This document shows positions 1 through 64,000 of a DNA stretch of 64,000 nucleotides, one piece after another. Every line of letters starts with the position of its first letter. The stretch's first letter is position 1. Origin of the DNA: Bryobacterales bacterium (GTDB lineage: Bacteria > Acidobacteriota > Terriglobia > Bryobacterales > UBA6623); NCBI GenBank assembly GCA_026713545.1, contig JAPOOG010000048.1:1-64000 (forward strand). The letters run 5' to 3'. The notes under the pieces were generated by a model that worked only from the letters and a program-made list of their open reading frames with translations, was not told where the DNA came from and made no database searches. A program made the translations under genes and the position numbers.

Positions 1-2
1 AG

Positions 3-3000
3 GCGACCTTCGCCCGGCATCTGGAGGAGAAGCTTGGCTGGGAGAGGGTCTTCGCCTGGAACCGAGAGACCTTCGGGCCGGACGGCACGCTCGGACGGGC
101 GAGCACGAGAGAGGCGGTGCTGACCCGCGACCTGCGGGCGGCGCTGGAACGGTTCAACCCCGGCCTGCCGGCTTCGGCCGTCGAGGATGCGATGCGGGCG
201 CTGACGGCCTACGATGTCAGCCGCTCGACGGTGCAGCACAACCGCGACTTCTACGGCCTGATCCGCAATGGTGTGCCGGTCGAGTACCGGGATACCCAAG
301 GACACCGAAAAACGGGCCGCGCCCGGGTAATCGACTTCGACAATGCGCCCGGCTCCAACCGCTTCCTGGCGGTGCGCGAACTGGAACTCACCGGTCTCCG
401 CACGCCGAATTACAACCGCCGCGCCGATCTCGTCTGTTTCGTCAACGGCCTGCCGCTGGTCTTCATCGAGCTCAAGGCGGTTTACCGGAACATCCGCGAG
501 GGCTTCGACAACAACCTCTCCGACTATATGGACGAGCATGTCATCGCGCATGCCTTCCACCACAACGCCTTCCTCATCGTCTCGAACGGCGACCGCGCGC
601 GCTACGGCTCGATCACCAGCGAATGGGAGCATTTCGCGGAGTGGAAGCGGCTCGATGAGGCCGACAGGGGGCGGGTGGACGCCGAGCGGCTGCTCGACGG
701 GATGCTGGCGCATGACAGGCTGCTGGACATCGTCGAGAACTTCATCCTGTTCGACACGAGCAAGCCGGGGGCCACGCGGAAGGTCATCGCGCGGAACCAC
801 CAGGTGCTGGGCGTCAACCGGGCGCTGGCGTCCGTGTCGCGGCAGGAAGAGTTGAAACGGGAGTTGCCGCCGGAGCGGCGCCTGACGCATCGCCTCGTCG
901 AGCTGCCGCTCGAATCCCGCGCGGCCCCGGAGGGCTTGCGGGCGTCGCCGTTCGTCCCCAAGGGGCCGGTCCACATCGTCGAGCGGGCGCATCCCGAGCT
1001 CGGCCGGCTGGGGGTGTTCTGGCACACCCAGGGCAGCGGCAAGTCGTATTCGATGGCCTTCTTCGCCGAGAAGGCGCGGCGGAAGCTGGAAGGCAATTTC
1101 ACGTTCCTGCTGATGACCGACCGGAACGACCTCGACGGCCAGATCTACAACACGTTCGTGGGCTGCGGCATCGCCGACGACAACACGCCCCGGGCCGCGT
1201 CGGGCGACGACCTGGAAAAGCTGCTGAAGCAGAACCACCGCTACGTCTTCAGCCTGATCCACAAGTTCAACAGGGACGTCGATCCGGAGCGGCCCTACAG
1301 CGAGCGTGACGACATCATCGTGATCTCCGACGAGGCGCATCGCACGCAGGCGGGCCGGCTGGCGCGCAACATGCGCCTCGCGCTGCCGAACGCGGCCTTC
1401 ATCGGCTTCACCGGCACGCCGCTTTTCAAGCAGGACGAGATCACCAGACGCATCTTCGGCAAGTACGTCTCCCGGTACGACTTCAAGCGGTCCGAGGAGG
1501 ACGGCGCAACGGTCAAGCTGGTCTACGAGAACCGGGGCGAAAAGCTGGGCGTCAAGCGGGATGATCTGAATGACCTCATCGCGGCGAAGATCGAAGAGGC
1601 CGAACTGGACCCCGACCAGGAGGCGCTGCTGGAGAAGCTGCTGGGTCAGGACTACGAGGTCGTTACGGCGGACGAACGGCTCGAAAAGATCGCCGAAGAT
1701 TTCGTCGAGCACTGCGCGACCCGCTGGGAATCGGGCAAGTCGATGCTGGTCTGCATCGACAAGATCACCTGCGCCCGGATGCACCAGTTGATCGTTCCGC
1801 GATGGCGGGCGCGGGCGGCGTCGGTACGGGCAGCGGCCGAGGCGAAACGCGCGGAGGCACGGGCGGAGGGCGACCAGACCCGCCGCGCCGCACTCGATGA
1901 GGAGGCGCGGCAACTGGCTAAGCAGGCGGACTGGCTCGATAAGACCATCGTCGGGATCATCATCAGCGAGGCGCAGAACGAGGTCAGGGACTTCAAGAAA
2001 TGGGGCTTCGACATCATTCCGCACCGCGCCCTGATGAAGAAGGGCTTCGAGACCGCGGACGGCAAGAGGGTGGATGTGGAAACCGCGTTCAAGGACCCGG
2101 AGCATCCCTTCCGCGCCGCCATCGTCTGCGCCATGTGGCTGACCGGTTTCGATGTCGAGTGCCTTGCGACGCTCTACATCGACAAGCCCATGAAGGCGCA
2201 CAGCCTGATGCAGGCGATCGCGCGGGCGAACCGGGTGTATCCCGGCAAGGATTTCGGCCTGATCGTCGACTACAACGGCATGCTGAAAAGCCTGCGGGAG
2301 GCACTGGCGCAGTATGCGCTCGGCGATGACGGCGACAGCGGCGACGGCGAGGAGATCGTCGCGCCGATCGAGGAACGGGTGCAGGCCCTGATCGAGGCCA
2401 TCGAAGCGACGGAGGCGCATCTGCGCGGGCTCGGCTTCGACCCGGCGGCGCTCGCCGGCTCGACCGGTTTCGCGCGCATCAAGGGGCTGAAGGACGCGGT
2501 CGAGGCCGTCTATACCAGCGACGAGGCCAAGCGGCGGTTCGAGACCCTCGCCCGGCAGGTGTTCGTCCGTTTCAAGGCGTTGCTGATGGAGCCGAGCGCG
2601 TATGCCTTCGCCGAACGGCACGACAATATCGAGGCGATCTACAAGAAGCTGACCGAGCGGCGCGATACCGCGGACGTGACAGCTCTCCTGAAGGAGCTGC
2701 ACCGGATCGTCAACGAGGCGATCCGCACGCAGGACCCGGGCGATGACCAGGCCGAGGGTCTGACCTTCGACCTCAGCCGGATCGACATGAAAAAGCTGCG
2801 CGCCGAGTTCGCGAAAAAAGTCCGGCACAAGGCGACGGCGCTTCAGGACATCTGCGAGGTCGTCGAGCAGAAGCTCTTCGAGATGCTGGCGCAAAACCCT
2901 TCGCGCATGGACTATCAGCGGAAGTACGAGGAGATCGTCGCCGAGTACAACCGCGAGAAGGACCGCGTCACCGTCGAGGAAACCTTCCGCAAGCTGATGG

Positions 3001-3359
3001 AACTCATGGACGAGTTGGACGCGGAGCAGAAGCGCGCCGTCGAGGAAGGCCTCGATGAGGACGAGCTGGCGCTGTTCGACTTGCTGAAGAAGGACCATCT
3101 CGCAAAGACGGAGCGGGAGCGCGTCAAACAGGAGAGCCGCAATCTGCTGGCGTCGATCAAGGCGCGCCTCTCGAAGATCGACCGTTTCTGGGAGAAGGAG
3201 CAGACCAAGGCGGAAGTCGAAGTGTTCATTCTGGACGAGGTATACGCCAACCTGCCGACGCCGCCCTTCACCGCCGACGAGAAGCAGGCGGCCTCGGAGG
3301 AGGTCTTTGCGCACGTCTTGCAACAGGCCGTTAGAGGTGGGTTTGCGAGGGCGGCGTGA
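3..3359 (+). CDS. hsdR: Type I restriction enzyme subunit R (5' end outside window)
   Basis: ATP-dependent translocase and endonuclease subunit of a type I restriction-modification complex. The frame is open from base 3, so the gene begins upstream; an internal GTG at 117 is not a convincing start. Visible in order: a PD-(D/E)xK nuclease segment (RADLVCF...FIELKA, near bases 420-480), Walker A TQGSGKS near base 1030, DEAH box (SDEAHRTQ) near 1330, motif III GFTGTP near 1410, motif VI QAIARANR near 2215, then a long charged helical C-terminus typical of HsdR. hsdM and hsdS are not in the window and presumably lie upstream. Length and motifs are intact, so a functional enzyme is likely. Confidence 0.95.
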   Translation, partial: ATFARHLEEKLGWERVFAWNRETFGPDGTLGRASTREAVLTRDLRAALERFNPGLPASAVEDAMRALTAYDVSRSTVQHNRDFYGLIRNGVPVEYRDTQGHRKTGRARVIDFDNAPGSNRFLAVRELELTGLRTPNYNRRADLVCFVNGLPLVFIELKAVYRNIREGFDNNLSDYMDEHVIAHAFHHNAFLIVSNGDRARYGSITSEWEHFAEWKRLDEADRGRVDAERLLDGMLAHDRLLDIVENFILFDTSKPGATRKVIARNHQVLGVNRALASVSRQEELKRELPPERRLTHRLVELPLESRAAPEGLRASPFVPKGPVHIVERAHPELGRLGVFWHTQGSGKSYSMAFFAEKARRKLEGNFTFLLMTDRNDLDGQIYNTFVGCGIADDNTPRAASGDDLEKLLKQNHRYVFSLIHKFNRDVDPERPYSERDDIIVISDEAHRTQAGRLARNMRLALPNAAFIGFTGTPLFKQDEITRRIFGKYVSRYDFKRSEEDGATVKLVYENRGEKLGVKRDDLNDLIAAKIEEAELDPDQEALLEKLLGQDYEVVTADERLEKIAEDFVEHCATRWESGKSMLVCIDKITCARMHQLIVPRWRARAASVRAAAEAKRAEARAEGDQTRRAALDEEARQLAKQADWLDKTIVGIIISEAQNEVRDFKKWGFDIIPHRALMKKGFETADGKRVDVETAFKDPEHPFRAAIVCAMWLTGFDVECLATLYIDKPMKAHSLMQAIARANRVYPGKDFGLIVDYNGMLKSLREALAQYALGDDGDSGDGEEIVAPIEERVQALIEAIEATEAHLRGLGFDPAALAGSTGFARIKGLKDAVEAVYTSDEAKRRFETLARQVFVRFKALLMEPSAYAFAERHDNIEAIYKKLTERRDTADVTALLKELHRIVNEAIRTQDPGDDQAEGLTFDLSRIDMKKLRAEFAKKVRHKATALQDICEVVEQKLFEMLAQNPSRMDYQRKYEEIVAEYNREKDRVTVEETFRKLMELMDELDAEQKRAVEEGLDEDELALFDLLKKDHLAKTERERVKQESRNLLASIKARLSKIDRFWEKEQTKAEVEVFILDEVYANLPTPPFTADEKQAASEEVFAHVLQQAVRGGFARAA

Positions 3360-3446
3360 TGAATAGGGCTTCAACCCGGCTGGTCGATGCAGGATGGGAC
3401 CGGGAACGGACGGCGCCAGCGAGGGCATCGATGTTGCACATCTCTA

Positions 3447-3474
3447 TTGACTTTGGAGGGCTGGGATGTATACT
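3447..3474 (+). promoter_or_regulatory. Sigma70-type promoter of candidate small RNA
   Basis: TTGACT at 3447-3452 and TATACT at 3469-3474 are separated by 16 bp, close to the sigma70 consensus. No credible ORF follows; transcription from about 3481 would run into the hairpin terminator at 3678-3707. Confidence 0.6.
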
Positions 3475-3480
3475 TAGGCT

Positions 3481-3712
3481 AAGGAACGATGCTCGGCTAA
3501 TGGTATCCGCGCAGACCTTCGGGAAAAGCGCCAGGGGTGAAGCCCCTGAGATCTGACGGCCGATGAGGCCCTTCGATCCCGGCCATGCCCGGATCGTCGG
3601 GGTTGCTTTACACTCATTCGAGTACGCAACCGACCAGCTGGGACGCAAGTTAGATCCGAGCTAAGTCCTACCACATCAAAGACCGCGCTACGTAGAGCGC
3701 GGTCTTTTTATT
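3481..3712 (+). ncRNA. Candidate structured non-coding RNA, family not recognised
   Basis: A roughly 230-nt transcript is predicted between a strong promoter and an intrinsic terminator. It can fold with a closing helix (3491-3500 pairs with 3650-3661, 10 bp with a 2-nt bulge) around three hairpins: CAGGGG/CCCCTG (3532-3548, extended by CAGA/TCTG), CGATCC/GGATCG (3574-3596) and GGTTGC/GCAACC (3601-3631, with ACTC/GAGT inside). Signature sequences of tmRNA, RNase P RNA or SRP RNA were not found. The long-range closing helix is vaguely 6S-like, but the branched interior is not. Function unknown. Confidence 0.5.
3678..3707 (+). terminator. Intrinsic terminator
   Basis: A perfect 12-bp stem, AAAGACCGCGCT (3678-3689) with AGCGCGGTCTTT (3696-3707), a 6-nt loop, then a T-rich tract (TTATTTTT) on the plus strand. 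It also abuts the stop codon of the minus-strand gene ending at 3708, so it may serve both directions. Confidence 0.85.
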
Positions 3713-4661
3713 TTTGCGCCGGCCGTACATAGTCGTTCGGATACACATTCGCGTGAGAGCAGCTTAGTTTCAGACAGCCTTTGCGGGAACACTCAAATTG
3801 TACTCCTTTCAGCGGGCGGCCGGCGAACTGAACGTCGTGGTGAAATCCACCTAACAAGGGTACGCCAAAGCGGAACCACGATCTCATGAAGTGCTTCCTC
3901 TCCTCATGTGAGGAGTTCTCTGACAGCTTCGGGGGACGTCCGTGAAACATGCGGCCATAAGGGAACAAAAGGCTACGGAAATCGGATAAAACGAACTTAT
4001 TCGCTCCAGTCGGAACAGACTTGCAAAGATCATCGCTTGTAACCTTAACCTTCCGCACGCAATCGATCGGATTGCTCCAGGAATCGGTTTGTTGCAGCGT
4101 TCTGAATATGTCCGACATACGTTCTGTTTTAGATATGCGGAAGTTCCCGGGTGGCAAGAATAGCGGTTCCTGGTCGCTAACAGAAGCAAGACGCCGCTTG
4201 AAAGACGTGAGAAACTGACGAGAAGCCTTCTCAAGCGAGGATACGACATAGCGTTTAGCGTGATCGAGATCATGTCGATACTGTCGGCCGGAGGCGTCGT
4301 AGCCCGCCATGCGGTTCAGCCGCACCGGGAAGGCAAAAAACTCAAACTCAGAGAGCAAGTACTCCTCATCACTTGCGGGGACATAGGCCAAGAGCAGGTG
4401 TTGGGGCCGCTGCGGATCCGGATGGCTGTTCAGTTGTCTCCAAACGTAATGACTGACCGCTTTAATCAGCATCTCCACCGTATCTTTGCTGTACAGTTGT
4501 TTTCCGTGACTGGGCGATGCCTGATGAATAACACGTGCTTTGAGGGAGGGACTTGTCTTGACCGATTCTGCGACCCTACTGCAGATGGGATGGGGAAGTC
4601 CGGCGAGTAGCACGAGGGGCACTTCGTCTTTTTGTTTAAGGCCCGGTCGGTTCCGCTTCAT
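3708..4661 (-). CDS. Unknown protein with C-terminal Cys/His motif, second gene of LOTUS operon
   Basis: A 317-residue protein that I do not recognise. No signal peptide or membrane segment is visible. The C-terminus holds C291-x4-C296-x4-C301-x-H303, which could be a small zinc-binding knuckle. Basic and aromatic residues are frequent, compatible with nucleic-acid binding, but there is no catalytic signature I can name. It starts 4 bp after the LOTUS gene and ends at the hairpin terminator, so the two genes almost certainly form one transcript. The position beside hsdR suggests an accessory, possibly defence, role; this is inference from context. Confidence 0.7.
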   Translation of the reverse strand: MKRNRPGLKQKDEVPLVLLAGLPHPICSRVAESVKTSPSLKARVIHQASPSHGKQLYSKDTVEMLIKAVSHYVWRQLNSHPDPQRPQHLLLAYVPASDEEYLLSEFEFFAFPVRLNRMAGYDASGRQYRHDLDHAKRYVVSSLEKASRQFLTSFKRRLASVSDQEPLFLPPGNFRISKTERMSDIFRTLQQTDSWSNPIDCVRKVKVTSDDLCKSVPTGANKFVLSDFRSLLFPYGRMFHGRPPKLSENSSHEERKHFMRSWFRFGVPLLGGFHHDVQFAGRPLKGVQFECSRKGCLKLSCSHANVYPNDYVRPAQK

Positions 4662-4665
4662 TACC

Positions 4666-5373
4666 CTACGCTCGCCGACTCAGTAGTAACGCAATGTCTC
4701 CGGGGATCACCATTCTCTCAGCCGTACCTGGTGGTTGAGCTTCAAGAAGCCGTTCAAGGGCGCTCAAACTTCGTTTCGCGGCACCCGAACTGAACGCCTC
4801 GATCGGAATGCCCTTGTCTTCACTCCATTTGGCTATCTTAGTCTGAAGGTCGAGGCGATCTGAGGCACTCAGTTCGCTTCGACTCCCTATCTCCAGGCCT
4901 GGTCTTCGATATCTCTCTTCGACCTGCACACACTGCTCCAGGTCAGCATGTTCAGAAGATGTTATTTCATACTTGAACGGCGGAGTCTTATGCAGAAAGA
5001 CGAACTGACCAGGTTGAATTCGCACACAGAAAGCAAGCAGAACGGACCGAGGCAAAGCCTCCAGATCAGGGACCTTCGCTTTCGCCCGACTACGATTTTC
5101 TATCCATCTTTCAACTGCTTGTTTGGCAGCCGCAGTGACGACGGCTACGTAAGCTGGAGAGTTTCTGTCTCGCACGATCAAAAGGTCCGGATCTCCGGCC
5201 TTCTCGATTACCTCGCGAAGAGTTGGTCCATCACTTCCCTTTACCACCCAGAGATTCTGGTCACGCAAACGTTTGCCAAGCTCGGCCAGTAGTAATGGGG
5301 AGCTGTTTTTTTCGTAGTGCTCATGGACGATTGTCCGAATGCTAGCGATCTGATTTTGATCATCTACCGACAT
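4666..5373 (-). CDS. OST-HTH/LOTUS-domain protein
   Basis: A 235-residue cytoplasmic protein. The first 75 residues fit the OST-HTH/LOTUS winged-helix pattern: LLLAELGKRLR, then a short strand, a helix with TLREVIEKA, and a strand pair ending LLIVRDRNSPAYVAV. LOTUS domains bind structured RNA and in bacteria often accompany NYN nucleases; no NYN domain is present here. The remainder is unrecognised. ATG 5373 is preferred over TTG 5388 because GGGAAG lies at a usable distance upstream. It is the first gene of a two-gene operon next to hsdR. Domain assignment is by pattern and needs profile confirmation. Confidence 0.6.
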   Translation of the reverse strand: MSVDDQNQIASIRTIVHEHYEKNSSPLLLAELGKRLRDQNLWVVKGSDGPTLREVIEKAGDPDLLIVRDRNSPAYVAVVTAAAKQAVERWIENRSRAKAKVPDLEALPRSVLLAFCVRIQPGQFVFLHKTPPFKYEITSSEHADLEQCVQVEERYRRPGLEIGSRSELSASDRLDLQTKIAKWSEDKGIPIEAFSSGAAKRSLSALERLLEAQPPGTAERMVIPGDIALLLSRRA

Positions 5374-5608
5374 GTTTGATCTTCCCAATTTGCTTTGGAA
5401 CCTCTATCCCACCCAGAGTACGCAACCGCTCAGGTTACTCGTGTAGCGAGCATACCGTCTTCATCGACTTCGGATCTGCAATCAGGTCCTCACAACCACA
5501 ACGTTGTTGCGTGCGGGCATCGTGGCTAAAATTATTACACTTTGTAGTGTGAGGTGCTTGCCTCGGCGGCTAGTGAATCGCCGGGAGCCCATCAGCGGAC
5601 GGAGGGCA

Positions 5609-5728
5609 GTTTTCTTCGCTCGCCAAGATTCACCTCTGAGTCAAGTGCACACGGCGATCTGGAAAAGCCGTGATTCGTGTCTCGTGATCCGCACGGACTT
5701 CGCCTCGCCACTTGGTGAGAAAGGCAGG
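5609..5728 (+). repeat. Intergenic repeats: 5' direct-repeat motif, heptamers and right end of a family A element
   Basis: The 5374-5766 gap has no convincing gene. It holds a copy of a motif also seen near 11427-11480 (5609-5660, TTCTTCGCTCGCCAAG...GAGTCAAG), a short heptamer run near 5673-5693, and a single right-hand family A end TGGTGAGAAAGGCAGG at 5713-5728. The left inverted repeat is missing, so the element is truncated or diverged. Confidence 0.65.
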
Positions 5729-5766
5729 TTCACCGTGTAGGTGGCTTTTGTTCCCAGGTCTCCGGA

Positions 5767-6672
5767 TCAGGTCTCGGGGTGGATGGACAAGGCGGGGTCG
5801 GCGATGTTGAATGCGGGACCGCCGTTCATGCTGTCCCAGTCTTCGGCCTTGAACATCCGGCCCTGACCCATGGGCCCGTCGATTTCCTTCACGGTCAGGA
5901 AGACTTTCGAGCCCTTCACGTGCCCCCAGAGCCAGTGGTAGAAGATGCCGTCGGGGAACCCTTCGCCGCGCATCCGCGAACCGTTCATCGATCCGCCCGA
6001 GCTGCCCACTTCGATGTAGGGGATGCCGTCGTGCACGATCCGCAAGAAGCGGTGCCCGTGTCCGCTCAGGACCCGATCAACGCCGTAGCGCTTGGCCAGC
6101 TCGTGCAGGCGGAAGTCCTCGCCGTCGGTGATCTTTTGGATCCAGTACTGGTGGTGAAAAATGATGAACTTCGGATCCTTGTCCTGGTGGGCTTGCAGGT
6201 CCTTCTCCAGAAAGTCGAGCTGCTCGTCATCGAGGCTGCGATTGAGGCTCGTATCGAGAATCGTGAAGTGCGCGTCCTGATAGTTGAAGCTGTAATATGT
6301 CTTGCGGCCCGATTCCTTCTCGTAGAGGGCCTTCGAGAAGTCCGACCAGACGTCATGGTTGCCCGGCGTGAAGTAGAGCGGATAGTGGCTGTAGCGCGCC
6401 CACACCGGCCGCAACTCCATCCACTGCGACTCGGCCAACTCGTCCTCCTTGCCCTGAATCGTATCGCCGACGTTGACGACGAACTCGGGGTGCATCAGGT
6501 CGATCTCGCGCCAAACGCGTCCGTAGATCTGCGGCTGGGCTCCGCCGGTGCGGTCGCCCATGATGGCGAAACGGAAGTCGTTCTTCGGCTCATTGACCGC
6601 CTTCAAGCCGATCAGGGCAAAGGTAATGAGAATGACGGCGTTGACAGCCCAGACTCGAGAGGATTTCGTCAT
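5767..6672 (-). CDS. Exported calcineurin-like metallophosphoesterase
   Basis: A 301-residue protein with an N-terminal hydrophobic segment (residues about 8-26) that should direct export or anchor it. Metallophosphoesterase blocks appear in order: GDRTG, GDT, GNHD, a HH pair, and GHGHR near residue 200. Block I reads GDR rather than GDxH, as in several phosphoesterase subgroups. The fold hydrolyses phosphomono- or diesters with two metal ions; the substrate cannot be predicted. The gene is monocistronic, with TAGAAT exactly 6 nt before the ATG, suggesting a leaderless transcript. Confidence 0.85.
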   Translation of the reverse strand: MTKSSRVWAVNAVILITFALIGLKAVNEPKNDFRFAIMGDRTGGAQPQIYGRVWREIDLMHPEFVVNVGDTIQGKEDELAESQWMELRPVWARYSHYPLYFTPGNHDVWSDFSKALYEKESGRKTYYSFNYQDAHFTILDTSLNRSLDDEQLDFLEKDLQAHQDKDPKFIIFHHQYWIQKITDGEDFRLHELAKRYGVDRVLSGHGHRFLRIVHDGIPYIEVGSSGGSMNGSRMRGEGFPDGIFYHWLWGHVKGSKVFLTVKEIDGPMGQGRMFKAEDWDSMNGGPAFNIADPALSIHPET

Positions 6673-6678
6673 GCTGGG

Positions 6679-6684
6679 ATTCTA
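6679..6684 (-). promoter_or_regulatory. -10 element directly before phosphoesterase ATG
   Basis: On the minus strand TAGAAT is followed by six bases and ATG (6672). Initiation 6-7 nt downstream of the -10 would fall on the start codon. No good -35 is visible. Confidence 0.4.
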
Positions 6685-6831
6685 ACAGTGATTTGCTTCG
6701 TGACGATGACGAAGATTGGCGCGACTCGTTTTTCTCAAAGCGCTGTTGCGTCACATCGAGAAGCCGTTGCTGCTTGTCCGGAACCGGCTGCCGGCCCCCC
6801 GCAGCGAAAGCAGCGGGAGACGCAGGACACC

Positions 6832-6860
6832 TTGACATTGTAGCCACATGTGTCTACAAT
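6832..6860 (+). promoter_or_regulatory. Toxin-antitoxin promoter with overlapping palindromic operator
   Basis: TTGACA (6832-6837) and TACAAT (6855-6860) with a 17-bp spacer form a near-consensus sigma70 promoter. The spacer holds a near-perfect palindrome, TTGTAG-N-CACATGTG-N-CTACAA (6838-6859), placed for autorepression by the antitoxin. The start codon at 6868 is 7 nt after the -10, so the mRNA is probably leaderless. Confidence 0.75.
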
Positions 6861-6867
6861 TGCTGCG

Positions 6868-7158
6868 ATGAAGACAGTAGGTGTTCGAGAGATTAAAAAC
6901 CGCCTGAGCGCCTACCTGCGCATGGTGGAGAACGGCGAGCGGGTGGCCGTCACCCACCGAGGACGGGTCGTGGCCGAGATCGGGCCGCCCACCCACGCCA
7001 CCGAGGAAGACGCGCACGCCGAACTGCGGCGCCGCGCCCGAGCAGGGAGCGTTCGCCTCGGCGCCCCGAACCGGCCGGACCTCTACCCCCGCCCGTCCCG
7101 CCGGCTGCCTTCCCGAATCGTGCAGGATCTGCTCGACGAGGTTCGGGGTGAGCGGTGA
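6868..7158 (+). CDS. Antitoxin, Phd/YefM family
   Basis: A 96-residue protein. The N-terminus MKTVGVREIKNRLSAYL...GERVAVTHRGRVVAEIGP is the Phd/YefM DNA-binding fold: it binds the operator and neutralises the toxin with its C-terminal tail. ATG 6868 matches the family N-terminus better than the upstream GTG at 6850, which lies inside the promoter. It overlaps the toxin gene by 4 bp (GTGA). Autoregulation is expected from the palindrome between the -35 and -10. Confidence 0.88.
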   Translation: MKTVGVREIKNRLSAYLRMVENGERVAVTHRGRVVAEIGPPTHATEEDAHAELRRRARAGSVRLGAPNRPDLYPRPSRRLPSRIVQDLLDEVRGER

Positions 7159-7595
7159 ATCTGTACGCGGAGACGAGCGCCGTCGTGGCGTGGCTCCTTG
7201 ACGAAGAGCACAGTGATCGTGCCTGGGCTCAACTGACAGCCGCCGATGTCATCTTTACGTCCGACCTGACCCTCATCGAATGTGATCGGGTGTTTCGCCG
7301 CGCGGCCGCCATCGGACGAGTTACCGCGAGCGAATCGTTGCAGCTTCACGCGATCATCGACACGGCCTCCGCCCATTGGACCCTCCTCGCCATGGATGCA
7401 GAAATCGTCCAGCGTTCTCGCCGGTCGTTTCCTTGCGAACCGATCCGTGCGCTCGACGCTATTCATCTCGCAACAGCACTGGCGGTTCGGAACCTGTCGC
7501 CCGATGTGCAGGTGCTGTCATTGGACGCTCGGATTCGTGACAACGCGGCCTCCCTCGGGTTGCCGGTGGCGCCGGCGGCCGGCCGGCAACCGTGA
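7155..7595 (+). CDS. PIN-domain toxin, VapC-like
   Basis: A 146-residue PIN-domain ribonuclease expected to cleave RNA until bound by the upstream antitoxin. Acidic residues fall at the family positions: E6 in YAETSA, E42 in LIECDR, D101 in ALDAIHLATA and D124 in SLDARIRDNA. The first is Glu where VapC proteins normally have Asp (YLDTSA), which may alter metal binding. It starts with GTG overlapping the antitoxin stop. The stop codon is followed immediately by CAAGTTTTTCC, the leading motif of repeat family B. Confidence 0.87.
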   Translation: MNLYAETSAVVAWLLDEEHSDRAWAQLTAADVIFTSDLTLIECDRVFRRAAAIGRVTASESLQLHAIIDTASAHWTLLAMDAEIVQRSRRSFPCEPIRALDAIHLATALAVRNLSPDVQVLSLDARIRDNAASLGLPVAPAAGRQP

Positions 7596-8020
7596 CAAGT
7601 TTTTCCTCCGCCCGTGGGCGGGTTATTGAAAAGGCCGTGAATCGAAAAAAGGCCGTGATTCGTGTCTCGTGTCTCGTGTCTCGTGATTCGTGAACCAAAA
7701 ACCGAGACAGACGGAACGGCCGTTGCTCCAAGGCAGCTTGTGTTCATGCCGGGTCGCATAAGAGCCGTGATTCGTGATTCGTGTCTCGTGATTCGTGACC
7801 CAAAAACTAAGCAGGTGGTATGGCCGATGCTCCAAGGCAGCTTGCGTCAGCAGCCCGTGGAAAAAGTCCCGCTGCATTCAAGCGGCGATGCATCCCGGCT
7901 GAACTGCGTTGCTCCTCGGTCGACTATGTCCAATATGCTCCCTTGCCGCACCTTGTCAGCCGGGCGCAGCGCCGTTCTCGGTGCTACGCGGGGTTTCGAC
8001 GCGGGCTGTGAGGATAGGCT
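7596..8020 (+). repeat. Repeat cluster: family B lead, heptamer arrays and family C copy 1
   Basis: The gap between vapC and the next gene is made of repeats. 7596-7619 matches the leading part of family B. 7654-7695 is a six-unit heptamer array (CGTGATT, three CGTGTCT, CGTGATT, CGTGAAC). Two blocks ending GCTCCAAGGCAGCTTG (7712-7740 and 7811-7846) recur at 9052-9087, 9321-9359 and 12623-12664. 7829-8015 is the first copy of family C, repeated at 9070-9250. No gene is supported here. Confidence 0.8.
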
Positions 8021-8032
8021 TGATCCGCTCCT

Positions 8033-8038
8033 ATACTG
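8033..8038 (+). promoter_or_regulatory. -10 element directly before GTG start
   Basis: TATACT is followed by 5 nt and GTG (8044), the in-frame start of the downstream gene. This suggests another leaderless mRNA. No good -35 is visible. Confidence 0.4.
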
Positions 8039-8043
8039 AGCCT

Positions 8044-9000
8044 GTGCCGCTGAACCGCCTGAGGACGTTTGCCCGGCGCTGGCGGCCCGTGCTGGGCGTT
8101 GCGGTGGGGGTTCTCGGATACCTGCTCTGGCGAAACCTCACTCCGGATCTCCCCGGGCGCTTGTTTCCGCTGCTGCCCGGCAACCACGCCCTGTATGCCT
8201 ATGCGGATATCGAGGCCATGCGCGAGGGCGACCTTCTTTCCGATGCCGCCTCGATGCCTGGCTGGGAACTCATCGACCGGCGCGGCCACTTCGCCGAATA
8301 CCGCGTTTTTTTCTCCGAAGCGGGAGTGACGGGAGCGGCGCTTTCCGTCGGCGAGCACGAACTCCGGGCCGTTCTCAGCGGGCGATTCAGCGCCGCCGAG
8401 CTCATGGCGCACGTCGAACGCCGAGGCGGGCATTGCGAAGACCGGCCCGTGAGTTTCACCTGCTCGGTCGACTCTTCCGAAGCCGGCATCCGACTTCGGT
8501 TGCCGGGCGACAACCTGCTCGAGATCGTCGACCGGGCACCTCGAACCGTCGAGCCAGCCGACCCCGGCGATGCCGCTTTCCTGGCCGCCGCCGCACGGCA
8601 GGGCATCCGGGAAGGAGCCGTTCTGTGGGTGGCCCTGCGACCGTCGCACCTGGAAGCCGTCATGAAAGATCCGCCGCGAGACATGGTGAACCTCTCTCTT
8701 TTCGCGCGGGCCCTCCGACAAGCCCCGTGGGCCTACCTCACTCTGGGATACGGCCGGGAAGCATCAAGCCTGCGGTTGCAGCTTCAAGCATTCACGGAAA
8801 CTCCCGAAGACGCCCAGGAGATGCACGGCGTTCTCAGCGGCTTGAACGAGTTCGCGGCCGCGATGGCCGACCGGAGGTCAAGCGACGACGGCGCCGACCC
8901 TTGGGGTCCAGTCCTCCGCTCGGCCGACTTCGCCCAACAAGGCGCAACCGTCCGGGCCTTGTGGCAGATCGACCTGGCGCTGTTGCGAGACCGCCGGTAA
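8044..9000 (+). CDS. Membrane-anchored protein of unknown function
   Basis: A 318-residue protein, not recognised. One N-terminal transmembrane helix (VLGVAVGVLGYLLW, residues about 16-30) is preceded by arginines, so the rest should be extracytoplasmic. The body is mixed alpha/beta with two cysteines flanking a short strand (GHCEDRPVSFTCS). GTG 8044 was chosen because upstream codons lie in the family C repeat and a -10 hexamer lies 5 nt before it. The gene sits between two roughly 185-bp direct repeats. No enzymatic motif was seen. Confidence 0.65.
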   Translation: MPLNRLRTFARRWRPVLGVAVGVLGYLLWRNLTPDLPGRLFPLLPGNHALYAYADIEAMREGDLLSDAASMPGWELIDRRGHFAEYRVFFSEAGVTGAALSVGEHELRAVLSGRFSAAELMAHVERRGGHCEDRPVSFTCSVDSSEAGIRLRLPGDNLLEIVDRAPRTVEPADPGDAAFLAAAARQGIREGAVLWVALRPSHLEAVMKDPPRDMVNLSLFARALRQAPWAYLTLGYGREASSLRLQLQAFTETPEDAQEMHGVLSGLNEFAAAMADRRSSDDGADPWGPVLRSADFAQQGATVRALWQIDLALLRDRR

Positions 9001-9495
9001 AAGGCCGTGTTTCGTGTTTCGTGACTCGTGATTCGTGACCCAAGAACCTGAGCAGGCGGTACGGCCGTTGCTCCAAGGCAGCTTGCGTCAACAGCCCGTG
9101 GCAAAAGTCCCGCTGCATTCAAGCGGCGATGCATCCCGTCTGAACAGCGTTGCTCCTCGGTCGAATATGTCCAATATGCTCCCTGGTCGCGCCTTGTCAG
9201 CCGGGCGCATCACAGTTCTCGATGCTACGTGGTATTTCACCACGGACTGTTAAGGCCGGGTCTCGAAAAAAGCGTTAAAAGCCGTAATTCGTGTCTCGTG
9301 ATTCGTGACCCAAAAACCTGAGCAGGTGGTGCGGCCGATGCTCCAAGGCAGCTTGCGTTAAGGCCGTGTCAGAAAAACCTCGTGACTCGTGTCTCGTGAA
9401 ACCTTTTGAGGCCGCGTTGCCGGCGCGGGCGGCTTGCGCCTTGTCCTGACAGCCTTCTGACGCGCTTCGCCTCGACGCATGGTGAGAAATACAGG
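9001..9495 (+). repeat. Repeat cluster: heptamers, family C copy 2 and family A right end
   Basis: Starts with five heptamers (9006-9040), then the GCTCCAAGGCAGCTTG block, then family C copy 2 (9070-9250), further heptamers (about 9283-9310 and 9378-9402), and a family A right half ending TGGTGAGAAATACAGG at 9480-9495. That end touches the stop codon of the minus-strand peptidase gene (stop at 9496-9498). No gene is supported. Confidence 0.8.
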
Positions 9496-11328
9496 TCAGC
9501 GTCTTTGTTCGAGGGTCACTTTCATGGAAAGCGTTTCGCCGCCTCTTACCACGGTGACTTCAACGACATCGCCGACTTCACTGTCGCGGAGGGCATAGGT
9601 GAAGTCGTAGAGGTTGCGGATGGGCTTATCGCCGAATTGCTTGAGGATGTCACCGCCCTGCAGTCCCGCTTTGCCGGCAGGCGAGCCGGGGCGGATGTCG
9701 GCGAACTTGACGCCGTCCTCGACGGGAGCGAAATCGGGAATGGAGCCGAAGTAGGGTCCGTAGCCACCGCCACCGCCGGACGGCCGGCCGCCGTGGCTCG
9801 CGCCGCTGATCTTGCGGTATTCGGGCGGATGGTCCGCCGAGATCAACTCGGAAGCCACGCCGCCGATGAAGTTGACGACCTCGACGGCCTGGTCGGTTTT
9901 GATCTTGTCCCAAGTGTCGGAGGGTTTGTGATAGTCGCCGTGCAGTCCTGAGAAAAAGAACAGCACCGGGATGTTCTTGGGCAGAAACGAGGTGTGGTCG
10001 CTCGCGGTGTAACCGCTCTCGGAGAAGGACAGCTCGAAGGGGTGGGTGCCTTCGAGACCGCCGAGCAGGTTCGTGAAGGTGCTGCCGGTGCCGGTGCCGC
10101 CGACGTAGAGTTTCGACTTCGAGACGCGCCCGATCATGTCCATGTTGAGCATGGCGATGACGTCCTCGATGGGACGAGTCGGATTCTCGACCCAATGCGC
10201 GGAGCCGAGCAGGCCGGTCTCTTCGCCGCTGAACGCCAGGAAGAGAATGCCTCGCTCCAGAGGGTCAGGGCGCATGGAGAAGACACGGGCCAACTCGATC
10301 AAACCGGCGGTGCCCGACGCGTTGTCGTCGGCTCCGAGATGCGGCGTGCCGATCTTCGAAGGCGCCAGGGAACTCTGATCGCCCAGGCCGAGATGATCGT
10401 AGTGAGCGCCGATAACGAGGTACTCCTCGCTGCTGCCCGGAAGGTAGCCGGCCACGTTGTGGAGCGTCGCTCTTTCCCTTTCGATGTCGATCTCGATCGA
10501 TACATTGAGACCTTCGGGCAAGCTGAACGAATTCGTTTCGCCTTTATCGAGCTTTGCCTGGAGTTGCTTGAGAGATGTGTCCGCCGAACTCAGCCAGCGA
10601 TCGACCACCTTGTTCCTGACGTGGAGCATGGCAATGCCGGAGTCGTCGGGGCCGGACACAGCGCCGAACTTCACGAGATCGTCTTTGTTGCCGTCGAGAT
10701 TGCCGTTGACGAGGATGACGGCTTTGGCGCCGCGGTCGCGGGCATTGATGGCTTTCGAGATCAGGTGCGCATGATGAGAGTAGCGACGGCGGGCGCCGCG
10801 GCGCTTGGCGCTGAAGCTCTTGGGTTCATAGCGCAAGACGACAACGACCTTGCCGCTGACGTCGAAGTGGAAGTAATCGTCGTATCCGAACTCATCCGAG
10901 CTGATTCCGTAGCCCGCGAAAACGACTTGCCCTGAGAAATGACCGGAGGACGAGAAGTTGACGGGGACATAGTCTTCACCCGGCGTGAGGGCGGTCTCGC
11001 CCGCGCCGCTCTTCACGAGGAACTGGTTTTCAGCGCCCATGCGGCCGCCGGTCGTGACGGTGAACGGCTGCAGGAACGAGGCCCCATTGACCCCGGGCTG
11101 GAGCCCGTAGTTCCGAAACTGCTCCGCGATGTAGCGGCCGGCTTCTTCGAGTTCGGGCATGCCAGCGCCGCGCCCCTTGCGTTCGGGGGCGGCCAGATAC
11201 TTCACATGGTCGAGATATCGAGCGGCGTCCGGGCGGGCAAGTTCCGCCGCCCCCGCGACCGGGACTAACAGAACAGCGGCTAGACAAAGAGAGACGTATC
11301 GTGCGGCGGCGCTGCGTCTGCTTTTCAA
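9496..11328 (-). CDS. Exported M28 family aminopeptidase with PA and PDZ domains
   Basis: A 610-residue zinc peptidase with a signal peptide (residues 1-27, ending VAGAAE). The middle (about 100-230) resembles a protease-associated insert. The M28 metal ligands are visible: GAHYDHLG, HLGADDNASGT, FSGEETGLLGS with the catalytic Glu pair, MLNMDMIGR, and a final His in LHGDYHKPSDT. The last 90 residues form a PDZ domain (IRPGSPAGKAGLQGGDIL). It likely trims peptides outside the cytoplasm. TTG 11328 is preceded by AAGGAG. The stop codon is followed directly by a family A repeat end. Confidence 0.92.
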   Translation of the reverse strand: MKSRRSAAARYVSLCLAAVLLVPVAGAAELARPDAARYLDHVKYLAAPERKGRGAGMPELEEAGRYIAEQFRNYGLQPGVNGASFLQPFTVTTGGRMGAENQFLVKSGAGETALTPGEDYVPVNFSSSGHFSGQVVFAGYGISSDEFGYDDYFHFDVSGKVVVVLRYEPKSFSAKRRGARRRYSHHAHLISKAINARDRGAKAVILVNGNLDGNKDDLVKFGAVSGPDDSGIAMLHVRNKVVDRWLSSADTSLKQLQAKLDKGETNSFSLPEGLNVSIEIDIERERATLHNVAGYLPGSSEEYLVIGAHYDHLGLGDQSSLAPSKIGTPHLGADDNASGTAGLIELARVFSMRPDPLERGILFLAFSGEETGLLGSAHWVENPTRPIEDVIAMLNMDMIGRVSKSKLYVGGTGTGSTFTNLLGGLEGTHPFELSFSESGYTASDHTSFLPKNIPVLFFFSGLHGDYHKPSDTWDKIKTDQAVEVVNFIGGVASELISADHPPEYRKISGASHGGRPSGGGGGYGPYFGSIPDFAPVEDGVKFADIRPGSPAGKAGLQGGDILKQFGDKPIRNLYDFTYALRDSEVGDVVEVTVVRGGETLSMKVTLEQRR

Positions 11329-11341
11329 GGAAGCTCCTTAA

Positions 11342-11512
11342 CCTGCATTTTTCACCAATCCGAATCGAGTCAAGTTCACGAGGCGATCAGATATCCTGCT
11401 TGCCGGTCCGGGCAGATCCTCGCTAGTTTTTTTCTTCGCCGCCAAGGTTCACATTCGAGTCAAGTTGACGTGACGATTCGTTGTCCTGCTCGTCGGTCTG
11501 AGGACTTCCTCG
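11342..11512 (+). repeat. Family A left end followed by two tandem imperfect 60-bp repeats
   Basis: CCTGCATTTTTCACCA (11342-11357) is a family A terminus. It is followed by two diverged direct repeats, each running GAGTCAAGTT...CGAT...TCCTGCT...CGGTC...TCCTCGCTAGTT (about 11366-11428 and 11457-11518); the second reaches the stop of the DsbA-like gene. Part of the motif recurs at 5609-5660. No gene is visible. Confidence 0.7.
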
Positions 11513-12505
11513 CTAGTTCCGGCCGGGGATGTCGAGTTCGACTTGGCAGCCGCAATCGTCTCCGGCGTTCCTGGTGACTTTCTGGTAAGCGATTTCGTAG
11601 TCGATGACTTGCTTGATCTGCGCCCACCGGACATTGCCGGTGAGCCGGCGGCCGTTCACGTACATCGTCGGAGTGGAGCGGATGCCCAGGTCTCTCCCCA
11701 ACCGGATGGACTCATCGACGCCGGGTTTTGTTTCCTGTTGCGCTATGCAGGGAGACAGCTTCAACGTGTCGAGACCGTGGGTGGAGGCGAACTCGCCGAC
11801 CTTGTCGTCGAGATTCTGCTCGGTGATCGAGCGCTGGTTCTCGAACATCCAATCGTGATATGTCCAGAAGGCTTCCGGGTCGAGTTGCTGAATGCATTGC
11901 CCGGCGACCGCCGCCTGGTAAGCCCACTTATGCCTCTTCAGCGGATAGTCGTGAAAGTAGACCCGCACGTTGTCGGGATAGTTTTGGGCCACCTGAGTTC
12001 GCAGGACCTTGGCTTCCTTGGCGCAATAGGGGCACTGGAAGTCGCTGAAAACCGCGATGACGACAGGCGCGCCCTCTTTGCCGAAGGCGGGCCGGCCCAG
12101 ATTGGAGAGCTTTTCGAGGTTCTCGTGAAACGGGTTTTCCGTTATGTCGTAGGAACGCCCCTCGATGATGCTTCCGCCGTCCTTCGAGATGAAATACGAC
12201 CGCTGCTGCGTGCGGTTTCCCTGGGCCGCCTTGAACGTGACTTCCATCAGGCCATCGATGGATGACGGCTTGTAGTCAGTGATCTCGACGTCGATGCCGG
12301 GGTTCATGACATAGAGATGGCGGAGAAAGAACTCGAGATCCGACTTGTCGAGGGCGTTTTCAGGCGGTGTGCCTTCGGTGGCGGGTTCCGGCTCGGGCTC
12401 GAAGAAGCCGCCTTGCTGGGCGTGGGCTGCTGGGGTTGCCAAGACAGCCGCGAGAAGCGGCACTCCAAGCACAAGGATTGCGCTTACGGAGTGGGGGCGC
12501 TTCAT
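11513..12505 (-). CDS. Exported DsbA-family thiol:disulfide oxidoreductase
   Basis: A 330-residue protein with a signal peptide (residues 1-29, ending AHA). After a poorly conserved N-terminal region (about 45-130) comes a thioredoxin-fold DsbA-like domain. It has active site C158-P-Y-C161 (FSDFQCPYC), a helical insertion, and the cis-Pro loop RSTPTMYVNG near residue 285. CPYC with this insertion is typical of DsbA/BdbD-like proteins that form or shuffle disulfides outside the cytoplasm. Two extra cysteines (CGC) lie near the C-terminus. TAGAAT lies 6 nt before the ATG, suggesting a leaderless mRNA. Confidence 0.88.
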   Translation of the reverse strand: MKRPHSVSAILVLGVPLLAAVLATPAAHAQQGGFFEPEPEPATEGTPPENALDKSDLEFFLRHLYVMNPGIDVEITDYKPSSIDGLMEVTFKAAQGNRTQQRSYFISKDGGSIIEGRSYDITENPFHENLEKLSNLGRPAFGKEGAPVVIAVFSDFQCPYCAKEAKVLRTQVAQNYPDNVRVYFHDYPLKRHKWAYQAAVAGQCIQQLDPEAFWTYHDWMFENQRSITEQNLDDKVGEFASTHGLDTLKLSPCIAQQETKPGVDESIRLGRDLGIRSTPTMYVNGRRLTGNVRWAQIKQVIDYEIAYQKVTRNAGDDCGCQVELDIPGRN

Positions 12506-12511
12506 GAACCC

Positions 12512-12517
12512 ATTCTA
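12512..12517 (-). promoter_or_regulatory. -10 element directly before DsbA-like ATG
   Basis: TAGAAT (12517 down to 12512) is followed by 6 nt and ATG at 12505, the same spacing as at 6672. No clear -35 is visible. Confidence 0.4.
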
Positions 12518-12561
12518 ACCCAGCCCGCATGCCTCACCGGCCGACAGCCGAGGCAGGAAGA

Positions 12562-12830
12562 AAGGCCGTGATTCGAAGAAAGGCCGTGATTCGTGTCTCG
12601 TGTTTCGTGACCCAAAATTCTAAGCAGGCGGTACGGCCGTTGTTGCTCCAAGGCAGCTTGCGTTGAGGCTTTGTCTCGTGATTCGTGAAAAGCCTTCAAG
12701 GCCGTGTTGCAGGCGCGGGACGTAACCTGCATTTTTCACCACCTGACGTCCGTAGCACGCGATAAAAAGGCCGTGATTCGTGATTCGTGATTCGTAAAAA
12801 ACCTTCAATGCCGTGTTGCAGGATTGAGAC
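12562..12830 (+). repeat. Repeat cluster: heptamers and truncated family A element
   Basis: Heptamers at 12585-12612 (CGTGATT, CGTGTCT, CGTGTTT, CGTGACC), then the GCTCCAAGGCAGCTTG block, more heptamers near 12667-12689, a family A left terminus CCTGCATTTTTCACCA at 12726-12741, and heptamers again at about 12772-12796. The element ends without a right terminus before the next gene. Confidence 0.75.
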
Positions 12831-12895
12831 GGCCGAACGGCATCCCCGGATTGCCTTTGGCCGAATCATCTCGTACTCTTGCTCTGAGGGCAGCG

Positions 12896-13960
12896 ATGAA
12901 GACCACACGACGCACCTTCCTTGCCGCCGCCGGAGCGGCACCGCTGGTTGCGCGACCTGCGACAGCGGCTGACCGCCGGGGCGATTGGAATCCCATCGTT
13001 TCGGAGAACCTGCATAACGTCGAGTACGAAACGCTGCGTTGGCTCAAGCAGCTTGGGCTGAAGCATGCGGTTTTTCAAGGAACGGATCACGTCGATGCGA
13101 GCGGCAAGGGCTACTGGACGAAGGACGACGTCCTCTATCACAAGCGCAAGTGCGACGCGGCGGGCGTCGAGCTGGTGTCGATGATGATTCCGATCGGCCT
13201 GTATACGAAGGCACGGTTCGGCCGGCCGGGGCGCGACGAAGAGATCGAGAACGTGATCCGCACGATTCAAGCGACCGGCGAGGCCGGGGTGCGGACGATG
13301 GAGTGGCGCTTCTGGCCGGACTTCTATTGGGATCACCGCGTCGGGTACTACCGGGTGGAAGGCCGCGGCGGGTCGAGTCTCAAGGCCTTCGACTACAGCC
13401 GCGTCGCCGACCGCGGGCCGTTTCCGGAGGTGGGAGAGGTCAGCGAGAGCGAAATGTGGAAACGCTTCCTCTACTTCACGAAGCCCATCGTCGAAGCCGC
13501 CGAGAAGGCCGACGTGCAGCTCACGATGCATCCGAACGACCCGCCGATAAGAAACATGCGCGGCGCCGCGCGGATCTTTCACCACACGGACGCGCTGCGG
13601 CGGTTGCTTCGCGAGGTTCCGAGCCGCTACAACGGCATCACGTTCTGTCAGGGAACGATCACCGAGATGGGAGTGAACGTCCTGGAGGACATTCACTATT
13701 TCGCGTCCCGGGATCGCATCAAGCTGGTTCACTTCCGCTCCGTGCGCGGCACGGTGCCGAAGTATCGCGAGGTCTTCGTGGACGAGGGCGATATCGACAT
13801 GCTCGAGGCGATGAAGGCGTATCGGGACGCGGGGTTCAATGGCCCGTTCGTTTCCGATCACACGCCGAGAGTCGAGGGCGATTCAGGCTGGGGGCATATC
13901 GGCCGGACGTTCACTCACGGCTATATCCGAGGTCTCCTGCAGGCGGTGAACAGCTCTTGA
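12896..13960 (+). CDS. Exported mannonate dehydratase (UxuA)-like TIM-barrel protein
   Basis: A 354-residue protein with a Tat-like leader (MKTTRRTFLAAAGAAPLVA). The barrel carries motifs of the UxuA group: HPNDPP near residue 205, TFCQGT, VHFRSVRG, DEGDIDM and SDHTP near the end. UxuA dehydrates D-mannonate to 2-keto-3-deoxygluconate. Export is unusual for that enzyme, so a related isomerase or dehydratase acting outside the cytoplasm is possible. ATG 12896 has GAGGG upstream. No other hexuronate genes are adjacent, so the exact substrate is uncertain. Confidence 0.75.
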   Translation: MKTTRRTFLAAAGAAPLVARPATAADRRGDWNPIVSENLHNVEYETLRWLKQLGLKHAVFQGTDHVDASGKGYWTKDDVLYHKRKCDAAGVELVSMMIPIGLYTKARFGRPGRDEEIENVIRTIQATGEAGVRTMEWRFWPDFYWDHRVGYYRVEGRGGSSLKAFDYSRVADRGPFPEVGEVSESEMWKRFLYFTKPIVEAAEKADVQLTMHPNDPPIRNMRGAARIFHHTDALRRLLREVPSRYNGITFCQGTITEMGVNVLEDIHYFASRDRIKLVHFRSVRGTVPKYREVFVDEGDIDMLEAMKAYRDAGFNGPFVSDHTPRVEGDSGWGHIGRTFTHGYIRGLLQAVNSS

Positions 13961-14137
13961 AGGGGGCTGATATACGATGTCGATACTCTGGACCAGATGA
14001 AACCCAGCATGCGCGGGATGATCGGAAGGAGGCTGAGTTATCACGATCTCGTCTGGGGCAATGGTTTAAAGTCGGGCGCGATGACCATCGTATTATGAGG
14101 GGTCCGCACAACCAATTCAAACTTTGAAGGAAAACCA

Positions 14138-14839
14138 ATGGGAGAATTCTTGATTCTCGTGAGTATGGCAATAGGAATTACGGCTTTCATCGCACTAATT
14201 CGACCGCTTCCACGCATCTACTTGCCAACTAGAAAAAGAGCGATCTATTTGTTAATGTCGTCATTCCTAATATTTGGACTAGGCGGTTCAATGTTACCTG
14301 GTCTTCCCGACAGCGAGCAAATCGTCCGTCAAGATGAAGTTGACAATGAGAGTGGGCTGTTATCCGATACAGAGCGAAAGGATGATCCAAGACTGAAGAG
14401 CGAGGAATCAAAGATTGAGAAACAGTCAGAACATGTCGAATTGCATGAAATCATGATGAAGTGGAACACCGAACGCGATAACTATAATGATCCTGCAAAA
14501 TTTGTTTTCTCGCTCTGGGAAAACAGAACCATACGAACTACTGGTTTAGTGTTCGAGAAAAGAACTGTACCGAGCATAGATGGGACGACGCAAGAATCCT
14601 ACGTTTATTTTCATAATGGAGGAGGGGACAAAGATCTGATAGATGGCGTTTGGAAGTGGACTGGATTCAATAGAGGCGTTTATGCTAAGTTTGACAACGA
14701 GTTCGACATTAAATCAGTAATTTCTGATGAGTTTCTTACTGTAGCCTGCACTGGTGTTCATCCTCAATATGACAAGGGGAATGGAACTATTTTCGGAATA
14801 GAACTCCAAAACTGCAAGAGTGAGAAGGTGCCAGAATAG
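14138..14839 (+). CDS. AT-rich orphan membrane protein
   Basis: A 233-residue protein, unrecognised. Two N-terminal hydrophobic segments (residues about 4-20 and 33-50) are followed by a polar linker rich in Glu, Asp and Ser (55-105) and a globular tail with a Trp-rich stretch (DGVWKWTGF). A good Shine-Dalgarno (GAAGGA) precedes the ATG. Base composition is visibly lower in GC than all neighbours, with AT-ending codons, pointing to recent acquisition. No transposase or phage gene is adjacent. Confidence 0.7.
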   Translation: MGEFLILVSMAIGITAFIALIRPLPRIYLPTRKRAIYLLMSSFLIFGLGGSMLPGLPDSEQIVRQDEVDNESGLLSDTERKDDPRLKSEESKIEKQSEHVELHEIMMKWNTERDNYNDPAKFVFSLWENRTIRTTGLVFEKRTVPSIDGTTQESYVYFHNGGGDKDLIDGVWKWTGFNRGVYAKFDNEFDIKSVISDEFLTVACTGVHPQYDKGNGTIFGIELQNCKSEKVPE

Positions 14840-14946
14840 CTGTTTACTCATTGATGTACGGAGTGCAATTGAGGATCAGGGATCGCCTATCCTTGCGCCA
14901 GCCTAGAAGTAGTTAGTGGAAGGGATGTTGTTTCAGAAGAGACACC

Positions 14947-15096
14947 GTGAAGAAACAAGCAGACAAGCCCAAGCGACCGGAAGGCCGACCGGTTGAGCAT
15001 GCGATACCTGATTCGATCACCGAAAGACCCGAGAGCGTCATGCGATGTCTCTTGGCGCACCGCGTCAAGGCGCGAGGACGAGTGGGATTAAGTTAA
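14947..15096 (+). CDS. Small ORF, possibly truncated by frameshift
   Basis: A 49-codon ORF from GTG with weak Shine-Dalgarno-like AGAAGAG. It reads KPKRPEGRPVEH...PDSITERPESVMRCLL, resembling the short Lys/Arg-rich KRPxGRP...PDPI..TPENV proteins seen across bacterial genomes. Near 15070 the frame seems displaced: skipping one base would give KREDEWD, closer to the usual end of that group. It may be a decayed copy. Weak evidence overall. Confidence 0.3.
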   Translation: MKKQADKPKRPEGRPVEHAIPDSITERPESVMRCLLAHRVKARGRVGLS

Positions 15097-15527
15097 TCGA
15101 ACCGGGCACGGCTGGCAGCGGAAATAGGTGCTCGCCAGGACCCCTCAAGCGCCCGCCCGTCGGGCGCCTTGGGTAGGGTCGTATATAAGCCCCTTTGAAG
15201 GATGTCGGGACGTTGTAATAAGACTGGTGAGAACTCCTTCCGGGCCGGGTCTAGATGACCGTTCGCCAAGGGCTGTTCACACAAGTTTCACCTTTCGCCG
15301 GGCAAACTGGCTCTTTGAGCCGTAGTGTTGGCTGGCAGCTCTTTTGCGACTACGATGTCGGCCGCGGCTCTCTGCGATAAGATGGTTGTTCAGGTCGAGA
15401 GTACGGTTCTCCACGACATCCGCGTTCAAGGCGCTACGGCAAGCCGGAAGCGTCGTTCCTTGCGCAAGGGACCTCCGAGCGGTCCGCCGAGGGCATCTCT
15501 CAGCCTTATTTCACCGTTGGTTCCCTT
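15097..15527 (+). other. Intergenic region upstream of tig
   Basis: About 430 bp without a supportable gene. Open frames here are short or shadows, and no tRNA fold or clear repeat was found. It presumably holds the tig promoter, but no near-consensus hexamer pair stands out. Confidence 0.5.
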
Positions 15528-16826
15528 ATGGCCGAGGCCGATACCTGCAGGCGCGAACTCGAATTCACGGTCGAGTGGGACGACGTCGAAAAGGATGTCG
15601 CCCAAGTCGTCAACGGATTCCGCCGGCAGGCGCGTCTGCCCGGTTTTCGTCCCGGGAAGGCCCCGGCCGCGTTGGTGCGCAGCCGTTATTGGAAAGACAT
15701 CAAGGAAGAGGTTCTGAAGAACCTGTTGCCGCGCGTTTTCTGGGACAAGGCCCGCGAAGAGGGGCTCAAGGTCGTCGGCTCGCCCAACTTGACCGACCTG
15801 CACTTTGAGAATGGCGAACCGGTCAAGTTCCAAACCGAGTTCGACATCTACCCGGAGTTCGAACTCGGCGAGTACCGGCGCATCGAGGTTCCCTACAGCG
15901 AGCCCGAAGTCTTTGACGATGAGGTGAACCATGAGTTGGAACACCTCCGCGAACAGAATGCAAGTTACCGCAACCTCGACCCGCGGCCGCTTGCGGACGG
16001 CGACATCGCCGTGCTGAAGCTGACCGGCGAGCCGCTCGACGGCGGCCCGAAGGTCGAGCAGAACGAGATGATGATCACGATCGGGGAGGCCGAGACGCTA
16101 CCGGAGTTTTCGGAGAACTTGCGGGGGATGAGCCCCGGCGATACGGCCGAGTTCAACGTGAAGTACCCCGACGACTACGGCACCGAGAAACTGGCGGGCA
16201 AGACGCTGGCATTTTGCGCCGAGGTCCTGGAGATGCGCGAGAAGGAGCTTCCGGAACTCGACGACGATTTCGCGCAGGAAGCCGGAGAATATTCGTCGCT
16301 GGAAGAGTTGAAGAACCAGATTCACGAGGCGATCGGCGCTCATCGCAGGCGAACAGCCACAGGCGAAGCGAAAAACAAGCTGATGGACGTGCTTATCGAC
16401 CGCCACCGGTTTCCGGTTCCCGAGACGATGGTTGATCGACAGATCGCGACGCGGGCCGAACGACGGTTACGCGCGCTAGAAGAGCAAGGCGTCGACTCGT
16501 CGGAGCTTGACCTCGACTGGCGGCAGATTCGAGAGAGAGAGAAACCTCTCGCCGAGCGCGACGTGTGCGCCAGCCTCATCCTCGAGCGCATCGCCGACGA
16601 GGAAGGCATTCAGGTGGGGAGCGACGAGTTGGACGAGCCCATCAGGCAGTACGCGGAACGACAGAAGAAAAGCGTGTCGGCCGCTCGCGCCGAACTGGTG
16701 GAGAACGGCACGCTCGATCGAGTCCGCTCACAGATGCGCAACGACAAGACGCTCGACTTTCTTTTCGATGAGGCTCAGAAGGTCGACGCCCCCGCGGAGG
16801 CGGGAAGCGGCGAGAGCGGCAACTGA
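15528..16826 (+). CDS. tig: Trigger factor
   Basis: A 432-residue ribosome-associated chaperone with peptidyl-prolyl isomerase activity. The N-terminal ribosome-binding domain has the signature GFRPGKAP at residues 39-46. The FKBP-type PPIase domain spans about 150-235 and the helical chaperone domain follows. Length is normal. tig immediately precedes clpP, the common bacterial order. The family B repeat between the two genes could affect their co-transcription. Confidence 0.95.
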   Translation: MAEADTCRRELEFTVEWDDVEKDVAQVVNGFRRQARLPGFRPGKAPAALVRSRYWKDIKEEVLKNLLPRVFWDKAREEGLKVVGSPNLTDLHFENGEPVKFQTEFDIYPEFELGEYRRIEVPYSEPEVFDDEVNHELEHLREQNASYRNLDPRPLADGDIAVLKLTGEPLDGGPKVEQNEMMITIGEAETLPEFSENLRGMSPGDTAEFNVKYPDDYGTEKLAGKTLAFCAEVLEMREKELPELDDDFAQEAGEYSSLEELKNQIHEAIGAHRRRTATGEAKNKLMDVLIDRHRFPVPETMVDRQIATRAERRLRALEEQGVDSSELDLDWRQIREREKPLAERDVCASLILERIADEEGIQVGSDELDEPIRQYAERQKKSVSAARAELVENGTLDRVRSQMRNDKTLDFLFDEAQKVDAPAEAGSGESGN

Positions 16827-16836
16827 GGGCGGCAGG

Positions 16837-17052
16837 CAAGTTTTTCCTCTACCCGTGCATGGATCATTCAAGCAGGAAACATCCGGATCGGCGTCAACGC
16901 CGCTTGATCAGGAGGGATGATTCAGGGCAGTTTTTAGTTTTTAGTTTTCAGTTTTAAGTTTTAGTTTTTCGCGGCCCGTGTGCGGATCATACGAGAGGGA
17001 AACATGCGGGCCGTTGACAACGCTGCTTGCATAGCTGGATGTTTCAGGTCAG
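16837..17052 (+). repeat. Two family B palindromic elements with an AGTTTTN heptamer array between them
   Basis: Copy B1 spans 16837-16927 and B2 about 16971-17052. Each follows GGATCAT..., GAAACAT.CGG, GTcAAC, GCTTGAT (or variant), then GGATG.TTCAGG, with GAAACATCC and GGATGTTTC forming an inverted repeat. Between them, 16929-16969 is a run of heptamers AGTTTTT, AGTTTTT, AGTTTTC, AGTTTTA, AGTTTTA. B2 ends exactly at the AGGAGGG that serves as the clpP ribosome binding site (17051-17057). Confidence 0.75.
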
Positions 17053-17066
17053 GAGGGATGGTCGCA

Positions 17067-17675
17067 ATGAACGAATCACACGCCGGATTGGTCCCCATGG
17101 TGGTGGAGCAGACCAGCCGCGGCGAACGCGCGTACGACATTTACTCCCGGCTGCTGCGGGACAACATCATCTTCGTTGGATTCCCGATCGACGACAGCGT
17201 TTCCAACCTCATCACGGCCCAGTTGCTGTTCCTGGAAGCGGAGAATCCCGACCGCGACATCTGGCTGTACATCAACTCGCCCGGAGGTTCGATCACCGCC
17301 GGCATGGCGATCTACGACACGATGCAGTTCGTGCGCCCCGACATCACAACGGTCTGCATCGGCCAAGCCGCGTCGATGGCGGCGGTTCTGCTGGCGGCGG
17401 GCGCCAAGGGCAAGCGCTACGCCCTGCCCAATTCCCGGGTACTTCTGCACCAGCCTTCGATGAGCGGGCTTGCCGGCCAGGCAACCGACATCGATATCCA
17501 CGCTCGCGAGATTTTGCGGATGCGCGAAAGGCTGAATACGATCCTCGCCAACCACACCGGCCAAGACGTGGAGACGATCAGCAAAGACGTCGAGCGCGAT
17601 TTCATCCTGGGCGCCGAGCAGTCCAAGGAATACGGCATCATCGACGAGATCATTTTCAAGAAGGGCCAGGAGTAG
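17067..17675 (+). CDS. clpP: ATP-dependent Clp protease proteolytic subunit
   Basis: A 202-residue serine peptidase that forms the tetradecameric ClpP barrel. The catalytic triad is visible: S103 in [12 protein letters not shown]128 in LLHQPS and D178 in VERDFIL. ATG 17067 is chosen because AGGAGGG (17051-17057) lies 9 nt upstream; the nearer ATG 17058 touches the Shine-Dalgarno. tig lies upstream as usual, but clpX does not follow: repeats and the frd operon do. The unfoldase must be encoded elsewhere. Confidence 0.96.
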
Positions 17676-17741
17676 GAAAACTGCCAGCTGGGAGCCTTCG
17701 TTAATAACCGGCGAGGCGCCGCCGTGCTTGATGGGAAAGGC

Positions 17742-17968
17742 CGTGTTTCGTGATTCGTGTCTCAATAACCCCGTGATTCGTGTCTCGTGATTCGTGTCTC
17801 GTGAAAACCTTTGGCGGCGGCCTGGTTTGCTCCAGAAGAAATGCCTGACGGCCTATGAACCGTAAAAGCCGTGTTTCGTGAAAACCTTCAAGGCCGCGGC
17901 ACCGGCGCGCGCGTCGTCCTGACGGCCCTCACACACACTTCACCTCGCCGTGTGGCGAGAAATGCAGG
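17742..17968 (+). repeat. Heptamer arrays and family A right half downstream of clpP
   Basis: Heptamers run at 17742-17762 and 17772-17806 (alternating CGTGATT and CGTGTCT). The family A right half follows, with a final terminus TGGCGAGAAATGCAGG at 17953-17968. It touches the frdD stop codon (minus strand, 17969-17971). No left terminus is visible. It separates two convergent transcription units. Confidence 0.78.
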
Positions 17969-18304
17969 TTAAAGCCTCGCCAGCACGTATGCGGCTACGG
18001 CTGTCCCCAGGATGGCCGCTCCGTAGCAGACGATGGGCAGCGCAACCCCAAGAACTTTCAGACCCAAGTCCGCCGCCACGTAGCGGAAGCGGTGAGCCCA
18101 ATGGAACAGGGGGAGTGAAATCAGCACGAACAGATACAGCCGGGTCAGAGGATGGCGGACGAGCAGAAGCAGATCGTGCTCTGTGATCCAGCCGGCGGGC
18201 ACGGCGATTCCGGTCAAGATGAGGGTGACCGGGACAAAGAAGGCGGCCACGACACCCCCTGCCGAGAAGAGAGACCAAAAGAGCGGCTCATTCGACTTGG
18301 CCAT
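17969..18304 (-). CDS. frdD: Fumarate reductase subunit D (membrane anchor)
   Basis: A 111-residue membrane protein with three predicted helices (about 10-35, 50-72 and 82-108). MAKSNEPLFWSLFSAGGVVAA closely follows the FrdD N-terminal pattern. With FrdC it anchors the FrdAB catalytic pair and carries quinol electrons. Its ATG lies 3 nt after the distal frdC stop at 18308, indicating translational coupling to full-length frdC. It ends at a family A repeat. Confidence 0.9.
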   Translation of the reverse strand: MAKSNEPLFWSLFSAGGVVAAFFVPVTLILTGIAVPAGWITEHDLLLLVRHPLTRLYLFVLISLPLFHWAHRFRYVAADLGLKVLGVALPIVCYGAAILGTAVAAYVLARL

Positions 18305-18307
18305 CGC

Positions 18308-18733
18308 TTACCTCAACACGATCCAGGCGATCAAAACCGAGACGACCACCCAAGCAACATAATTCGAGCCCGCGATCAGCACGGGGCTCAACCGTTCTTC
18401 TCCCCGCTAGACGACCATCGCCTTGGGTGTCAGGTTAAACCAGGTGATGCTGTGATACAGAACCAACGGCAGCGCTATGGCGTGCAGAACGACGCTCCAT
18501 CGGGACGCACTCAACCAAGAGAAGACAGAGTGGAACGAATCCGGGTCGTGGGCGGAGGCCGCCAGCACCAGCAGCAGCGCGGCGTACCCTCCCACGGCTA
18601 CGCAAGTCAGTTCGCGAACCATGAACAGGAAATAGGTCTTCCGCTTCAACCACCAAGTGGACGGCATGGGACGAAGATATTCCTTGCTTTTCCCACCTGG
18701 CGCGGCCCCGAGTCGTGAAGTTCCGTCGCTCAT
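18308..18733 (-). CDS. frdC: Fumarate reductase subunit C interrupted by an in-frame amber codon
   Basis: The frame reads 108 residues to LTPKAMVV, then TAG (18409-18407). It continues in the same frame as RGEERLSPVLIAGSNYV and a third hydrophobic helix ending AWIVLR, with TAA at 18308. The post-stop part matches the expected FrdC C-terminus (family about 130 residues, three helices), and frdD starts 3 nt after the distal stop. So the gene was, or is, 141 residues long. Either a nonsense mutation, suppression or read-through, or a base error explains the TAG. The truncated product would lack helix 3. Confidence 0.85.
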
Positions 18734-18836
18734 CTCTGTTTCCCAGACTATCGATTCGAACTTGAGGATGATTCGTATCCAGTCAGAACTTTGCCAAATC
18801 GCCGCCCGGCTCGCGGATCCGCCGCGGCGCTTCGTC

Positions 18837-19583
18837 CTACCTGTTGCCCCACGGCGTCAACAGTTCCTTCATAAACTGCTTGGTGTGGGTAACCTTGGCC
18901 TGCTGGATGGCTCCGGCCGGATCGACCTTCTTCGGACACACACGTGAGCAGTCTCCCACGAAAGTGCACTCCCAGATCCCCACGTCCTGAAAAATCACTT
19001 CAGCTCTGCTCTCGGCAGCGCCGTCTCGCGAGTCGAGGTTGTAACGCTGGGCCAGGGCGATGGCTGCCGGTCCCAGAAACTCCTGACTATGACCGTAGAC
19101 CGGACAGGCTGCGTAACAGAGCATGCAGTTGATGCACATGCTGAATTGTTTGAAATGGGCCAGTTCGGCCGGTGACTGCAGATACTCGCCTTCCTCGACC
19201 CCCTTTTCCTGATTCGGGATGAGCCACGCCTGCACGTCATCCAGCTTGTGCAAGAAGTCCTCCATGTTGATGATGAGGTCCCGGATCACGGGGAAGTAGT
19301 TGAGCGGTTCAACCCGAATCGCGCTCGGATAGTAGTCTCGCAGGAAGGTGGCGCAAGTAAGTTTAGGGTCGCCGTTGACCATCATGCCGCAACTGCCGCA
19401 AACACCCATCCGGCAAGACCAGCGATAGGAAAGCGTACCGTCGATCTCGTCCTTGATGTAATTGAGGGCGTCGAGCACCACCCAGTCCTCGCGGTAGGGG
19501 ACCTCGTAGTTCTGGTATCGGGGATGTTCTTCCTCATCAGGCTGATAGCGGAAGACTTCCAAAGTCATTGTCTGTTCGGGCAT
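18837..19583 (-). CDS. frdB: Fumarate reductase iron-sulfur subunit
   Basis: A 248-residue electron-transfer subunit between the flavoprotein and the membrane quinol site. Cluster ligands are clear: the [2Fe-2S] set in [11 protein letters not shown] and LTC, the [4Fe-4S] set in [12 protein letters not shown], and the [3Fe-4S] set in [11 protein letters not shown]. The arrangement follows FrdB/SdhB. The order A-B-C-D and the FrdC/FrdD type of anchors favour the fumarate reductase name over succinate dehydrogenase, although the complex can run either way. Confidence 0.93.
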
Positions 19584-19615
19584 AAGTTCACGGGGCGTTC
19601 ATCACCCTTCCTCCG

Positions 19616-21403
19616 TCAATCGCCTTTCCCCCCTTTGCCGTCAACCGGACTACCGTACTTGCGTTCTGCAGGAGGCCAGCGGGTCACCACCACATCGAGG
19701 TATTCGATGCGCGGGTCGTTTTCGGTCTGATAAGCCAATGAATGTTTGAGAAATCGCTCATCATCACGTTGGGGATAGTCGGAACGTTGATGAGAGCCGC
19801 GTGATTCAGTCCGCATCAAGGCGCTGTGGCCAACCGCCTCGGACGCGTCGATCATAAATTCCAGTTCCAGCGCGGCGGTCAGCTCCGTGTTGAAGGTGAG
19901 GCTATGATCCGCCAGTTCGACCTCCCGGAACCGCTCTTTCAGTTGCCCGATCAGAGCGCAGGCGGCCCGCAGCGAATCTTCGGTTCGATAGATGCCGGCC
20001 CCGCTCTCCATCGTCCGGGTCAGTTCCGCTCGAAGTCCGGCAATCGTTTCCTTGCCGCCTTTCGGCTGAAAGAAGCGGTCTCGGATTCGTTGTTGTTCAG
20101 CTTGGCACTGAGCATGGATTTCCTCGACCGCAATGACGTCTTGCCGTGCACTGAACCGAATCGCCGCCCGCGCCGCACGCGCCCCGAACACCAGAAGTTC
20201 CGTGAGCGAATTGGAACCCAGCCGGTTGGCACCATTGATGCTCACGCAGGCACATTCGCCCGCCGCAAAGAGTCCCGCCAGGGGAGTCTCTCCATCGATG
20301 TTGGTGTGCACTCCACCCATCATGTAGTGGACCACGGGGCGCACGGGAACCAACTCATGGACAGGGTCGATCCCCACATAGTTGCGGCACAATTCACGAA
20401 CGAAAGGAATCTTCTTGTCGATCTTCTTCTCACCCATATGGCGGAGATCGAGACAGACATAATCTCCGTAGGGTCCTTCCATCGTGCGACCCTTCTCCCG
20501 TTCCTTCATGAATGCCTGAGAGAGGCGGTCGCGAGGCCCGAGTTCCATCGTCCTCTTGCGCGGGTGCCGGGGGTCGCTGACGTCAAGCGGCTCGCCCAGG
20601 TCGTAATCCTGGAGATAGCGGTGTCCGTCTTTGTTCAGCAGGATGCCCCCTTCCCCTCGGGAGGCCTCAGTGATCAGGATCCCCGTTCCCGGCAGGCCGG
20701 TGGGGTGGTATTGGACAAACTCCATGTCCTTGAGGGGAACGCCGGCTCGGTAGGCCAGGGCCATACCGTCACCGCTCTTGATGGCCGCGTTGGTCGTAAA
20801 AGGAAATATCCGTCCCCCTCCACCCGTGCAGAGAATGACCGCCTTAGCCGCGATGGGACGAATCTGACCGGTGCGCAGTTCCAACGCCGCCACTCCCTGG
20901 CAACGCCCATCGTGAGTCAGCAGGCGGGTTACGAACCATTCGTCGTATCGGGTGATGTTGTTGTACTTCAGCGCCGTCTGGAAGAGCGTGTGGAGCATGT
21001 GGAAGCCGGTCTTGTCGGCGGCGAACCAGGTCCGCTCGATCTTCATGCCGCCAAATGGCCGCACCGCCACGCTGCCGTCCGCTTCGCGGCTCCAGGGGCA
21101 TCCCCAGTGCTCGAGCTGAATCATCTCTTCAGGCGCTTCGTTGACGAAGGCCTCGACCGCGTCCTGGTCGGCCAACCAATCGGCCCCCGATATGGTGTCG
21201 TAGATATGCGCTTCCAGGCTGTCGTTGGACTTGATGACGGCAGCCGATCCACCTTCCGCGGAGACCGTGTGGGAGCGCATCGGATAGACCTTGGAAACGA
21301 CCCCTACACTCAGGTCCGCATTGGCCTCACCAATGGCGATCGCCGCCCGCAAACCGGCTCCACCACCACCCACGATCAGGATGTCGTGATTCAGTAATTC
21401 CAT
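19616..21403 (-). CDS. frdA: Fumarate reductase flavoprotein subunit
   Basis: A 595-residue catalytic subunit reducing fumarate to succinate. FAD-binding GGGGAG sits at residues 12-17. H45 in [10 protein letters not shown] is the expected covalent FAD attachment site. Active-site blocks include QYHPTG and TEASRGEGG near residues 240-255, and HYMMGGV near 360. It is the first gene of a minus-strand frdABCD operon, with frdB 32 bp downstream. Confidence 0.94.
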
Positions 21404-21831
21404 GATTACGATGCTGCTACAGCAGACTCATTTGATGTTCGGCCGTTCCAAGACCTGCCCCGTGAACGGCGGCGCTTCGGAAGGGATTATTAATGATCTG
21501 TAAGATTTCGCCTAAAGTCAACTTGAGGTCGACATGGCCGGTCTCGCCTCCGGCGACTTTTGAGACGAGTGATTCATGAGGGAAGGATTTCTTCGCCCTC
21601 ATGGGGAGACCGTCGAAAAGAAATAAGGATATTCAGCGATGTACTCGACGAGTCCTACTGGAGAGAACGGCGCGTTGATCCAGTGGAAGCGGTGGAGGAG
21701 CGCAGTGAATGAAGCAGGAGGATCGCCGCTTTCCGGTTAGGCTTGTCCGCATGGAACCGATCAGCGGACTCTCGGGGTAGAGTCGACGAGGACGACGATT
21801 CTCGCCCGCACCGATCCCCGGCGCCTTTTAT
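21404..21831 (-). other. Intergenic region between frdA and the membrane protein/HTH pair
   Basis: About 430 bp with no credible gene. It must hold the frd promoter on the minus strand. A TTGACT near 21521 lies upstream of AT-rich sequence, but no well-spaced -10 follows, so no firm call is made. Confidence 0.4.
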
Positions 21832-21871
21832 GTCAACAATAGTTGACGTAATGTCTACTATTTTAGATACT
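21832..21871 (+). promoter_or_regulatory. Promoter and palindromic operator of membrane protein/HTH pair
   Basis: TTGACG (21843-21848) and GATACT (21866-21871) are 17 bp apart, with ATG at 21878 six nt after the -10, again suggesting a leaderless mRNA. The palindrome GTCAACAATAGTTGAC (21832-21847) overlaps the -35 and is a likely binding site for the HTH protein encoded second in the unit. Confidence 0.65.
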
Positions 21872-21877
21872 ATAGTC

Positions 21878-22294
21878 ATGTCTTTCCGTGAAAAGAGCGC
21901 TTGGATCTCTCTGATCTCGATCGCGATCGTTGGTTTCGTCTTCTTCCTGCACGTGCCTCGGACGCTCGCGCCGCCCCCGAGCCCCGACATCTTCGACGCG
22001 CTGCTGATCTGCCTCGCGGGCCTCGTCGTCATCGAGGTCATCGCGCACGCTGTGGTTGCGATTCGGGCGCCGCTCGACGCGCAGGCGCCCAAGGACGAGC
22101 GTGAGCTGATGATTGAGCTGCGGGCGATACGCCGGGCGGCCTACGTCTACGCGCCGTTGAGCATGGGCGCGGTGTCACTACTCCACCTTGGCGCGAACGG
22201 CGCCGCCCTCGGCTACGGCGTGCTGTTGGCGCTCGTGACCGCCGAGCTCGTCAACTACGGGTCGCGCGTCCTCGATTATCGGCGCGAGCGTTAA
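21878..22294 (+). CDS. Four-helix membrane protein of an HTH-linked pair
   Basis: A 138-residue integral membrane protein with helices near residues 10-27, 38-60, 86-105 and 108-126, and short charged loops (DAQAPKDERELMIELRAIRRAA between helices 2 and 3). Such proteins commonly sit directly before a YozG-type HTH gene, as here (6-bp gap). Function unknown; no enzymatic motif. ATG 21878 is chosen by the promoter spacing. Confidence 0.75.
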   Translation: MSFREKSAWISLISIAIVGFVFFLHVPRTLAPPPSPDIFDALLICLAGLVVIEVIAHAVVAIRAPLDAQAPKDERELMIELRAIRRAAYVYAPLSMGAVSLLHLGANGAALGYGVLLALVTAELVNYGSRVLDYRRER

Positions 22295-22300
22295 GCAGTC

Positions 22301-22522
22301 ATGGCAAAGACGCGGATCACCAACTCGATACGACGGCTGCGTTTCGAGCACGACGAGATGACGCAGCAGGAACTGGCCGAGCGGGTCGGCCTCACGCGAC
22401 AGACGATCAACGCCATCGAGCTCGGCAAGTACTCGCCGTCGCTCGAAGCGGCTTTTCGGATCGCCGAGGTGTTCGGCGTGTCGCTGCAAGAGGTCTTCGC
22501 CTACGGCAGAGAGGAGGACTAG
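22301..22522 (+). CDS. Xre-family HTH regulator, Cro/CI type
   Basis: A 73-residue single-domain regulator. The helix-turn-helix reads MTQQELAERVGLTRQTINAIELGKYSPSLE with the standard Cro/CI spacing, followed by AFRIAEVFGVSLQEVF. It resembles small YozG-like repressors paired with a membrane protein. It probably controls its own unit through the GTCAAC/GTTGAC palindrome at 21832-21847. Confidence 0.88.
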   Translation: MAKTRITNSIRRLRFEHDEMTQQELAERVGLTRQTINAIELGKYSPSLEAAFRIAEVFGVSLQEVFAYGREED

Positions 22523-23166
22523 AGTTTTTTCAGCGGTCGTGAAGACGGCTCCGGCGAATGCTTCGACGCGAAGAGGTCGACGAAAACCAATGCGGACGAT
22601 TCAAGCAACCACTGCGCACCGTCAAGGCCCGCTCGCTCCCCGCGCTCGCGACATGTCTCGCCGCTGCCCTCGCCGCCGTGACTCCGCACCCCATGCGAGC
22701 TTGCTTCCGTCACTGCGGCTACGGACTATTTTTCTTCGCCTTGCGCGGATCAGACAAGCAGAGAGCCTTTGGCACGGTGTCAACGTCGCTTGATCGAGAG
22801 GATGTTTCAGGTCAGTGCCGCCCCCGCCCCGCTACGCGGTGCGGATCATTCCTGCTGGAAACATCCGGACGGGTGTCAACGCCGCGTACTCAGGAGGACG
22901 TTTCAGGTCAGGCAGGGCTGCCGGCGAAGCCATCGCGGTAGGATGGAGGGATTCGAACAAGGTCGTGTCCCCGTGAAAAACGATCCGGCGTTCAAGCCGA
23001 GCCGTCTGATTCCGGCGGGCGCCGCCGACACCCTTGGGGGGATGCCGCGGGCCCGATTCGTTGTGCCCATTCCCCATGACTGAAGAGCGTTCTGTTCAGC
23101 AGAGCTCATCGAGAATTCCGGAACGCAGATGAAGCGCGACTCTCTGAACGTCCTTCCGCGAGTAGA
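22523..23166 (+). repeat. Intergenic region with two family B elements
   Basis: Family B copies at about 22744-22815 and 22840-22912, each with gcGGATCA..., gTGTCAAC and GGA(T/C)GTTTCAGGTCAG. A short frame from GTG 22972 to 23083 (KNDPAFKPSRLIPAG...) has no recognisable match and is not called. The rest shows nothing clear. Confidence 0.65.
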
Positions 23167-24231
23167 ATGACCCGTCCAGCCGACAAGGCCCGCGACAAGA
23201 AGCTCGTCGGCGCGCTGCTCCGTTGGTACCACCGTCACCATCGCGATCTGCCCTGGCGCCGAACCAATGCCCCGTATCCGATCTGGGTCTCGGAGGTCAT
23301 GCTGCAGCAGACCCGGGTCACCACGGCTCTGCCCTACTACGAGCGGTTTCTCAAGGAGTTTCCGGACGTCCATGAGTTGGCCGGCGCACCCGAAGCCAAA
23401 CTATTGGCAGTGTGGAGCGGCCTTGGTTACTACCGCCGCGCCCGTCAGATGCAGCAGGCGGCGAACGTGATTGTCACCGAACATGACGGCGTGTTTCCCG
23501 ACTCCTATGACGGACTACTGGCGCTTCCGGGAATCGGCCCCTACACCGCTGCCGCCATTGCGAGTATTTCGTTCAACCGTGCTCATGCGGTGGTCGACGG
23601 GAATGTGATCCGTGTGATGAGTCGGTTCATCAACGAGACCGGCGAGGTGAGCCGCACCGAGACGAAGGAGAGGCTGCGGCGCAGGATGCAGGCTCTCGGC
23701 GAGGCGGGAGCGCCCCGTCGTTTCGGCCTGTTCAATCAAGCCGTTATGGAACTCGGCGCAACCGTCTGCGCGCTGCGCAATCCTCGCTGCTTGTCGTGTC
23801 CGCTGAGGGACGCCTGCCAAGCACGCAGACGGGGGGTGCAGGGATTACGACCGGTCAAGGCCGTCAAGGAGCGATCGGTCGAACTCGAGATGGCGGTTGC
23901 TGTCGTCAGGCGTGCCTCACACTACCTCATGCGAGAGCGCCCAGAGGACTCCGAACTCATGCCCGGCTTTTGGGAACTGCCGGAGATAACGGGCACGGCG
24001 CTCGCAGACGATTGCTTTGATGCGCTCGGCATCCGTCGTGGCGAGCATCTCGGGAATTTCCGGCATGGCATTACGTTCCGCTCCTACCGGGGGTCGGTCT
24101 ACCGCTCCAAGATCGAGGGGAGGGCGCCTGGCGGCTACCGTTGGGTGCCGGAGCAGAGTCTCGAGGAGATGCCCCTGACAACGGTTGCCCGCAAAGCATT
24201 GAGAATCGCTCTGGACGCAAGGAATAGATGA
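23167..24231 (+). CDS. mutY: A/G-specific adenine DNA glycosylase
   Basis: A 354-residue base-excision repair enzyme removing adenine opposite 8-oxoguanine. It has a helix-hairpin-helix LPGIGPYTAAAIAS, the catalytic Asp in VVDGNVIRV, and the Glu in SEVMLQQTRV. The iron-sulfur loop follows C-x6-C-x2-C-x5-C (CALRNPRCLSCPLRDAC). The C-terminal third fits the NUDIX-like 8-oxoG recognition domain. ATG 23167 is the only plausible start; no clear Shine-Dalgarno precedes it. Family B repeats lie upstream. Confidence 0.94.
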   Translation: MTRPADKARDKKLVGALLRWYHRHHRDLPWRRTNAPYPIWVSEVMLQQTRVTTALPYYERFLKEFPDVHELAGAPEAKLLAVWSGLGYYRRARQMQQAANVIVTEHDGVFPDSYDGLLALPGIGPYTAAAIASISFNRAHAVVDGNVIRVMSRFINETGEVSRTETKERLRRRMQALGEAGAPRRFGLFNQAVMELGATVCALRNPRCLSCPLRDACQARRRGVQGLRPVKAVKERSVELEMAVAVVRRASHYLMRERPEDSELMPGFWELPEITGTALADDCFDALGIRRGEHLGNFRHGITFRSYRGSVYRSKIEGRAPGGYRWVPEQSLEEMPLTTVARKALRIALDARNR

Positions 24232-24324
24232 AGAGCCGCGTGCAAGATGGAGCGTTTTCAAGATTTCCTTCAAGGGAACCTTCAGTGATTGCTCGCGTAT
24301 TCTTGAGCAGAGAGGCGCCATCGA

Positions 24325-24963
24325 ATGAGCAAACACGGAACTCGTAGAGCTGACACGGGGGACGGTCAACAGGAAACGATTTCGGGGGCGGTCGTGGACC
24401 AGCAGGCTGAGGACAAAACGGCGACGGAAGAGGCGTTGCGGGAGGCCGAGCCGGAATCAGCCGCGCCAGCCGGCCCGGCGACCAAAGACCTGCCCATTGA
24501 CGAAGACACCACATCTCTGCAGGACGCGGAGCAACCGAAGGATTTTTCCGAACAGGCAGAGGCCAGCCCTGCCGATGCAGCGGACCCGCAAGGGGGATCT
24601 GCCCCCAAGACGAAGACCGTCTTTTGTGTCGCCTGCGGTGCAGAGATGAACCGCAGCGACAAGTTTTGTCACGTCTGCGGTTGGGACCGCCGCGTCCCGC
24701 CCACACCCTCTCCACAACGGCCAGTAGACCCCAACCCCTCGCCCTACAACCGTCTGGCCGCACTCCTGCTTTGCCTGATTCTAGGATTCCTGGGGTTGCA
24801 CCGCTTCTACGTCGGCAAGGTCGGTACGGGTCTGCTTTGGCTGTTTACGCTGGGCTTCCTTTCCGTCGGAGTGATCTTCGATCTCGTCCTGATCGCGACG
24901 GGCGAGTTCCGCGACGCCGAACAGCGGCGCGTGTTGCGCTGGGCCGACCCGCAAGTCGGCTAG
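24325..24963 (+). CDS. Zinc-ribbon TM2-domain membrane protein
   Basis: A 212-residue protein. The first 95 residues are low-complexity and acidic. A zinc ribbon (CVACG...CHVCG) follows near residues 100-120, then a TM2 domain: two helices with the turn GFLGLHRFYVGKVGTGLLWL. TM2 proteins are common and their role is poorly defined. It is encoded 94 bp after mutY on the same strand. Confidence 0.85.
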   Translation: MSKHGTRRADTGDGQQETISGAVVDQQAEDKTATEEALREAEPESAAPAGPATKDLPIDEDTTSLQDAEQPKDFSEQAEASPADAADPQGGSAPKTKTVFCVACGAEMNRSDKFCHVCGWDRRVPPTPSPQRPVDPNPSPYNRLAALLLCLILGFLGLHRFYVGKVGTGLLWLFTLGFLSVGVIFDLVLIATGEFRDAEQRRVLRWADPQVG

Positions 24964-25311
24964 TTTCTTTTCTCGTACGCCTCGGAACGGCTCCTTCTTT
25001 TGGCAGGCTGCAACATGGAGTGACGTTGAGCGGCCCTGGGAACCGGCAGGACCGAAACCGAACCGCCCGAGAAAGGAGGCAGGCTGTCGGAGGCCGGTCA
25101 GCGAGCGCCGCGAGAAACGGTAGGTTCCGCCGTGGCAGGGACGCCGGCAAGCAGGGAAGAGGAAGAAGGTGGCAACATGGGAAGCCCTGCAGGAAGTGAG
25201 GCAGACACCAAACCAGCAACTCGTGAGAGTGAGGCTGGGTCTGCAGGGTGGCGGAGAGGCCTGTAGTACCGGGGAAGCGGGGTAATACCCGGGGAGGGAA
25301 GGGGGCTCCGT
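24964..25311. other. Non-coding stretch beside IS110 remnant
   Basis: About 350 bp without a convincing gene. It lies on the 3' side of the IS110 transposase remnant and contains an inverted CCTGCAGG-type motif (near 25185 and 25245) and a G-rich GGGGTAATACCCGGGG. It could be leftover non-coding end of the insertion sequence, but no end or target duplication could be defined. Confidence 0.35.
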
Positions 25312-25515
25312 CTGACATCTGCGGTCGTCGCGCAGCAGGGCGTTGAGGAGCGTGACGAGCTTGCGCATGACGACGACAAGGGCCAGCTTGGGCTCGCGGC
25401 CCTTGGCCACGAGGCGGTCGTAGAGCGCCTTGCAGGCGGCGTTGCAGCGGATCGCGGCGACGGCCGCCATGTAGAGCAGGTTGCGGGGGTAGCGGCGCCG
25501 TCCGGAACTGGCCCC
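25312..25515 (-). mobile_element. IS110-family transposase C-terminal remnant
   Basis: The minus strand encodes SSGRRRYPRNLLYMAAVAAI, then RCNAACKALYDRLVAKG and PKLALVVVMRKLVTLLNALLRDD. This is the conserved C-terminal tail of IS110/IS1111 (transposase_20) proteins. The DEDD catalytic N-terminus is absent and the frame runs on without the usual stop, so it is a dead fragment. It abuts a family A repeat end at 25522. Confidence 0.75.
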
Positions 25516-25521
25516 GCTACG

Positions 25522-25537
25522 TGGTGAGACATGCAGG
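25522..25537 (+). repeat. Single family A terminus at a stop codon
   Basis: TGGTGAGACATGCAGG (25522-25537) directly follows the stop of the minus-strand gene ending at 25538. The rest of the element appears displaced by the IS110 remnant. Confidence 0.7.
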
Positions 25538-27451
25538 TCAGAACAACGTGGGCCACAGATCGAACACATTCATGAACAGCGGAAACCAGCGGCTCTCGGC
25601 CACCATCCGTTCCTCGCGTTCCCAGAAGTGAAGCGTTCGCGCCGTCCAGCCGTAACCGAAGCCATAACTCGTTGGATTCAAGTGCTTTTCGAACACCTGC
25701 GCGGCGGGATAGCGGTTGTATCCCTCGACCACCGCTTGCATGGTGTCGAGTGATTTCTTGCGGACCGCTGCGGCTCGGCGCACCCACCCGGCGCGCTGCT
25801 CGCACGATCCGCAAGACTCCAGGGCCTTGCGCAGATAGTAGGCGTGGCGGATGCGGTCCCAAGTCACGCCGAGCAGCAATCGCAACTCGTGGTTGCGCAC
25901 ACCGTCGAGTGGAGGCATCTCTTCGAACACCCGCTCGAACCGCCTCAGGTCCTCGGACAATGCCGCACGGCTGTCCGCCACGCCGCGCAGCAAGCTCCTG
26001 GCGTGCACTTTCTCGTGCCAGAACGAAGGCACTTCATCCAGCAGGGTCGTGCTCGAAATCGACCGAATCAATTGCCCTCGCTTGATGTGCTTCGTCTGAA
26101 AGTCGATGATCCGCCGCCATACGGCCGGGTCTTCGCCCAGCAATTCGATCCCCGCCATCGGATTGCCGAGGAAACTCGAGTCCGCCAGCAACGCCACCGT
26201 CCAATCCATCAGCCAGTAGCCGAGCTCCTGGCCGGTCGTGAACGTGATGTGGCCGGGAAGTCCCAACGAGCCGATGTAGTCGTAGTTGTCCGCCCGCGCG
26301 ACCAAGTAATCGGTCAGCAACAACGGGATATCGATATCCATGGCGATGAAATAGCTGGTCTCGGGGTAGTACCAGACCGGCCGCTTGCGCCGTTCCCTCT
26401 CCAGGAGGGACCGCGTATCCTCGAAATCCTCACGGCCGTATACCGGCGCCGACCGATCGCGGAGCCCGTAAAACATCACGGTGTGCGCGAAGATCCCGAC
26501 ACGGCGATCGCTGTGCCGCGGCAGGAAGTGGAAGTTGCCGTAGCGCTCGTCCTCCATGCCGGTCGCTACGTGGGCCGTGTTGAAGAGCTGCCGTTGGTTC
26601 GCGCTGAGGAGCGCATTCGCCTGATCGATCCATTGCAGCGTGCGGTCGAAATCCGTCGTCGTGAATTCGGTCGTCCCCAAGTTGATATTGATGAAGTCGA
26701 ACTCGAACAGCCCCATCAGCTCCCGAAGACGTTCTTGCAGCCGCCGGGCATCGCCGATACCGGTGATTGCCCGCAGTGGGGGAATGAGGTGAAAACTCTT
26801 CTGTTGAATCCTCGCGAAGCTGACCGCGAGCCCGAAATGCATCCCCAGGCCGTGAGCCAGTTCGATCGACTGTTGCACCGCGGGGACGGCTTCCGGGTAG
26901 GCCGTACGCAGCAATCGGCCCTCAACCACGTTCTGCCCGTTGCGCGCGAGCCACCGCAAGGTGTCGTCCCGGATGGCGCGATTGGGACCCAGGAAACCCG
27001 AGACCCACTCGTTCGGATGCGCCGTGTGCAAATGGAACCCGCGGTACCTGACACGCGGCGTCCAGGTGAAGACCGCTCCGCAATGCTCCCGGATTCGGCT
27101 CGCTGAGGGAGAGACCTGGATTCGCGGATGCGGGAACAGGAACCCCAGCTTCCGCAGCCCGAGGTACAACGCCGGACCCCACTCCTCATCGGTGGCGCGA
27201 ACCGCGAGCGACACTGCGCTTTCCCCGGCGCATTCCACCGTCACCTGATGGGGGCCTGCCAGTCGCCTCTCAACCTCGAATTCCAGAGACCCCTGCGGCA
27301 GACCCGCCCGCGCAGCAATCCGCGACACGTCCTCGCGCACGACCGCCTCGACAGCCGAACGCGTGACCGGCAACTCGAAGCCGAACCCGACGAGGGGCGC
27401 GGCCAACAACAAGATCGGTGTGCGCAAAGCCACGGAAGCGAGCCGTCCCAT
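25538..27451 (-). CDS. Large exported protein of unknown function
   Basis: A 637-residue protein with a signal peptide (MGRLASVALRTPILLLAAPLVG). An N-terminal beta-rich part (about 25-130) leads into a probable TIM barrel (130-450) and a helical C-terminus. The arrangement recalls alpha-glucuronidase-like or GH20-type hydrolases with an accessory N-terminal domain, but I found no diagnostic catalytic pair, so only a glycoside-hydrolase-like fold is suggested. ATG 27451 fits the signal peptide better than the upstream start at 27526. It is divergent from the sulfatase-like gene. Confidence 0.7.
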   Translation of the reverse strand: MGRLASVALRTPILLLAAPLVGFGFELPVTRSAVEAVVREDVSRIAARAGLPQGSLEFEVERRLAGPHQVTVECAGESAVSLAVRATDEEWGPALYLGLRKLGFLFPHPRIQVSPSASRIREHCGAVFTWTPRVRYRGFHLHTAHPNEWVSGFLGPNRAIRDDTLRWLARNGQNVVEGRLLRTAYPEAVPAVQQSIELAHGLGMHFGLAVSFARIQQKSFHLIPPLRAITGIGDARRLQERLRELMGLFEFDFININLGTTEFTTTDFDRTLQWIDQANALLSANQRQLFNTAHVATGMEDERYGNFHFLPRHSDRRVGIFAHTVMFYGLRDRSAPVYGREDFEDTRSLLERERRKRPVWYYPETSYFIAMDIDIPLLLTDYLVARADNYDYIGSLGLPGHITFTTGQELGYWLMDWTVALLADSSFLGNPMAGIELLGEDPAVWRRIIDFQTKHIKRGQLIRSISSTTLLDEVPSFWHEKVHARSLLRGVADSRAALSEDLRRFERVFEEMPPLDGVRNHELRLLLGVTWDRIRHAYYLRKALESCGSCEQRAGWVRRAAAVRKKSLDTMQAVVEGYNRYPAAQVFEKHLNPTSYGFGYGWTARTLHFWEREERMVAESRWFPLFMNVFDLWPTLF

Positions 27452-27610
27452 GTGATAGGCTTGGTTTTTTGGGTACGTCTGCAGTTTGGTTACCGAGTCT
27501 ATTTCATTTCGACAACCGGAGTTCACTCACGGGCCGGCAACATCGCGGCGCACGATCAGCAGAGCGCGCCGCTGCAAGCGCGCCCTAGCCGTTCGACTCT
27601 TCCCGTAACC

Positions 27611-29563
27611 ATGCCGAATCCCGTTCCCGAGGGCAGTCTGCGAAGCGAGATCCCGACGACGCCGACATCTCTCGGTGAGGCGCTTCGGCACCTGGTCTCT
27701 CATCCCTATGAACTGCTCGTCCGGCGCTGGAACTGGAAGTCAGCTCTGCTCAGCGCCTTGCTGCGCGGCGGAATCTATTTCTTCGTCAACCTCAAAGTCG
27801 GACTCGCGGCCGCTTCCGCAGCGATGTTGACGGAGTGGAGCTATCGCGTTCTCACCGCCGGAGCACTTGCCTCGGCCACGCAATCGCTTCGGCTGGTCAA
27901 GCCGGCCTGGCAGGGCGCCGTGGCAGTCGCGGTTCTCATCCCGCTCGTGAGCCACAGTCTGGAATATCTCGTTCACTGGCTGCGCGGCACCGCGGCGCTC
28001 AACGCCAGCATAGCGGCCTCCATCGCCTTCACCGTGGTGTCGTACTGCTTCCAGTTCTTCATCATGCGCCAAGACGTTTTGATCGTCGGGCCGGGCAGCG
28101 GTTCTCTGATGAGCGACCTCGCCCGCTTGCCCGGCACGGTTCTCGGCATCCTCGCCGCCCCTTTCCGGATGCTGACCCGCGCGCTGTGCGTTCCGGCTTT
28201 CCTCCTGCTGCCGCTGCAGGCCGCCTCTGACGCCGCGCCCCCGCGTCTTCCAAACGTCCTGTTCATCACCATCGACACCCTCCGCGCCGACCATCTCTCC
28301 TGCTACGGCTACCACATCAAAACCAGCCCGAACATCGACCGGCTCGCCGAACAGGGCGTGCGCTATGAGCACGCCTACACGGTCACGTCACGCACCGGCC
28401 CCTCTCATTACTCGATGTTCACGAGCCGCTACCCTCAGGAGCACGGCGCGAAGCTCAACGGTTTCGCGGTCGCCGAGAACACCAAGTTCCTCTTTCTACC
28501 GCAGATCCTTCGCCGATTCGGCTACAAGACCGGCGCTTTCGTCAGCGCCTGGCCCCTCACCGCCCACCTGACACAACTGGACCGATGGTTCGACACCTAC
28601 GACGAGGAATTGAACCGCACCTATCAATACATCAACTCCAGCCGCTGGGCCGAGGATGTCACACCGAAAGCCATCTCCTGGCTGGAAGCGCATGACACCA
28701 AAGATCCGTTCTTTCTCTGGGTGCACTATTTCGATCCACACTCGCCCTACGATCTGCGCGAGGGGTTCGAGGCGAGCGAGCCGAGCGGCAACCCGGACCG
28801 CTGGGCGCCCCACGGCGGCCGCGAGCGGGTCGAACTCATCCGAACCTACGATTCCGAAGTCCGCTACACCGATCACCACCTCCAGAAGCTTTTCGACGCT
28901 CTCGACAAGCGGCAACTGACCGACTCCACGCTGGTCGTTTTCACGTCGGACCACGGCGAGTGCCTGGGAGAATACGGATTTCGAGGGCACGGCAGCCAAT
29001 CGTTCGAGAACATCCTCCACGTGCCGCTGATCCTTCGATGGCCCGGCACGCTGCCCGAAGGGAGGGTGGTCCGGCAACGCGTTACGCTGCTGGACCTGGC
29101 TCCGACCATCATCGACCTGACGGTCCGCCGCAGCCAGCCTGACCAGAAGATTCCCGCGACGTTCGCCGGCCGCAGCCTGGCCGGCCACCTACTCGAAGAG
29201 CGCAAGCTGCTCGAGCAGCCGGTCCATTTCGCCATCTACTCGGGGCAGAAGTGGATCGCTCCCAAGTGGATCTCCTGGCTGTGGCTCTGGCGCGGCGAAC
29301 TGGATTTCCCGTTGCGGATGGGACGCATCTTCCAGAACCGCAAGGTCACCTGGACGGAGAACGAGGACGAGCTCCGCGTTGTCGATCTCAAGACCGATCC
29401 GCTGGAGCTCGAGCCGCGTATCCTCGGTGACGACAGCCCGGTCTACGAGAAAGAAACCGCCCGGCTGGCGAGATGGTACGAGGCCACCGCCCTCACCGAA
29501 GGCGAGTCTCAAATGACGGAAGCCGACCGCAACGCCCTCAGAAGCCTCGGCTATCTCCAGTAG
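27611..29563 (+). CDS. Membrane-anchored sulfatase-superfamily protein lacking the formylglycine motif
   Basis: A 650-residue protein. About four or five helices fill residues 40-205, then an alkaline-phosphatase-fold domain begins with NVLFITIDTLRADHLSCYGY (about 213). Metal-site blocks include TSDHGE and GFRGHG near 450. The nucleophile region reads TSRTGPSHYSMFTSRYP instead of C/S-x-P-x-R, so formylglycine cannot form; a Thr or Ser is the likely nucleophile. Membrane helices plus a Thr-type domain resemble LtaS-like phosphotransferases in layout. ATG 27611 is the best start. A family A element follows. Confidence 0.82.
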   Translation: MPNPVPEGSLRSEIPTTPTSLGEALRHLVSHPYELLVRRWNWKSALLSALLRGGIYFFVNLKVGLAAASAAMLTEWSYRVLTAGALASATQSLRLVKPAWQGAVAVAVLIPLVSHSLEYLVHWLRGTAALNASIAASIAFTVVSYCFQFFIMRQDVLIVGPGSGSLMSDLARLPGTVLGILAAPFRMLTRALCVPAFLLLPLQAASDAAPPRLPNVLFITIDTLRADHLSCYGYHIKTSPNIDRLAEQGVRYEHAYTVTSRTGPSHYSMFTSRYPQEHGAKLNGFAVAENTKFLFLPQILRRFGYKTGAFVSAWPLTAHLTQLDRWFDTYDEELNRTYQYINSSRWAEDVTPKAISWLEAHDTKDPFFLWVHYFDPHSPYDLREGFEASEPSGNPDRWAPHGGRERVELIRTYDSEVRYTDHHLQKLFDALDKRQLTDSTLVVFTSDHGECLGEYGFRGHGSQSFENILHVPLILRWPGTLPEGRVVRQRVTLLDLAPTIIDLTVRRSQPDQKIPATFAGRSLAGHLLEERKLLEQPVHFAIYSGQKWIAPKWISWLWLWRGELDFPLRMGRIFQNRKVTWTENEDELRVVDLKTDPLELEPRILGDDSPVYEKETARLARWYEATALTEGESQMTEADRNALRSLGYLQ

Positions 29564-29570
29564 GCGCCGA

Positions 29571-29724
29571 CCTGCATTTCTCGCCACCTGACGGCCGAAG
29601 CACGTGAAAAAAGGCCGTGATTCGTGAAACACCTCAAAGGCCGTGTTGCCGGCGCAGGCGGCTCGCGCCTCGTCCTGACGGCCCTCTCCCACACTTCGCC
29701 TCGCCACGTGGCCAGAAATGCAGG
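29571..29724 (+). repeat. Complete family A element, 154 bp
   Basis: Left terminus CCTGCATTTCTCGCCA (29571-29586) and right terminus TGGCCAGAAATGCAGG (29709-29724) form the inverted repeat. Inside are GGCCGTGATTCGTG, a GC-rich CGGCTCGCGCC core and CTTCGCCTCGCCACG. It begins 8 bp after the stop of the sulfatase-like gene. Confidence 0.85.
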
Positions 29725-30045
29725 CTTGACGACCGCCATAACCGACCGTCTCCCCTGAGGGAAAGACTATCGAACGCATCTTAGGGCGTGGCGGATCAAC
29801 GGATCTGTCTGGTCCCAGGGTCTCGCTCACCGGCCAAGCAGCCGGGCCAGTCCACCAGGATATATTTCATAAAGCTATGTGCGACAATCTGTTGTGCAAT
29901 CTTGTGCTCTCCTGCGGTCATCCGGGTGGTCACTCTTTCCGTGCCGGATAGCGGAATCCCATGATCCGGCCCCGTTTGGTCGTTTGGTCGCGCGGGTGGC
30001 CTGGCATTGGCTACGTTGCCGGACTAACACCCGGGAACTGGGGCG
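29725..30045 (+). other. Intergenic region upstream of small membrane protein
   Basis: About 320 bp without a supportable gene, RNA fold or repeat. It presumably holds the promoter of the gene at 30046; no near-consensus pair stands out. Confidence 0.4.
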
Positions 30046-30486
30046 ATGAAGACATTTCTGCGCAATTTCGGAGCGGCTTTGCTGGGCTACGTCGCGGTGT
30101 CCATCGTCTCCTTCGTCCTGCCAGTGGCAATGTGGATGGTCCTGGGGCCCGACGGCTCTTTCCGGCCCGACAGCTGGGACACGTCCACGGCGTGGAACGC
30201 GGGATGGATCATCGTGGCCGTGGCGGGCGCGGCGACAGGCGGTTTCGTTTGCTCGAAGGTTGCTGAGGACCGGCGCGGCGCTTGGATCCTGATCGCCTTG
30301 CTGGTGGTGGCCGGGGCGCTGTCGTTGGCCTTCTACGTCCCGGAGGGCGAGGGAGTGCGTCCCGCGGATGTCGGCATGATCGAGGCCATGTCTTCGGCAC
30401 GGAGTCCTGTGTGGCTGGGCTGGCTGAACCTGCCGCTGGCCGCGGTGGGGGCGTTCTTCGGGGCGCGGATTGCAGAGCGGGACTGA
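30046..30486 (+). CDS. Four-helix membrane protein of unknown function
   Basis: A 146-residue protein with hydrophobic segments near residues 8-33, 50-70, 80-97 and 122-142. The first two are separated by a loop with a possible external turn (GPDGSFRPDSWD). No family motif was recognised. GGGGCG precedes the ATG. Its neighbours give no functional hint. Confidence 0.65.
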   Translation: MKTFLRNFGAALLGYVAVSIVSFVLPVAMWMVLGPDGSFRPDSWDTSTAWNAGWIIVAVAGAATGGFVCSKVAEDRRGAWILIALLVVAGALSLAFYVPEGEGVRPADVGMIEAMSSARSPVWLGWLNLPLAAVGAFFGARIAERD

Positions 30487-30556
30487 ATTGACCCTGGTTC
30501 AGTCGTGGTCCGGTGAGACTCAGCCTCATCCGATATCGTCTCCGGATGTTTCCAAA

Positions 30557-30649
30557 CTTGTTTTTCCTCCGCCCGTGTGCGGATCATTTAAGCAAGAAAC
30601 ATACGGATGAGTGTCAACCCGACTTGATAAACAGGATGTTTCAGGTCAG
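30557..30649 (+). repeat. Family B palindromic element
   Basis: Runs CTTGTTTTTCCTCCGCCCGTG, GCGGATCATTTAAGCAAG, AAACATACGGATGAGTGTCAAC, then GGATGTTTCAGGTCAG. It is among the most complete copies. A further GGATGTTTCC lies just before it (30543-30552). Confidence 0.75.
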
Positions 30650-30784
30650 CCTGGCGAGTGCTCGTGGGATGCGCCGCTGACTCCACCACCTTCTGGGGGA
30701 ACCACGCAACTTTCTGTTGATGTCATGTTTTGCAAGCATTAGCCGATCTCACAGATCGACACAATGATACAGGGAGTCGCTGCG

Positions 30785-31036
30785 ATGAGTTCCACCATCA
30801 CCGTCCGTGATATCAATCCGTGGGACAAATCCTGGCTCAAGCAAGAAGCGCAACAAGTTGGCATTTCGATGGAAGAGTTCGTCCGCCGCCTCATTCGAGA
30901 GAAGCGTGGGAAGGCCGAACGCGGCGCGAAACCGTCCGAAATCTTCAAGCGATATTTCGGTCCCGAGCACGGACTCGAGCCGCCGCCGCCCAAGCGCCAT
31001 GGCTACAGGCCGGTCGAGTTCATCGAGGAGGGCTAA
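30785..31036 (+). CDS. Ribbon-helix-helix antitoxin, FitA/StbC-like
   Basis: An 83-residue protein beginning MSSTITVRDINPWDKSWLKQEAQQVG, with SMEEFVRRLIREK after it. This is the pattern of FitA/StbC-type RHH antitoxins that bind DNA and cap a PIN toxin. ATG 30785 has AGGGAG upstream. The expected vapC partner follows only as a scrap (31048-31107), so the antitoxin is orphaned. Confidence 0.8.
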   Translation: MSSTITVRDINPWDKSWLKQEAQQVGISMEEFVRRLIREKRGKAERGAKPSEIFKRYFGPEHGLEPPPPKRHGYRPVEFIEEG

Positions 31037-31047
31037 ACACCGCGCCG

Positions 31048-31107
31048 ATCGTCTGGCTGCTTGACAAGAACGTCGTCTCTGAGATGATGCGGTCGAAGAA
31101 GCTCTTC
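31048..31107 (+). pseudogene. vapC N-terminal remnant
   Basis: Directly after the antitoxin stop the plus strand reads IVWLLDKNVVSEMMRSKKLF, the N-terminus of a PIN toxin (usual form WLLDTNVVSELMR). There is no start codon at the expected position, and similarity ends within about 25 codons. The remaining PIN acidic residues are missing. The toxin is deleted. Confidence 0.72.
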
Positions 31108-31156
31108 ACCCGGTTTTTTGGTTTGTCACAAGCCGAAGTTCATGGGGATGTCACTA

Positions 31157-31627
31157 TCAGAACCCACGCCAGCCGGGCAGGGCGGCCGCCTGCCGGATCC
31201 ATGCCGCCATCTGCTCCACGTCGAGTTCGCCCTCGTAGATGTTGATCCAGCGCCAGTCCTTGTCCTTGCCTGCCCCGGGAGGGATCGGTCGCAGCGACGC
31301 GCCCTGGAAGAACGTCACCTTCACGCAGCGGGTGAGGACGTGGCAATTCAGGAACCAACCTTGCCCTTCGATGCCATAGAAGGGCGAGTTCCACCTTACG
31401 GCCTTGCACACGTCAGGCACGCTGCGCACTATGAGCGCGTCGAGGCGGCGCCCGACGTCGCTTTTCCAGCCCGGCATGGCCGAGATGTAGGCTTGCACGG
31501 GGGCGTCGCCGTCGGCCTTGGCGATCTGAGGGTTGCAGCCTGAAAGGAGGGTCGGCTTCGAGCCGGCCCGCTTGGCGAGGGGCTCCTTTGCGACCTTCAT
31601 GGACTTCTTGTATGTCTTGCCGGCCAT
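31157..31627 (-). CDS. DUF1801 (YdhG-like) protein
   Basis: A 156-residue cytoplasmic protein. After a basic N-terminus it reads VQAYISAMPGWKSDVGRRLDALI, then CKAVRWNSPFYG and GWFLNCHVLTRCVKVTFFQGASL, the DUF1801 pattern. The family is widespread and of undefined biochemical role. It is convergent with the antitoxin/vapC remnant. Confidence 0.82.
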   Translation of the reverse strand: MAGKTYKKSMKVAKEPLAKRAGSKPTLLSGCNPQIAKADGDAPVQAYISAMPGWKSDVGRRLDALIVRSVPDVCKAVRWNSPFYGIEGQGWFLNCHVLTRCVKVTFFQGASLRPIPPGAGKDKDWRWINIYEGELDVEQMAAWIRQAAALPGWRGF

Positions 31628-31724
31628 TGCGTCAACTCCGATCCGAGCTTCGCTGTACTGAATCAGTCGGTAAGAAAACCGAAAGTCAAACTTTTGGCCT
31701 TACGTTGACTGTATTACAAACTCT

Positions 31725-31776
31725 CCAGCACACCCAAGGGGACTCGAACCCTTACCGTACGCCTCCTTTGAGGGGA
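31725..31776 (-). other. tRNA-like 3' fragment
   Basis: On the minus strand an anticodon-arm-like CTCC-CCTCAAA-GGAG is followed by a T-arm-like AGGGTTCGAGTCCCCTT and GGGTGTG. No matching 5' acceptor strand or D-arm exists, so it is not a functional tRNA. It may be an integration scar or chance. Confidence 0.25.
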
Positions 31777-31777
31777 G

Positions 31778-32581
31778 TCAGAAAGCAGGTGATCCGTCTG
31801 CCCGCTCGACGACCTTCTGCACCAAATGGGGAGGGATGAACACCACGCCCATGCGGTCACCGAGCACCACATCGCCCGGCATCACGGTGACCTTGCCGAT
31901 CCGCGTCGGCGCATTCAGACCGGTGAGGATCGCGTTGCCGCGCACTCCCGGGTGATACCCGCGGCTGAAGATCATCGTCTTCATCGGGAAGACGCCGTCC
32001 AGGTCACGGAACGATCCATCGACGACGAAACCGTTGCCCGTCGCCAGAAACATGCTGAAGATCAGGTTGTCGCCGCCGAAGGTCCCCTCTTCGATGCGCC
32101 CCATCACGTCGACAACGGGCACGTCGCCCGGGGAGAACATCTCCATGACGCGTTGCGTCACCGGAGTCGGGACCTCTTCTTCATTGGCGGCCTCGGTGGC
32201 GTCCGTCACGAGGATTTCCTGCAGGTCCGGCCGCGACGGCATGAACTGCACAGTGAAGGCCCGTCCGATCAGTTTCTTGTCGGGATGGAGAATGGCCCAG
32301 CCGTCTTCCCACTGATTGGGATAACCTGCTTCCCGCAAGACCTCGGCCGCGATGGTGGTCGACGTGGATTGCAGCCGCTTCAGCCAGTAATCCGGGACAT
32401 GCGGGCGTCCGTCCGGCGAACGTCCGTAGGGGTTACGCGCAGTGTACTTTAGGAGTTGTTCGTGGCCGAAGCCGTCGAGTTGAGCCCACAGCGGCGAAGC
32501 GGAGAGAAACGTCAGACACACCATCGCCGCGGCCGAGAGGCCGGCCGACCGCCTGGTTGCCAGCAAGCCGACCAGCGTCAC
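31778..32581 (-). CDS. Exported RraA-like protein, copy 2
   Basis: A 267-residue protein with a signal peptide (ending SPLWAQ). The body is RraA/HMG-aldolase-like: GDNLIFSMFLATGNGFVVDG, SFRDLDGVFPMKTMIFSRG and the C-terminal VMPGDVVLGDRMGVVFIP. RraA-family members are metal-dependent 4-hydroxy-4-methyl-2-oxoglutarate aldolases or RNase E inhibitors; export argues against the latter. It begins with GTG overlapping the stop of the upstream paralogue (GTGA). Confidence 0.82.
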   Translation of the reverse strand: MTLVGLLATRRSAGLSAAAMVCLTFLSASPLWAQLDGFGHEQLLKYTARNPYGRSPDGRPHVPDYWLKRLQSTSTTIAAEVLREAGYPNQWEDGWAILHPDKKLIGRAFTVQFMPSRPDLQEILVTDATEAANEEEVPTPVTQRVMEMFSPGDVPVVDVMGRIEEGTFGGDNLIFSMFLATGNGFVVDGSFRDLDGVFPMKTMIFSRGYHPGVRGNAILTGLNAPTRIGKVTVMPGDVVLGDRMGVVFIPPHLVQKVVERADGSPAF

Positions 32582-33453
32582 TCGATGCCCAGTTCCTTCT
32601 TCCTGGCGGCCAGCCAGTCTTCGTACTCTTTGATCAACGCGGGGTCCTTCGGACGCGGATACAGCTCGCTCGACTTGTACTTGCCCGTGGCGAACTTGTC
32701 TTTCGTCCAGATGTCGTGCAGCTCGGTAATTTTTGCCTGACGGTAGACGTCCGGCACCATGTGGGAGGGAATGAACGTCAGTCCTTCACGGTCACCGACA
32801 ACCAGATCTCCCGGCATGACGGTGGTGTCGCCGACGCGGATCGGCACGTTGATCCCCGTAAGCATTACATTGCGGAGCGCGGACACGTGGAATCCCCGCA
32901 CGTAGACCGGCACGTTCTGCGGATAGATGCCGTCCAGGTCGCGCACGGCCCCGTCAATCACGAAGCCGTTGCCCGTCGCGGCGTAAATCGAAGCCGTCAG
33001 GTTATCGCCTGCGAAGGTGCCTTGCTCGATCTTGCCGAACAGATCAACGACCAACACGTCACCGGGGCGAAGCGCATTGATCACGCGCTGATTGTTGCTG
33101 ACCGACTTGCCGGGGTTGTTTTCAGCCTCGATGATCTCGTTGACGTCCGGCCGCAGCGGCATGAACTGCGCCGTAACTACGCGTCCGATCAGCTTCTTCT
33201 CGGGGTGAACAATCTGCCATCCGCCAGACCACTGGTTGATGAAATTCGCGCTCCGAAGAGGCCCCCACATCATCTCCGAAGAGGCGGTCTTGAGCCCCTC
33301 GATATACTTTTTCGGGATATTCGGCCGGCCGTCACTTAAGCGTCCAAACGGGGTCATCGAGCTGTATTTGATGAGATCCAGTCTGGAGAAGCCGTCAAGC
33401 TGCGCCAGCATCGGGGTGGCCGTGAGCAGTAGAGCGAGGATGCATTTCTTCAT
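32578..33453 (-). CDS. Exported RraA-like protein, copy 1
   Basis: A 291-residue protein with a short signal peptide (MKKCILALLLTATPMLAQ). The RraA-like core has GDNLTASIYAATGNGFVIDG, AVRDLDGIYPQNVPVYVRG and VMPGDLVVGDREGLTFIP. It shares the N-terminal motif LDGFSRLDLIKYSSMTPFGR with the downstream paralogue (LDGFGHEQLLKYTARNPYGR), showing a tandem duplication. It has a C-terminal helical extension the other copy lacks. Both could handle a small oxo-acid in the periplasm; the substrate is unknown. Confidence 0.82.
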   Translation of the reverse strand: MKKCILALLLTATPMLAQLDGFSRLDLIKYSSMTPFGRLSDGRPNIPKKYIEGLKTASSEMMWGPLRSANFINQWSGGWQIVHPEKKLIGRVVTAQFMPLRPDVNEIIEAENNPGKSVSNNQRVINALRPGDVLVVDLFGKIEQGTFAGDNLTASIYAATGNGFVIDGAVRDLDGIYPQNVPVYVRGFHVSALRNVMLTGINVPIRVGDTTVMPGDLVVGDREGLTFIPSHMVPDVYRQAKITELHDIWTKDKFATGKYKSSELYPRPKDPALIKEYEDWLAARKKELGIE

Positions 33454-33830
33454 GGGGCTGAATGTAGCACAGACCGTTTGGCGGCGGCCGCATGAGCGCT
33501 TCCGCGGCCACGCTCGGGATCACAGCCAACCCACAGCCAAGCCGGACTCGCCGGTTTTTTCGAACGGCCGTAAGGTCAATCAGCAGCAAGTACAGCGGGG
33601 AAGTGCTGACGTCAGCCGTTCGCCGTTCTCGTCGGTGTCGGGGGCGTTGCGAAACACCGAATCGCAGGCATGTGCCCACGTCAAGACTTACGCGAGTGTT
33701 CCGAAGACCTCGCCGCCATCACTCATTCGTATCGACAAGCACTCTTTGCGACGGAATTCGGCGATTCCTTGCAGCATCGCCTGTTCCGCGCTCCGAGACG
33801 GCGAGTCCGGACCCATATAATGGTAGGGCG
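33454..33830 (+). other. Intergenic region with TATAAT before TPR gene
   Basis: About 375 bp with no supported gene. TATAAT at 33816-33821 lies 9 nt before ATG 33831, so any 5' leader would be very short. No -35 of note. Confidence 0.4.
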
Positions 33831-34331
33831 ATGGTCCGGATCGCGGCGGCTGCTCTTGTTTTGGGCGTGATCGCGTCGTTCCTCCTTCAAGGACAACTCA
33901 AGGAGCGCGAGCAGGATCCCCTTGAACTCCCCGCGAACATGCGGGATGAAGACGAAGACATCATCAGCGGACCCGCGTACGCCTTCAACCCGATTCAGGC
34001 CAAGAAGGAAGTCAAGGTCGGCAACTTCTATGCACGCAAGGGCAGTCATCGGGCCGCCGCGGCGCGCTACCTCGAGGCCACGCGCTGGAACCCGAGTTAC
34101 GCCGAGGCTTTCTGGAAGCTCGGCCGGGCTCGCGAAGAGCTAGGCCAAAACCAGCAGGCCCTGGACGCCTATCAGAGCTTTCTCAAGCTCGAACCCGACG
34201 GCAAGCGCTCCCGGGAAATCCGCTCCCGCTTGGCAGAGTTGGAAAAACGGGCCAAAGATGCTCCCGACGAGCCGGATAGCCCCAAGCTGCCGTCGACGGC
34301 CTCGTTGCCTCCGGCTCTTCGCAACCGCTAG
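33831..34331 (+). CDS. TPR-repeat protein with N-terminal membrane segment
   Basis: A 166-residue protein. An N-terminal hydrophobic stretch (AAAALVLGVIASFLLQG) acts as signal or anchor. Residues about 60-135 form two or more TPR units (FYARKGSHRAAAARYLEATRWNPSYAEAFWKLGRA and the following repeat). It probably mediates protein contacts at the envelope. ATG 33831 follows TATAAT closely, suggesting a nearly leaderless message. Confidence 0.75.
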   Translation: MVRIAAAALVLGVIASFLLQGQLKEREQDPLELPANMRDEDEDIISGPAYAFNPIQAKKEVKVGNFYARKGSHRAAAARYLEATRWNPSYAEAFWKLGRAREELGQNQQALDAYQSFLKLEPDGKRSREIRSRLAELEKRAKDAPDEPDSPKLPSTASLPPALRNR

Positions 34332-34392
34332 TCGAGGCCGGGCTCTTTCCGCAACGGCCGGGCTTGATAGACTGGAGCCAGCATACTTCGTC

Positions 34393-35763
34393 ATGACGCG
34401 GCGGCAGACACTACGGCTATTAGGGGCCGGGTTCGGCGCGATGGGTCTCGCGGGATCGATGCATGCTCTGGCGGGGGCGACGACTCGCGGTCCGCACTTC
34501 GAGCCTCGGGCGAAGCACGTCATCTTCCTGTACTTGAACGGCGGGCTGTCTCACGTTGACTCGTTCGATCCGAAGCCGGCGCTGACGAAGATGGACGGTC
34601 AACCGATGCCGGGGCCGAAGGTGAAGACGGATCGGGCGTCAGGCGGCCTGATGGCGTCACCATTCCGGTTCAGCAAGCACGGCCAGAGCGGCATCGAGGT
34701 CAGCGAGATCTTTCCGAGGGTGGGGGAATCGATCGACGATTTCTGCGTGATTCGCTCGATGTTTTCGGAGAGCATCAATCACCTGCCGTCAATGCTGATG
34801 ATGAACACCGGGCACGCGCTGCGGGGCGGCTCGCGGCCGTCGATGGGTTCGTGGATCACCTACGGGCTCGGTACGGAGAACGAGAACCTGCCGGGCTATG
34901 TCGTGCTGTGTCCGGGCAAACCGGTCGGCGGGGTGCGGCTGTGGTCGTCGTCGTTCTTGCCCACGGCTTACCAGGGGGTGCACATCCGCAACGACCGCGA
35001 CAACCCGAGCGAGTACGTTGAAGATTTACGGAATACGTTCGTCACGACTGCGCAGCAACAGCGGCAGCTCGAACTACTCGGCAAGCTGAACAGCTCGTTC
35101 CTCGACCAGATCGGCTATCAGCCGGAAATCGAGTCGGCGATTGCCTCGATGGAAGTTGCTTACAAGATGCAAACCGAACTGCCGGGAGTCTTCGACGTCA
35201 CGAAGGAATGCGAAGCGGTGCGGCGGCGGTACGGTGAAGGTGACTTCGGGCTCGGCTGCCTGGCAGCGCTGCGTCTGGTGGAGCAAGGGGTACGGATGGT
35301 CCAGGTCTACTACGGAGACAGGCAACCCTGGGACAGCCATGACGACATTCTCGATCAGCGCATCCATGCCGAGCGTTCTGACGGGCCGATCGCGGCGCTG
35401 GTGCAAGACCTCAAGGAGCGCGGGCTGTTCGATGAGACGATTGTGATCGTCGGCAGTGAGTTTGGCCGTACGCCGATGATCCAGAACAGCGGCACGGAAA
35501 GAGTAGGGCGGGGAAGAGACCATAATCCGCCGGGGTACAGCATCCTGCTGGCCGGCGGTGGCATCCGCGGCGGCATGACGTACGGCGCGACGGATGAGTT
35601 CGGATACAAGGCCGCCGAAAACCCGTTGAGCCCCCACGACCTGCACGCGACGATGTTGCATCAACTCGGCCTTGACCATACCAAGCTGACGTTTCGCTAC
35701 AGCGGCCGTGACTTCCGCCTGACGGACGTGCACGGCCGTGTGGTGAAGGAAATCCTCACCTAA
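34393..35763 (+). CDS. DUF1501 protein with Tat signal
   Basis: A 456-residue exported protein. MTRRQTLRLLGAGFGAMGLAGSM is Tat-like. The body has FLYLNGGLSHVDSFDPKP, DDFCVIRSMFSESINHLP, VGSEFGRTPMI, GRDHNPPGYSILLAGGGIRGG and the C-terminal LHATMLHQLGLDH, all typical of DUF1501 (alkaline-phosphatase fold). These are usually encoded next to DUF1549/DUF1553 cytochromes; here no partner is adjacent. The TAA stop is followed immediately by a family A terminus. Confidence 0.9.
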   Translation: MTRRQTLRLLGAGFGAMGLAGSMHALAGATTRGPHFEPRAKHVIFLYLNGGLSHVDSFDPKPALTKMDGQPMPGPKVKTDRASGGLMASPFRFSKHGQSGIEVSEIFPRVGESIDDFCVIRSMFSESINHLPSMLMMNTGHALRGGSRPSMGSWITYGLGTENENLPGYVVLCPGKPVGGVRLWSSSFLPTAYQGVHIRNDRDNPSEYVEDLRNTFVTTAQQQRQLELLGKLNSSFLDQIGYQPEIESAIASMEVAYKMQTELPGVFDVTKECEAVRRRYGEGDFGLGCLAALRLVEQGVRMVQVYYGDRQPWDSHDDILDQRIHAERSDGPIAALVQDLKERGLFDETIVIVGSEFGRTPMIQNSGTERVGRGRDHNPPGYSILLAGGGIRGGMTYGATDEFGYKAAENPLSPHDLHATMLHQLGLDHTKLTFRYSGRDFRLTDVHGRVVKEILT

Positions 35764-35939
35764 CCTGCATTTCTCACCAGCCGACGGTCGAAGCACAGGA
35801 CAAGAAGGCGGTGATTCCTGTTTCGTGACTCGTGATTCGTGAAAAACCTCCAAAGCCGTGTTGCCGGCGCTCGCGCCTCGCGCCTCATCCTGACGGCCCT
35901 CTCACCAACTTCGCCTCGCCACGTGGTGAGAAAAGCGGG
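35764..35939 (+). repeat. Complete family A element, 176 bp
   Basis: Left terminus CCTGCATTTCTCACCA (35764-35779) begins on the base after the TAA of the DUF1501 gene. The right end is TGGTGAGAAAAGCGGG (35924-35939). The interior has heptamers CGTGACT and CGTGATT, a CCGTGTTGCCGGCG core, CCTGACGGCCCTCTC and TTCGCCTCGCCACG. Confidence 0.88.
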
Positions 35940-36222
35940 CTACCCGTTTTCACGCCGATCGATGGGATCTCGAATGGCGAGGTCCTTCGATCGCTTGCGG
36001 CATCACCCGTCATTTCCGGGAGTTGCCATGCTTGCCATGACTGACTATTGGGGAGGCGGCTGTTTCCGCTGACGATGCGGGGGCCGACGCCGGGGAGGAG
36101 TGGATTGTGACGGCGGCTCCGCGGGTGTAAGCGCAGGAGAGTCCGGCTGGGAGAATGGAGGGCTTGCCCTTTCGGGCTTGCAGACCACGCGGGGCAGGCA
36201 GGCCCCGGCGGCGCTTCGTTAC

Positions 36223-36807
36223 TCAATGGTTCCAGTAGTCGGGTTCGTTGCCGGCTTTCCACTTGATGTTGCAGCCGACGCTGGGCTGCTGGTGGTGAGA
36301 GACCGTTGACCCCGCTAAGACGGCGCTGATGGCGGCGCGCAAGTCTTTTCCGGTGACCGCGACCTCGTTTCCGGGCCGGCTGCCGTCGAGCTGACCGCGA
36401 TAGACGAGCTTGCGTGATCCGTCGAACAGGAAGAAGTCGGGCGTACAAGCGGCGGCATAGGCCTTGGCGACGCTCTGAGTTTCGTCGAAGCAATAGGGAA
36501 AAACGTATCCCAGGCTTTCGGCGTTGGCCTTCATCTTGTCGGGAGAGTCGTCAGGATGAGTATCCACATCATTCGCATTGATCGCCACGATGCCCAAGTC
36601 GGAATCGGCGTAGTCCCTGCCGAGACGGATCAACCCGTCATTGATGTGCTTGACAAAGGGGCAATGGTTGCAGATGAACATCACCAGCAGGCCCTTCTTG
36701 TCCGCGAAGCTGCCGAGTGAGACGGCGTTTCCCGAGACCGTGTCGGGGAGTTGGAACTCGGGGGCGGAAGTGCCCAATGCAAGCATTGTCGAGGGTGTGA
36801 GCGCCAT
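36223..36807 (-). CDS. Thioredoxin-fold redoxin (AhpC/TSA-like)
   Basis: A 194-residue cytoplasmic protein. It begins with a redoxin domain (GTSAPEFQLPDTVSGNAVSL) with CNHCPF near residue 47, then GIVAINANDVDTHPDDSPDKM and TPDFFLFDGSRKLVYRGQ. This matches the AhpC/TSA-like thioredoxin family with a CxxC active site, common in Acidobacteria and Planctomycetes. ATG 36807 is preceded by GGAGG. Electron donor unknown. Confidence 0.85.
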   Translation of the reverse strand: MALTPSTMLALGTSAPEFQLPDTVSGNAVSLGSFADKKGLLVMFICNHCPFVKHINDGLIRLGRDYADSDLGIVAINANDVDTHPDDSPDKMKANAESLGYVFPYCFDETQSVAKAYAAACTPDFFLFDGSRKLVYRGQLDGSRPGNEVAVTGKDLRAAISAVLAGSTVSHHQQPSVGCNIKWKAGNEPDYWNH

Positions 36808-36942
36808 GGTTTCCTCCAGGCCAGTGCAAGCAGCGAGAGACTCAGGATAACAGGCTCGGATTTCCGCAGCGACCGGCGGATCCGCCGTAGGCTCGTTCTC
36901 TATTGAGAGGAGCCCTTCCCTACAAAAGTACTCGACGACCAG

Positions 36943-37118
36943 CCTGCATTTCTCACCAACTGACGTCCGAAGCACGCAATAAGACCGCCACGACATCGTT
37001 GCGCTTGCTTGCCGTGCTCAATGTACGATCAAGTACACTTGCGCGCGCCAAGCGGCGCGCGCCTCGCCCTGACGGCCCTCTCACGCACTTTGTCTCGCCA
37101 GCTGGTGAGAAATGCAGG
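36943..37118 (+). repeat. Complete family A element, 176 bp, palindromic-core subtype
   Basis: CCTGCATTTCTCACCA (36943-36958) and TGGTGAGAAATGCAGG (37103-37118) are perfect inverted repeats. The interior lacks heptamers and has CTTGCTTGCCGTGCTC followed by a partial palindrome TGTAC...GTACA. The copies at 37698-37887 and 61267-61454 share this core. Confidence 0.9.
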
Positions 37119-37176
37119 CCAACTGCTCCGCTCGGAAATCTCTTCTGCCCCTCACAGACGCCCAAGGCCGGATGAT

Positions 37177-37689
37177 TTAGCGCTTCCTGCGATGCGCAAA
37201 CTCGGTTTGGAGTATGTCTCGTAATCCGTCGACTTCGTTTGGCCGTTCGAAGCATCTTTTGGGCAGCAAGTAATACTCTCCTTTCTCCAGGAAGAGCAAG
37301 AAGCTGGACGGTATCTCAACCGAGTCTTGGAATGCTTCCCACGGAATCCATCCCGACCGCTTGACCGACGAGACGTCCATGCCGTCGTCGTGCAAGCAGT
37401 AGTGAATCGGGCGCAGTTCGTGCGCGGCTTGTTTGAACCGGCGCCGAGCGTTGCAGATGACCAGTTCGAACAGGATCGCGGGCGGGCCGAAGGCTCCGGC
37501 CAAGATCGCGAGGACGATCGGCCAGCCAAAGCCGGAGTTCCCGGCGAGGAACAGATAGAGCCCCACTCCGGCAATGGCGCACCAAGCCACGAACAAGGTG
37601 CCGGTACGGCGAATGAGTAGTTCCCGACTTGCACGGACAACGTCCATTGCTTCGAGCTTGACTTCGAGACGGATTTGTTGCCGCGCCAT
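37177..37689 (-). CDS. YcxB-like membrane protein
   Basis: A 170-residue protein. Two adjacent helices (residues about 32-48 and 53-75) are followed by a cytoplasmic domain with HYCLHDDGMDVSSVKRSGWIPWEAF and FLLFLEKGEYYLLPKRCF, the YcxB-like pattern. Function in the family is not established. ATG 37689 has AGGTGA just upstream. Confidence 0.8.
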   Translation of the reverse strand: MARQQIRLEVKLEAMDVVRASRELLIRRTGTLFVAWCAIAGVGLYLFLAGNSGFGWPIVLAILAGAFGPPAILFELVICNARRRFKQAAHELRPIHYCLHDDGMDVSSVKRSGWIPWEAFQDSVEIPSSFLLFLEKGEYYLLPKRCFERPNEVDGLRDILQTEFAHRRKR

Positions 37690-37697
37690 ATTCACCT

Positions 37698-37887
37698 ATC
37701 TGTTTTCTACCACTTGGCTGTCCCGAGACGCGATAAGCATGCCACGACCTCGTTGTACTTACTTGCGGTGTTCACGGATAACGCGAAGCATGTCACAACT
37801 ACAACAAGGCGGGGCGTCGAGCGGCTCGAGGCTCGGCCCAGCGTCCTTTTTGCACGATTCGTCTCGCCACGTGGGGAGAAAAGCAGG
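37698..37887 (+). repeat. Family A element, palindromic-core subtype, diverged left end
   Basis: The right terminus TGGGGAGAAAAGCAGG (37872-37887) touches the TAA of the minus-strand phosphatase gene. The left end is degenerate (CTGTTTTCTACCAC near 37700). The interior follows the same order as 36943-37118 (ACGCGATAAG, CCACGACCTCGTTG, CTTGCGGTGTTC, TCGTCTCGCCACG) with heavy divergence. Confidence 0.7.
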
Positions 37888-38604
37888 TTAGCGAAAGCTC
37901 CACATCGAGGCGTCACCCAGATGCGGGAGGCTGTTGAAAATGAAGACGCGAAGATCGTCTTCCGCGACTCGGAAGGTCGAGATGCCGGAGTTGTAGGTCG
38001 CGCCGGCCAGACGCCAGATCTCAGGCTCGGTCAATGACAGGGCGTCGCCCATCCAGATGCCGATGGGCGTGGCGGAAGTGAAAACGGCGAGATTCTCTCT
38101 TGATCCAAAGCGCGTCAAGGCTTGCCGGGGCTTTGCGATTCGAGCACGGAAATCTAACCAGGACTCACCCGAGTAGGGATAGCGCGAGGTAGTCCATGCG
38201 CGGACGATGGCTATGTCGCAGTAGTTGTGGTTGCGATGGATTTCGCCGTCGCCGTTCTCGATAGCCGCCATCATCGCGTCGAACTCCTGCTTGAAGCGGG
38301 GGGCATCCTCGCTGAGAGGACCGGCCAGCTCTCGGTACACGTCACCGAGATCGAACTCATCCCAGAGACGCTCCTCGATCAAATCGGGGAAGGCCCGTCC
38401 TGCTCGCTCGTATTCATCCCGAACGGCCTCGGCCGTTCGCCGCTGCCGCGACAGGCGGCCGACATAAGCGGCCGCGAAATGGACACCGTGCGACACCAGA
38501 TAACGGCCGAGCAGCCGCGACTGCAGCTCGCCGAGCACTGACAGGCGATCGTAGTCGTCGCGCGGGCCCGCCTGCCCGTGGCGAATCAGGTATAGCCGGC
38601 TCAA
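37888..38604 (-). CDS. Histidine phosphatase superfamily protein
   Basis: A 238-residue protein. The N-terminal LIRHGQAGP carries the nucleophilic H9 and R8. YVGRLSRQRRTAEAV holds the second Arg, and Glu residues follow in ERLWDEFDLGD. The second catalytic His region reads VFTSATPIGIW, without the usual VSHG, as in a diverged subgroup. It overlaps the downstream minus-strand start of the phosphotransferase unit by 4 bp (ATGA), so the two are co-translated. Substrate unknown. Confidence 0.85.
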   Translation of the reverse strand: MSRLYLIRHGQAGPRDDYDRLSVLGELQSRLLGRYLVSHGVHFAAAYVGRLSRQRRTAEAVRDEYERAGRAFPDLIEERLWDEFDLGDVYRELAGPLSEDAPRFKQEFDAMMAAIENGDGEIHRNHNYCDIAIVRAWTTSRYPYSGESWLDFRARIAKPRQALTRFGSRENLAVFTSATPIGIWMGDALSLTEPEIWRLAGATYNSGISTFRVAEDDLRVFIFNSLPHLGDASMWSFR

Positions 38605-39656
38605 GACGCCTCCATAACGAGCACGGCGGCTTCGGCCAGGCCTCGGACGCGGTGATGGAAGTCCGCGAAACGCTGGTCCCGGGTTTGACCCACGCGAAAA
38701 CGGTAATAGATTTGTTGAAGAACCACAGCCAACTTATACAAACCAAAGACTTCGTAGTATCGGATCTTGCTCAGATCCCGGCCGCTCCGCGAGGCGTAGC
38801 GCTGCAGCAGTTTTTGCCTTGAATACCAGCCCGACTCGGCCGTGACAGGGCTGATGGCCTCGCGCCTCATCCTCGGATCACCGGATTCGGACCAATAGCA
38901 CAGAACGACTCCAAGGTCGACCAGTGGATCGCCAACCGTTGTCATCTCCCAGTCAAGTACGGCAGTTATGCGTCCCGGATCTTCGGGATCGAGCATCACG
39001 TTGTCGAGCTTGTAGTCGTTATGAACGACGGTTGGCGGCTGCGAGGCAGGGCGCTCTCGCGTAAGCCATTCCGAGAGCCGATCCATTGCGGGGAGCGGTT
39101 CGGTGCGCGCCCCTTCCCAACGCCCGGACCATCCGCGGACCTGCCGTTCCAGGAATCCCTGAGGACGGCCGATCGCATCAAGACCGTGGCGGTGGATGTC
39201 GATCGAATGCAACTCTGCCAGGCAGTCGATAAAGCTTTCGCTGACTCGCGGCGCGTACCCCTGGTGAGCGGAAATGCCGGCCGGCACTTCTCGCCAGATC
39301 GTCACACCCCGCCTCCTTTCCATGAGGTAGAAGGGCGCTCCGAGGACCGACTGGTCTTCACAAAGCAGATACACTCGCGGCGCCGGCTTGAAATAGGGTG
39401 CTACTCGACTGAGGATGCGGTATTCCCGGGCCATGTCGTGGGCCTTGGGGGGCAGCGGACCCAACGGTGGCCGCCGCAGCACGTATTCGGTTCCGCCTGC
39501 TGAAATCCAGTAGGTGAGATTGGAATGCCCGCCCGGAAACTGCGCAATTTCAAGCGGTTCGATCGCGTGGTCGAGGTGGTCGTCGAGGTAACAGGCGAGC
39601 CTCGGAGCGTCGATCTCTTCGCCCGCGCGAACTGGGGACGTATCGCTTGCCGCCAT
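38601..39656 (-). CDS. APH-family phosphotransferase
   Basis: A 351-residue kinase-like protein. A nucleotide-binding start ([25 protein letters not shown]) leads to the Brenner motif [14 protein letters not shown] near residue 213 and the metal-binding [17 protein letters not shown]. This is the APH/choline-kinase fold of the subgroup often found with acyl-CoA dehydrogenases. None is adjacent; the partner here is a histidine phosphatase with a 4-bp overlap. ATG 39656 is the likely start. Confidence 0.87.
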
Positions 39657-39876
39657 GCTTCTCAAGGCAGATAGGATAGCGTTTGTCTTCGCGGGCGGGT
39701 GCGGGTCGGACTTTGCAATAGCGATCATGGCCTCTCGGCAAAGAGATGCCGGCTCAGGCAAAGAAAATGTGGTCCGAATGCTAGCTGTTGAGCCGAGGGT
39801 TCGTCGATGCCCTCGCCGGTTACGCCACAATAGGAGCTTTGAAAGCAGTGATTGTCCGTCGGGGGAGGATGGATCA

Positions 39877-40635
39877 ATGAGCTCGTTTGGCAAAGTGGCG
39901 ATGGTGACGGGGGCCGGCAGTGGTGTGGGCCGTGCGACAGCGGTTGCCCTGGCCGGAGAGGGATATTCGGTTGTGCTGACAGGACGGCGTCCGGACCCCT
40001 TGCACGAGACCGTGGCGGAGATGGGCGGCGGGGGTCCGGCCACGCTGGTCGTGCCGGGGGATGTCGGCAGGCCCGATGCGGTGGAGTCGCTGTTCGCACA
40101 AACGAAAGAACGCTTCGGGCGTCTCGACTTGCTTTTCAATAACGCCGGCATCGGCGCGCCAAGTGTTCCGATGGAAGATCTGACCTACGAGCAATGGAAG
40201 GCGGTGGTGGACGTCAACCTGACCGGCGTCTTCCTTTGCACGCAGCAAGCCTTCAAGCTGATGAAGAGTCAGACGCCGCGCGGTGGGCGGATCATCAACA
40301 ACGGTTCGATCTCGGCGACCACGCCGCGTCCGAATTCGGCTCCTTATACGTCGACGAAACATGCGGTAACGGGACTCACGAAGTCGGCGGCTCTCGACGG
40401 ACGCCCGTTCGACATTGCCTGTGGTCAGATCGATATCGGCAATGCCGGTACCCCGCTTACGGCCCGGATGGCAGAAGGAGTGCCACAAGCCGACGGGTCG
40501 ATCGCGGTAGAGCCGACCATCGACGCGGACCACATCGCCCACGCTGTCGTCTACATGGCAAGCCTGCCGCTCGACGCCAACGTTCTCACGATGACGGTGA
40601 TGGCGACACAGATGCCGTTTGTCGGCCGGGGATGA
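39877..40635 (+). CDS. Short-chain dehydrogenase/reductase
   Basis: A 252-residue NAD(P)-dependent oxidoreductase. It has the Rossmann motif TGAGSGVG at residues 11-18, NNAG near 90, and a catalytic Ser in INNGSIS followed by YTSTKHA. It is a classical SDR; the substrate is not predictable. ATG 39877 has GGGGGAGG upstream. It diverges from the phosphotransferase/phosphatase operon. Confidence 0.92.
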
Positions 40636-40741
40636 CCGGCTTCGAGATGCCGAACCGATCAGAGTTTCTTTCGCGGGAGTAGTGCAACCGGTTTCGGTGC
40701 TGTCCAAGTTCTGTTAGGCTCTGTCTCCATCTTCCGAACCC

Positions 40742-42324
40742 ATGTACTCCCTGAGCTTTGTCGACTACTTGGTGATCGCCGTCTATCTGGCGGGTGTGGT
40801 GGTATTCGGGTTGCGAGCGGCACGCCGTCAGGATTCCACGAGCGAGTACTTCGTCGCGAACAGCAGCATCCCCGGATTCGCGGTCGGATTCACTCTGATG
40901 ACGACGACCATCAGCAGCGCCACATTCGTGGCGATTCCCGGTTCAGTGTTCGCGCGGAACTGGTGGCAGTTGTTTTACATGTCGGCCGCGCTACTGGTGA
41001 TCCCGTTGGTGACGAGCTTTGCCGTGCCGTTTTACCGAAGGGTGGTGCGGATGAGCGTGTACGAGTACCTGGAGCATAGGTTCGGATACGCAGCGCGGTT
41101 GTACGGCTCGGTCGGTTTCGCAATCAACCGGCTCACCGACGTGGGCTATTTGCTCTACACCACGGCGATCGCGATGGAAGTGATCGCGGGTTGGAACATC
41201 CATAGCGTGGTTATCGGAGTAGGCATCTTCACATTGCTCTACACGTTGATCGGGGGGATCGAAGCCTCGATTTGGGCGTCAATCTTGCAGGGAGTGCTGA
41301 TGATCGGCGGGGCGATCGCGATCATGATTTCCGTCATTTCCGAGTCGGGGCTGGGAGCGGGGCCGATTTTCTCCTACGCGTACGATGGGGGCAAGTTTGC
41401 GATCGGCACACGGATCTGAGCCCCAAGAGCGTCTACTACGAAGAGCCGACCGCTTGGATCTACTTCTTCGCTGGACTGACCACGTTCGTTCGCCTGTACA
41501 TGACCGAGCAGAGCATGGTGCAGAGATACCTCGTGGCCCGCAGCGATGACGATGCCAGGCGCGGCGCGAAGTTGGGCATCCTGTCGACGGTGCCTACTTG
41601 GTTTGCGTTCGGGGTGATCGGGTGTGCTTTGTGGTCGTTCTATCAACTCACTCCCGAAGAGTTGCCGGCGAGTGTGACGGGACAGCCCGATACGATCTTG
41701 CCGTACTTCATCGCCACTCACTTCCCGGCCGGTTTGATCGGACTGATATTGGCTGCGCTGTTGTCGTCTTCGATGTCATCAGTGAGCGCAGACTTGAACA
41801 GCATTGCAACGGTTGCGACGAAAGATCACTTCGTGCGTTTGCGCCCGATGGCGTCGGATGCGGTGCAACTGATTTTCGGCCGCTTTGCGGTGATGGTTGG
41901 CGGGATTCTTTGCACGGCAGTCGCGTTGGCCCTGACACTGACGCGCTCAACGGCATCCTATGAGATCGCGGCTTTGCTGGTGTCGATACTGGCGGGAGGC
42001 TTACTGGGCCTATTCGCTTTGGGCGTGCTATCGAAACGCGCTACGCGCCGGGGGGCTTATGCCGGGATCGTGGCCACGCTTGTGTTCGTTGGCTGGGCAA
42101 CCCTGACCAGCACGCTGGGTGTCGATCTCGGTTTCAACTTCGAGATGACGCCGATGCTGATCGGCCTCTTCAGCAACGTTTTGATGTTCGTGGTGGGCTA
42201 CGCGGTAAGCGTTCTGTGGGGCGGGCCTCCGCCGCAGTTCAAGGGTCTCACGATTTGGAGCATGCGCCTTGTGGGTTTGGATCCGAAGAAGAAGAGAGGC
42301 GAGACTGCGGCGGCGGGTCAGTGA
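40742..42324 (+). pseudogene. Sodium:solute symporter disrupted by a frameshift
   Basis: An SSS-family Na+-coupled transporter in two frames. 40742-41419 encodes residues 1-225 with six or so helices (MYSLSFVDYLVIAVYLAGVV..., YFVANSSIPGFAVGFTLM). It ends KFAIGTRI-stop. The second frame continues DLSPKSVYYEEPTAWIYFF through the remaining helices to 42324. Removing one AC from the ACAC at 41408-41411 would restore a roughly 527-residue protein. The lesion is a simple dinucleotide gain, so recent inactivation, slippage or a read error are all possible. Confidence 0.85.
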
Positions 42325-42719
42325 GCGGAGTCGTTCGGCCCATCGTCGGTTTCGAGGAAACGGTTGGGGCTGAGGAAGAAGCCGAGAACCAGCGCACCCT
42401 CGGGGCAATGCACATCATGGCGGCTGCCGGCGGGCCGCCAAACATAATTGCCAGCGGTGACCTCGCCTTGGGAGTCGACCATGCTTCCCTCGATGACAAA
42501 ACTTTGTTCGAGTTGAACATGCTCGTGGAGCGGAAGACAGGCGCCGGGTTGGAAACGGAACAGGGCGGTGAGCAGGCCGGAGTCCGGATCTTCCATAAGG
42601 ATCTTCATGTCGATTCCGGGAAACCTGGACGGGGTCCAAGGCAGGTCACCTACTTCGACGTAGCGGGAAGCTAACGGGTGTAGATCCTTGTGGTTTGCAT
42701 GGGGAGTTCTCGCCGCCAT
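42318..42719 (-). CDS. Cupin-domain protein
   Basis: A 133-residue single-domain cupin. Metal-binding motif 1 reads PLHEHVQLEQSFVIEGSM and motif 2 GNYVWRPAGSRHDVHC, as in ChrR-like cupins and 2,4'-dihydroxyacetophenone dioxygenase relatives. It could be a small dioxygenase or a sensor. It is convergent with the symporter and overlaps it by 7 bp. Confidence 0.85.
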   Translation of the reverse strand: MAARTPHANHKDLHPLASRYVEVGDLPWTPSRFPGIDMKILMEDPDSGLLTALFRFQPGACLPLHEHVQLEQSFVIEGSMVDSQGEVTAGNYVWRPAGSRHDVHCPEGALVLGFFLSPNRFLETDDGPNDSAH

Positions 42720-42766
42720 GTATAGCGGTCCATGCTAGCAGAAGGGAGTCACTTCCAGGACCAGTT

Positions 42767-43399
42767 CTAGTCGACGGCGAAGCAGTAAAAGTATCCCGCG
42801 CCGCCGGTGCGTTCGAGATTGGCCTGGCCGCAGCCGCGCGAGCCGTGGGCCGTACTCCAGGATGTCGGGTTGGCCCCGCCGCCGGTTCGGTCGTGGTGGC
42901 CGACGAGTGCGCTGCCGTCGGCAGAGTTGCTCGTCCAGTTGCTGCAGGTGGTGTCGCCTTCTCCCTCCCAGGCCGTGCCGTCGAGTTGCGACCCGGTCAG
43001 GATGTCATGCTGGTTCGGATTGTCGCCGCGGCCGTTGACGACCTCACCCTTCTCGTTCAACTGGGTTTCCTTGGTCAGGTTGTTGTCGCCCAGCAGGTTG
43101 TCGACGCCCGACGCGATCTTGACGCCCTTGGCGTTGTACCAGGGACCGTTGCCGATGCGGTCGCGGCCGTTGACGCCAGTCGTTCCGGTAGTGCTGAGAT
43201 ACGCGCGCCAGGTCTTGCCGCCCGCGCCCACCGCCTCGGCTAGCGACTGACAATGGCTGTCGGCGCCCTCCAAGCCCCCAAGCGCGGCGCCGTCGCCCGG
43301 GCCTTTGCTGGTGATGAAGAAGCTCATGTTGCTCTGCGCAAGCACGGGTAGCGCGAACACGGAAAGGATGATCGATATCAGAAGGGGTGTCTTGAGCAT
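42767..43399 (-). CDS. Exported lectin-like protein of unknown function
   Basis: A 210-residue protein with a signal peptide (MLKTPLLISIILSVFALPVLAQ). The mature part has ADSHCQSLAEAVGAGGKTWRAYLS, GNGPWYNAKGVKIAS and a C-terminal CGQANLERTGGAGYFYCFAVD. The spacing of W, G and paired Cys recalls endostatin/C-type-lectin-like secreted proteins (DUF1554-type). ATG 43399 has GGAGAAA upstream. A binding rather than catalytic role is guessed. Confidence 0.7.
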   Translation of the reverse strand: MLKTPLLISIILSVFALPVLAQSNMSFFITSKGPGDGAALGGLEGADSHCQSLAEAVGAGGKTWRAYLSTTGTTGVNGRDRIGNGPWYNAKGVKIASGVDNLLGDNNLTKETQLNEKGEVVNGRGDNPNQHDILTGSQLDGTAWEGEGDTTCSNWTSNSADGSALVGHHDRTGGGANPTSWSTAHGSRGCGQANLERTGGAGYFYCFAVD

Positions 43400-43455
43400 G
43401 GGTTTCTCCTTCGGGATTGTTATTGAATACAGGCTTGACTCGGCTCCAAGGGTCC

Positions 43456-43485
43456 ATTGTACCTTCGGCATCATGGCGATTCCAA
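43456..43485 (-). promoter_or_regulatory. Candidate promoter of the lectin-like gene
   Basis: On the minus strand TTGGAA (43485-43480) and TACAAT (43461-43456) are 18 bp apart, about 57 bp upstream of ATG 43399. Confidence 0.4.
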
Positions 43486-43570
43486 GAATCCCGCGGTTAC
43501 TCACTCGAGTTCAAAGCTCGATACCCTCGGCCTCGAGTCCGTCTCGCCGCGTGCTTGCGCAGGGAACATC

Positions 43571-44446
43571 CTAACGCCAGTGAAGCGAAAATGTGCTGAG
43601 AATCTTCTCGCGATGCGGCTCGATGGAATGCATGGCAAACTCCCCTCCCGACTCGCTGAACACCGCATCGAGCCAGCCGAGCGGGATGTCCTGCTGGAGC
43701 GGCATGCCGGCGGAAGGGAGTTGCAGCACATGCACTCCGTCGACCTCGTAGTGCAGAAGTTTGTGCCAGTGGCCGTGGATGATCGCTTTGGCGTGACGGT
43801 GCCTCCCGACGATGCGGAGCAGGCGGTCGGCATCGAGCAGGCTGCGGTCGTTGTCATCGAGCGCGTGGTGAAAGCAGAGGATGGTGGGAGTCCCGCTGTG
43901 CTTGGTCAAGTATTGATCCAACCACTCGCGTTGCCGGAAGCCCAACATGCCGGGAACGACATCAACCCGGTAGGAAGAGTCGAGGATGAGGACTCGGATG
44001 CATGGGTGTTCGACAATCACGATCGACTTGGCAGGCGTGTCACCGACGAGGGGGTGGTGGCTGAAAGCCCGTAGGAAGTTCTCGCGCACGTCGTGATTAC
44101 CCAGGGTGAGGCAGACCGGAAAGCGCTCGGCCATACGAGTGAGCGAGGGTTTCACGGCGGCGTAATCTTCCGGTAGGCCATGCCGGTAGGCGATGTCACC
44201 GAGGACCATTGCGGCCTGCGGCAAGGCTTCCATGGCCTGCTCGGCGGCGAGAGGGAAATTTCCGGCGGGATCGTACTGTGGACGGCCTTCCTCGGGATCA
44301 GCCGGAAAGTGAGGGTCTGATAACAGGGCCCAGTAGGCCGTCTCTTCCGGCGCTTGAATCCGCAGCTCCGTGATCAGGCCTACGTCTTCTTCCCTTGATT
44401 CGAGGGTGAACCGTGTCGTGCTTTGAGGTGAGGTTAGGACTGAGAT
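43571..44446 (-). CDS. Metallophosphoesterase with an apparent ATC start
   Basis: A 291-residue calcineurin-like phosphoesterase. Motif I SDPHF lies before the first internal ATG (44233), so that ATG cannot be the true start; GD, GNHD, FHH and GHWH follow. In the upstream frame (stop TAG at 44473) there is no ATG, GTG or TTG, but AAGGAG (44458-44453) sits 6 nt before ATC (44446). Either ATC is used, or an ATG was mutated. Substrate unknown. Confidence 0.75.
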   Translation of the reverse strand: MSVLTSPQSTTRFTLESREEDVGLITELRIQAPEETAYWALLSDPHFPADPEEGRPQYDPAGNFPLAAEQAMEALPQAAMVLGDIAYRHGLPEDYAAVKPSLTRMAERFPVCLTLGNHDVRENFLRAFSHHPLVGDTPAKSIVIVEHPCIRVLILDSSYRVDVVPGMLGFRQREWLDQYLTKHSGTPTILCFHHALDDNDRSLLDADRLLRIVGRHRHAKAIIHGHWHKLLHYEVDGVHVLQLPSAGMPLQQDIPLGWLDAVFSESGGEFAMHSIEPHREKILSTFSLHWR

Positions 44447-44499
44447 GGTTTGCTCCTTGCCGCAAAACGGCTATGGGGGTTACGTAATGATATGCCGGT

Positions 44500-44871
44500 T
44501 CATTCGTCTTCCACGGGCATATAAGCCGCCTTCCAGGCCCGCCAGCCGCCGGCCAGTGAAAAAACATTGGGATAGCCCATCTTCTGCAAGGCATCGGCTG
44601 CCAACGCCGAGCGGTACCCGCCGCCGCAATACAACACAATCTTCCTGTCCGCGTCAGGAATTGCGGCTTCGATGTCGCGCTCGATAATCCCTTTGCCCAG
44701 GTGAATCGCTCCGGCGGCGTGGGAGGTGTTCCACTCGGAGTCTTCCCGCGTATCAACCAGCACATGATCGATGCCGGCCTCCCGATCGTTCTTGACTTCT
44801 TTGACCGTAGTTTCCCGAATGCGAGTCTTGGCATCGTTGACAATGGCGAGAAACTTGGCGGAGTGTTGCAT
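44500..44871 (-). CDS. Rhodanese-like sulfurtransferase
   Basis: A 123-residue single-domain rhodanese. VLVDTREDSEWNTSHAAGAIHLGKG is followed by the active-site loop IVLYCGGGYRSALAADAL with C82 as persulfide carrier, and the C-terminal SLAGGWRAWK. It may shuttle sulfane sulfur or detoxify cyanide. ATG 44871 has GGGAGG upstream. Confidence 0.9.
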   Translation of the reverse strand: MQHSAKFLAIVNDAKTRIRETTVKEVKNDREAGIDHVLVDTREDSEWNTSHAAGAIHLGKGIIERDIEAAIPDADRKIVLYCGGGYRSALAADALQKMGYPNVFSLAGGWRAWKAAYMPVEDE

Positions 44872-44997
44872 GGTGGTCCTCCCGTCGAGCAGAACTCCGA
44901 TTTTCTCATGACCTGGCGCCAGGGCGACATAAAAATTCCGGCCTGAGCGGTCTGCCATAATCTCGGTTACTGGAAACCGACACAAAGGACAATTTCG

Positions 44998-46446
44998 ATG
45001 CATTCTCGACGCACTGCTCTCGGCTTATGCCTCGTCTTCGCGATGCTCTTGTTCACGGCCTGCTCCCAACCCGAGCCCGCTGCGGACACACGCCCCAACA
45101 TCGTCTTCGTCCTGCTCGACGATGTTCGCTGGGACGACCTCGGCGCCGGCGGTCATCCCTGGGTACAGACCCCCAACTTCGATCGTGTCGCCCACGAAGG
45201 CGCGCTTTTTTCCAACGCGTTCGCGACCACGCCGCTGTGCTCGCCCAACCGGGCGACGATTCTCACCGGCCAGTACGCGCACACCCACGGCATCGTCGAC
45301 AACGTCGACCGCAGCGAGCAAAGCCATCGGCTTTCCACGTTCCCGCGCCTGCTTCACGACGCGGGTTATGAGACAGCCTACATCGGCAAGTGGCATATGG
45401 GCGTAGACGACTCACCCCGCCCCGGTTTCGACTACTGGTACAGCTTGCAGGGACAGGGCTACCACTTCGACCCGGACGTCAACGATAACGGCAAGCGCAT
45501 GAAGGTCGAGGGCTACACGACCGACGTCTTCACCGAGCGCGCCGTCGAGTTCGTTCTCAGGGAGCGCGACCAGCCGTTCATGCTTTATCTCGCGCACAAG
45601 GTCGTCCATCCCAACATCTTTCAGAATGCCGACGGCAGCCCGCGCGGCCCGCGAGGAGGCGCCGAGAAATATACGCCCGCAGCGCGACACGCCCATCTTT
45701 ATGAAGGCATGCAAGTTCCCCGCCGCCCGAACGCTGCGAGCTACGGCAAGGACAAGCCTGCGCTCCAAAGGCCCATCCCCGACGTGGTGCCCCTTGGCCC
45801 CGACAGCGGCACTGACGACGCCACCATCCTCAATCGCCTGCGCATGCTTTCGTCGGCCGACGACGGCATGGGTGAAATATTTAAAGCGCTCGAAGAAACC
45901 GGACGGTTGGAGAACACGGTTGTCGTGGTCAGCAGTGACCACGGCTTCTTCTATGGCGAACACGGCCTCGGCCGGGAACGCCGCCTTGCCTATGAAGAGA
46001 CCGCCCGCGTGCCGCTGTTCGTCCGATACCCGTCGCTGATCCCTACCGGCATGACGATCGATGACTTCGTGCTCAGCGTCGATTACGCACCCACCATGCT
46101 CGATCTCGCCGGACTGGAAAAACCCGCAGACATGCACGGACGTTCTCTTGTTCCGCTCCTGAAGGGCAAAAGCCCCACCGACTGGCGCGAGTCTTTCTTG
46201 ATCGAGTACTACTCCGACACCGTCATGCCCCGCCTCGTCAAGATGGGCTACAAGGCTGTGCGAACCCAGAAATGGAAGTACATCCAGTACGTCGACCTGG
46301 AAGGTGTTGACGAACTGTACGACCTTGAAAACGACCCCTACGAGATGAAGAACCTCATCGGAGATGAGTCCGCACAGGAGGCGCTGGATGAGATGAAGAC
46401 TGAGCTTGCCCGCTTGCTAGAAGAAACTGCGCCGGTATCCTACTGA
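44998..46446 (+). CDS. Sulfatase, lipoprotein
   Basis: A 482-residue type I sulfatase. The lipobox LLFTAC predicts lipidation at C22. C81-S-P-N-R (C-x-P-x-R) is the formylglycine motif, followed by ATILTGQYAHTHG. Metal ligands include the DD pair near residue 41 and SSDHGFFYGEHG. GKWHMG holds substrate-binding Lys and His. Export as a lipoprotein suggests desulfation of an external polysaccharide or ester. A sulfatase-maturating enzyme is not seen in the window. Confidence 0.92.
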   Translation: MHSRRTALGLCLVFAMLLFTACSQPEPAADTRPNIVFVLLDDVRWDDLGAGGHPWVQTPNFDRVAHEGALFSNAFATTPLCSPNRATILTGQYAHTHGIVDNVDRSEQSHRLSTFPRLLHDAGYETAYIGKWHMGVDDSPRPGFDYWYSLQGQGYHFDPDVNDNGKRMKVEGYTTDVFTERAVEFVLRERDQPFMLYLAHKVVHPNIFQNADGSPRGPRGGAEKYTPAARHAHLYEGMQVPRRPNAASYGKDKPALQRPIPDVVPLGPDSGTDDATILNRLRMLSSADDGMGEIFKALEETGRLENTVVVVSSDHGFFYGEHGLGRERRLAYEETARVPLFVRYPSLIPTGMTIDDFVLSVDYAPTMLDLAGLEKPADMHGRSLVPLLKGKSPTDWRESFLIEYYSDTVMPRLVKMGYKAVRTQKWKYIQYVDLEGVDELYDLENDPYEMKNLIGDESAQEALDEMKTELARLLEETAPVSY

Positions 46447-46586
46447 TGATTTCGATGCGGACTTTCGACTTTGCCGTGCGCATTCAGGTGAGACACACTG
46501 TGCTTGGCGGTCGCCGAATCGCGGGATCGGTTGTGTTTGAGAAGGGTTTAGATGGCCCCTGGTTCATGAGTATCGGAGGCTCTACC

Positions 46587-47101
46587 ATGGGAGATATCAA
46601 GAGGGTAGCCGTATTGACAAAGACGTTTGTATCGTTGGGCCTTCAGTTCTGTATGTTCACGGCGGAGTCGGTGAAGGGCAGCCGAGTTCACTCTTCGGAC
46701 TACGAGCGGGTCACAAGGTACGATCCATCCCGCGCGATGCGGCCAAGGATATAGACTACGCGCTTGAGGAAGCGCGACGGAGCGGGCGGAGGGTGCTGCT
46801 CGATGCCGGTGGTTACTGATGCATCTGGCGCCACGGGCTTGACGAGTTCTTCGAGGAGAATCCTGATGCTGCCGAGTTGCTCCACAAGAACTACGTTGCT
46901 GTGAAAGTGAATTTAAGTCCTGAGAATAAGGACAAGGAGGTGCTTTCTCGTTATCCCAAGGTCGTGGCCGTTCCCTCATTTTATCCCCTGGATAGTTCCG
47001 GCGAACTCCTGTGCCCCCAAGACACGGGCGAGCTCGAAAAGGGCGACCATCACCACGGCAAGAAGATGATGAAGTATCTGCGGCGGTGGGCGGTGAAATA
47101 G
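46587..47101 (+). pseudogene. Decayed thioredoxin-like gene
   Basis: Starts at ATG 46587 with GGAGG upstream. The frame runs to YDPSR and then breaks in a CGCGCG run (46731-46736); removing one CG gives RDAAKDIDYALEEARRSGRR. It then meets an in-frame TGA (46817) exactly where the family has Trp before CxxC, and the second Cys is Arg (GGY-stop-CIWRHGLDEFF). The tail (LLHKNYVAVKVNLSPENKD...VAVPSFYPLD) is still recognisable. The combination is clear decay of a thioredoxin-fold protein. Confidence 0.8.
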
Positions 47102-47188
47102 CCTCAATAGAGCATCCGCGCTTGTAGACGAGGGTTGGCAAGATTGATGTCGTTGCTTCCGCTGCGGGAAGAGGAGTGCCTGCGGTTG

Positions 47189-48136
47189 ATGACTTTCGTG
47201 GCTGAATTAGCCGACGCCGGGAAGCGGCTGGACCGTTTTCTTGCGGAGAGCATGCCGGACACGAGCCGGGCTCGGATCCAGGAATGGATTCGGGACGGGC
47301 GCGTTCGTGTGGGGGCGGGACCTGCGAAAGCGTCGGCAAAATTGAAAGGCGGGGAGGTGATTTCCGTCTCTCCCGCACCAGCGAAGCTGCTGAGGGCGAA
47401 GCCGGAGAACATCCCTCTCGACATCCTCCATGAAGACGACGACCTGGTGGCGATCAACAAGCCGGCGGGCATGGTAGTTCATGCCGGGGCAGGTTGTGCG
47501 GAGGGAACGCTGGTGAACGCTCTGCTGCACCACTTCGGAAAACTGTCGAGTGTGGGTGGCAACCTGCGCCCGGGTATTGTTCATCGGTTGGACCGTTTCA
47601 CAAGCGGTGTGATTCTCGCCGCGAAGCACGACGCGGCTCATCGTGCTCTGGCCCGGCAGTTCCAGAGCCGCAAGGTGCGCAAGACCTATCGGGCGTTGGT
47701 TCAAGGGAATCCGGCGTCGCATGCGGATCACGGGCGGACCGTGGAGGTCGAAGGTGTGCGGTGGCTTCGGTTGGAGATGCCGATTGCGCGAGACAGCCGA
47801 GCGCGTGTCCGCATGGCCGCCCGACGACAGGGACGCGTCGCTCAAACGGACTTCCGCGTCCTGAGGAGCACGGAGCGGTTTTCGCTGGTCGAACTCCGCA
47901 TCGCTACGGGCCGTACGCATCAGATTCGGGTTCACATGTCGGCAATCGGACACCCGGTGGTGGGCGATCGACTCTATGGGGCAGCTCGTGCCCCCGCCGT
48001 AAAAACTCCCAGCGAACGCTTCTATCTGCATGCGCGGGAGATTCGGTTTCATCAGCCGAGCAGCGGCGAGCTCCTGACAGTAACGGCCCCGTTGGGCAGT
48101 GATTTCAAAAAGATGACACGTGAGTTGGGGCTATAA
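47189..48136 (+). CDS. RluD-type 23S rRNA pseudouridine synthase
   Basis: A 315-residue enzyme. The N-terminal S4 domain (GKRLDRFLAESMPDTSRARIQEWIRDGRV) binds RNA. The catalytic Asp lies in PGIVHRLDRFTSG near residue 135, and RTHQIRVHMSAIGHPVVGD follows. It isomerises uridines in 23S rRNA or tRNA; the RluC/RluD/RluA specificity is not resolved. ATG 47189 matches the family N-terminus; other in-frame starts at 47135 and 47147 are less likely. Confidence 0.9.
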   Translation: MTFVAELADAGKRLDRFLAESMPDTSRARIQEWIRDGRVRVGAGPAKASAKLKGGEVISVSPAPAKLLRAKPENIPLDILHEDDDLVAINKPAGMVVHAGAGCAEGTLVNALLHHFGKLSSVGGNLRPGIVHRLDRFTSGVILAAKHDAAHRALARQFQSRKVRKTYRALVQGNPASHADHGRTVEVEGVRWLRLEMPIARDSRARVRMAARRQGRVAQTDFRVLRSTERFSLVELRIATGRTHQIRVHMSAIGHPVVGDRLYGAARAPAVKTPSERFYLHAREIRFHQPSSGELLTVTAPLGSDFKKMTRELGL

Positions 48137-48160
48137 TAAGGACGATTTCGCCGCAACGAA

Positions 48161-49120
48161 ATGTTGATGAATCGAACCGTATCGGCGCTCGGGTTGGTCC
48201 TTGCCGGGGCTTTCTCGCTATCCGCGCAGGATGGCAAGAACGCGCCTCCGGAGATCCCGCCCGCATTTGATCTCGATACGACCATCCGCGTCGAGGTCTC
48301 ACGCGTGCCGTTGCTGTTCACCGTCACGGACAAAAAGAACCGCTTCATCACGAATCTCGACCGCGAGGATTTTCGTGTTTTCGACAACAAGAAGGAGCAG
48401 GAAATCCGTGAGTTCGTCCGGGAGAGCGACCTGCCGTTGCGGATCGGGATTGTGCTCGATTCGAGCAACAGTATCCGTGACCGCTTCCGTTTTGAGCAGG
48501 AAGCGGCGATTGAGTTCATCCGCGGCGTCCTTCGGGAAGAGCGTGATCGGGCATTCCTGGTGAGCTTCGATACGCGCGCGGAGCTGATTGTGGATTTCAC
48601 GCACGACCCCGAGGAGCTGGCGAAAGGAGTGCGGCGTTTGCGTGCCGGAGGCGGCACTGCGCTTTATGATGCAATCTACTTCGCTTGCCGCGATAAGCTG
48701 CCGGAGGATTGGCCGCCGGAGCAGTTTCGGCGTGCCTTGATCGTGATCGGAGACGGTGAGGACAACCAGAGCAGCGTGACGCGCGAGATGGCTCTCGAGA
48801 TGGCCCACAAGGCCGAAGCCGTCGTCTTCACGATTTCGACGAATCGCAGCGGCAAGCGACAAGATGGAGATAAGGTCCTGCGAACGTTCGCCGAGGAAAC
48901 GGGTGGTCTGTCGTTCCATCCGTTTCAGGCGACCGATCTTGAGCAGTCCTTCGCCAACATCGCCAACGAACTACGGCATCAGTACTTTATCCTGTATTCA
49001 CCAACGGACTTCGTCGCCGACGGCAGCTTCCACAGGGTGGAGGTCAAAACCCGCGTGAAGAACACCAAGGTGCGGGTGCGCCGTGGATACTATGCTACTC
49101 CGCCCGATGAAGTTCGTTAA
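48161..49120 (+). CDS. Secreted VWFA-related acidobacterial protein
   Basis: A 319-residue exported protein with signal peptide (ending SLSAQ). After a beta-rich domain (FTVTDKKNRFITNLDREDFRVFDNKKEQ) comes a VWA domain with MIDAS DSSNS (near residue 105), GGGTALYDAI and GDGEDN. It matches the VWFA-related domain expanded in Acidobacteria. A role in adhesion or surface assembly is likely but unproven. TATAAT at 48132-48137 overlaps the rluD-type stop. Confidence 0.88.
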   Translation: MLMNRTVSALGLVLAGAFSLSAQDGKNAPPEIPPAFDLDTTIRVEVSRVPLLFTVTDKKNRFITNLDREDFRVFDNKKEQEIREFVRESDLPLRIGIVLDSSNSIRDRFRFEQEAAIEFIRGVLREERDRAFLVSFDTRAELIVDFTHDPEELAKGVRRLRAGGGTALYDAIYFACRDKLPEDWPPEQFRRALIVIGDGEDNQSSVTREMALEMAHKAEAVVFTISTNRSGKRQDGDKVLRTFAEETGGLSFHPFQATDLEQSFANIANELRHQYFILYSPTDFVADGSFHRVEVKTRVKNTKVRVRRGYYATPPDEVR

Positions 49121-49204
49121 CCCCCGCGGCCTGACGCCAGACGCTTGTTGCCGGTGAAGGCCGGATTTCCCAATTGCCAATTTCGCTTTATATTCGCCTT
49201 TTGC

Positions 49205-49210
49205 TACAAT
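49205..49210 (+). promoter_or_regulatory. -10 element of recA
   Basis: TACAAT, 40 bp before ATG 49251, with a weak upstream TTCGCT at 17 bp. No recognisable LexA box was seen. Confidence 0.35.
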
Positions 49211-49250
49211 CTCGGCCAGCAGAGATTGGCGAAATCGAAGGAGTGTACTG

Positions 49251-50276
<1,026 letters not shown>

Positions 50277-50473
50277 TCTGATCAGGAATCCGGCTTCCGT
50301 GCGGCGGTGCGTCACTGGATAGATTTTCCAGCTCCTTTGCGGTGCTGCAAGAAGGGCATACGGCTTCGCTGTTTTTCGCTGCAGTCGTGTGGGAGAAGAG
50401 CGGTCAGCCCTTGCTGCAGGTACCAACACAGGCGAACCTCTCCCTACATGGCATTTGGGGGGCCCGAAAAGTA

Positions 50474-51772
50474 CTAGGCTTGCTCGGGCTGCGGAGCGTA
50501 CTTGCGGCGGACGAGGAAGATGTAACAGACGATCCCGAACAGGAGCCAGAAGCCGATGGTCTTGATGGGAACGTCGAAGCTACCGGTCTGATCGATGAGC
50601 CAGCCGGTGAGCGTGGGCGACACGATGCCGGCCAGATTGGCTGCCGTGTTCTGGATGCCCACCACCATGGCGATGCTGCCGCCGGGAATCAGAGTCTGTG
50701 TGAGGGCCCAGTAGTTGGCGGTGGCCAAGCCGAGTCCCCACATCGAGACCACGGCGAAGATGAGCATCAGGTTGGTATCGCTCGTGTAGGCGCCGATCGT
50801 CTGCGTCGCGGCGAAGCCGAATCCCAGGATCGTGAAACCCTTGCGTACGCTGATCGGGTCGTAGCCGCGGTTGATGAACCAGTCGGCCATGGCGCCGCCG
50901 ATCCAGATCACGACGGCCATGCCTCCGAACGCCACGCCGCCGTACCAGCTCATGTCTTTGATCGACATGCCGAACTTCTGCCCGAAGTATTGCGGCATCC
51001 AGGTAATGCCGTAGTAGACAAAGTACATGTAGCAGAAGGTGCCGAGCACGACTCCCCAGATGACCGGACTGGAGAGGATCTCCCTCGTGGAAACGGTCTG
51101 GAGCTTGGAGTCCGCGGGCTTTTCCTTTTCCAATACCTCGCGTCGCGATCGGGAGATGGCGGCGATATCGTCATTCTTGACCCACAGCATCCAGGGGATC
51201 AGGATGACGAGTCCGCCGAAGCCCATGATCAGGAACATCGTCTGCCAGTTGAAAGTCGTGATCAGGAATCCCGCCAGCGGCAGCCCGATCGCGGGACCGA
51301 GTTTGGTGCCGGTCATGTAGAGGCCGACAGCAGTGCCGCGCTGCTCCTCGTCGAAATGCATGCGGATGTACCGCATGCTCGACGGAGTGACGACAGACTC
51401 GCCGATGCCTAGCAGGATGCGAATCACAAGCAGGTACCACAGCCCGGTCGTCAGCGCCGTGGCAGCCGAGGCAAAACCCCAGAGCAGATTCCCGTAGAAA
51501 TAGGGTCTGCGAACGCCGATCTTGTCGACCCAGACGCCGGAGGGGATCTGCAGGAACGTATAGCTCCAGAAGAACGCGCCGAGGGCGATCCCTTGCTGGG
51601 TCGGGCTCAACTCGATGGTCTGCACCATGACTGGAAGGGCGATTGTCAGACAGACGCGGTCAAAATAGGCGTTGATCATCCCCAAACTCAGGATGTACAC
51701 GACAGGCCATCGCATTTTGTGCTGCGAAGCGGCGTCGTCCTCGACTGAGTCTTGTTGCGTAGAAGTGCTCAT
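50474..51772 (-). CDS. MFS transporter, ACS family
   Basis: A 432-residue permease with about twelve helices. The loop 2-3 motif [13 protein letters not shown] and the Asp-rich [11 protein letters not shown] start follow the anion:cation symporter (ACS) group that imports organic and sugar acids. It is downstream of a [2Fe-2S] ferredoxin gene and overlaps it by 4 bp (ATGA). Substrate uncertain; a hexuronate or glucarate-type acid is plausible. Confidence 0.88.
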
Positions 51773-52155
51773 CTAGCTGGACTCCTGGGCCGAGGCGGCT
51801 CAACAGCGAGGGGGTTGCGGAAGAAGACGTATTCTTCAACCGGGCGGCCCCCGATGACGTGCTCTTGCAGAATGCGTTCGGCAACCTCGGGCGTGACGGA
51901 ATGATACCAGACTCCCTCTGGATAGATGACGGCGATCGGTCCGTGGGAACAGACGCGCAAGCAATTCACCTTGCTGCGGAAAACACACTCGTCCCCGCTC
52001 GCCAAGCCCGCTTCGGCCAATCGCTTCTTGAGATAGGCCCAGGATTCGTTCGTTACTTCGCGCGGCGCGCACTTGGGCTTGGTCTGGTCCGCGCAGATCA
52101 GAAAGTGGCGGGCGTAGGGACCGGTCGGGAGGATCGGCGGCTTAGGATCAGGCAT
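51769..52155 (-). CDS. Thioredoxin-like [2Fe-2S] ferredoxin
   Basis: A 128-residue protein. [15 protein letters not shown] and [23 protein letters not shown] carry the four Cys of a thioredoxin-like [2Fe-2S] ferredoxin of the (2Fe-2S)-binding NuoE-like group. It presumably transfers electrons; the partner is unknown. It is co-transcribed with an MFS transporter. Confidence 0.85.
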
Positions 52156-52406
52156 TGAATCAGGCGGGACCGGGAGATATCGCCGCCAAGGGGCGGTCAG
52201 CCATTATAGCGGACGTTCCCGGCTATCTCTGCCTTCTGCTGCTTGTCGTCGCAAACCAAAATCGTAACGAACTTCAAGGCATGACGCCCGAACTCGCTGT
52301 AACATAATGGGGACGACGAGTTGGCTGTAACCGGCAGCGGCTTCCACCAGTCAAAAATGATGAGACGGGCGGTGGCCGGATGGGCCTCGGAAAAGGGGGA
52401 ACGAAG

Positions 52407-53561
52407 ATGCGAAGCAGACACCGGTTGTTGAATGCGTTGGTGTTGACGGCATGTCTCGGACTGGCGGGTTGGACAGCATCGTTCGCCCAGAGGTCGGGGC
52501 CTCTCACGCCTCGCGGCCCCAGGCGCGCCCCCGGGCCGACCGTGGCCAAGCCCGAGAAACCCGAGGAATTGCCGCCGATCCAAACCCGCCAGAAGCAGGA
52601 AGCTCCGCAAGACATGGCGCTGTTCACCACCGAGACGAACGTAGTCACCGTCGACGTGGCCGTCCTTGACGATCAGGGCCGCTTCATCCCGAAGATCCCG
52701 CAGGGCAACTTCATGGTGATGGAAGACGACGTACCGCAACAGATTCAGAGCTTCGGTGTGTCGCAGGCACCGATGACGGTTGCTCTGTTGATCGAGTTCA
52801 ATGCGAGGCACCAACGGTACTGGACGGAAACCTGGTACCAGACGTTGGCGGCCGCCTACGGGTTCACAGAAACATTACGGCCGGAAGACTGGGTGGCTGT
52901 GATCGCGTACGACCTGCGGCCGGAAATTCTCTCGGACTTCACAAGAGATCGCCGCAAGACCTACCAGGCGTTGCAACGGCTTCGCACGACGGGATTCTCC
53001 GAGGCGAACCTGTTCGACGCACTCGCGGATACCTGCGAGCGCATGAAAGGCATCGAAGGTCGCAAATCCATCGTATTGATCTCGACCGGAGTGGATACCT
53101 TCAGCAAGCTGAACTACGGGCAAGCCCGCCGCATCGTGCAAGATGCCGGCGTAATTGTCTATCCGATCGGCATGATGCAGATGATGCGGCAGTTGATGGA
53201 CGCGTACGGCTATTTCAACGGACCCTGGGGCGGGGCGGCGCGGATGGACTACTTGCAGGCAGACAATCAGATGCGGACCTTTGCGGCCGAGTCGGGCGGA
53301 ATGGCCTTCTTTCCGAGGTTCTACGGTGAGTTCCCGAACATCTTCCAGGCCATCCACTACTCGATGCGGAACCAATACACGCTCACTTATGTGCCCTCCA
53401 ATCAGCAGAAGGACGGCAAATGGAGGAAGATCAAGGTGCGGCTCATCGACCCCACGAACCCCAAGAACGACCTGCGCATGGTCGCCGGCAAGAAGAACAA
53501 GCGGGTGAAGTATCAGGTCGTGGCCCGCTCCGGCTACCGCGCCCCAAGGCCGGTTGAATAG
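52407..53561 (+). CDS. Secreted VWFA-related protein with degenerate MIDAS
   Basis: A 384-residue exported protein with signal peptide (ending ASFAQ). VTVDVAVLDDQGRFIPKIPQGNFMVMEDD matches the N-terminal module of the 48161-49120 protein. The VWA core has IEFNARHQR where DxSxS should be, so the metal site is lost, while STGVDTF and the C-terminal MRNQYTLTYVPSNQQKDG persist. ATG 52407 has AGGGGGAA upstream. Probably structural or adhesive. Confidence 0.85.
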   Translation: MRSRHRLLNALVLTACLGLAGWTASFAQRSGPLTPRGPRRAPGPTVAKPEKPEELPPIQTRQKQEAPQDMALFTTETNVVTVDVAVLDDQGRFIPKIPQGNFMVMEDDVPQQIQSFGVSQAPMTVALLIEFNARHQRYWTETWYQTLAAAYGFTETLRPEDWVAVIAYDLRPEILSDFTRDRRKTYQALQRLRTTGFSEANLFDALADTCERMKGIEGRKSIVLISTGVDTFSKLNYGQARRIVQDAGVIVYPIGMMQMMRQLMDAYGYFNGPWGGAARMDYLQADNQMRTFAAESGGMAFFPRFYGEFPNIFQAIHYSMRNQYTLTYVPSNQQKDGKWRKIKVRLIDPTNPKNDLRMVAGKKNKRVKYQVVARSGYRAPRPVE

Positions 53562-53798
53562 GTTACGGTTCCCACATCACAAGAGCAGGGGAACGTTCGA
53601 TTCATTTACGCGAGGAATGTTTTTTGTCATCGGAGTGATCCGATAATCGTTCTGCAGGAGCGCAAGAACGCTGCGATGTCAAGTAGAAAATCTCCATAGT
53701 TTCCAACAACATCGGGCTGCATTGACACTGATCTTGGGCTGCGCTACGCTTTGCGATTCTTGTTTTCTCAATATCCCCTGAAACATTCGCAAGCACTG

Positions 53799-54227
53799 AT
53801 GAAACGAACTCCTCCCTGTATTCTTCTGATTGATGACAACGAACACGGGCTGTTGGCCCGCCAAACACTCCTTAAGCAACAGGGCTACGAAGTCGCCATA
53901 GCTTCATGCGGACAAGACGGTTTGGCGCAGTTTGCGAAGCAGAGTTTCGACGTGGTCGTAACTGACTACCGGATGCCGGATTTGAACGGATCGGAGGTCA
54001 TTGAAAAGATTCGCAGCCTCAACAAGGAAGTTCCCATTGTGATGCTGTCGGGTTATGTTGAAAAAATCGGGTTGACGGAGGAACAGATCGGCGCCGACAT
54101 TGTCCTCGCGAAGGGCCCCGAAGAAGATCGGGACTTGATACGTGCGGTCCGGCGACTGGTCAAGAAGAAACCGCAGTCCGAACAACCTCGTACGCACAAG
54201 GCCCGGCGTCGAAGGGCGGGCATCTAA
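53799..54227 (+). CDS. Single-domain response regulator receiver
   Basis: A 142-residue CheY-like protein. D12/D13 form the acidic pocket, D56 in VVTDYRMPD is the phospho-acceptor, S84 the switch residue and K105 the conserved Lys. A basic tail (KKKPQSEQPRTHKARRRR) follows, with no output domain. No kinase is adjacent. The gap to the next gene is only 13 bp. Confidence 0.9.
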   Translation: MKRTPPCILLIDDNEHGLLARQTLLKQQGYEVAIASCGQDGLAQFAKQSFDVVVTDYRMPDLNGSEVIEKIRSLNKEVPIVMLSGYVEKIGLTEEQIGADIVLAKGPEEDRDLIRAVRRLVKKKPQSEQPRTHKARRRRAGI

Positions 54228-54240
54228 AGCGGAGTCCCTC

Positions 54241-54945
54241 ATGTCTGGCACGAAGATTACCTGGCTGGGACATTCGACGGTATCGATTGAGCTCTCCGAC
54301 GGGAAGGTAATTCTGATCGATCCTTGGATTGAAGGGAACCCCTCCTACCCCGCAGGCCACCGGCTGCACAGGGTCGATCTGCAGCTCATCACGCACGGGC
54401 ATGTAGACCACATTAACGACGCGGTCTCCGTTGCCAAGAAGTTCAAACCGACGACGGTGGCGATCTATGAGATCTGCCAATGGCTCAGCGGCAAGGGGGT
54501 GGAAGACACGGCCCCGATGAACAAGGGCGGCAGCATTGATGTCGCCGGCGTGAGAGTGACGATGACTCACGCACAACACAGCAGCATGATCGAGGACGGC
54601 GGCCAGATGATCTATGCCGGTGAAGCCGCCGGATACGTGGTCCGGCTACCGGACGGACGTGCCTTGTATCACGCCGGGGATACCAATGTATTCAGCGACC
54701 TCCAGTTGATCCGTGATCTTCACAGGCCGCATTTCGCGGTGCTGCCGATTGGAGACCGCTTCACGATGGATCCGAGAGAGGCGGCGCTCGCCTGCCGGTT
54801 CTTGACTCCGACTCACGTCCTCCCGATTCACTGGGGGACGTTTCCACTTCTGACCGGCACGCCGGATCAATTGAAGGATCTGCTGAAAGATCAACCGGAT
54901 GTCCAGGTCATCGAGACGAAGCCGGGCGACACGTTCGTGTGGTAG
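54241..54945 (+). CDS. UPF0173 metal-dependent hydrolase
   Basis: A 234-residue metallo-beta-lactamase-fold enzyme. THGHVDH at residues 51-57, GSIDVAGVRVTMTHAQHSS, HAGDT and a final PIHWGTF give the metal ligands. The family is UPF0173/UlaG-like; substrate unknown. GGAG precedes ATG 54241. It is likely co-transcribed with the response regulator. Confidence 0.92.
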   Translation: MSGTKITWLGHSTVSIELSDGKVILIDPWIEGNPSYPAGHRLHRVDLQLITHGHVDHINDAVSVAKKFKPTTVAIYEICQWLSGKGVEDTAPMNKGGSIDVAGVRVTMTHAQHSSMIEDGGQMIYAGEAAGYVVRLPDGRALYHAGDTNVFSDLQLIRDLHRPHFAVLPIGDRFTMDPREAALACRFLTPTHVLPIHWGTFPLLTGTPDQLKDLLKDQPDVQVIETKPGDTFVW

Positions 54946-54953
54946 AGCGTTAA

Positions 54954-54987
54954 CCTGCTTTTTCGACAAGCGGCGGGAAAAAGCAGG
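54954..54987. terminator. Perfect inverted repeat between convergent genes
   Basis: CCTGCTTTTTC (54954-54964) pairs with GAAAAAGCAGG (54977-54987) around a 12-nt loop. The stem ends resemble the family A termini, but there is no interior. Position between convergent stops and T/A-rich stem ends suit a bidirectional terminator. Confidence 0.65.
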
Positions 54988-55034
54988 TCAGTTCGAAACT
55001 GCGCCTCGAGACACCGCAGCCTCCTTCGCACTCG

Positions 55035-55781
55035 TCAGATGCGATTGATGAGAGTCGCGAAATAGGCGGCGCCGAAACCGTTGTCAATGTTCACGACCGT
55101 GACGTTGCTGGCGCAGCTATTGAGCATTCCCAGTAGTGCGGCGAGGCCGTTGAAGCTTGCGCCGTAGCCCACGCTGGTCGGCACGGCGATCACGGGCACT
55201 GCAACGAGCCCGCCCACGGCGCTTGGCAGGGCGCCTTCCATCCCGGCGCAACAGATGATGACCCGCGCTGTTTCCAGCCTTTCTCGGTTCGAGAGAAGCC
55301 TGTGGATGCCGGCGACTCCGACATCGTAGATGGTCTCCACTTCATTGGACATGACCTCGGCCGTGACCCTTGCTTCTTCGGCAACTGGGATGTCGCTCGT
55401 TCCGGCGCAAACGACGGCAATCTTGCTCTTGCCGATGATGTTGCGATCGCGCCAGACGCGAATCGCTCCCGAGCGTGGCATGTACTCCGCCGACGATTCA
55501 AGGTCCCGGATCGCCCCGGCCATCTCTTCGCTCGCTCGCGTCACCAACAGGTTCGGTGAGCGCTCCAGAAGCTTCGCGGCGATCCCTCGAACCTCATCCA
55601 CGGTTTTGCCGCGACCGAGGACAACTTCCGGCATGCCGTGCCGCAGAGCGCGATGGTGATCGACTTTGGCGAATCCAAGATCCTCGAAAGGCATGTGCCG
55701 GAGACGATCCAGTGCGCCGGCCGTATCGCAGGAGCCGACGGCTACTTCTTCGAGAAGGTCTTTCAGTTTTTGCTCGTTCAT
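55035..55781 (-). CDS. larB: LarB, nickel-pincer cofactor biosynthesis protein
   Basis: A 248-residue PurE-fold enzyme that carboxylates and hydrolyses nicotinic acid adenine dinucleotide at the start of nickel-pincer nucleotide synthesis. [30 protein letters not shown] and [31 protein letters not shown] are characteristic. ATG 55781 was chosen. No larA, larC or larE lies nearby, so the pathway genes are dispersed or partly missing. Confidence 0.88.
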
Positions 55782-55896
55782 ATATTCGGAGAATAGCCGG
55801 TTTGGAACATGTCTGCCAATGGGGTATGGAAGCAACACGACAAGGTGGCCGGCCTTCGGGCATCATCATGCATGGGGAGAAACCAAATGCCTCAGT

Positions 55897-56391
55897 TTAG
55901 AACCGGATGCGGTCACCTACTTGCAACTGGTGGGCTGCTGCCTGACCGCCCGGGAGTTCCAGCACGTATTGGGACTTCACAGAGCCTCCGTAATTGGGGC
56001 AGTCGGAAGGGTTTGTCGAGCCGCAGGGAGGAGTGTCTGCCGAGATTTCGACGATCACGCCTTCAGGGTCCATCCATATGATGTCGAGCGGGATGAGGGT
56101 TTGGAACATCCAGAAAGTGTGCTCCTCGTAAGTGGAGAAGTTGAAGAGCATGCCTCGGTCGGCCGCAAGTTCACGGCGAAACATGAGTCCTCGTTGTTGC
56201 TCGGGCGCACTGCTCACTACCTCGGCGCGAATCACGGCGCCGTCCGGCAGAGTGATTGAAACACCGTCTGCACTCGGACTCACCGCCGAAGGGGAGTCCG
56301 AACAACTTGAGAAGCCACCGGCCGCGACCAAGAGCACCGCCACGACGGCTGCGACGGCCTGTAGCCTATCAACAACCAGCTTCGATCTCAT
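55897..56391 (-). CDS. DUF192 lipoprotein
   Basis: A 164-residue exported protein. The lipobox GGFSSC predicts lipidation at C30. The rest is DUF192: QQRGLMFRRELAADRGMLFNF and HTFWMFQTLIPLDIIWMDPEG, ending VLELPGGQAAAHQLQVGDRI. Function unknown; widespread as an envelope protein. Confidence 0.88.
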   Translation of the reverse strand: MRSKLVVDRLQAVAAVVAVLLVAAGGFSSCSDSPSAVSPSADGVSITLPDGAVIRAEVVSSAPEQQRGLMFRRELAADRGMLFNFSTYEEHTFWMFQTLIPLDIIWMDPEGVIVEISADTPPCGSTNPSDCPNYGGSVKSQYVLELPGGQAAAHQLQVGDRIRF

Positions 56392-56450
56392 GACTCCAGC
56401 CCATCAAACTCAAATCGGAGCTGCAATGCAGCTATTGAAAAAATGCAATC

Positions 56451-58769
56451 TTACGGCAACGCGAACACATAGAGCACGCTCTCCGCCGCAATGGCGACAT
56501 GCTGCCGCCCATCCACTGCGTACGACATCGCTGAACTGCGATAGGCCGACCCCAACTGACGGCTCCAGAGAAGCCTGCCGTCGTCGGCGTCGAGTGCAAC
56601 GAAGTACCCCCGGTAAGTTCCCCCGAAAACCAATCCGCCTTTCGTCGCCAATACTCCGATCGTCGGCATCGCCTCGATCAGGTCAAACCTCCAGCGTATA
56701 TCCCCCGTCAGCGGATCCATTGCGGCGATCGCACCCGGTTGGGACTCCCCTGGATCGAGCTGTTGCCCGGTGCCGGTGTATGGACGCCCCGCGATCGGCG
56801 GCTTGGTCATGCTCGTGTAGGTGGCGCAGGCGTCACGCATCAGCAGGTAGAACAACCCCGTATCGGGACTGAACGACGGCGCGGACCAATTCGTGCCGCC
56901 CCACGCATCCGGACACACGCGGTTCCCCTCTTCGGTAGGGTCGGTATTGGGAATCACGATGGGCCGTCCCTTCGCATCCAAGCCGTCCGCCCACGTCTGT
57001 TGAACGTAGGCGCGACCAAGCAGGAACTCGCCCGTCTCGCGGTCCAACACGTAATAAAAGCCGTTGCGGTTGGCCTGGATCAACAGTTTCCTTTGACGGC
57101 CTTTGAACTCGGCATCAATCAGCACGGGATCCTGGTTTGAATCCCAGTCGTGCGTATCGTGCGGCGTGTGCTGGAAGTACCACTTCAACCGGCCAGTGTC
57201 CGGATCGAGTGCGACGACCGAGTCCGTATACAAGTTATCGCCCTTGCGCACGGTCCCGTCATAGTCCGGCGCCGGATTTCCTGTCGTCCAATAGAGCAAG
57301 TTGAGGTCTGGATCATACGTTCCCGTCAGCCAGGTCGGCCCGCCGCCGAACTCCGCCGAGTTCCCCGCCCAAGTTTCGCGAGCCGGATCGCCCTCCTGTG
57401 GGATCGCCCAGAAGCGCCAAAGCTTCTCACCCGTTGCCGCATCGAACGCATCAAGAAACCCGTTGAGTCCGCACTCACCCGATGTCACGCCCACAAAGAT
57501 CTTTCCATCGACCGCCAGCGGCGCCAGTGTAATCGAGTAACCCTTCTTGTAGTCGTCCACGGCGACGTCCCAGATCACGTTGCCCGTCTTCGCATCGAGC
57601 GCGACCAGCCGCGTGTCGAGCGTCGCCATGTACAGACGGTCGCCGAGAATCGCGAATCCGCGATTCGTCATCACCGTGCAGAAGCTGTGAATGTCATCAG
57701 GGACCGGGCGCCGGTAGCGCCAGATCACTCGGCCTGTCCGGGCATCGAGCGCCGCCGCGTCATTTTTCGGCCCGGTGATGAACATCAGCCCGTCGACAAC
57801 GATCGGTGACGTCTCGACAGTCCCGCCGCCGAACTGATGTGTCCAGGCCAACCGAAGGTCGTTCACGTTCGCTGTTGTGATTTCATGCAACCCGCTGTAA
57901 TGCCTTCCGGATAGATCACCCCAGTAGGTCAGCCAATTCTCCGGTTCCAAATGGGCCTTGCGCAACCGCTCCGAGGTCACGTTCAGATCCGCTGCCGGTT
58001 TCCAGTCCGCCTTGGCCATGGCGCCGGCCTCCGGCGGGGACTTGAGGAGAAAGGCGCTTACATCTTCCACCTGCGACGCACTCAGTGCAGGCTTCGGCAT
58101 CAGCGATTGCTCCACATGCCGCACCCGCACTGCATCCTTCTTCATGAGCATGTGCAGGCGTTCTTGACGATCCATGAACTGAATCGAGAAGGTATCCTCA
58201 TTCCGTCGGCTCCCCTCGACGATACGGCCGTCCGGGAACTCGACTTCAATCGTCTCGAACCCCGGCCGCAGACTCTCACTCGGATCCGTGATCGCCTTGC
58301 GCAATTCGCTCAGCTTCTTCTCGTCGCGGATATTTGTCAGGTCCGGCCCCAGGCGGCCCCCATGTCCGCCGAAGAAATGACAGCCTGTGCAGCCTCCGGC
58401 TCCGAAAAAGATCTCGCGCCCCTTTGATGAGTCTCCCGTGACCGGCTCCTGCTCTTCCTCCGACAACGTTCGCAGGAAAGCAATGATGTCCAACGCGGCT
58501 TCTTCCGACATCTCCGTCGGAGGCATCTGCGTACCGGGAATCCCTTGCCGGATATTCAGCTTCAACTCCGTATCCGATCCGCCCCAGCGCCACTGGCCTG
58601 TTGTGAGATCCGACCCGCGTCCTCCTTTGGCGTTCTCGCCATGACACGCGGCGCACTTCTCGGCGAACAACTCACGCCCGCGCTCGATCTGTAACTCGTC
58701 CGCCCAAATCGGAGAGACCGCCGCTGCCGAAACCGCAAGCAACGCCGACCGAAAGAAACGATCGATCAT
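56451..58769 (-). CDS. PQQ-dependent dehydrogenase with two N-terminal cytochrome c domains
   Basis: A 772-residue periplasmic protein. After the signal peptide (ending PIWA) come heme motifs C39-A-A-C-H and C127-T-G-C-H, followed by a PQQ beta-propeller (about 230-772) with W-motif repeats such as NGFLDAFDAATGEKLWRF and YYVLDRETGEFLL. It oxidises an alcohol or sugar and passes electrons to its own hemes. N-terminal fusion of two cytochromes is unusual, since quinohaemoproteins usually carry a C-terminal one. ATG 58769 has GAGGG 8 nt upstream. Confidence 0.9.
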   Translation of the reverse strand: MIDRFFRSALLAVSAAAVSPIWADELQIERGRELFAEKCAACHGENAKGGRGSDLTTGQWRWGGSDTELKLNIRQGIPGTQMPPTEMSEEAALDIIAFLRTLSEEEQEPVTGDSSKGREIFFGAGGCTGCHFFGGHGGRLGPDLTNIRDEKKLSELRKAITDPSESLRPGFETIEVEFPDGRIVEGSRRNEDTFSIQFMDRQERLHMLMKKDAVRVRHVEQSLMPKPALSASQVEDVSAFLLKSPPEAGAMAKADWKPAADLNVTSERLRKAHLEPENWLTYWGDLSGRHYSGLHEITTANVNDLRLAWTHQFGGGTVETSPIVVDGLMFITGPKNDAAALDARTGRVIWRYRRPVPDDIHSFCTVMTNRGFAILGDRLYMATLDTRLVALDAKTGNVIWDVAVDDYKKGYSITLAPLAVDGKIFVGVTSGECGLNGFLDAFDAATGEKLWRFWAIPQEGDPARETWAGNSAEFGGGPTWLTGTYDPDLNLLYWTTGNPAPDYDGTVRKGDNLYTDSVVALDPDTGRLKWYFQHTPHDTHDWDSNQDPVLIDAEFKGRQRKLLIQANRNGFYYVLDRETGEFLLGRAYVQQTWADGLDAKGRPIVIPNTDPTEEGNRVCPDAWGGTNWSAPSFSPDTGLFYLLMRDACATYTSMTKPPIAGRPYTGTGQQLDPGESQPGAIAAMDPLTGDIRWRFDLIEAMPTIGVLATKGGLVFGGTYRGYFVALDADDGRLLWSRQLGSAYRSSAMSYAVDGRQHVAIAAESVLYVFALP

Positions 58770-58798
58770 TCGCATATCCCTCAATCCGCCGGCGTCAC

Positions 58799-60142
58799 TC
58801 AACCCAATACTGCTTTGACCGACTCTTTGAGTGCATTGACAATCCGGTCCAGTTGATCCCGGGTCGTCACGATAGGCGGAGCCAGACAATAAACATCTCC
58901 CCGCAGCCTGCTGAACACCCCTCTCTTCTGCGTCTCCGCGTGGACCCGCGCCCCAATCTTGTCGGTCACCGGAAATTCTTCCTTCGTTAATCGATCTTTG
59001 ACCAACTCGACCGCGCACATCAGGCCCTTGCCCCGCACCTCACCCACGCACGGATGGTCCCCCAATGCCTGTTGCAGACAGCGCAAAAGGTATTCACCCT
59101 TCTCCGCTGCCTGCTGCGGGAAACCTTCCTCTTCGATTATCCTCAGATTTCGCAGCGCCACTGCGCAACCCACCGGGTGCGAGCTGTATGTGAATGCGTG
59201 CATCCAAGGCGACGGACTCTCGTCGACTGTGCTGGCTATCTCGTCGTTGACGCCAACCCCGCCGAACGGGAAATAGCCGGAAGTGATCGCCTTTGCGAAC
59301 TGCATCAAATCCGGCTCGACACCCCAGTGATCCAGGGCGAACAGCTTGCCCGTTCGTCCGAACCCCGTGATCACCTCGTCTGCCGCGAACAGCACCTCGT
59401 ATTGATCGCAAATCTTTCGAATCCGCCTGAAGTAGTCATCCTGAGGGACGAGCACCCCGCCGGCGCCCTGTACCGGCTCGGCGAGAAACATCGCCACGGT
59501 ATCCGCGCCCTCGTGCAGAATCGCACGCTCAAGCTCGTTCGCAGCGGCAAGGCCTTGACTCACTCCGTCCGCCGCCTTGTATCGATAAGGATACGGCGAC
59601 GGGATATGGGTAAAGCCCGGCACTCGCGGCTCGAACAGCGGCCAATAACCCTTGATTCCTGTGGCGCTCATCGCTGCCAGCGTAACGCCGTGATAAGCCC
59701 ACTGCCTCGAGATGACCTTCGTCTTCGCAGGCTTGCCGCGTAGCTTCCAGTACGACCGCGCGACTTTGATGCTCGTTTCCGTCGCCTCGCCCCCACCCGA
59801 CGTGAAGAAGAAGCGGTTGATCGACGGATATGTGATCGATGCCAGCTTCTCCGCGAGCTCGATGGCTCGCGGATTCGAACTTCCGGCATATCCTGAACAG
59901 TAGCCGAGCTGCGTCATCTGTTCCGCCGCCGCTTCGGCCAACTCGCTGCGGCCATGTCCGGCGACAACGTTCCACAGACCCGCCAGCGCGTCGATGAATT
60001 CCTTGCCGTCCGCGTCGAACAGAACGGCTCCTTCGCCGCCGACCCAAACATGCCCGCCCTCGTGCGTCGGGCGGCTATGCAAAGGATGAATGAGATGAGC
60101 GAGATCTCGCTCGATGAATTCAGGTTTCGTCGCTGTCGCCAT
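58799..60142 (-). CDS. Class III aminotransferase, omega-type
   Basis: A 447-residue PLP enzyme. VWNVVAGHG-like start, SGGGEATETSIKVAR, EPVQGAGGV, DEVITGFGRTGK and the catalytic Lys in QFAKAITSGYFP are clear. It resembles omega-amino acid:pyruvate and beta-alanine/GABA-type transaminases. It lies 29 bp upstream of the PQQ dehydrogenase on the same strand, so amine or alcohol catabolism is a possible common theme. ATG 60142 has no obvious Shine-Dalgarno. Confidence 0.9.
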   Translation of the reverse strand: MATATKPEFIERDLAHLIHPLHSRPTHEGGHVWVGGEGAVLFDADGKEFIDALAGLWNVVAGHGRSELAEAAAEQMTQLGYCSGYAGSSNPRAIELAEKLASITYPSINRFFFTSGGGEATETSIKVARSYWKLRGKPAKTKVISRQWAYHGVTLAAMSATGIKGYWPLFEPRVPGFTHIPSPYPYRYKAADGVSQGLAAANELERAILHEGADTVAMFLAEPVQGAGGVLVPQDDYFRRIRKICDQYEVLFAADEVITGFGRTGKLFALDHWGVEPDLMQFAKAITSGYFPFGGVGVNDEIASTVDESPSPWMHAFTYSSHPVGCAVALRNLRIIEEEGFPQQAAEKGEYLLRCLQQALGDHPCVGEVRGKGLMCAVELVKDRLTKEEFPVTDKIGARVHAETQKRGVFSRLRGDVYCLAPPIVTTRDQLDRIVNALKESVKAVLG

Positions 60143-60298
60143 CAAAAACCTCGATCCGACTAGTCAGTCCGTGTGTTGTGGTCCGATGCGAAAAACAGTG
60201 GCACAGTAGTGCTGCTGACTGTTCTACTCCCACTTCAGACAAGAAAGACCAGAGAAGTCGCGGAGGGTTTGTCTCGCCTCTTGATTCTTCAAGCCCTT

Positions 60299-60577
60299 TT
60301 ATAATTTATCTTTGGCTTTCCGGATGAGGCTGGGGACTTCTTCCGGCTGCACTCGGATGTGCTCGGAAGCCCGAAAGGTGCGACCTTCACTGAGCATTCG
60401 GACAACCGCGATGACCGCCTTCGGATCGCCGTCAAAGAAAGCTAGATCATCTCCGAGTTCTTCGGCGATTCTTTCCAGAACGGCGGAAGAAGGCCGGCGC
60501 AGCGTCCAGAAGCGGTTGAGCCAAATGCCGTCTCCTCGACCTAAAGTTCGTTTCAGAGTTCCTGTTTTTGCTATCAT
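60299..60577 (-). CDS. Small protein of unknown function
   Basis: A 92-residue cytoplasmic protein: MIAKTGTLKRTLGRGDGIWL, then FWTLRRPSSAVLERIAEELGDD and a C-terminal VQPEEVPSLIRKAKDKL. No family recognised; a helical, possibly nucleic-acid-binding protein. ATG 60577 is preferred over earlier codons. It diverges from the cytochrome P460 gene. Confidence 0.5.
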   Translation of the reverse strand: MIAKTGTLKRTLGRGDGIWLNRFWTLRRPSSAVLERIAEELGDDLAFFDGDPKAVIAVVRMLSEGRTFRASEHIRVQPEEVPSLIRKAKDKL

Positions 60578-60710
60578 CCGTTTCTTTTCGTGCGTGAGGC
60601 AGTGGGACTCCACGCATCTTGGTTCGTTCAGGCTGGAGGGTCCGTCGCAGTCCAGTATAGCTGCAAGGATCTTCGGCGAGGGTCAGTTTCTGTTGCAGGG
60701 AGTGTCGTCG

Positions 60711-61256
60711 ATGCCCAAACACGCGCTAGCGTTGCTGTTTGTGTTGTGCTTGTTCGCCGTGCCACCCGCGTCCGCTCAAGACGTGGAACCGCGCTTCACC
60801 GAGAACAATATGCTGTTGCGTCCGCAAGGCTACCGCGAGTGGATCTTCATCGGCGCTACGCTCGGCATGAGCTACGAGCCGAGCGCAGAGAAGCGTCAAC
60901 ACCCGAAGTTCCATAACCTTTACATCAATCCGTCGTCTTACCGGGAGTACAAGAAAACTGGTCGCTTCCCTGATCGCACGATTATCGCGATGGAGGTGCT
61001 GACTGCGGGCTCGCGCGAATCGATCAACCAGCAGGGGCACTTCCAGGATAAGTCTCTCGGTGTCGAAGCCGCTGTGAAAGACACGTCGCGGTTCGAAGAG
61101 GGCTGGGCCTACTTCAACTTCATCGGCGAGGATGGTTCCGCCAAAGACAGCGCGGAGGCATACCCCAAGGAGCGTTGCTGGTCATGCCACAACGAGCACG
61201 CCGCTACGGACAACGTTTTCACGCAGTTCTATCCGGTTCTCCGCCGCGGGCCGTAG
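60711..61256 (+). CDS. Cytochrome P460-family protein
   Basis: A 181-residue periplasmic hemoprotein with signal peptide (ending ASAQ). YREWIFIGATLGMSY, FHNLYINPSSYREYKKTGRFPDRT and GWAYFNF are typical of cytochrome P460. C156-W-S-C-H160 binds heme c near the C-terminus. Family members oxidise hydroxylamine or bind NO; the role here is unknown. A family A element follows 10 bp after the stop. Confidence 0.9.
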   Translation: MPKHALALLFVLCLFAVPPASAQDVEPRFTENNMLLRPQGYREWIFIGATLGMSYEPSAEKRQHPKFHNLYINPSSYREYKKTGRFPDRTIIAMEVLTAGSRESINQQGHFQDKSLGVEAAVKDTSRFEEGWAYFNFIGEDGSAKDSAEAYPKERCWSCHNEHAATDNVFTQFYPVLRRGP

Positions 61257-61266
61257 CTGCCGCTAG

Positions 61267-61454
61267 CCTGAATTTCTCACCACGCGGCGAGGCGAACTGC
61301 GTGAGAGGGCCGGCAGGACTAGCCGCGAGCCGATTGGCGCGTGCAGGTGTACTTGACAAGTACATCGAGCACGGCAAGCAAGCGTTGCGAAGGAAAAGCG
61401 AAGTCATGGCGGCCTTATCGCTTGCTGCGGCCGTCGCATGGTGAGAAATGCAGG
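61267..61454 (-). repeat. Complete family A element, 188 bp, inverted orientation
   Basis: CCTGAATTTCTCACCA (61267-61282) and TGGTGAGAAATGCAGG (61439-61454). The interior read on the minus strand matches 36943-37118, including CTTGCTTGCCGTGCTC and a central TGTACTTGTCAAGTACA palindrome. The 61454 end touches the TAG stop of the minus-strand DUF1501 gene. Confidence 0.9.
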
Positions 61455-62939
61455 CTAAGTGATGATTTCCTCCACGACTCGGGCCGGGAACTGATCCGTC
61501 AAGCGTTCTTCGAGCCCGTGGCGCTCGAAGACCAGATCGCGGAAGTTCATCCCCAGCAGATGGAGGATCGTTGCGTGGAAATCGTGGACGCTGGTGCGGT
61601 TCTCTTGCGCCGCGTGACCAAACTCATCCGTCGCGCCGTAGATCGTTCCGCCTTTCGCGCCGCCGCCGGCCAGCCAGACGCTGAAGCCGGGCGGCCCATG
61701 GTCGCGGCCGGCACTCTCGGCGTTCACGTTCTTTTGGGATAGCGGCAAGCGCCCGAATTCGCCGCCCCAAATCAAGAGTGTGGAATCCAGCAGACCGCGT
61801 TGCTTGAGGTCGGCCAGCAACGCCGCGACAGGCTTGTCGGTCTTGCCGCAAGCGTACCGCAGGCCTTTGACGAGGTTCGAATGCGAATCCCAAATCTGTG
61901 ACTCGATGTAGAGCTGCACGAAACGTACGCCGCGCTCGACGAGGCGCCGCGCCATCAGACAGCGCTTCCCATAGGAGTGCGTCAGGGTGTCGTTGAGTCC
62001 GTAGGCCTCGCGGGTCTTTTCATCCTCTTGCGAAACATCGAGCGCGTCGCCCGCTTCCAACTGCATTCGCGCCGCCAGCTCATAGCTGGAAATCCGGCCG
62101 TCGAGGCTGGGTTGGAAAGGACGCTTTTCGCGATGCGCAACGTCCAGTTTCCGTAACAAACGCCGCTCGGCATCGGCCAACCCCTCGGGCCATTCCGGTC
62201 GTGAATCGAGGTTCATTACCGGCGGCCCCTCGGCGCGAAACCGCGTGCCCTGGTAGATCGGCGGGAGCCACGCGGACTGCCAATTGGAAATCCCGTTGAT
62301 CGGCAGGCCCTTCGGGGCGTCGAGCACCACGTAGGCGGGCAGATTCTGGTTCTCAGTCCCGAGCCCATACGCCACCCAGGCCCCGATGGACGGCCGAGTC
62401 GACACCGTGCGGCCCGTATGCATCAGGAACAGCGCCGGCTCGTGGTTGAAGTGACCGCCGTACATCGATCGGATCAGCGCTACATCGTCGACGTGCTTGG
62501 CGAAGTACGGCATGATCTCCGAGACATCCATGCCGCATCGGCCGTATTTCTGAAACTTGAACGGCGACGGCAGCAGGCCCTCCGACTCGTGGGGCGATGT
62601 AATGTCCGTCGTCATCTCGCGCACGGGCACCTGACCGGCGTACTTCTCGAGCGCCGGCTTGGGGTCGAGCAGGTCTACCTGACTCGGCCCGCCGTTCATG
62701 AAGAGGTGAATGACCGCCTTGGCCTTGGGCTCGAAATGCGTCGGTTGCGGACTGAGATCGTAGACCTCCCGCCCGTGGGCAGCAGCGGCCATCGCAGGGT
62801 TCGATCGGAATAGATCGGCTCCCAGCAGCGACGCCAGAGCTGCTCCGTGGAGTCCGTCCCCGAGCCGCGAGAAGAAATCGCGGCGGCTTGGACGGCGATT
62901 CCTTTTGGGGGATCGTGGGTCTTCGGTCTGTTGATTCAT
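61455..62939 (-). CDS. DUF1501 protein, partner of DUF1553
   Basis: A 494-residue exported protein. RRPSRRDFFSRLGDGLHG is a Tat-like signal. HLFMNGGPSQVDLLDPKP, HVDDVALIRSMYGGHFNHEP, WGGEFGRLPLSQ and RDHGPPGFSVWLAGGGAKGG define DUF1501. It starts 8 bp after the stop of the DUF1553 gene and shares its transcript. The pair is typical of Planctomycetes and Acidobacteria; function not established. Confidence 0.92.
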   Translation of the reverse strand: MNQQTEDPRSPKRNRRPSRRDFFSRLGDGLHGAALASLLGADLFRSNPAMAAAAHGREVYDLSPQPTHFEPKAKAVIHLFMNGGPSQVDLLDPKPALEKYAGQVPVREMTTDITSPHESEGLLPSPFKFQKYGRCGMDVSEIMPYFAKHVDDVALIRSMYGGHFNHEPALFLMHTGRTVSTRPSIGAWVAYGLGTENQNLPAYVVLDAPKGLPINGISNWQSAWLPPIYQGTRFRAEGPPVMNLDSRPEWPEGLADAERRLLRKLDVAHREKRPFQPSLDGRISSYELAARMQLEAGDALDVSQEDEKTREAYGLNDTLTHSYGKRCLMARRLVERGVRFVQLYIESQIWDSHSNLVKGLRYACGKTDKPVAALLADLKQRGLLDSTLLIWGGEFGRLPLSQKNVNAESAGRDHGPPGFSVWLAGGGAKGGTIYGATDEFGHAAQENRTSVHDFHATILHLLGMNFRDLVFERHGLEERLTDQFPARVVEEIIT

Positions 62940-62947
62940 CACCATCC

Positions 62948-64000
62948 TCAGTCGATAAAGCTGAACTCCGCCGAGTTGAGCATCGTGTGGCAGTAACTCG
63001 CCAGCGCCAGCCAACGCGACTTCCACCCCATTGGCGCCGGATCCTGGTCTTTCGTGAGCCGCTTGAGCCACATGCCGCTGAACTCGTTGAGAGCCGCAAG
63101 GCTGTCATGCTTTTCGTCAGCGCTGGGCCGCCGTGACAATGTCCGCACAAACACGGCTTCGACTTGTTCCGCCGGGTCCGTCCCGACCTCATCCATCAAT
63201 CGCCCCGCCATGTATCGCGAGTGTTCCCATACGTCCGTACCGTTCATCATCTGCAGCGCTTGAGTGGGGACCTGCGACTGCCGCCGCTCGATGCAATTCG
63301 GCGTCATACGGGGCAGATCGTAGGCATCCAGCAATGTGAGCGGCTTTTGCATTTTCTGCGTGACGTAGAGGCTACGCCGAAAACCGTTGGTCGACCCTTC
63401 AGCGACGACCTCCTTGTTTTCCTTGATTTCCAGTTTCGAAGGTGGCCCGAACATCTCCTCATCCAACCGTCCGGTGACTCGCAGGATCGAATCATAGAGC
63501 GTTTCCGCATCCATGCGCCGCAACGGCATGCGGCTGAGCAGCCCATTTTCGGGATCTGCCGCCTCGAGCGCTTCGCTCGTCTGTGAAGTCTGGCGATACG
63601 CCGTCGACGTCATCATCAGGCGGTGCATGTGCTTGATGCTCCAGCCGCTCGCGACGAACTCGGTGGCGAGCCAGTCCAACAGTTCCGGGTGGGAGGGCGG
63701 CAACCCCGAGCGGCCAAAGTTCGCCGGGCTCGCAACGATGCCGCGCCCGAAGTGGCGCATCCAGAGCTGATTCACGAGGACGCGGGACGTCAATGGATGA
63801 TTCGGTTGCGTCAGCCATCGTGCCAGCGCCAGCCGGCGGCCGCTGGATTCCGCGCCTTCGTACGGAGTCTTGATCTCATACGGCCGGAGTCCCACCTTGA
63901 GCACCGAGGGAACGCCCGGCTCAACGGCCTGCACGGGCGTCACCGGATCGCCGCGCTGCAACAGGTACGAGACGGAGGACTCGCCTCCCGTATCCATCAA
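62948..64000 (-). CDS. DUF1553 (PSD1) protein, C-terminal part only
   Basis: At least 350 residues of the PSD1/DUF1553 domain: LARWLTQPNHPLTSRVLVNQLW, PSHPELLDWLATEFVASGWS, MMTSTAYRQTS, RRMDAETLYDSILRVTG and NLLD-like TLLDAYDLP. The start lies beyond 64000; the N-terminal cytochrome and DUF1549 parts are outside the window. The stop TGA is followed 8 bp later by the DUF1501 ATG, implying translational coupling. Confidence 0.9.
   Translation of the reverse strand: MMDTGGESSVSYLLQRGDPVTPVQAVEPGVPSVLKVGLRPYEIKTPYEGAESSGRRLALARWLTQPNHPLTSRVLVNQLWMRHFGRGIVASPANFGRSGLPPSHPELLDWLATEFVASGWSIKHMHRLMMTSTAYRQTSQTSEALEAADPENGLLSRMPLRRMDAETLYDSILRVTGRLDEEMFGPPSKLEIKENKEVVAEGSTNGFRRSLYVTQKMQKPLTLLDAYDLPRMTPNCIERRQSQVPTQALQMMNGTDVWEHSRYMAGRLMDEVGTDPAEQVEAVFVRTLSRRPSADEKHDSLAALNEFSGMWLKRLTKDQDPAPMGWKSRWLALASYCHTMLNSAEFSFID

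What the first reader, a model, noticed from the sequence alone, without database searches (positions are those of the whole stretch)
3708..5373. LOTUS-domain plus Cys/His-tail protein operon beside a type I restriction gene
A probable OST-HTH/LOTUS protein and an unrecognised protein with C-x4-C-x4-C-x-H form a tight operon (4-bp gap) ending at a strong terminator and lying tail-to-tail with hsdR. LOTUS domains bind structured RNA. Neither gene fits a defence system I know, and the neighbouring candidate RNA makes an RNA-guided or RNA-sensing module conceivable.
Basis: inference. Interest (0 to 1): 0.6.

Follow-up and report, generated by a model that had tools for sequence, protein, structure and literature searches.

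The report
Mobile two-protein module with structured RNA
Two unknown genes travel together with a previously undescribed, precisely folded small RNA on bacterial chromosomes, plasmids and prophages, as a three-part unit that looks like a new kind of RNA-containing toxin-antitoxin or anti-phage module.

Summary
The operon is real and is one half of a conserved three-part module. P2 (4666-5373, -) and P1 (3708-4661, -) recur as an adjacent pair in Acidobacteriota, Alpha- and Gammaproteobacteria, on plasmids and in viral contigs; omega is about 0.2 for both. A structured RNA (about 3481-3706, +) is encoded convergently just beyond P1, with its own sigma-70-like promoter and a shared terminator. 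At eight loci it folds alike: 90.6% of cells paired, 22 of 40 pairs with compensatory change, 0/500 shuffles. A model from four loci finds four others at exactly that place (E 1e-12 to 1e-35). No clear RNA copy away from P1 was found in two samples of about 400 genomes. Nothing matches Rfam, Pfam, NCBIfam, PADLOC or PHROGs. P2's N-terminus is a winged helix whose best solved match is the TDRD7 LOTUS domain, but sequence profiles do not prove LOTUS. The 'Cys/His tail' is not a conserved zinc motif, and the hsdR neighbour is not conserved. Best reading: a mobile ribonucleoprotein module in which P2 and the RNA restrain an effector P1, like a type III toxin-antitoxin or a retron without reverse transcriptase. 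Function is inferred, not shown.

The parts
4666..5373 (-). P2: 235-aa protein; N-terminal LOTUS-like winged helix (about residues 1-80), C-terminal conserved IPxDIAxxLS tail
   Evidence: adjacent to P1 in all intact homologous loci
3708..4661 (-). P1: 317-aa protein of an undescribed family; invariant LxLP..N, R264/G266, C291, D310, nearly invariant H274, D276, N305, P308; putative effector
   Evidence: no Pfam, NCBIfam, PADLOC, PHROG or PDB relative
3481..3706 (+). structured noncoding RNA, convergent with the operon (conserved core 3497-3654); start inferred from the promoter
3447..3474 (+). sigma-70-like promoter of the RNA (TTGACT-16-TATACT)
   Evidence: about 1.5 such sites expected by chance in the region; promoter-like sites at the same offset upstream of all eight RNA cores, window, L003 and L006 the strongest
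3678..3707 (.). bidirectional intrinsic terminator shared by RNA and operon
   Evidence: and the sequence

Best explanation
A mobile three-component ribonucleoprotein module. Shown: P2 and P1 are co-inherited, purifying-selected proteins, and a structured RNA with its own promoter is conserved convergently behind P1. Inferred: the RNA is made constitutively; P2 binds it through its LOTUS-like winged helix; P2 and RNA together hold P1 inactive; P1 is an effector (possibly a nuclease, given its conserved His/Asn/Asp/Cys set). Loss or alteration of the RNA-P2 complex, for example during phage infection or loss of the element, frees P1. The logic would be that of a type III toxin-antitoxin or a retron, without tandem-repeat RNA and without reverse transcriptase.
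For: Operon conserved in several orders and phyla; P2 and P1 homologous across both subclasses (hhalign prob 97-98). RNA: independent model R2 from four loci finds L018, L019, L021, L005 at the predicted place (E 8.7e-34, 1.7e-35, 7.5e-23, 1.4e-12); covariation score 0.504 versus 0.264 in shuffles and at most 0.172 when slid. In two samples (396 phylum and 399 class genomes) every strong RNA hit lies beside P1 or its remnant. In the enterobacterial form the RNA is 93% identical between two loci whose synonymous sites differ at 29%. Mobility: Sphingobium, E. coli, E. albertii, Klebsiella (down to 4.6 kb), Acinetobacter, Aeromonas and Komagataeibacter plasmids and a P2-like tail region. Promoter- and terminator-flanked RNA persists at two loci where P1 is reduced to a remnant (L005, L021), as expected if the RNA is harmless and P1 is the costly part.
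Against: No experiment. P1 has no recognised fold (AlphaFold pLDDT 42), so effector activity is a guess. RNA-P2 binding is not tested. In Acidobacteriota the flanks are housekeeping genes, not defence islands. RNAs of some subclass II loci cannot be aligned to the eight-locus model.
Confidence: 0.5

Rival explanations
1. RNA-sensing defence RNP: the RNA is a decoy or sensor that mimics a host RNA attacked by phage, and P1-P2 act only on infection, without being a toxin-antitoxin in uninfected cells.
For: Presence on plasmids and viral contigs; the E. coli plasmid copy lies near Gabija (GajA E=0) and an A. baumannii copy directly behind a ThsB TIR gene (E=5e-110); two intact copies in viral contigs.
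Against: Few defence neighbours; no known defence family matched.
Confidence: 0.2
2. RNA-guided system: the RNA carries a guide and P1 is the guided nuclease.
For: RNA has variable loops; P1 is an unknown protein with conserved polar residues.
Against: No match of the RNA to the rest of its own genome or to phages; the variable parts are mainly hairpin loops closed by covarying stems.
Confidence: 0.05
3. A regulatory or maintenance module: the RNA regulates the operon (plasmid or prophage stability, exclusion), with no killing effector.
For: Frequent on plasmids; RNA and operon share a terminator and converge, so transcriptional interference is possible.
Against: Structure conserved by compensation well beyond what antisense regulation needs; also on chromosomes away from mobile genes.
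Confidence: 0.2

Closest known systems
Type III toxin-antitoxin systems (ToxIN, CptIN, TenpIN)
   Same: Structured RNA beside a protein gene, on plasmids and phages; RNA proposed to neutralise a protein
   Different: RNA is on the opposite strand behind the proteins, with its own promoter; not a tandem repeat in class I; a second protein (P2); no sequence relation to ToxN-type toxins found
Retrons and other ncRNA-RT defence systems
   Same: Noncoding RNA plus protein(s), mobile, possible guard logic
   Different: No reverse transcriptase among the two proteins; RNA convergent
Bacterial OST-HTH/LOTUS proteins (PMC2848206)
   Same: Winged helix; TDRD7 LOTUS is the best fold match
   Different: That paper describes bacterial OST-HTH as almost always fused to the LK/DUF88 nuclease and without conserved gene neighbourhoods; here it stands in a small partner protein with a conserved neighbour and RNA
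AbiF-type RNA-associated abortive infection modules
   Same: Protein plus noncoding RNA, phage-borne (PMC12373285, title and abstract only)
   Different: No Pfam or PADLOC relation of P1 or P2; RNA not in Rfam; not compared in detail

Membership tests
OST-HTH/LOTUS (PF12872) | Recognisable OST-HTH sequence profile | tested here: not met
   No Pfam hit at E<=1 in any member; profile-profile E=0.005, prob 7% (class I), none for class II
OST-HTH/LOTUS (PF12872) | Winged-helix fold of LOTUS type | tested here: inconclusive
   Top Foldseek hit TDRD7 3rco_B prob 0.95, TMt 0.65, but E=0.25 and MarR-type wHTH close behind
OST-HTH/LOTUS (PF12872) | Fusion to LK/DUF88 (NYN) nuclease, usual in bacteria | tested here: not met
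   No nuclease domain in P2 or P1 by Pfam
Type III toxin-antitoxin | RNA encoded upstream of the toxin in the same operon | tested here: not met
   RNA is convergent, downstream, with own promoter
Type III toxin-antitoxin | Tandem-repeat RNA | tested here: not met
   Single multibranched fold in class I; the Aeromonas RNA L034 does show three repeated hairpin motifs
Type III toxin-antitoxin | RNA neutralises the protein toxin | not testable with these tools
   needs expression tests
Retron / DRT | Reverse transcriptase gene | tested here: not met
   Neither P1 nor P2 matches any RT or other family
Known anti-phage systems (PADLOC 2.0) | Match to a system protein | tested here: not met
   No credible hit for P1 or P2; best were 0.004-0.054 partial matches
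Zinc finger / zinc ribbon (P1 tail) | Conserved Cys/His ligand set | tested here: not met
   The window's C-x4-C-x4-C-x-H set is lost in L003 and others; only C291 is invariant. Subclass II has a different H/H/C/H/C set
RNA-guided nuclease (CRISPR, OMEGA) | Guide matching a target | tested here: not met
   No match in own genome or phage collection

The most novel reading that the evidence does not exclude
A hitherto undescribed tripartite system: a winged-helix protein and a structured RNA with independent promoter jointly guard an effector of a new protein family, giving retron-like or type III-like protection without reverse transcriptase or repeat RNA, spread through Proteobacteria and Acidobacteriota by plasmids and prophages.
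Probability: 0.45. Interest if true: 0.85.

Novelty: categorically new. Interest (0 to 1): 0.74.

Why it matters
A new RNA family tied to two new protein families in a mobile module would be a new class of RNA-protein conflict system. It is present on small plasmids of E. coli, Klebsiella and Acinetobacter, so its role in plasmid stability or phage resistance is directly testable in laboratory E. coli. It also would give bacterial LOTUS-like domains their first conserved RNA partner.

Tried and rejected
Rfam at gathering and permissive thresholds: only chance-level terminator matches. Zinc-finger reading of the tail: rejected by alignment. Link with type I restriction: no hsd genes at the other loci looked at. 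Guide RNA: no matches. AlphaFold of P1: failed, pLDDT 42; its fold was not searched. PDB sequence searches with P1 and P2 profiles: nothing. Two weak 20-bit RNA hits in genomes G611 and G655 without P1/P2 nearby were judged chance. RNA model on L007, L008, L009, L015, L013: no match, so those RNAs are candidates by position only. Literature searches found no description; preprints and subscription papers are mostly not held.

Full report
Observation. P2 (4666-5373) and P1 (3708-4661) lie on the minus strand with a 4-bp gap, and a strong hairpin terminator sits at 3678-3707. hsdR ends at 3359 on the plus strand. Neither P1 nor P2 matches Pfam, NCBIfam, PADLOC or PHROGs. The operon has 52% G+C against 60% for the window, in keeping with acquired DNA.

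The pair is conserved. A scan of species genomes gave a Granulicella MAG (L003) and a Terriglobia MAG (L004), each with a P2 gene directly before P1, and a Brevundimonas locus (L005) where only the P1 C-terminus is left beside an RHS gene. Plasmid searches gave Sphingobium (L006), a plasmid filed as Synechocystis (L007; P2 frameshifted) and Agrobacterium (L008; broken by insertion sequences). Further members came from the window's class (L018, L019, L020, remnant L021) and a viral contig (L009).

Two subclasses. A shorter form (P2 131-147 aa, P1 270-295 aa) is on plasmids of E. coli, E. albertii, Klebsiella, Enterobacter, Aeromonas, Acinetobacter and Komagataeibacter and between tail genes in a P2-like viral contig (L041). 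Profile comparison confirms homology across the subclasses for P1 (prob 97-98%, E=1e-10 to 7e-15) and for the P2 N-terminus (prob 97%, E=4e-11). Omega is about 0.2 for both proteins between E. coli and Klebsiella copies, so both are real proteins under purifying selection.

The RNA. Downstream of P1, on the opposite strand, the window has a promoter-like TTGACT-16-TATACT, about 225 nt that fold far better than shuffles (z=-4.34), and the shared terminator. Aligning the same place in other loci revealed clear conservation. RNAalifold gave 35 pairs, 23 with compensatory changes. A hand-completed structure of 40 pairs on eight loci has 90.6% of cells paired (shuffled 78.2%, slid by one column at most 49.4%), 22 pairs changed on both sides and covariation 0.504 (shuffled 0.264), none of 500 shuffles reaching it for these measures. 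One covarying long-range helix pairs CYG with CRG across the multiloop. Because some of that structure was chosen on the same alignment, the independent test matters more: model R2, built from window, L003, L004 and L006 only, found the RNA in L018, L019, L021 and L005 with E 8.7e-34, 1.7e-35, 7.5e-23 and 1.4e-12, at exactly the predicted place.

Co-occurrence. The RNA model found only the window in 396 genomes sampled from the phylum. In 399 genomes of the class it gave five strong hits, all beside P1 or its remnant, and two 20-bit hits without P1 or P2 nearby, which I treat as chance. P1 was found in six genomes of the same class sample; the one without this RNA (L020) belongs to the divergent subclass. 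So the RNA is specific to the module. The samples overlap in part and the model was trained on several of these loci; the absence of RNA away from P1 does not depend on that.

Subclass II RNAs do not match the class I model, but in E. coli, Klebsiella and the P2-like contig a homologous RNA occupies the same convergent place. Between E. coli and Klebsiella it is 93% identical over 322 nt while synonymous sites of P1 differ at 29%, which shows selection on the RNA. In the E. coli copy an IS256-type sequence has landed between P1 and the RNA. For L007, L009, L013, L015, L032, L034, L036 and L037 the RNA is a candidate by position, promoter and folding only.

What P2 is. AlphaFold (pLDDT 81) gives an N-terminal winged helix; the best solved fold is the TDRD7 LOTUS domain (prob 0.95, target TM 0.65), although E is only 0.25 and many MarR-type winged helices follow. 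Pfam OST-HTH is not matched. Profile-profile comparison aligns class I P2 with Acidobacteriota OST-HTH domains over 74 columns at E=0.005 but prob 7%, and does not align it with MarR. I call it LOTUS-like; membership is not proven. Anantharaman et al. (PMC2848206) report bacterial OST-HTH domains almost always fused to LK nuclease and without conserved neighbourhoods, so this arrangement would differ.

What P1 is. No known family. Conserved features are a central LxLP..N motif and a C-terminal domain with R-x-G, H-x-[DN], an invariant Cys and N-x-[YF]-P/T-x-D. The window's apparent Cys-Cys-Cys-His tail is an accident of this sequence. AlphaFold failed. That P1 is an enzyme or toxin is inference.

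Contexts. In Acidobacteriota the module sits singly between unrelated housekeeping genes that differ from locus to locus. On plasmids it lies by Gabija in E. coli (GajA E=0), directly behind a ThsB TIR gene in A. baumannii, by BrnTA in A. haemolyticus, and on 4.6-kb Klebsiella plasmids. P2-like phages carry defence cargo (PMC9122126), though that paper's hotspot is at cos, not between the tail genes where L041 carries the module. This is what a mobile accessory module looks like; it is suggestive of defence or addiction but not proof.

Mechanism. The most economical reading is a guard: a constantly made RNA and its winged-helix partner hold P1, and disturbance frees it. Shown: gene pairing, RNA structure and position, selection, mobility. 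Inferred: binding, restraint, toxicity, trigger. In two loci the RNA persists beside a P1 remnant (L005, L021), as expected of a harmless restraint outliving a costly effector, though recent decay would look the same.

Verdict. The system fits no family tested here.

Noticed in passing
window 5670-35832 (e.g. 7655-7788, 12586-12780, 17750-17794): Interspersed repeat GTGATTCGTG / GTGTCTCGTG, 17 and 10 copies all on the + strand and none on the other, in intergenic stretches
   Followed up: no
window 6850-7595: PhdYefM antitoxin and PIN-domain toxin pair, an ordinary type II toxin-antitoxin close to the module
   Followed up: no
window 117-3359: hsdR of a type I system at the very start of the contig, so its partner genes cannot be seen
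   Followed up: no
L034 about 3745-4220: The Aeromonas RNA candidate has three repeats of GAUGGA-hairpin-GAUGGC, a symmetric internal loop of unknown meaning
   Followed up: partly
L037 1448-3534: On A. baumannii plasmid p2VB280820 a ThsB-type TIR gene lies directly before the P2-P1 pair
   Followed up: no
L005 8908-10159: An RHS-repeat gene end has cut into the Brevundimonas copy of P1, leaving 52 residues and an intact-looking RNA
   Followed up: partly
L007 5201-7220: A plasmid filed as Synechocystis holds a G+C-rich, unannotated P1 and a frameshifted P2; assignment to that host looks doubtful
   Followed up: no
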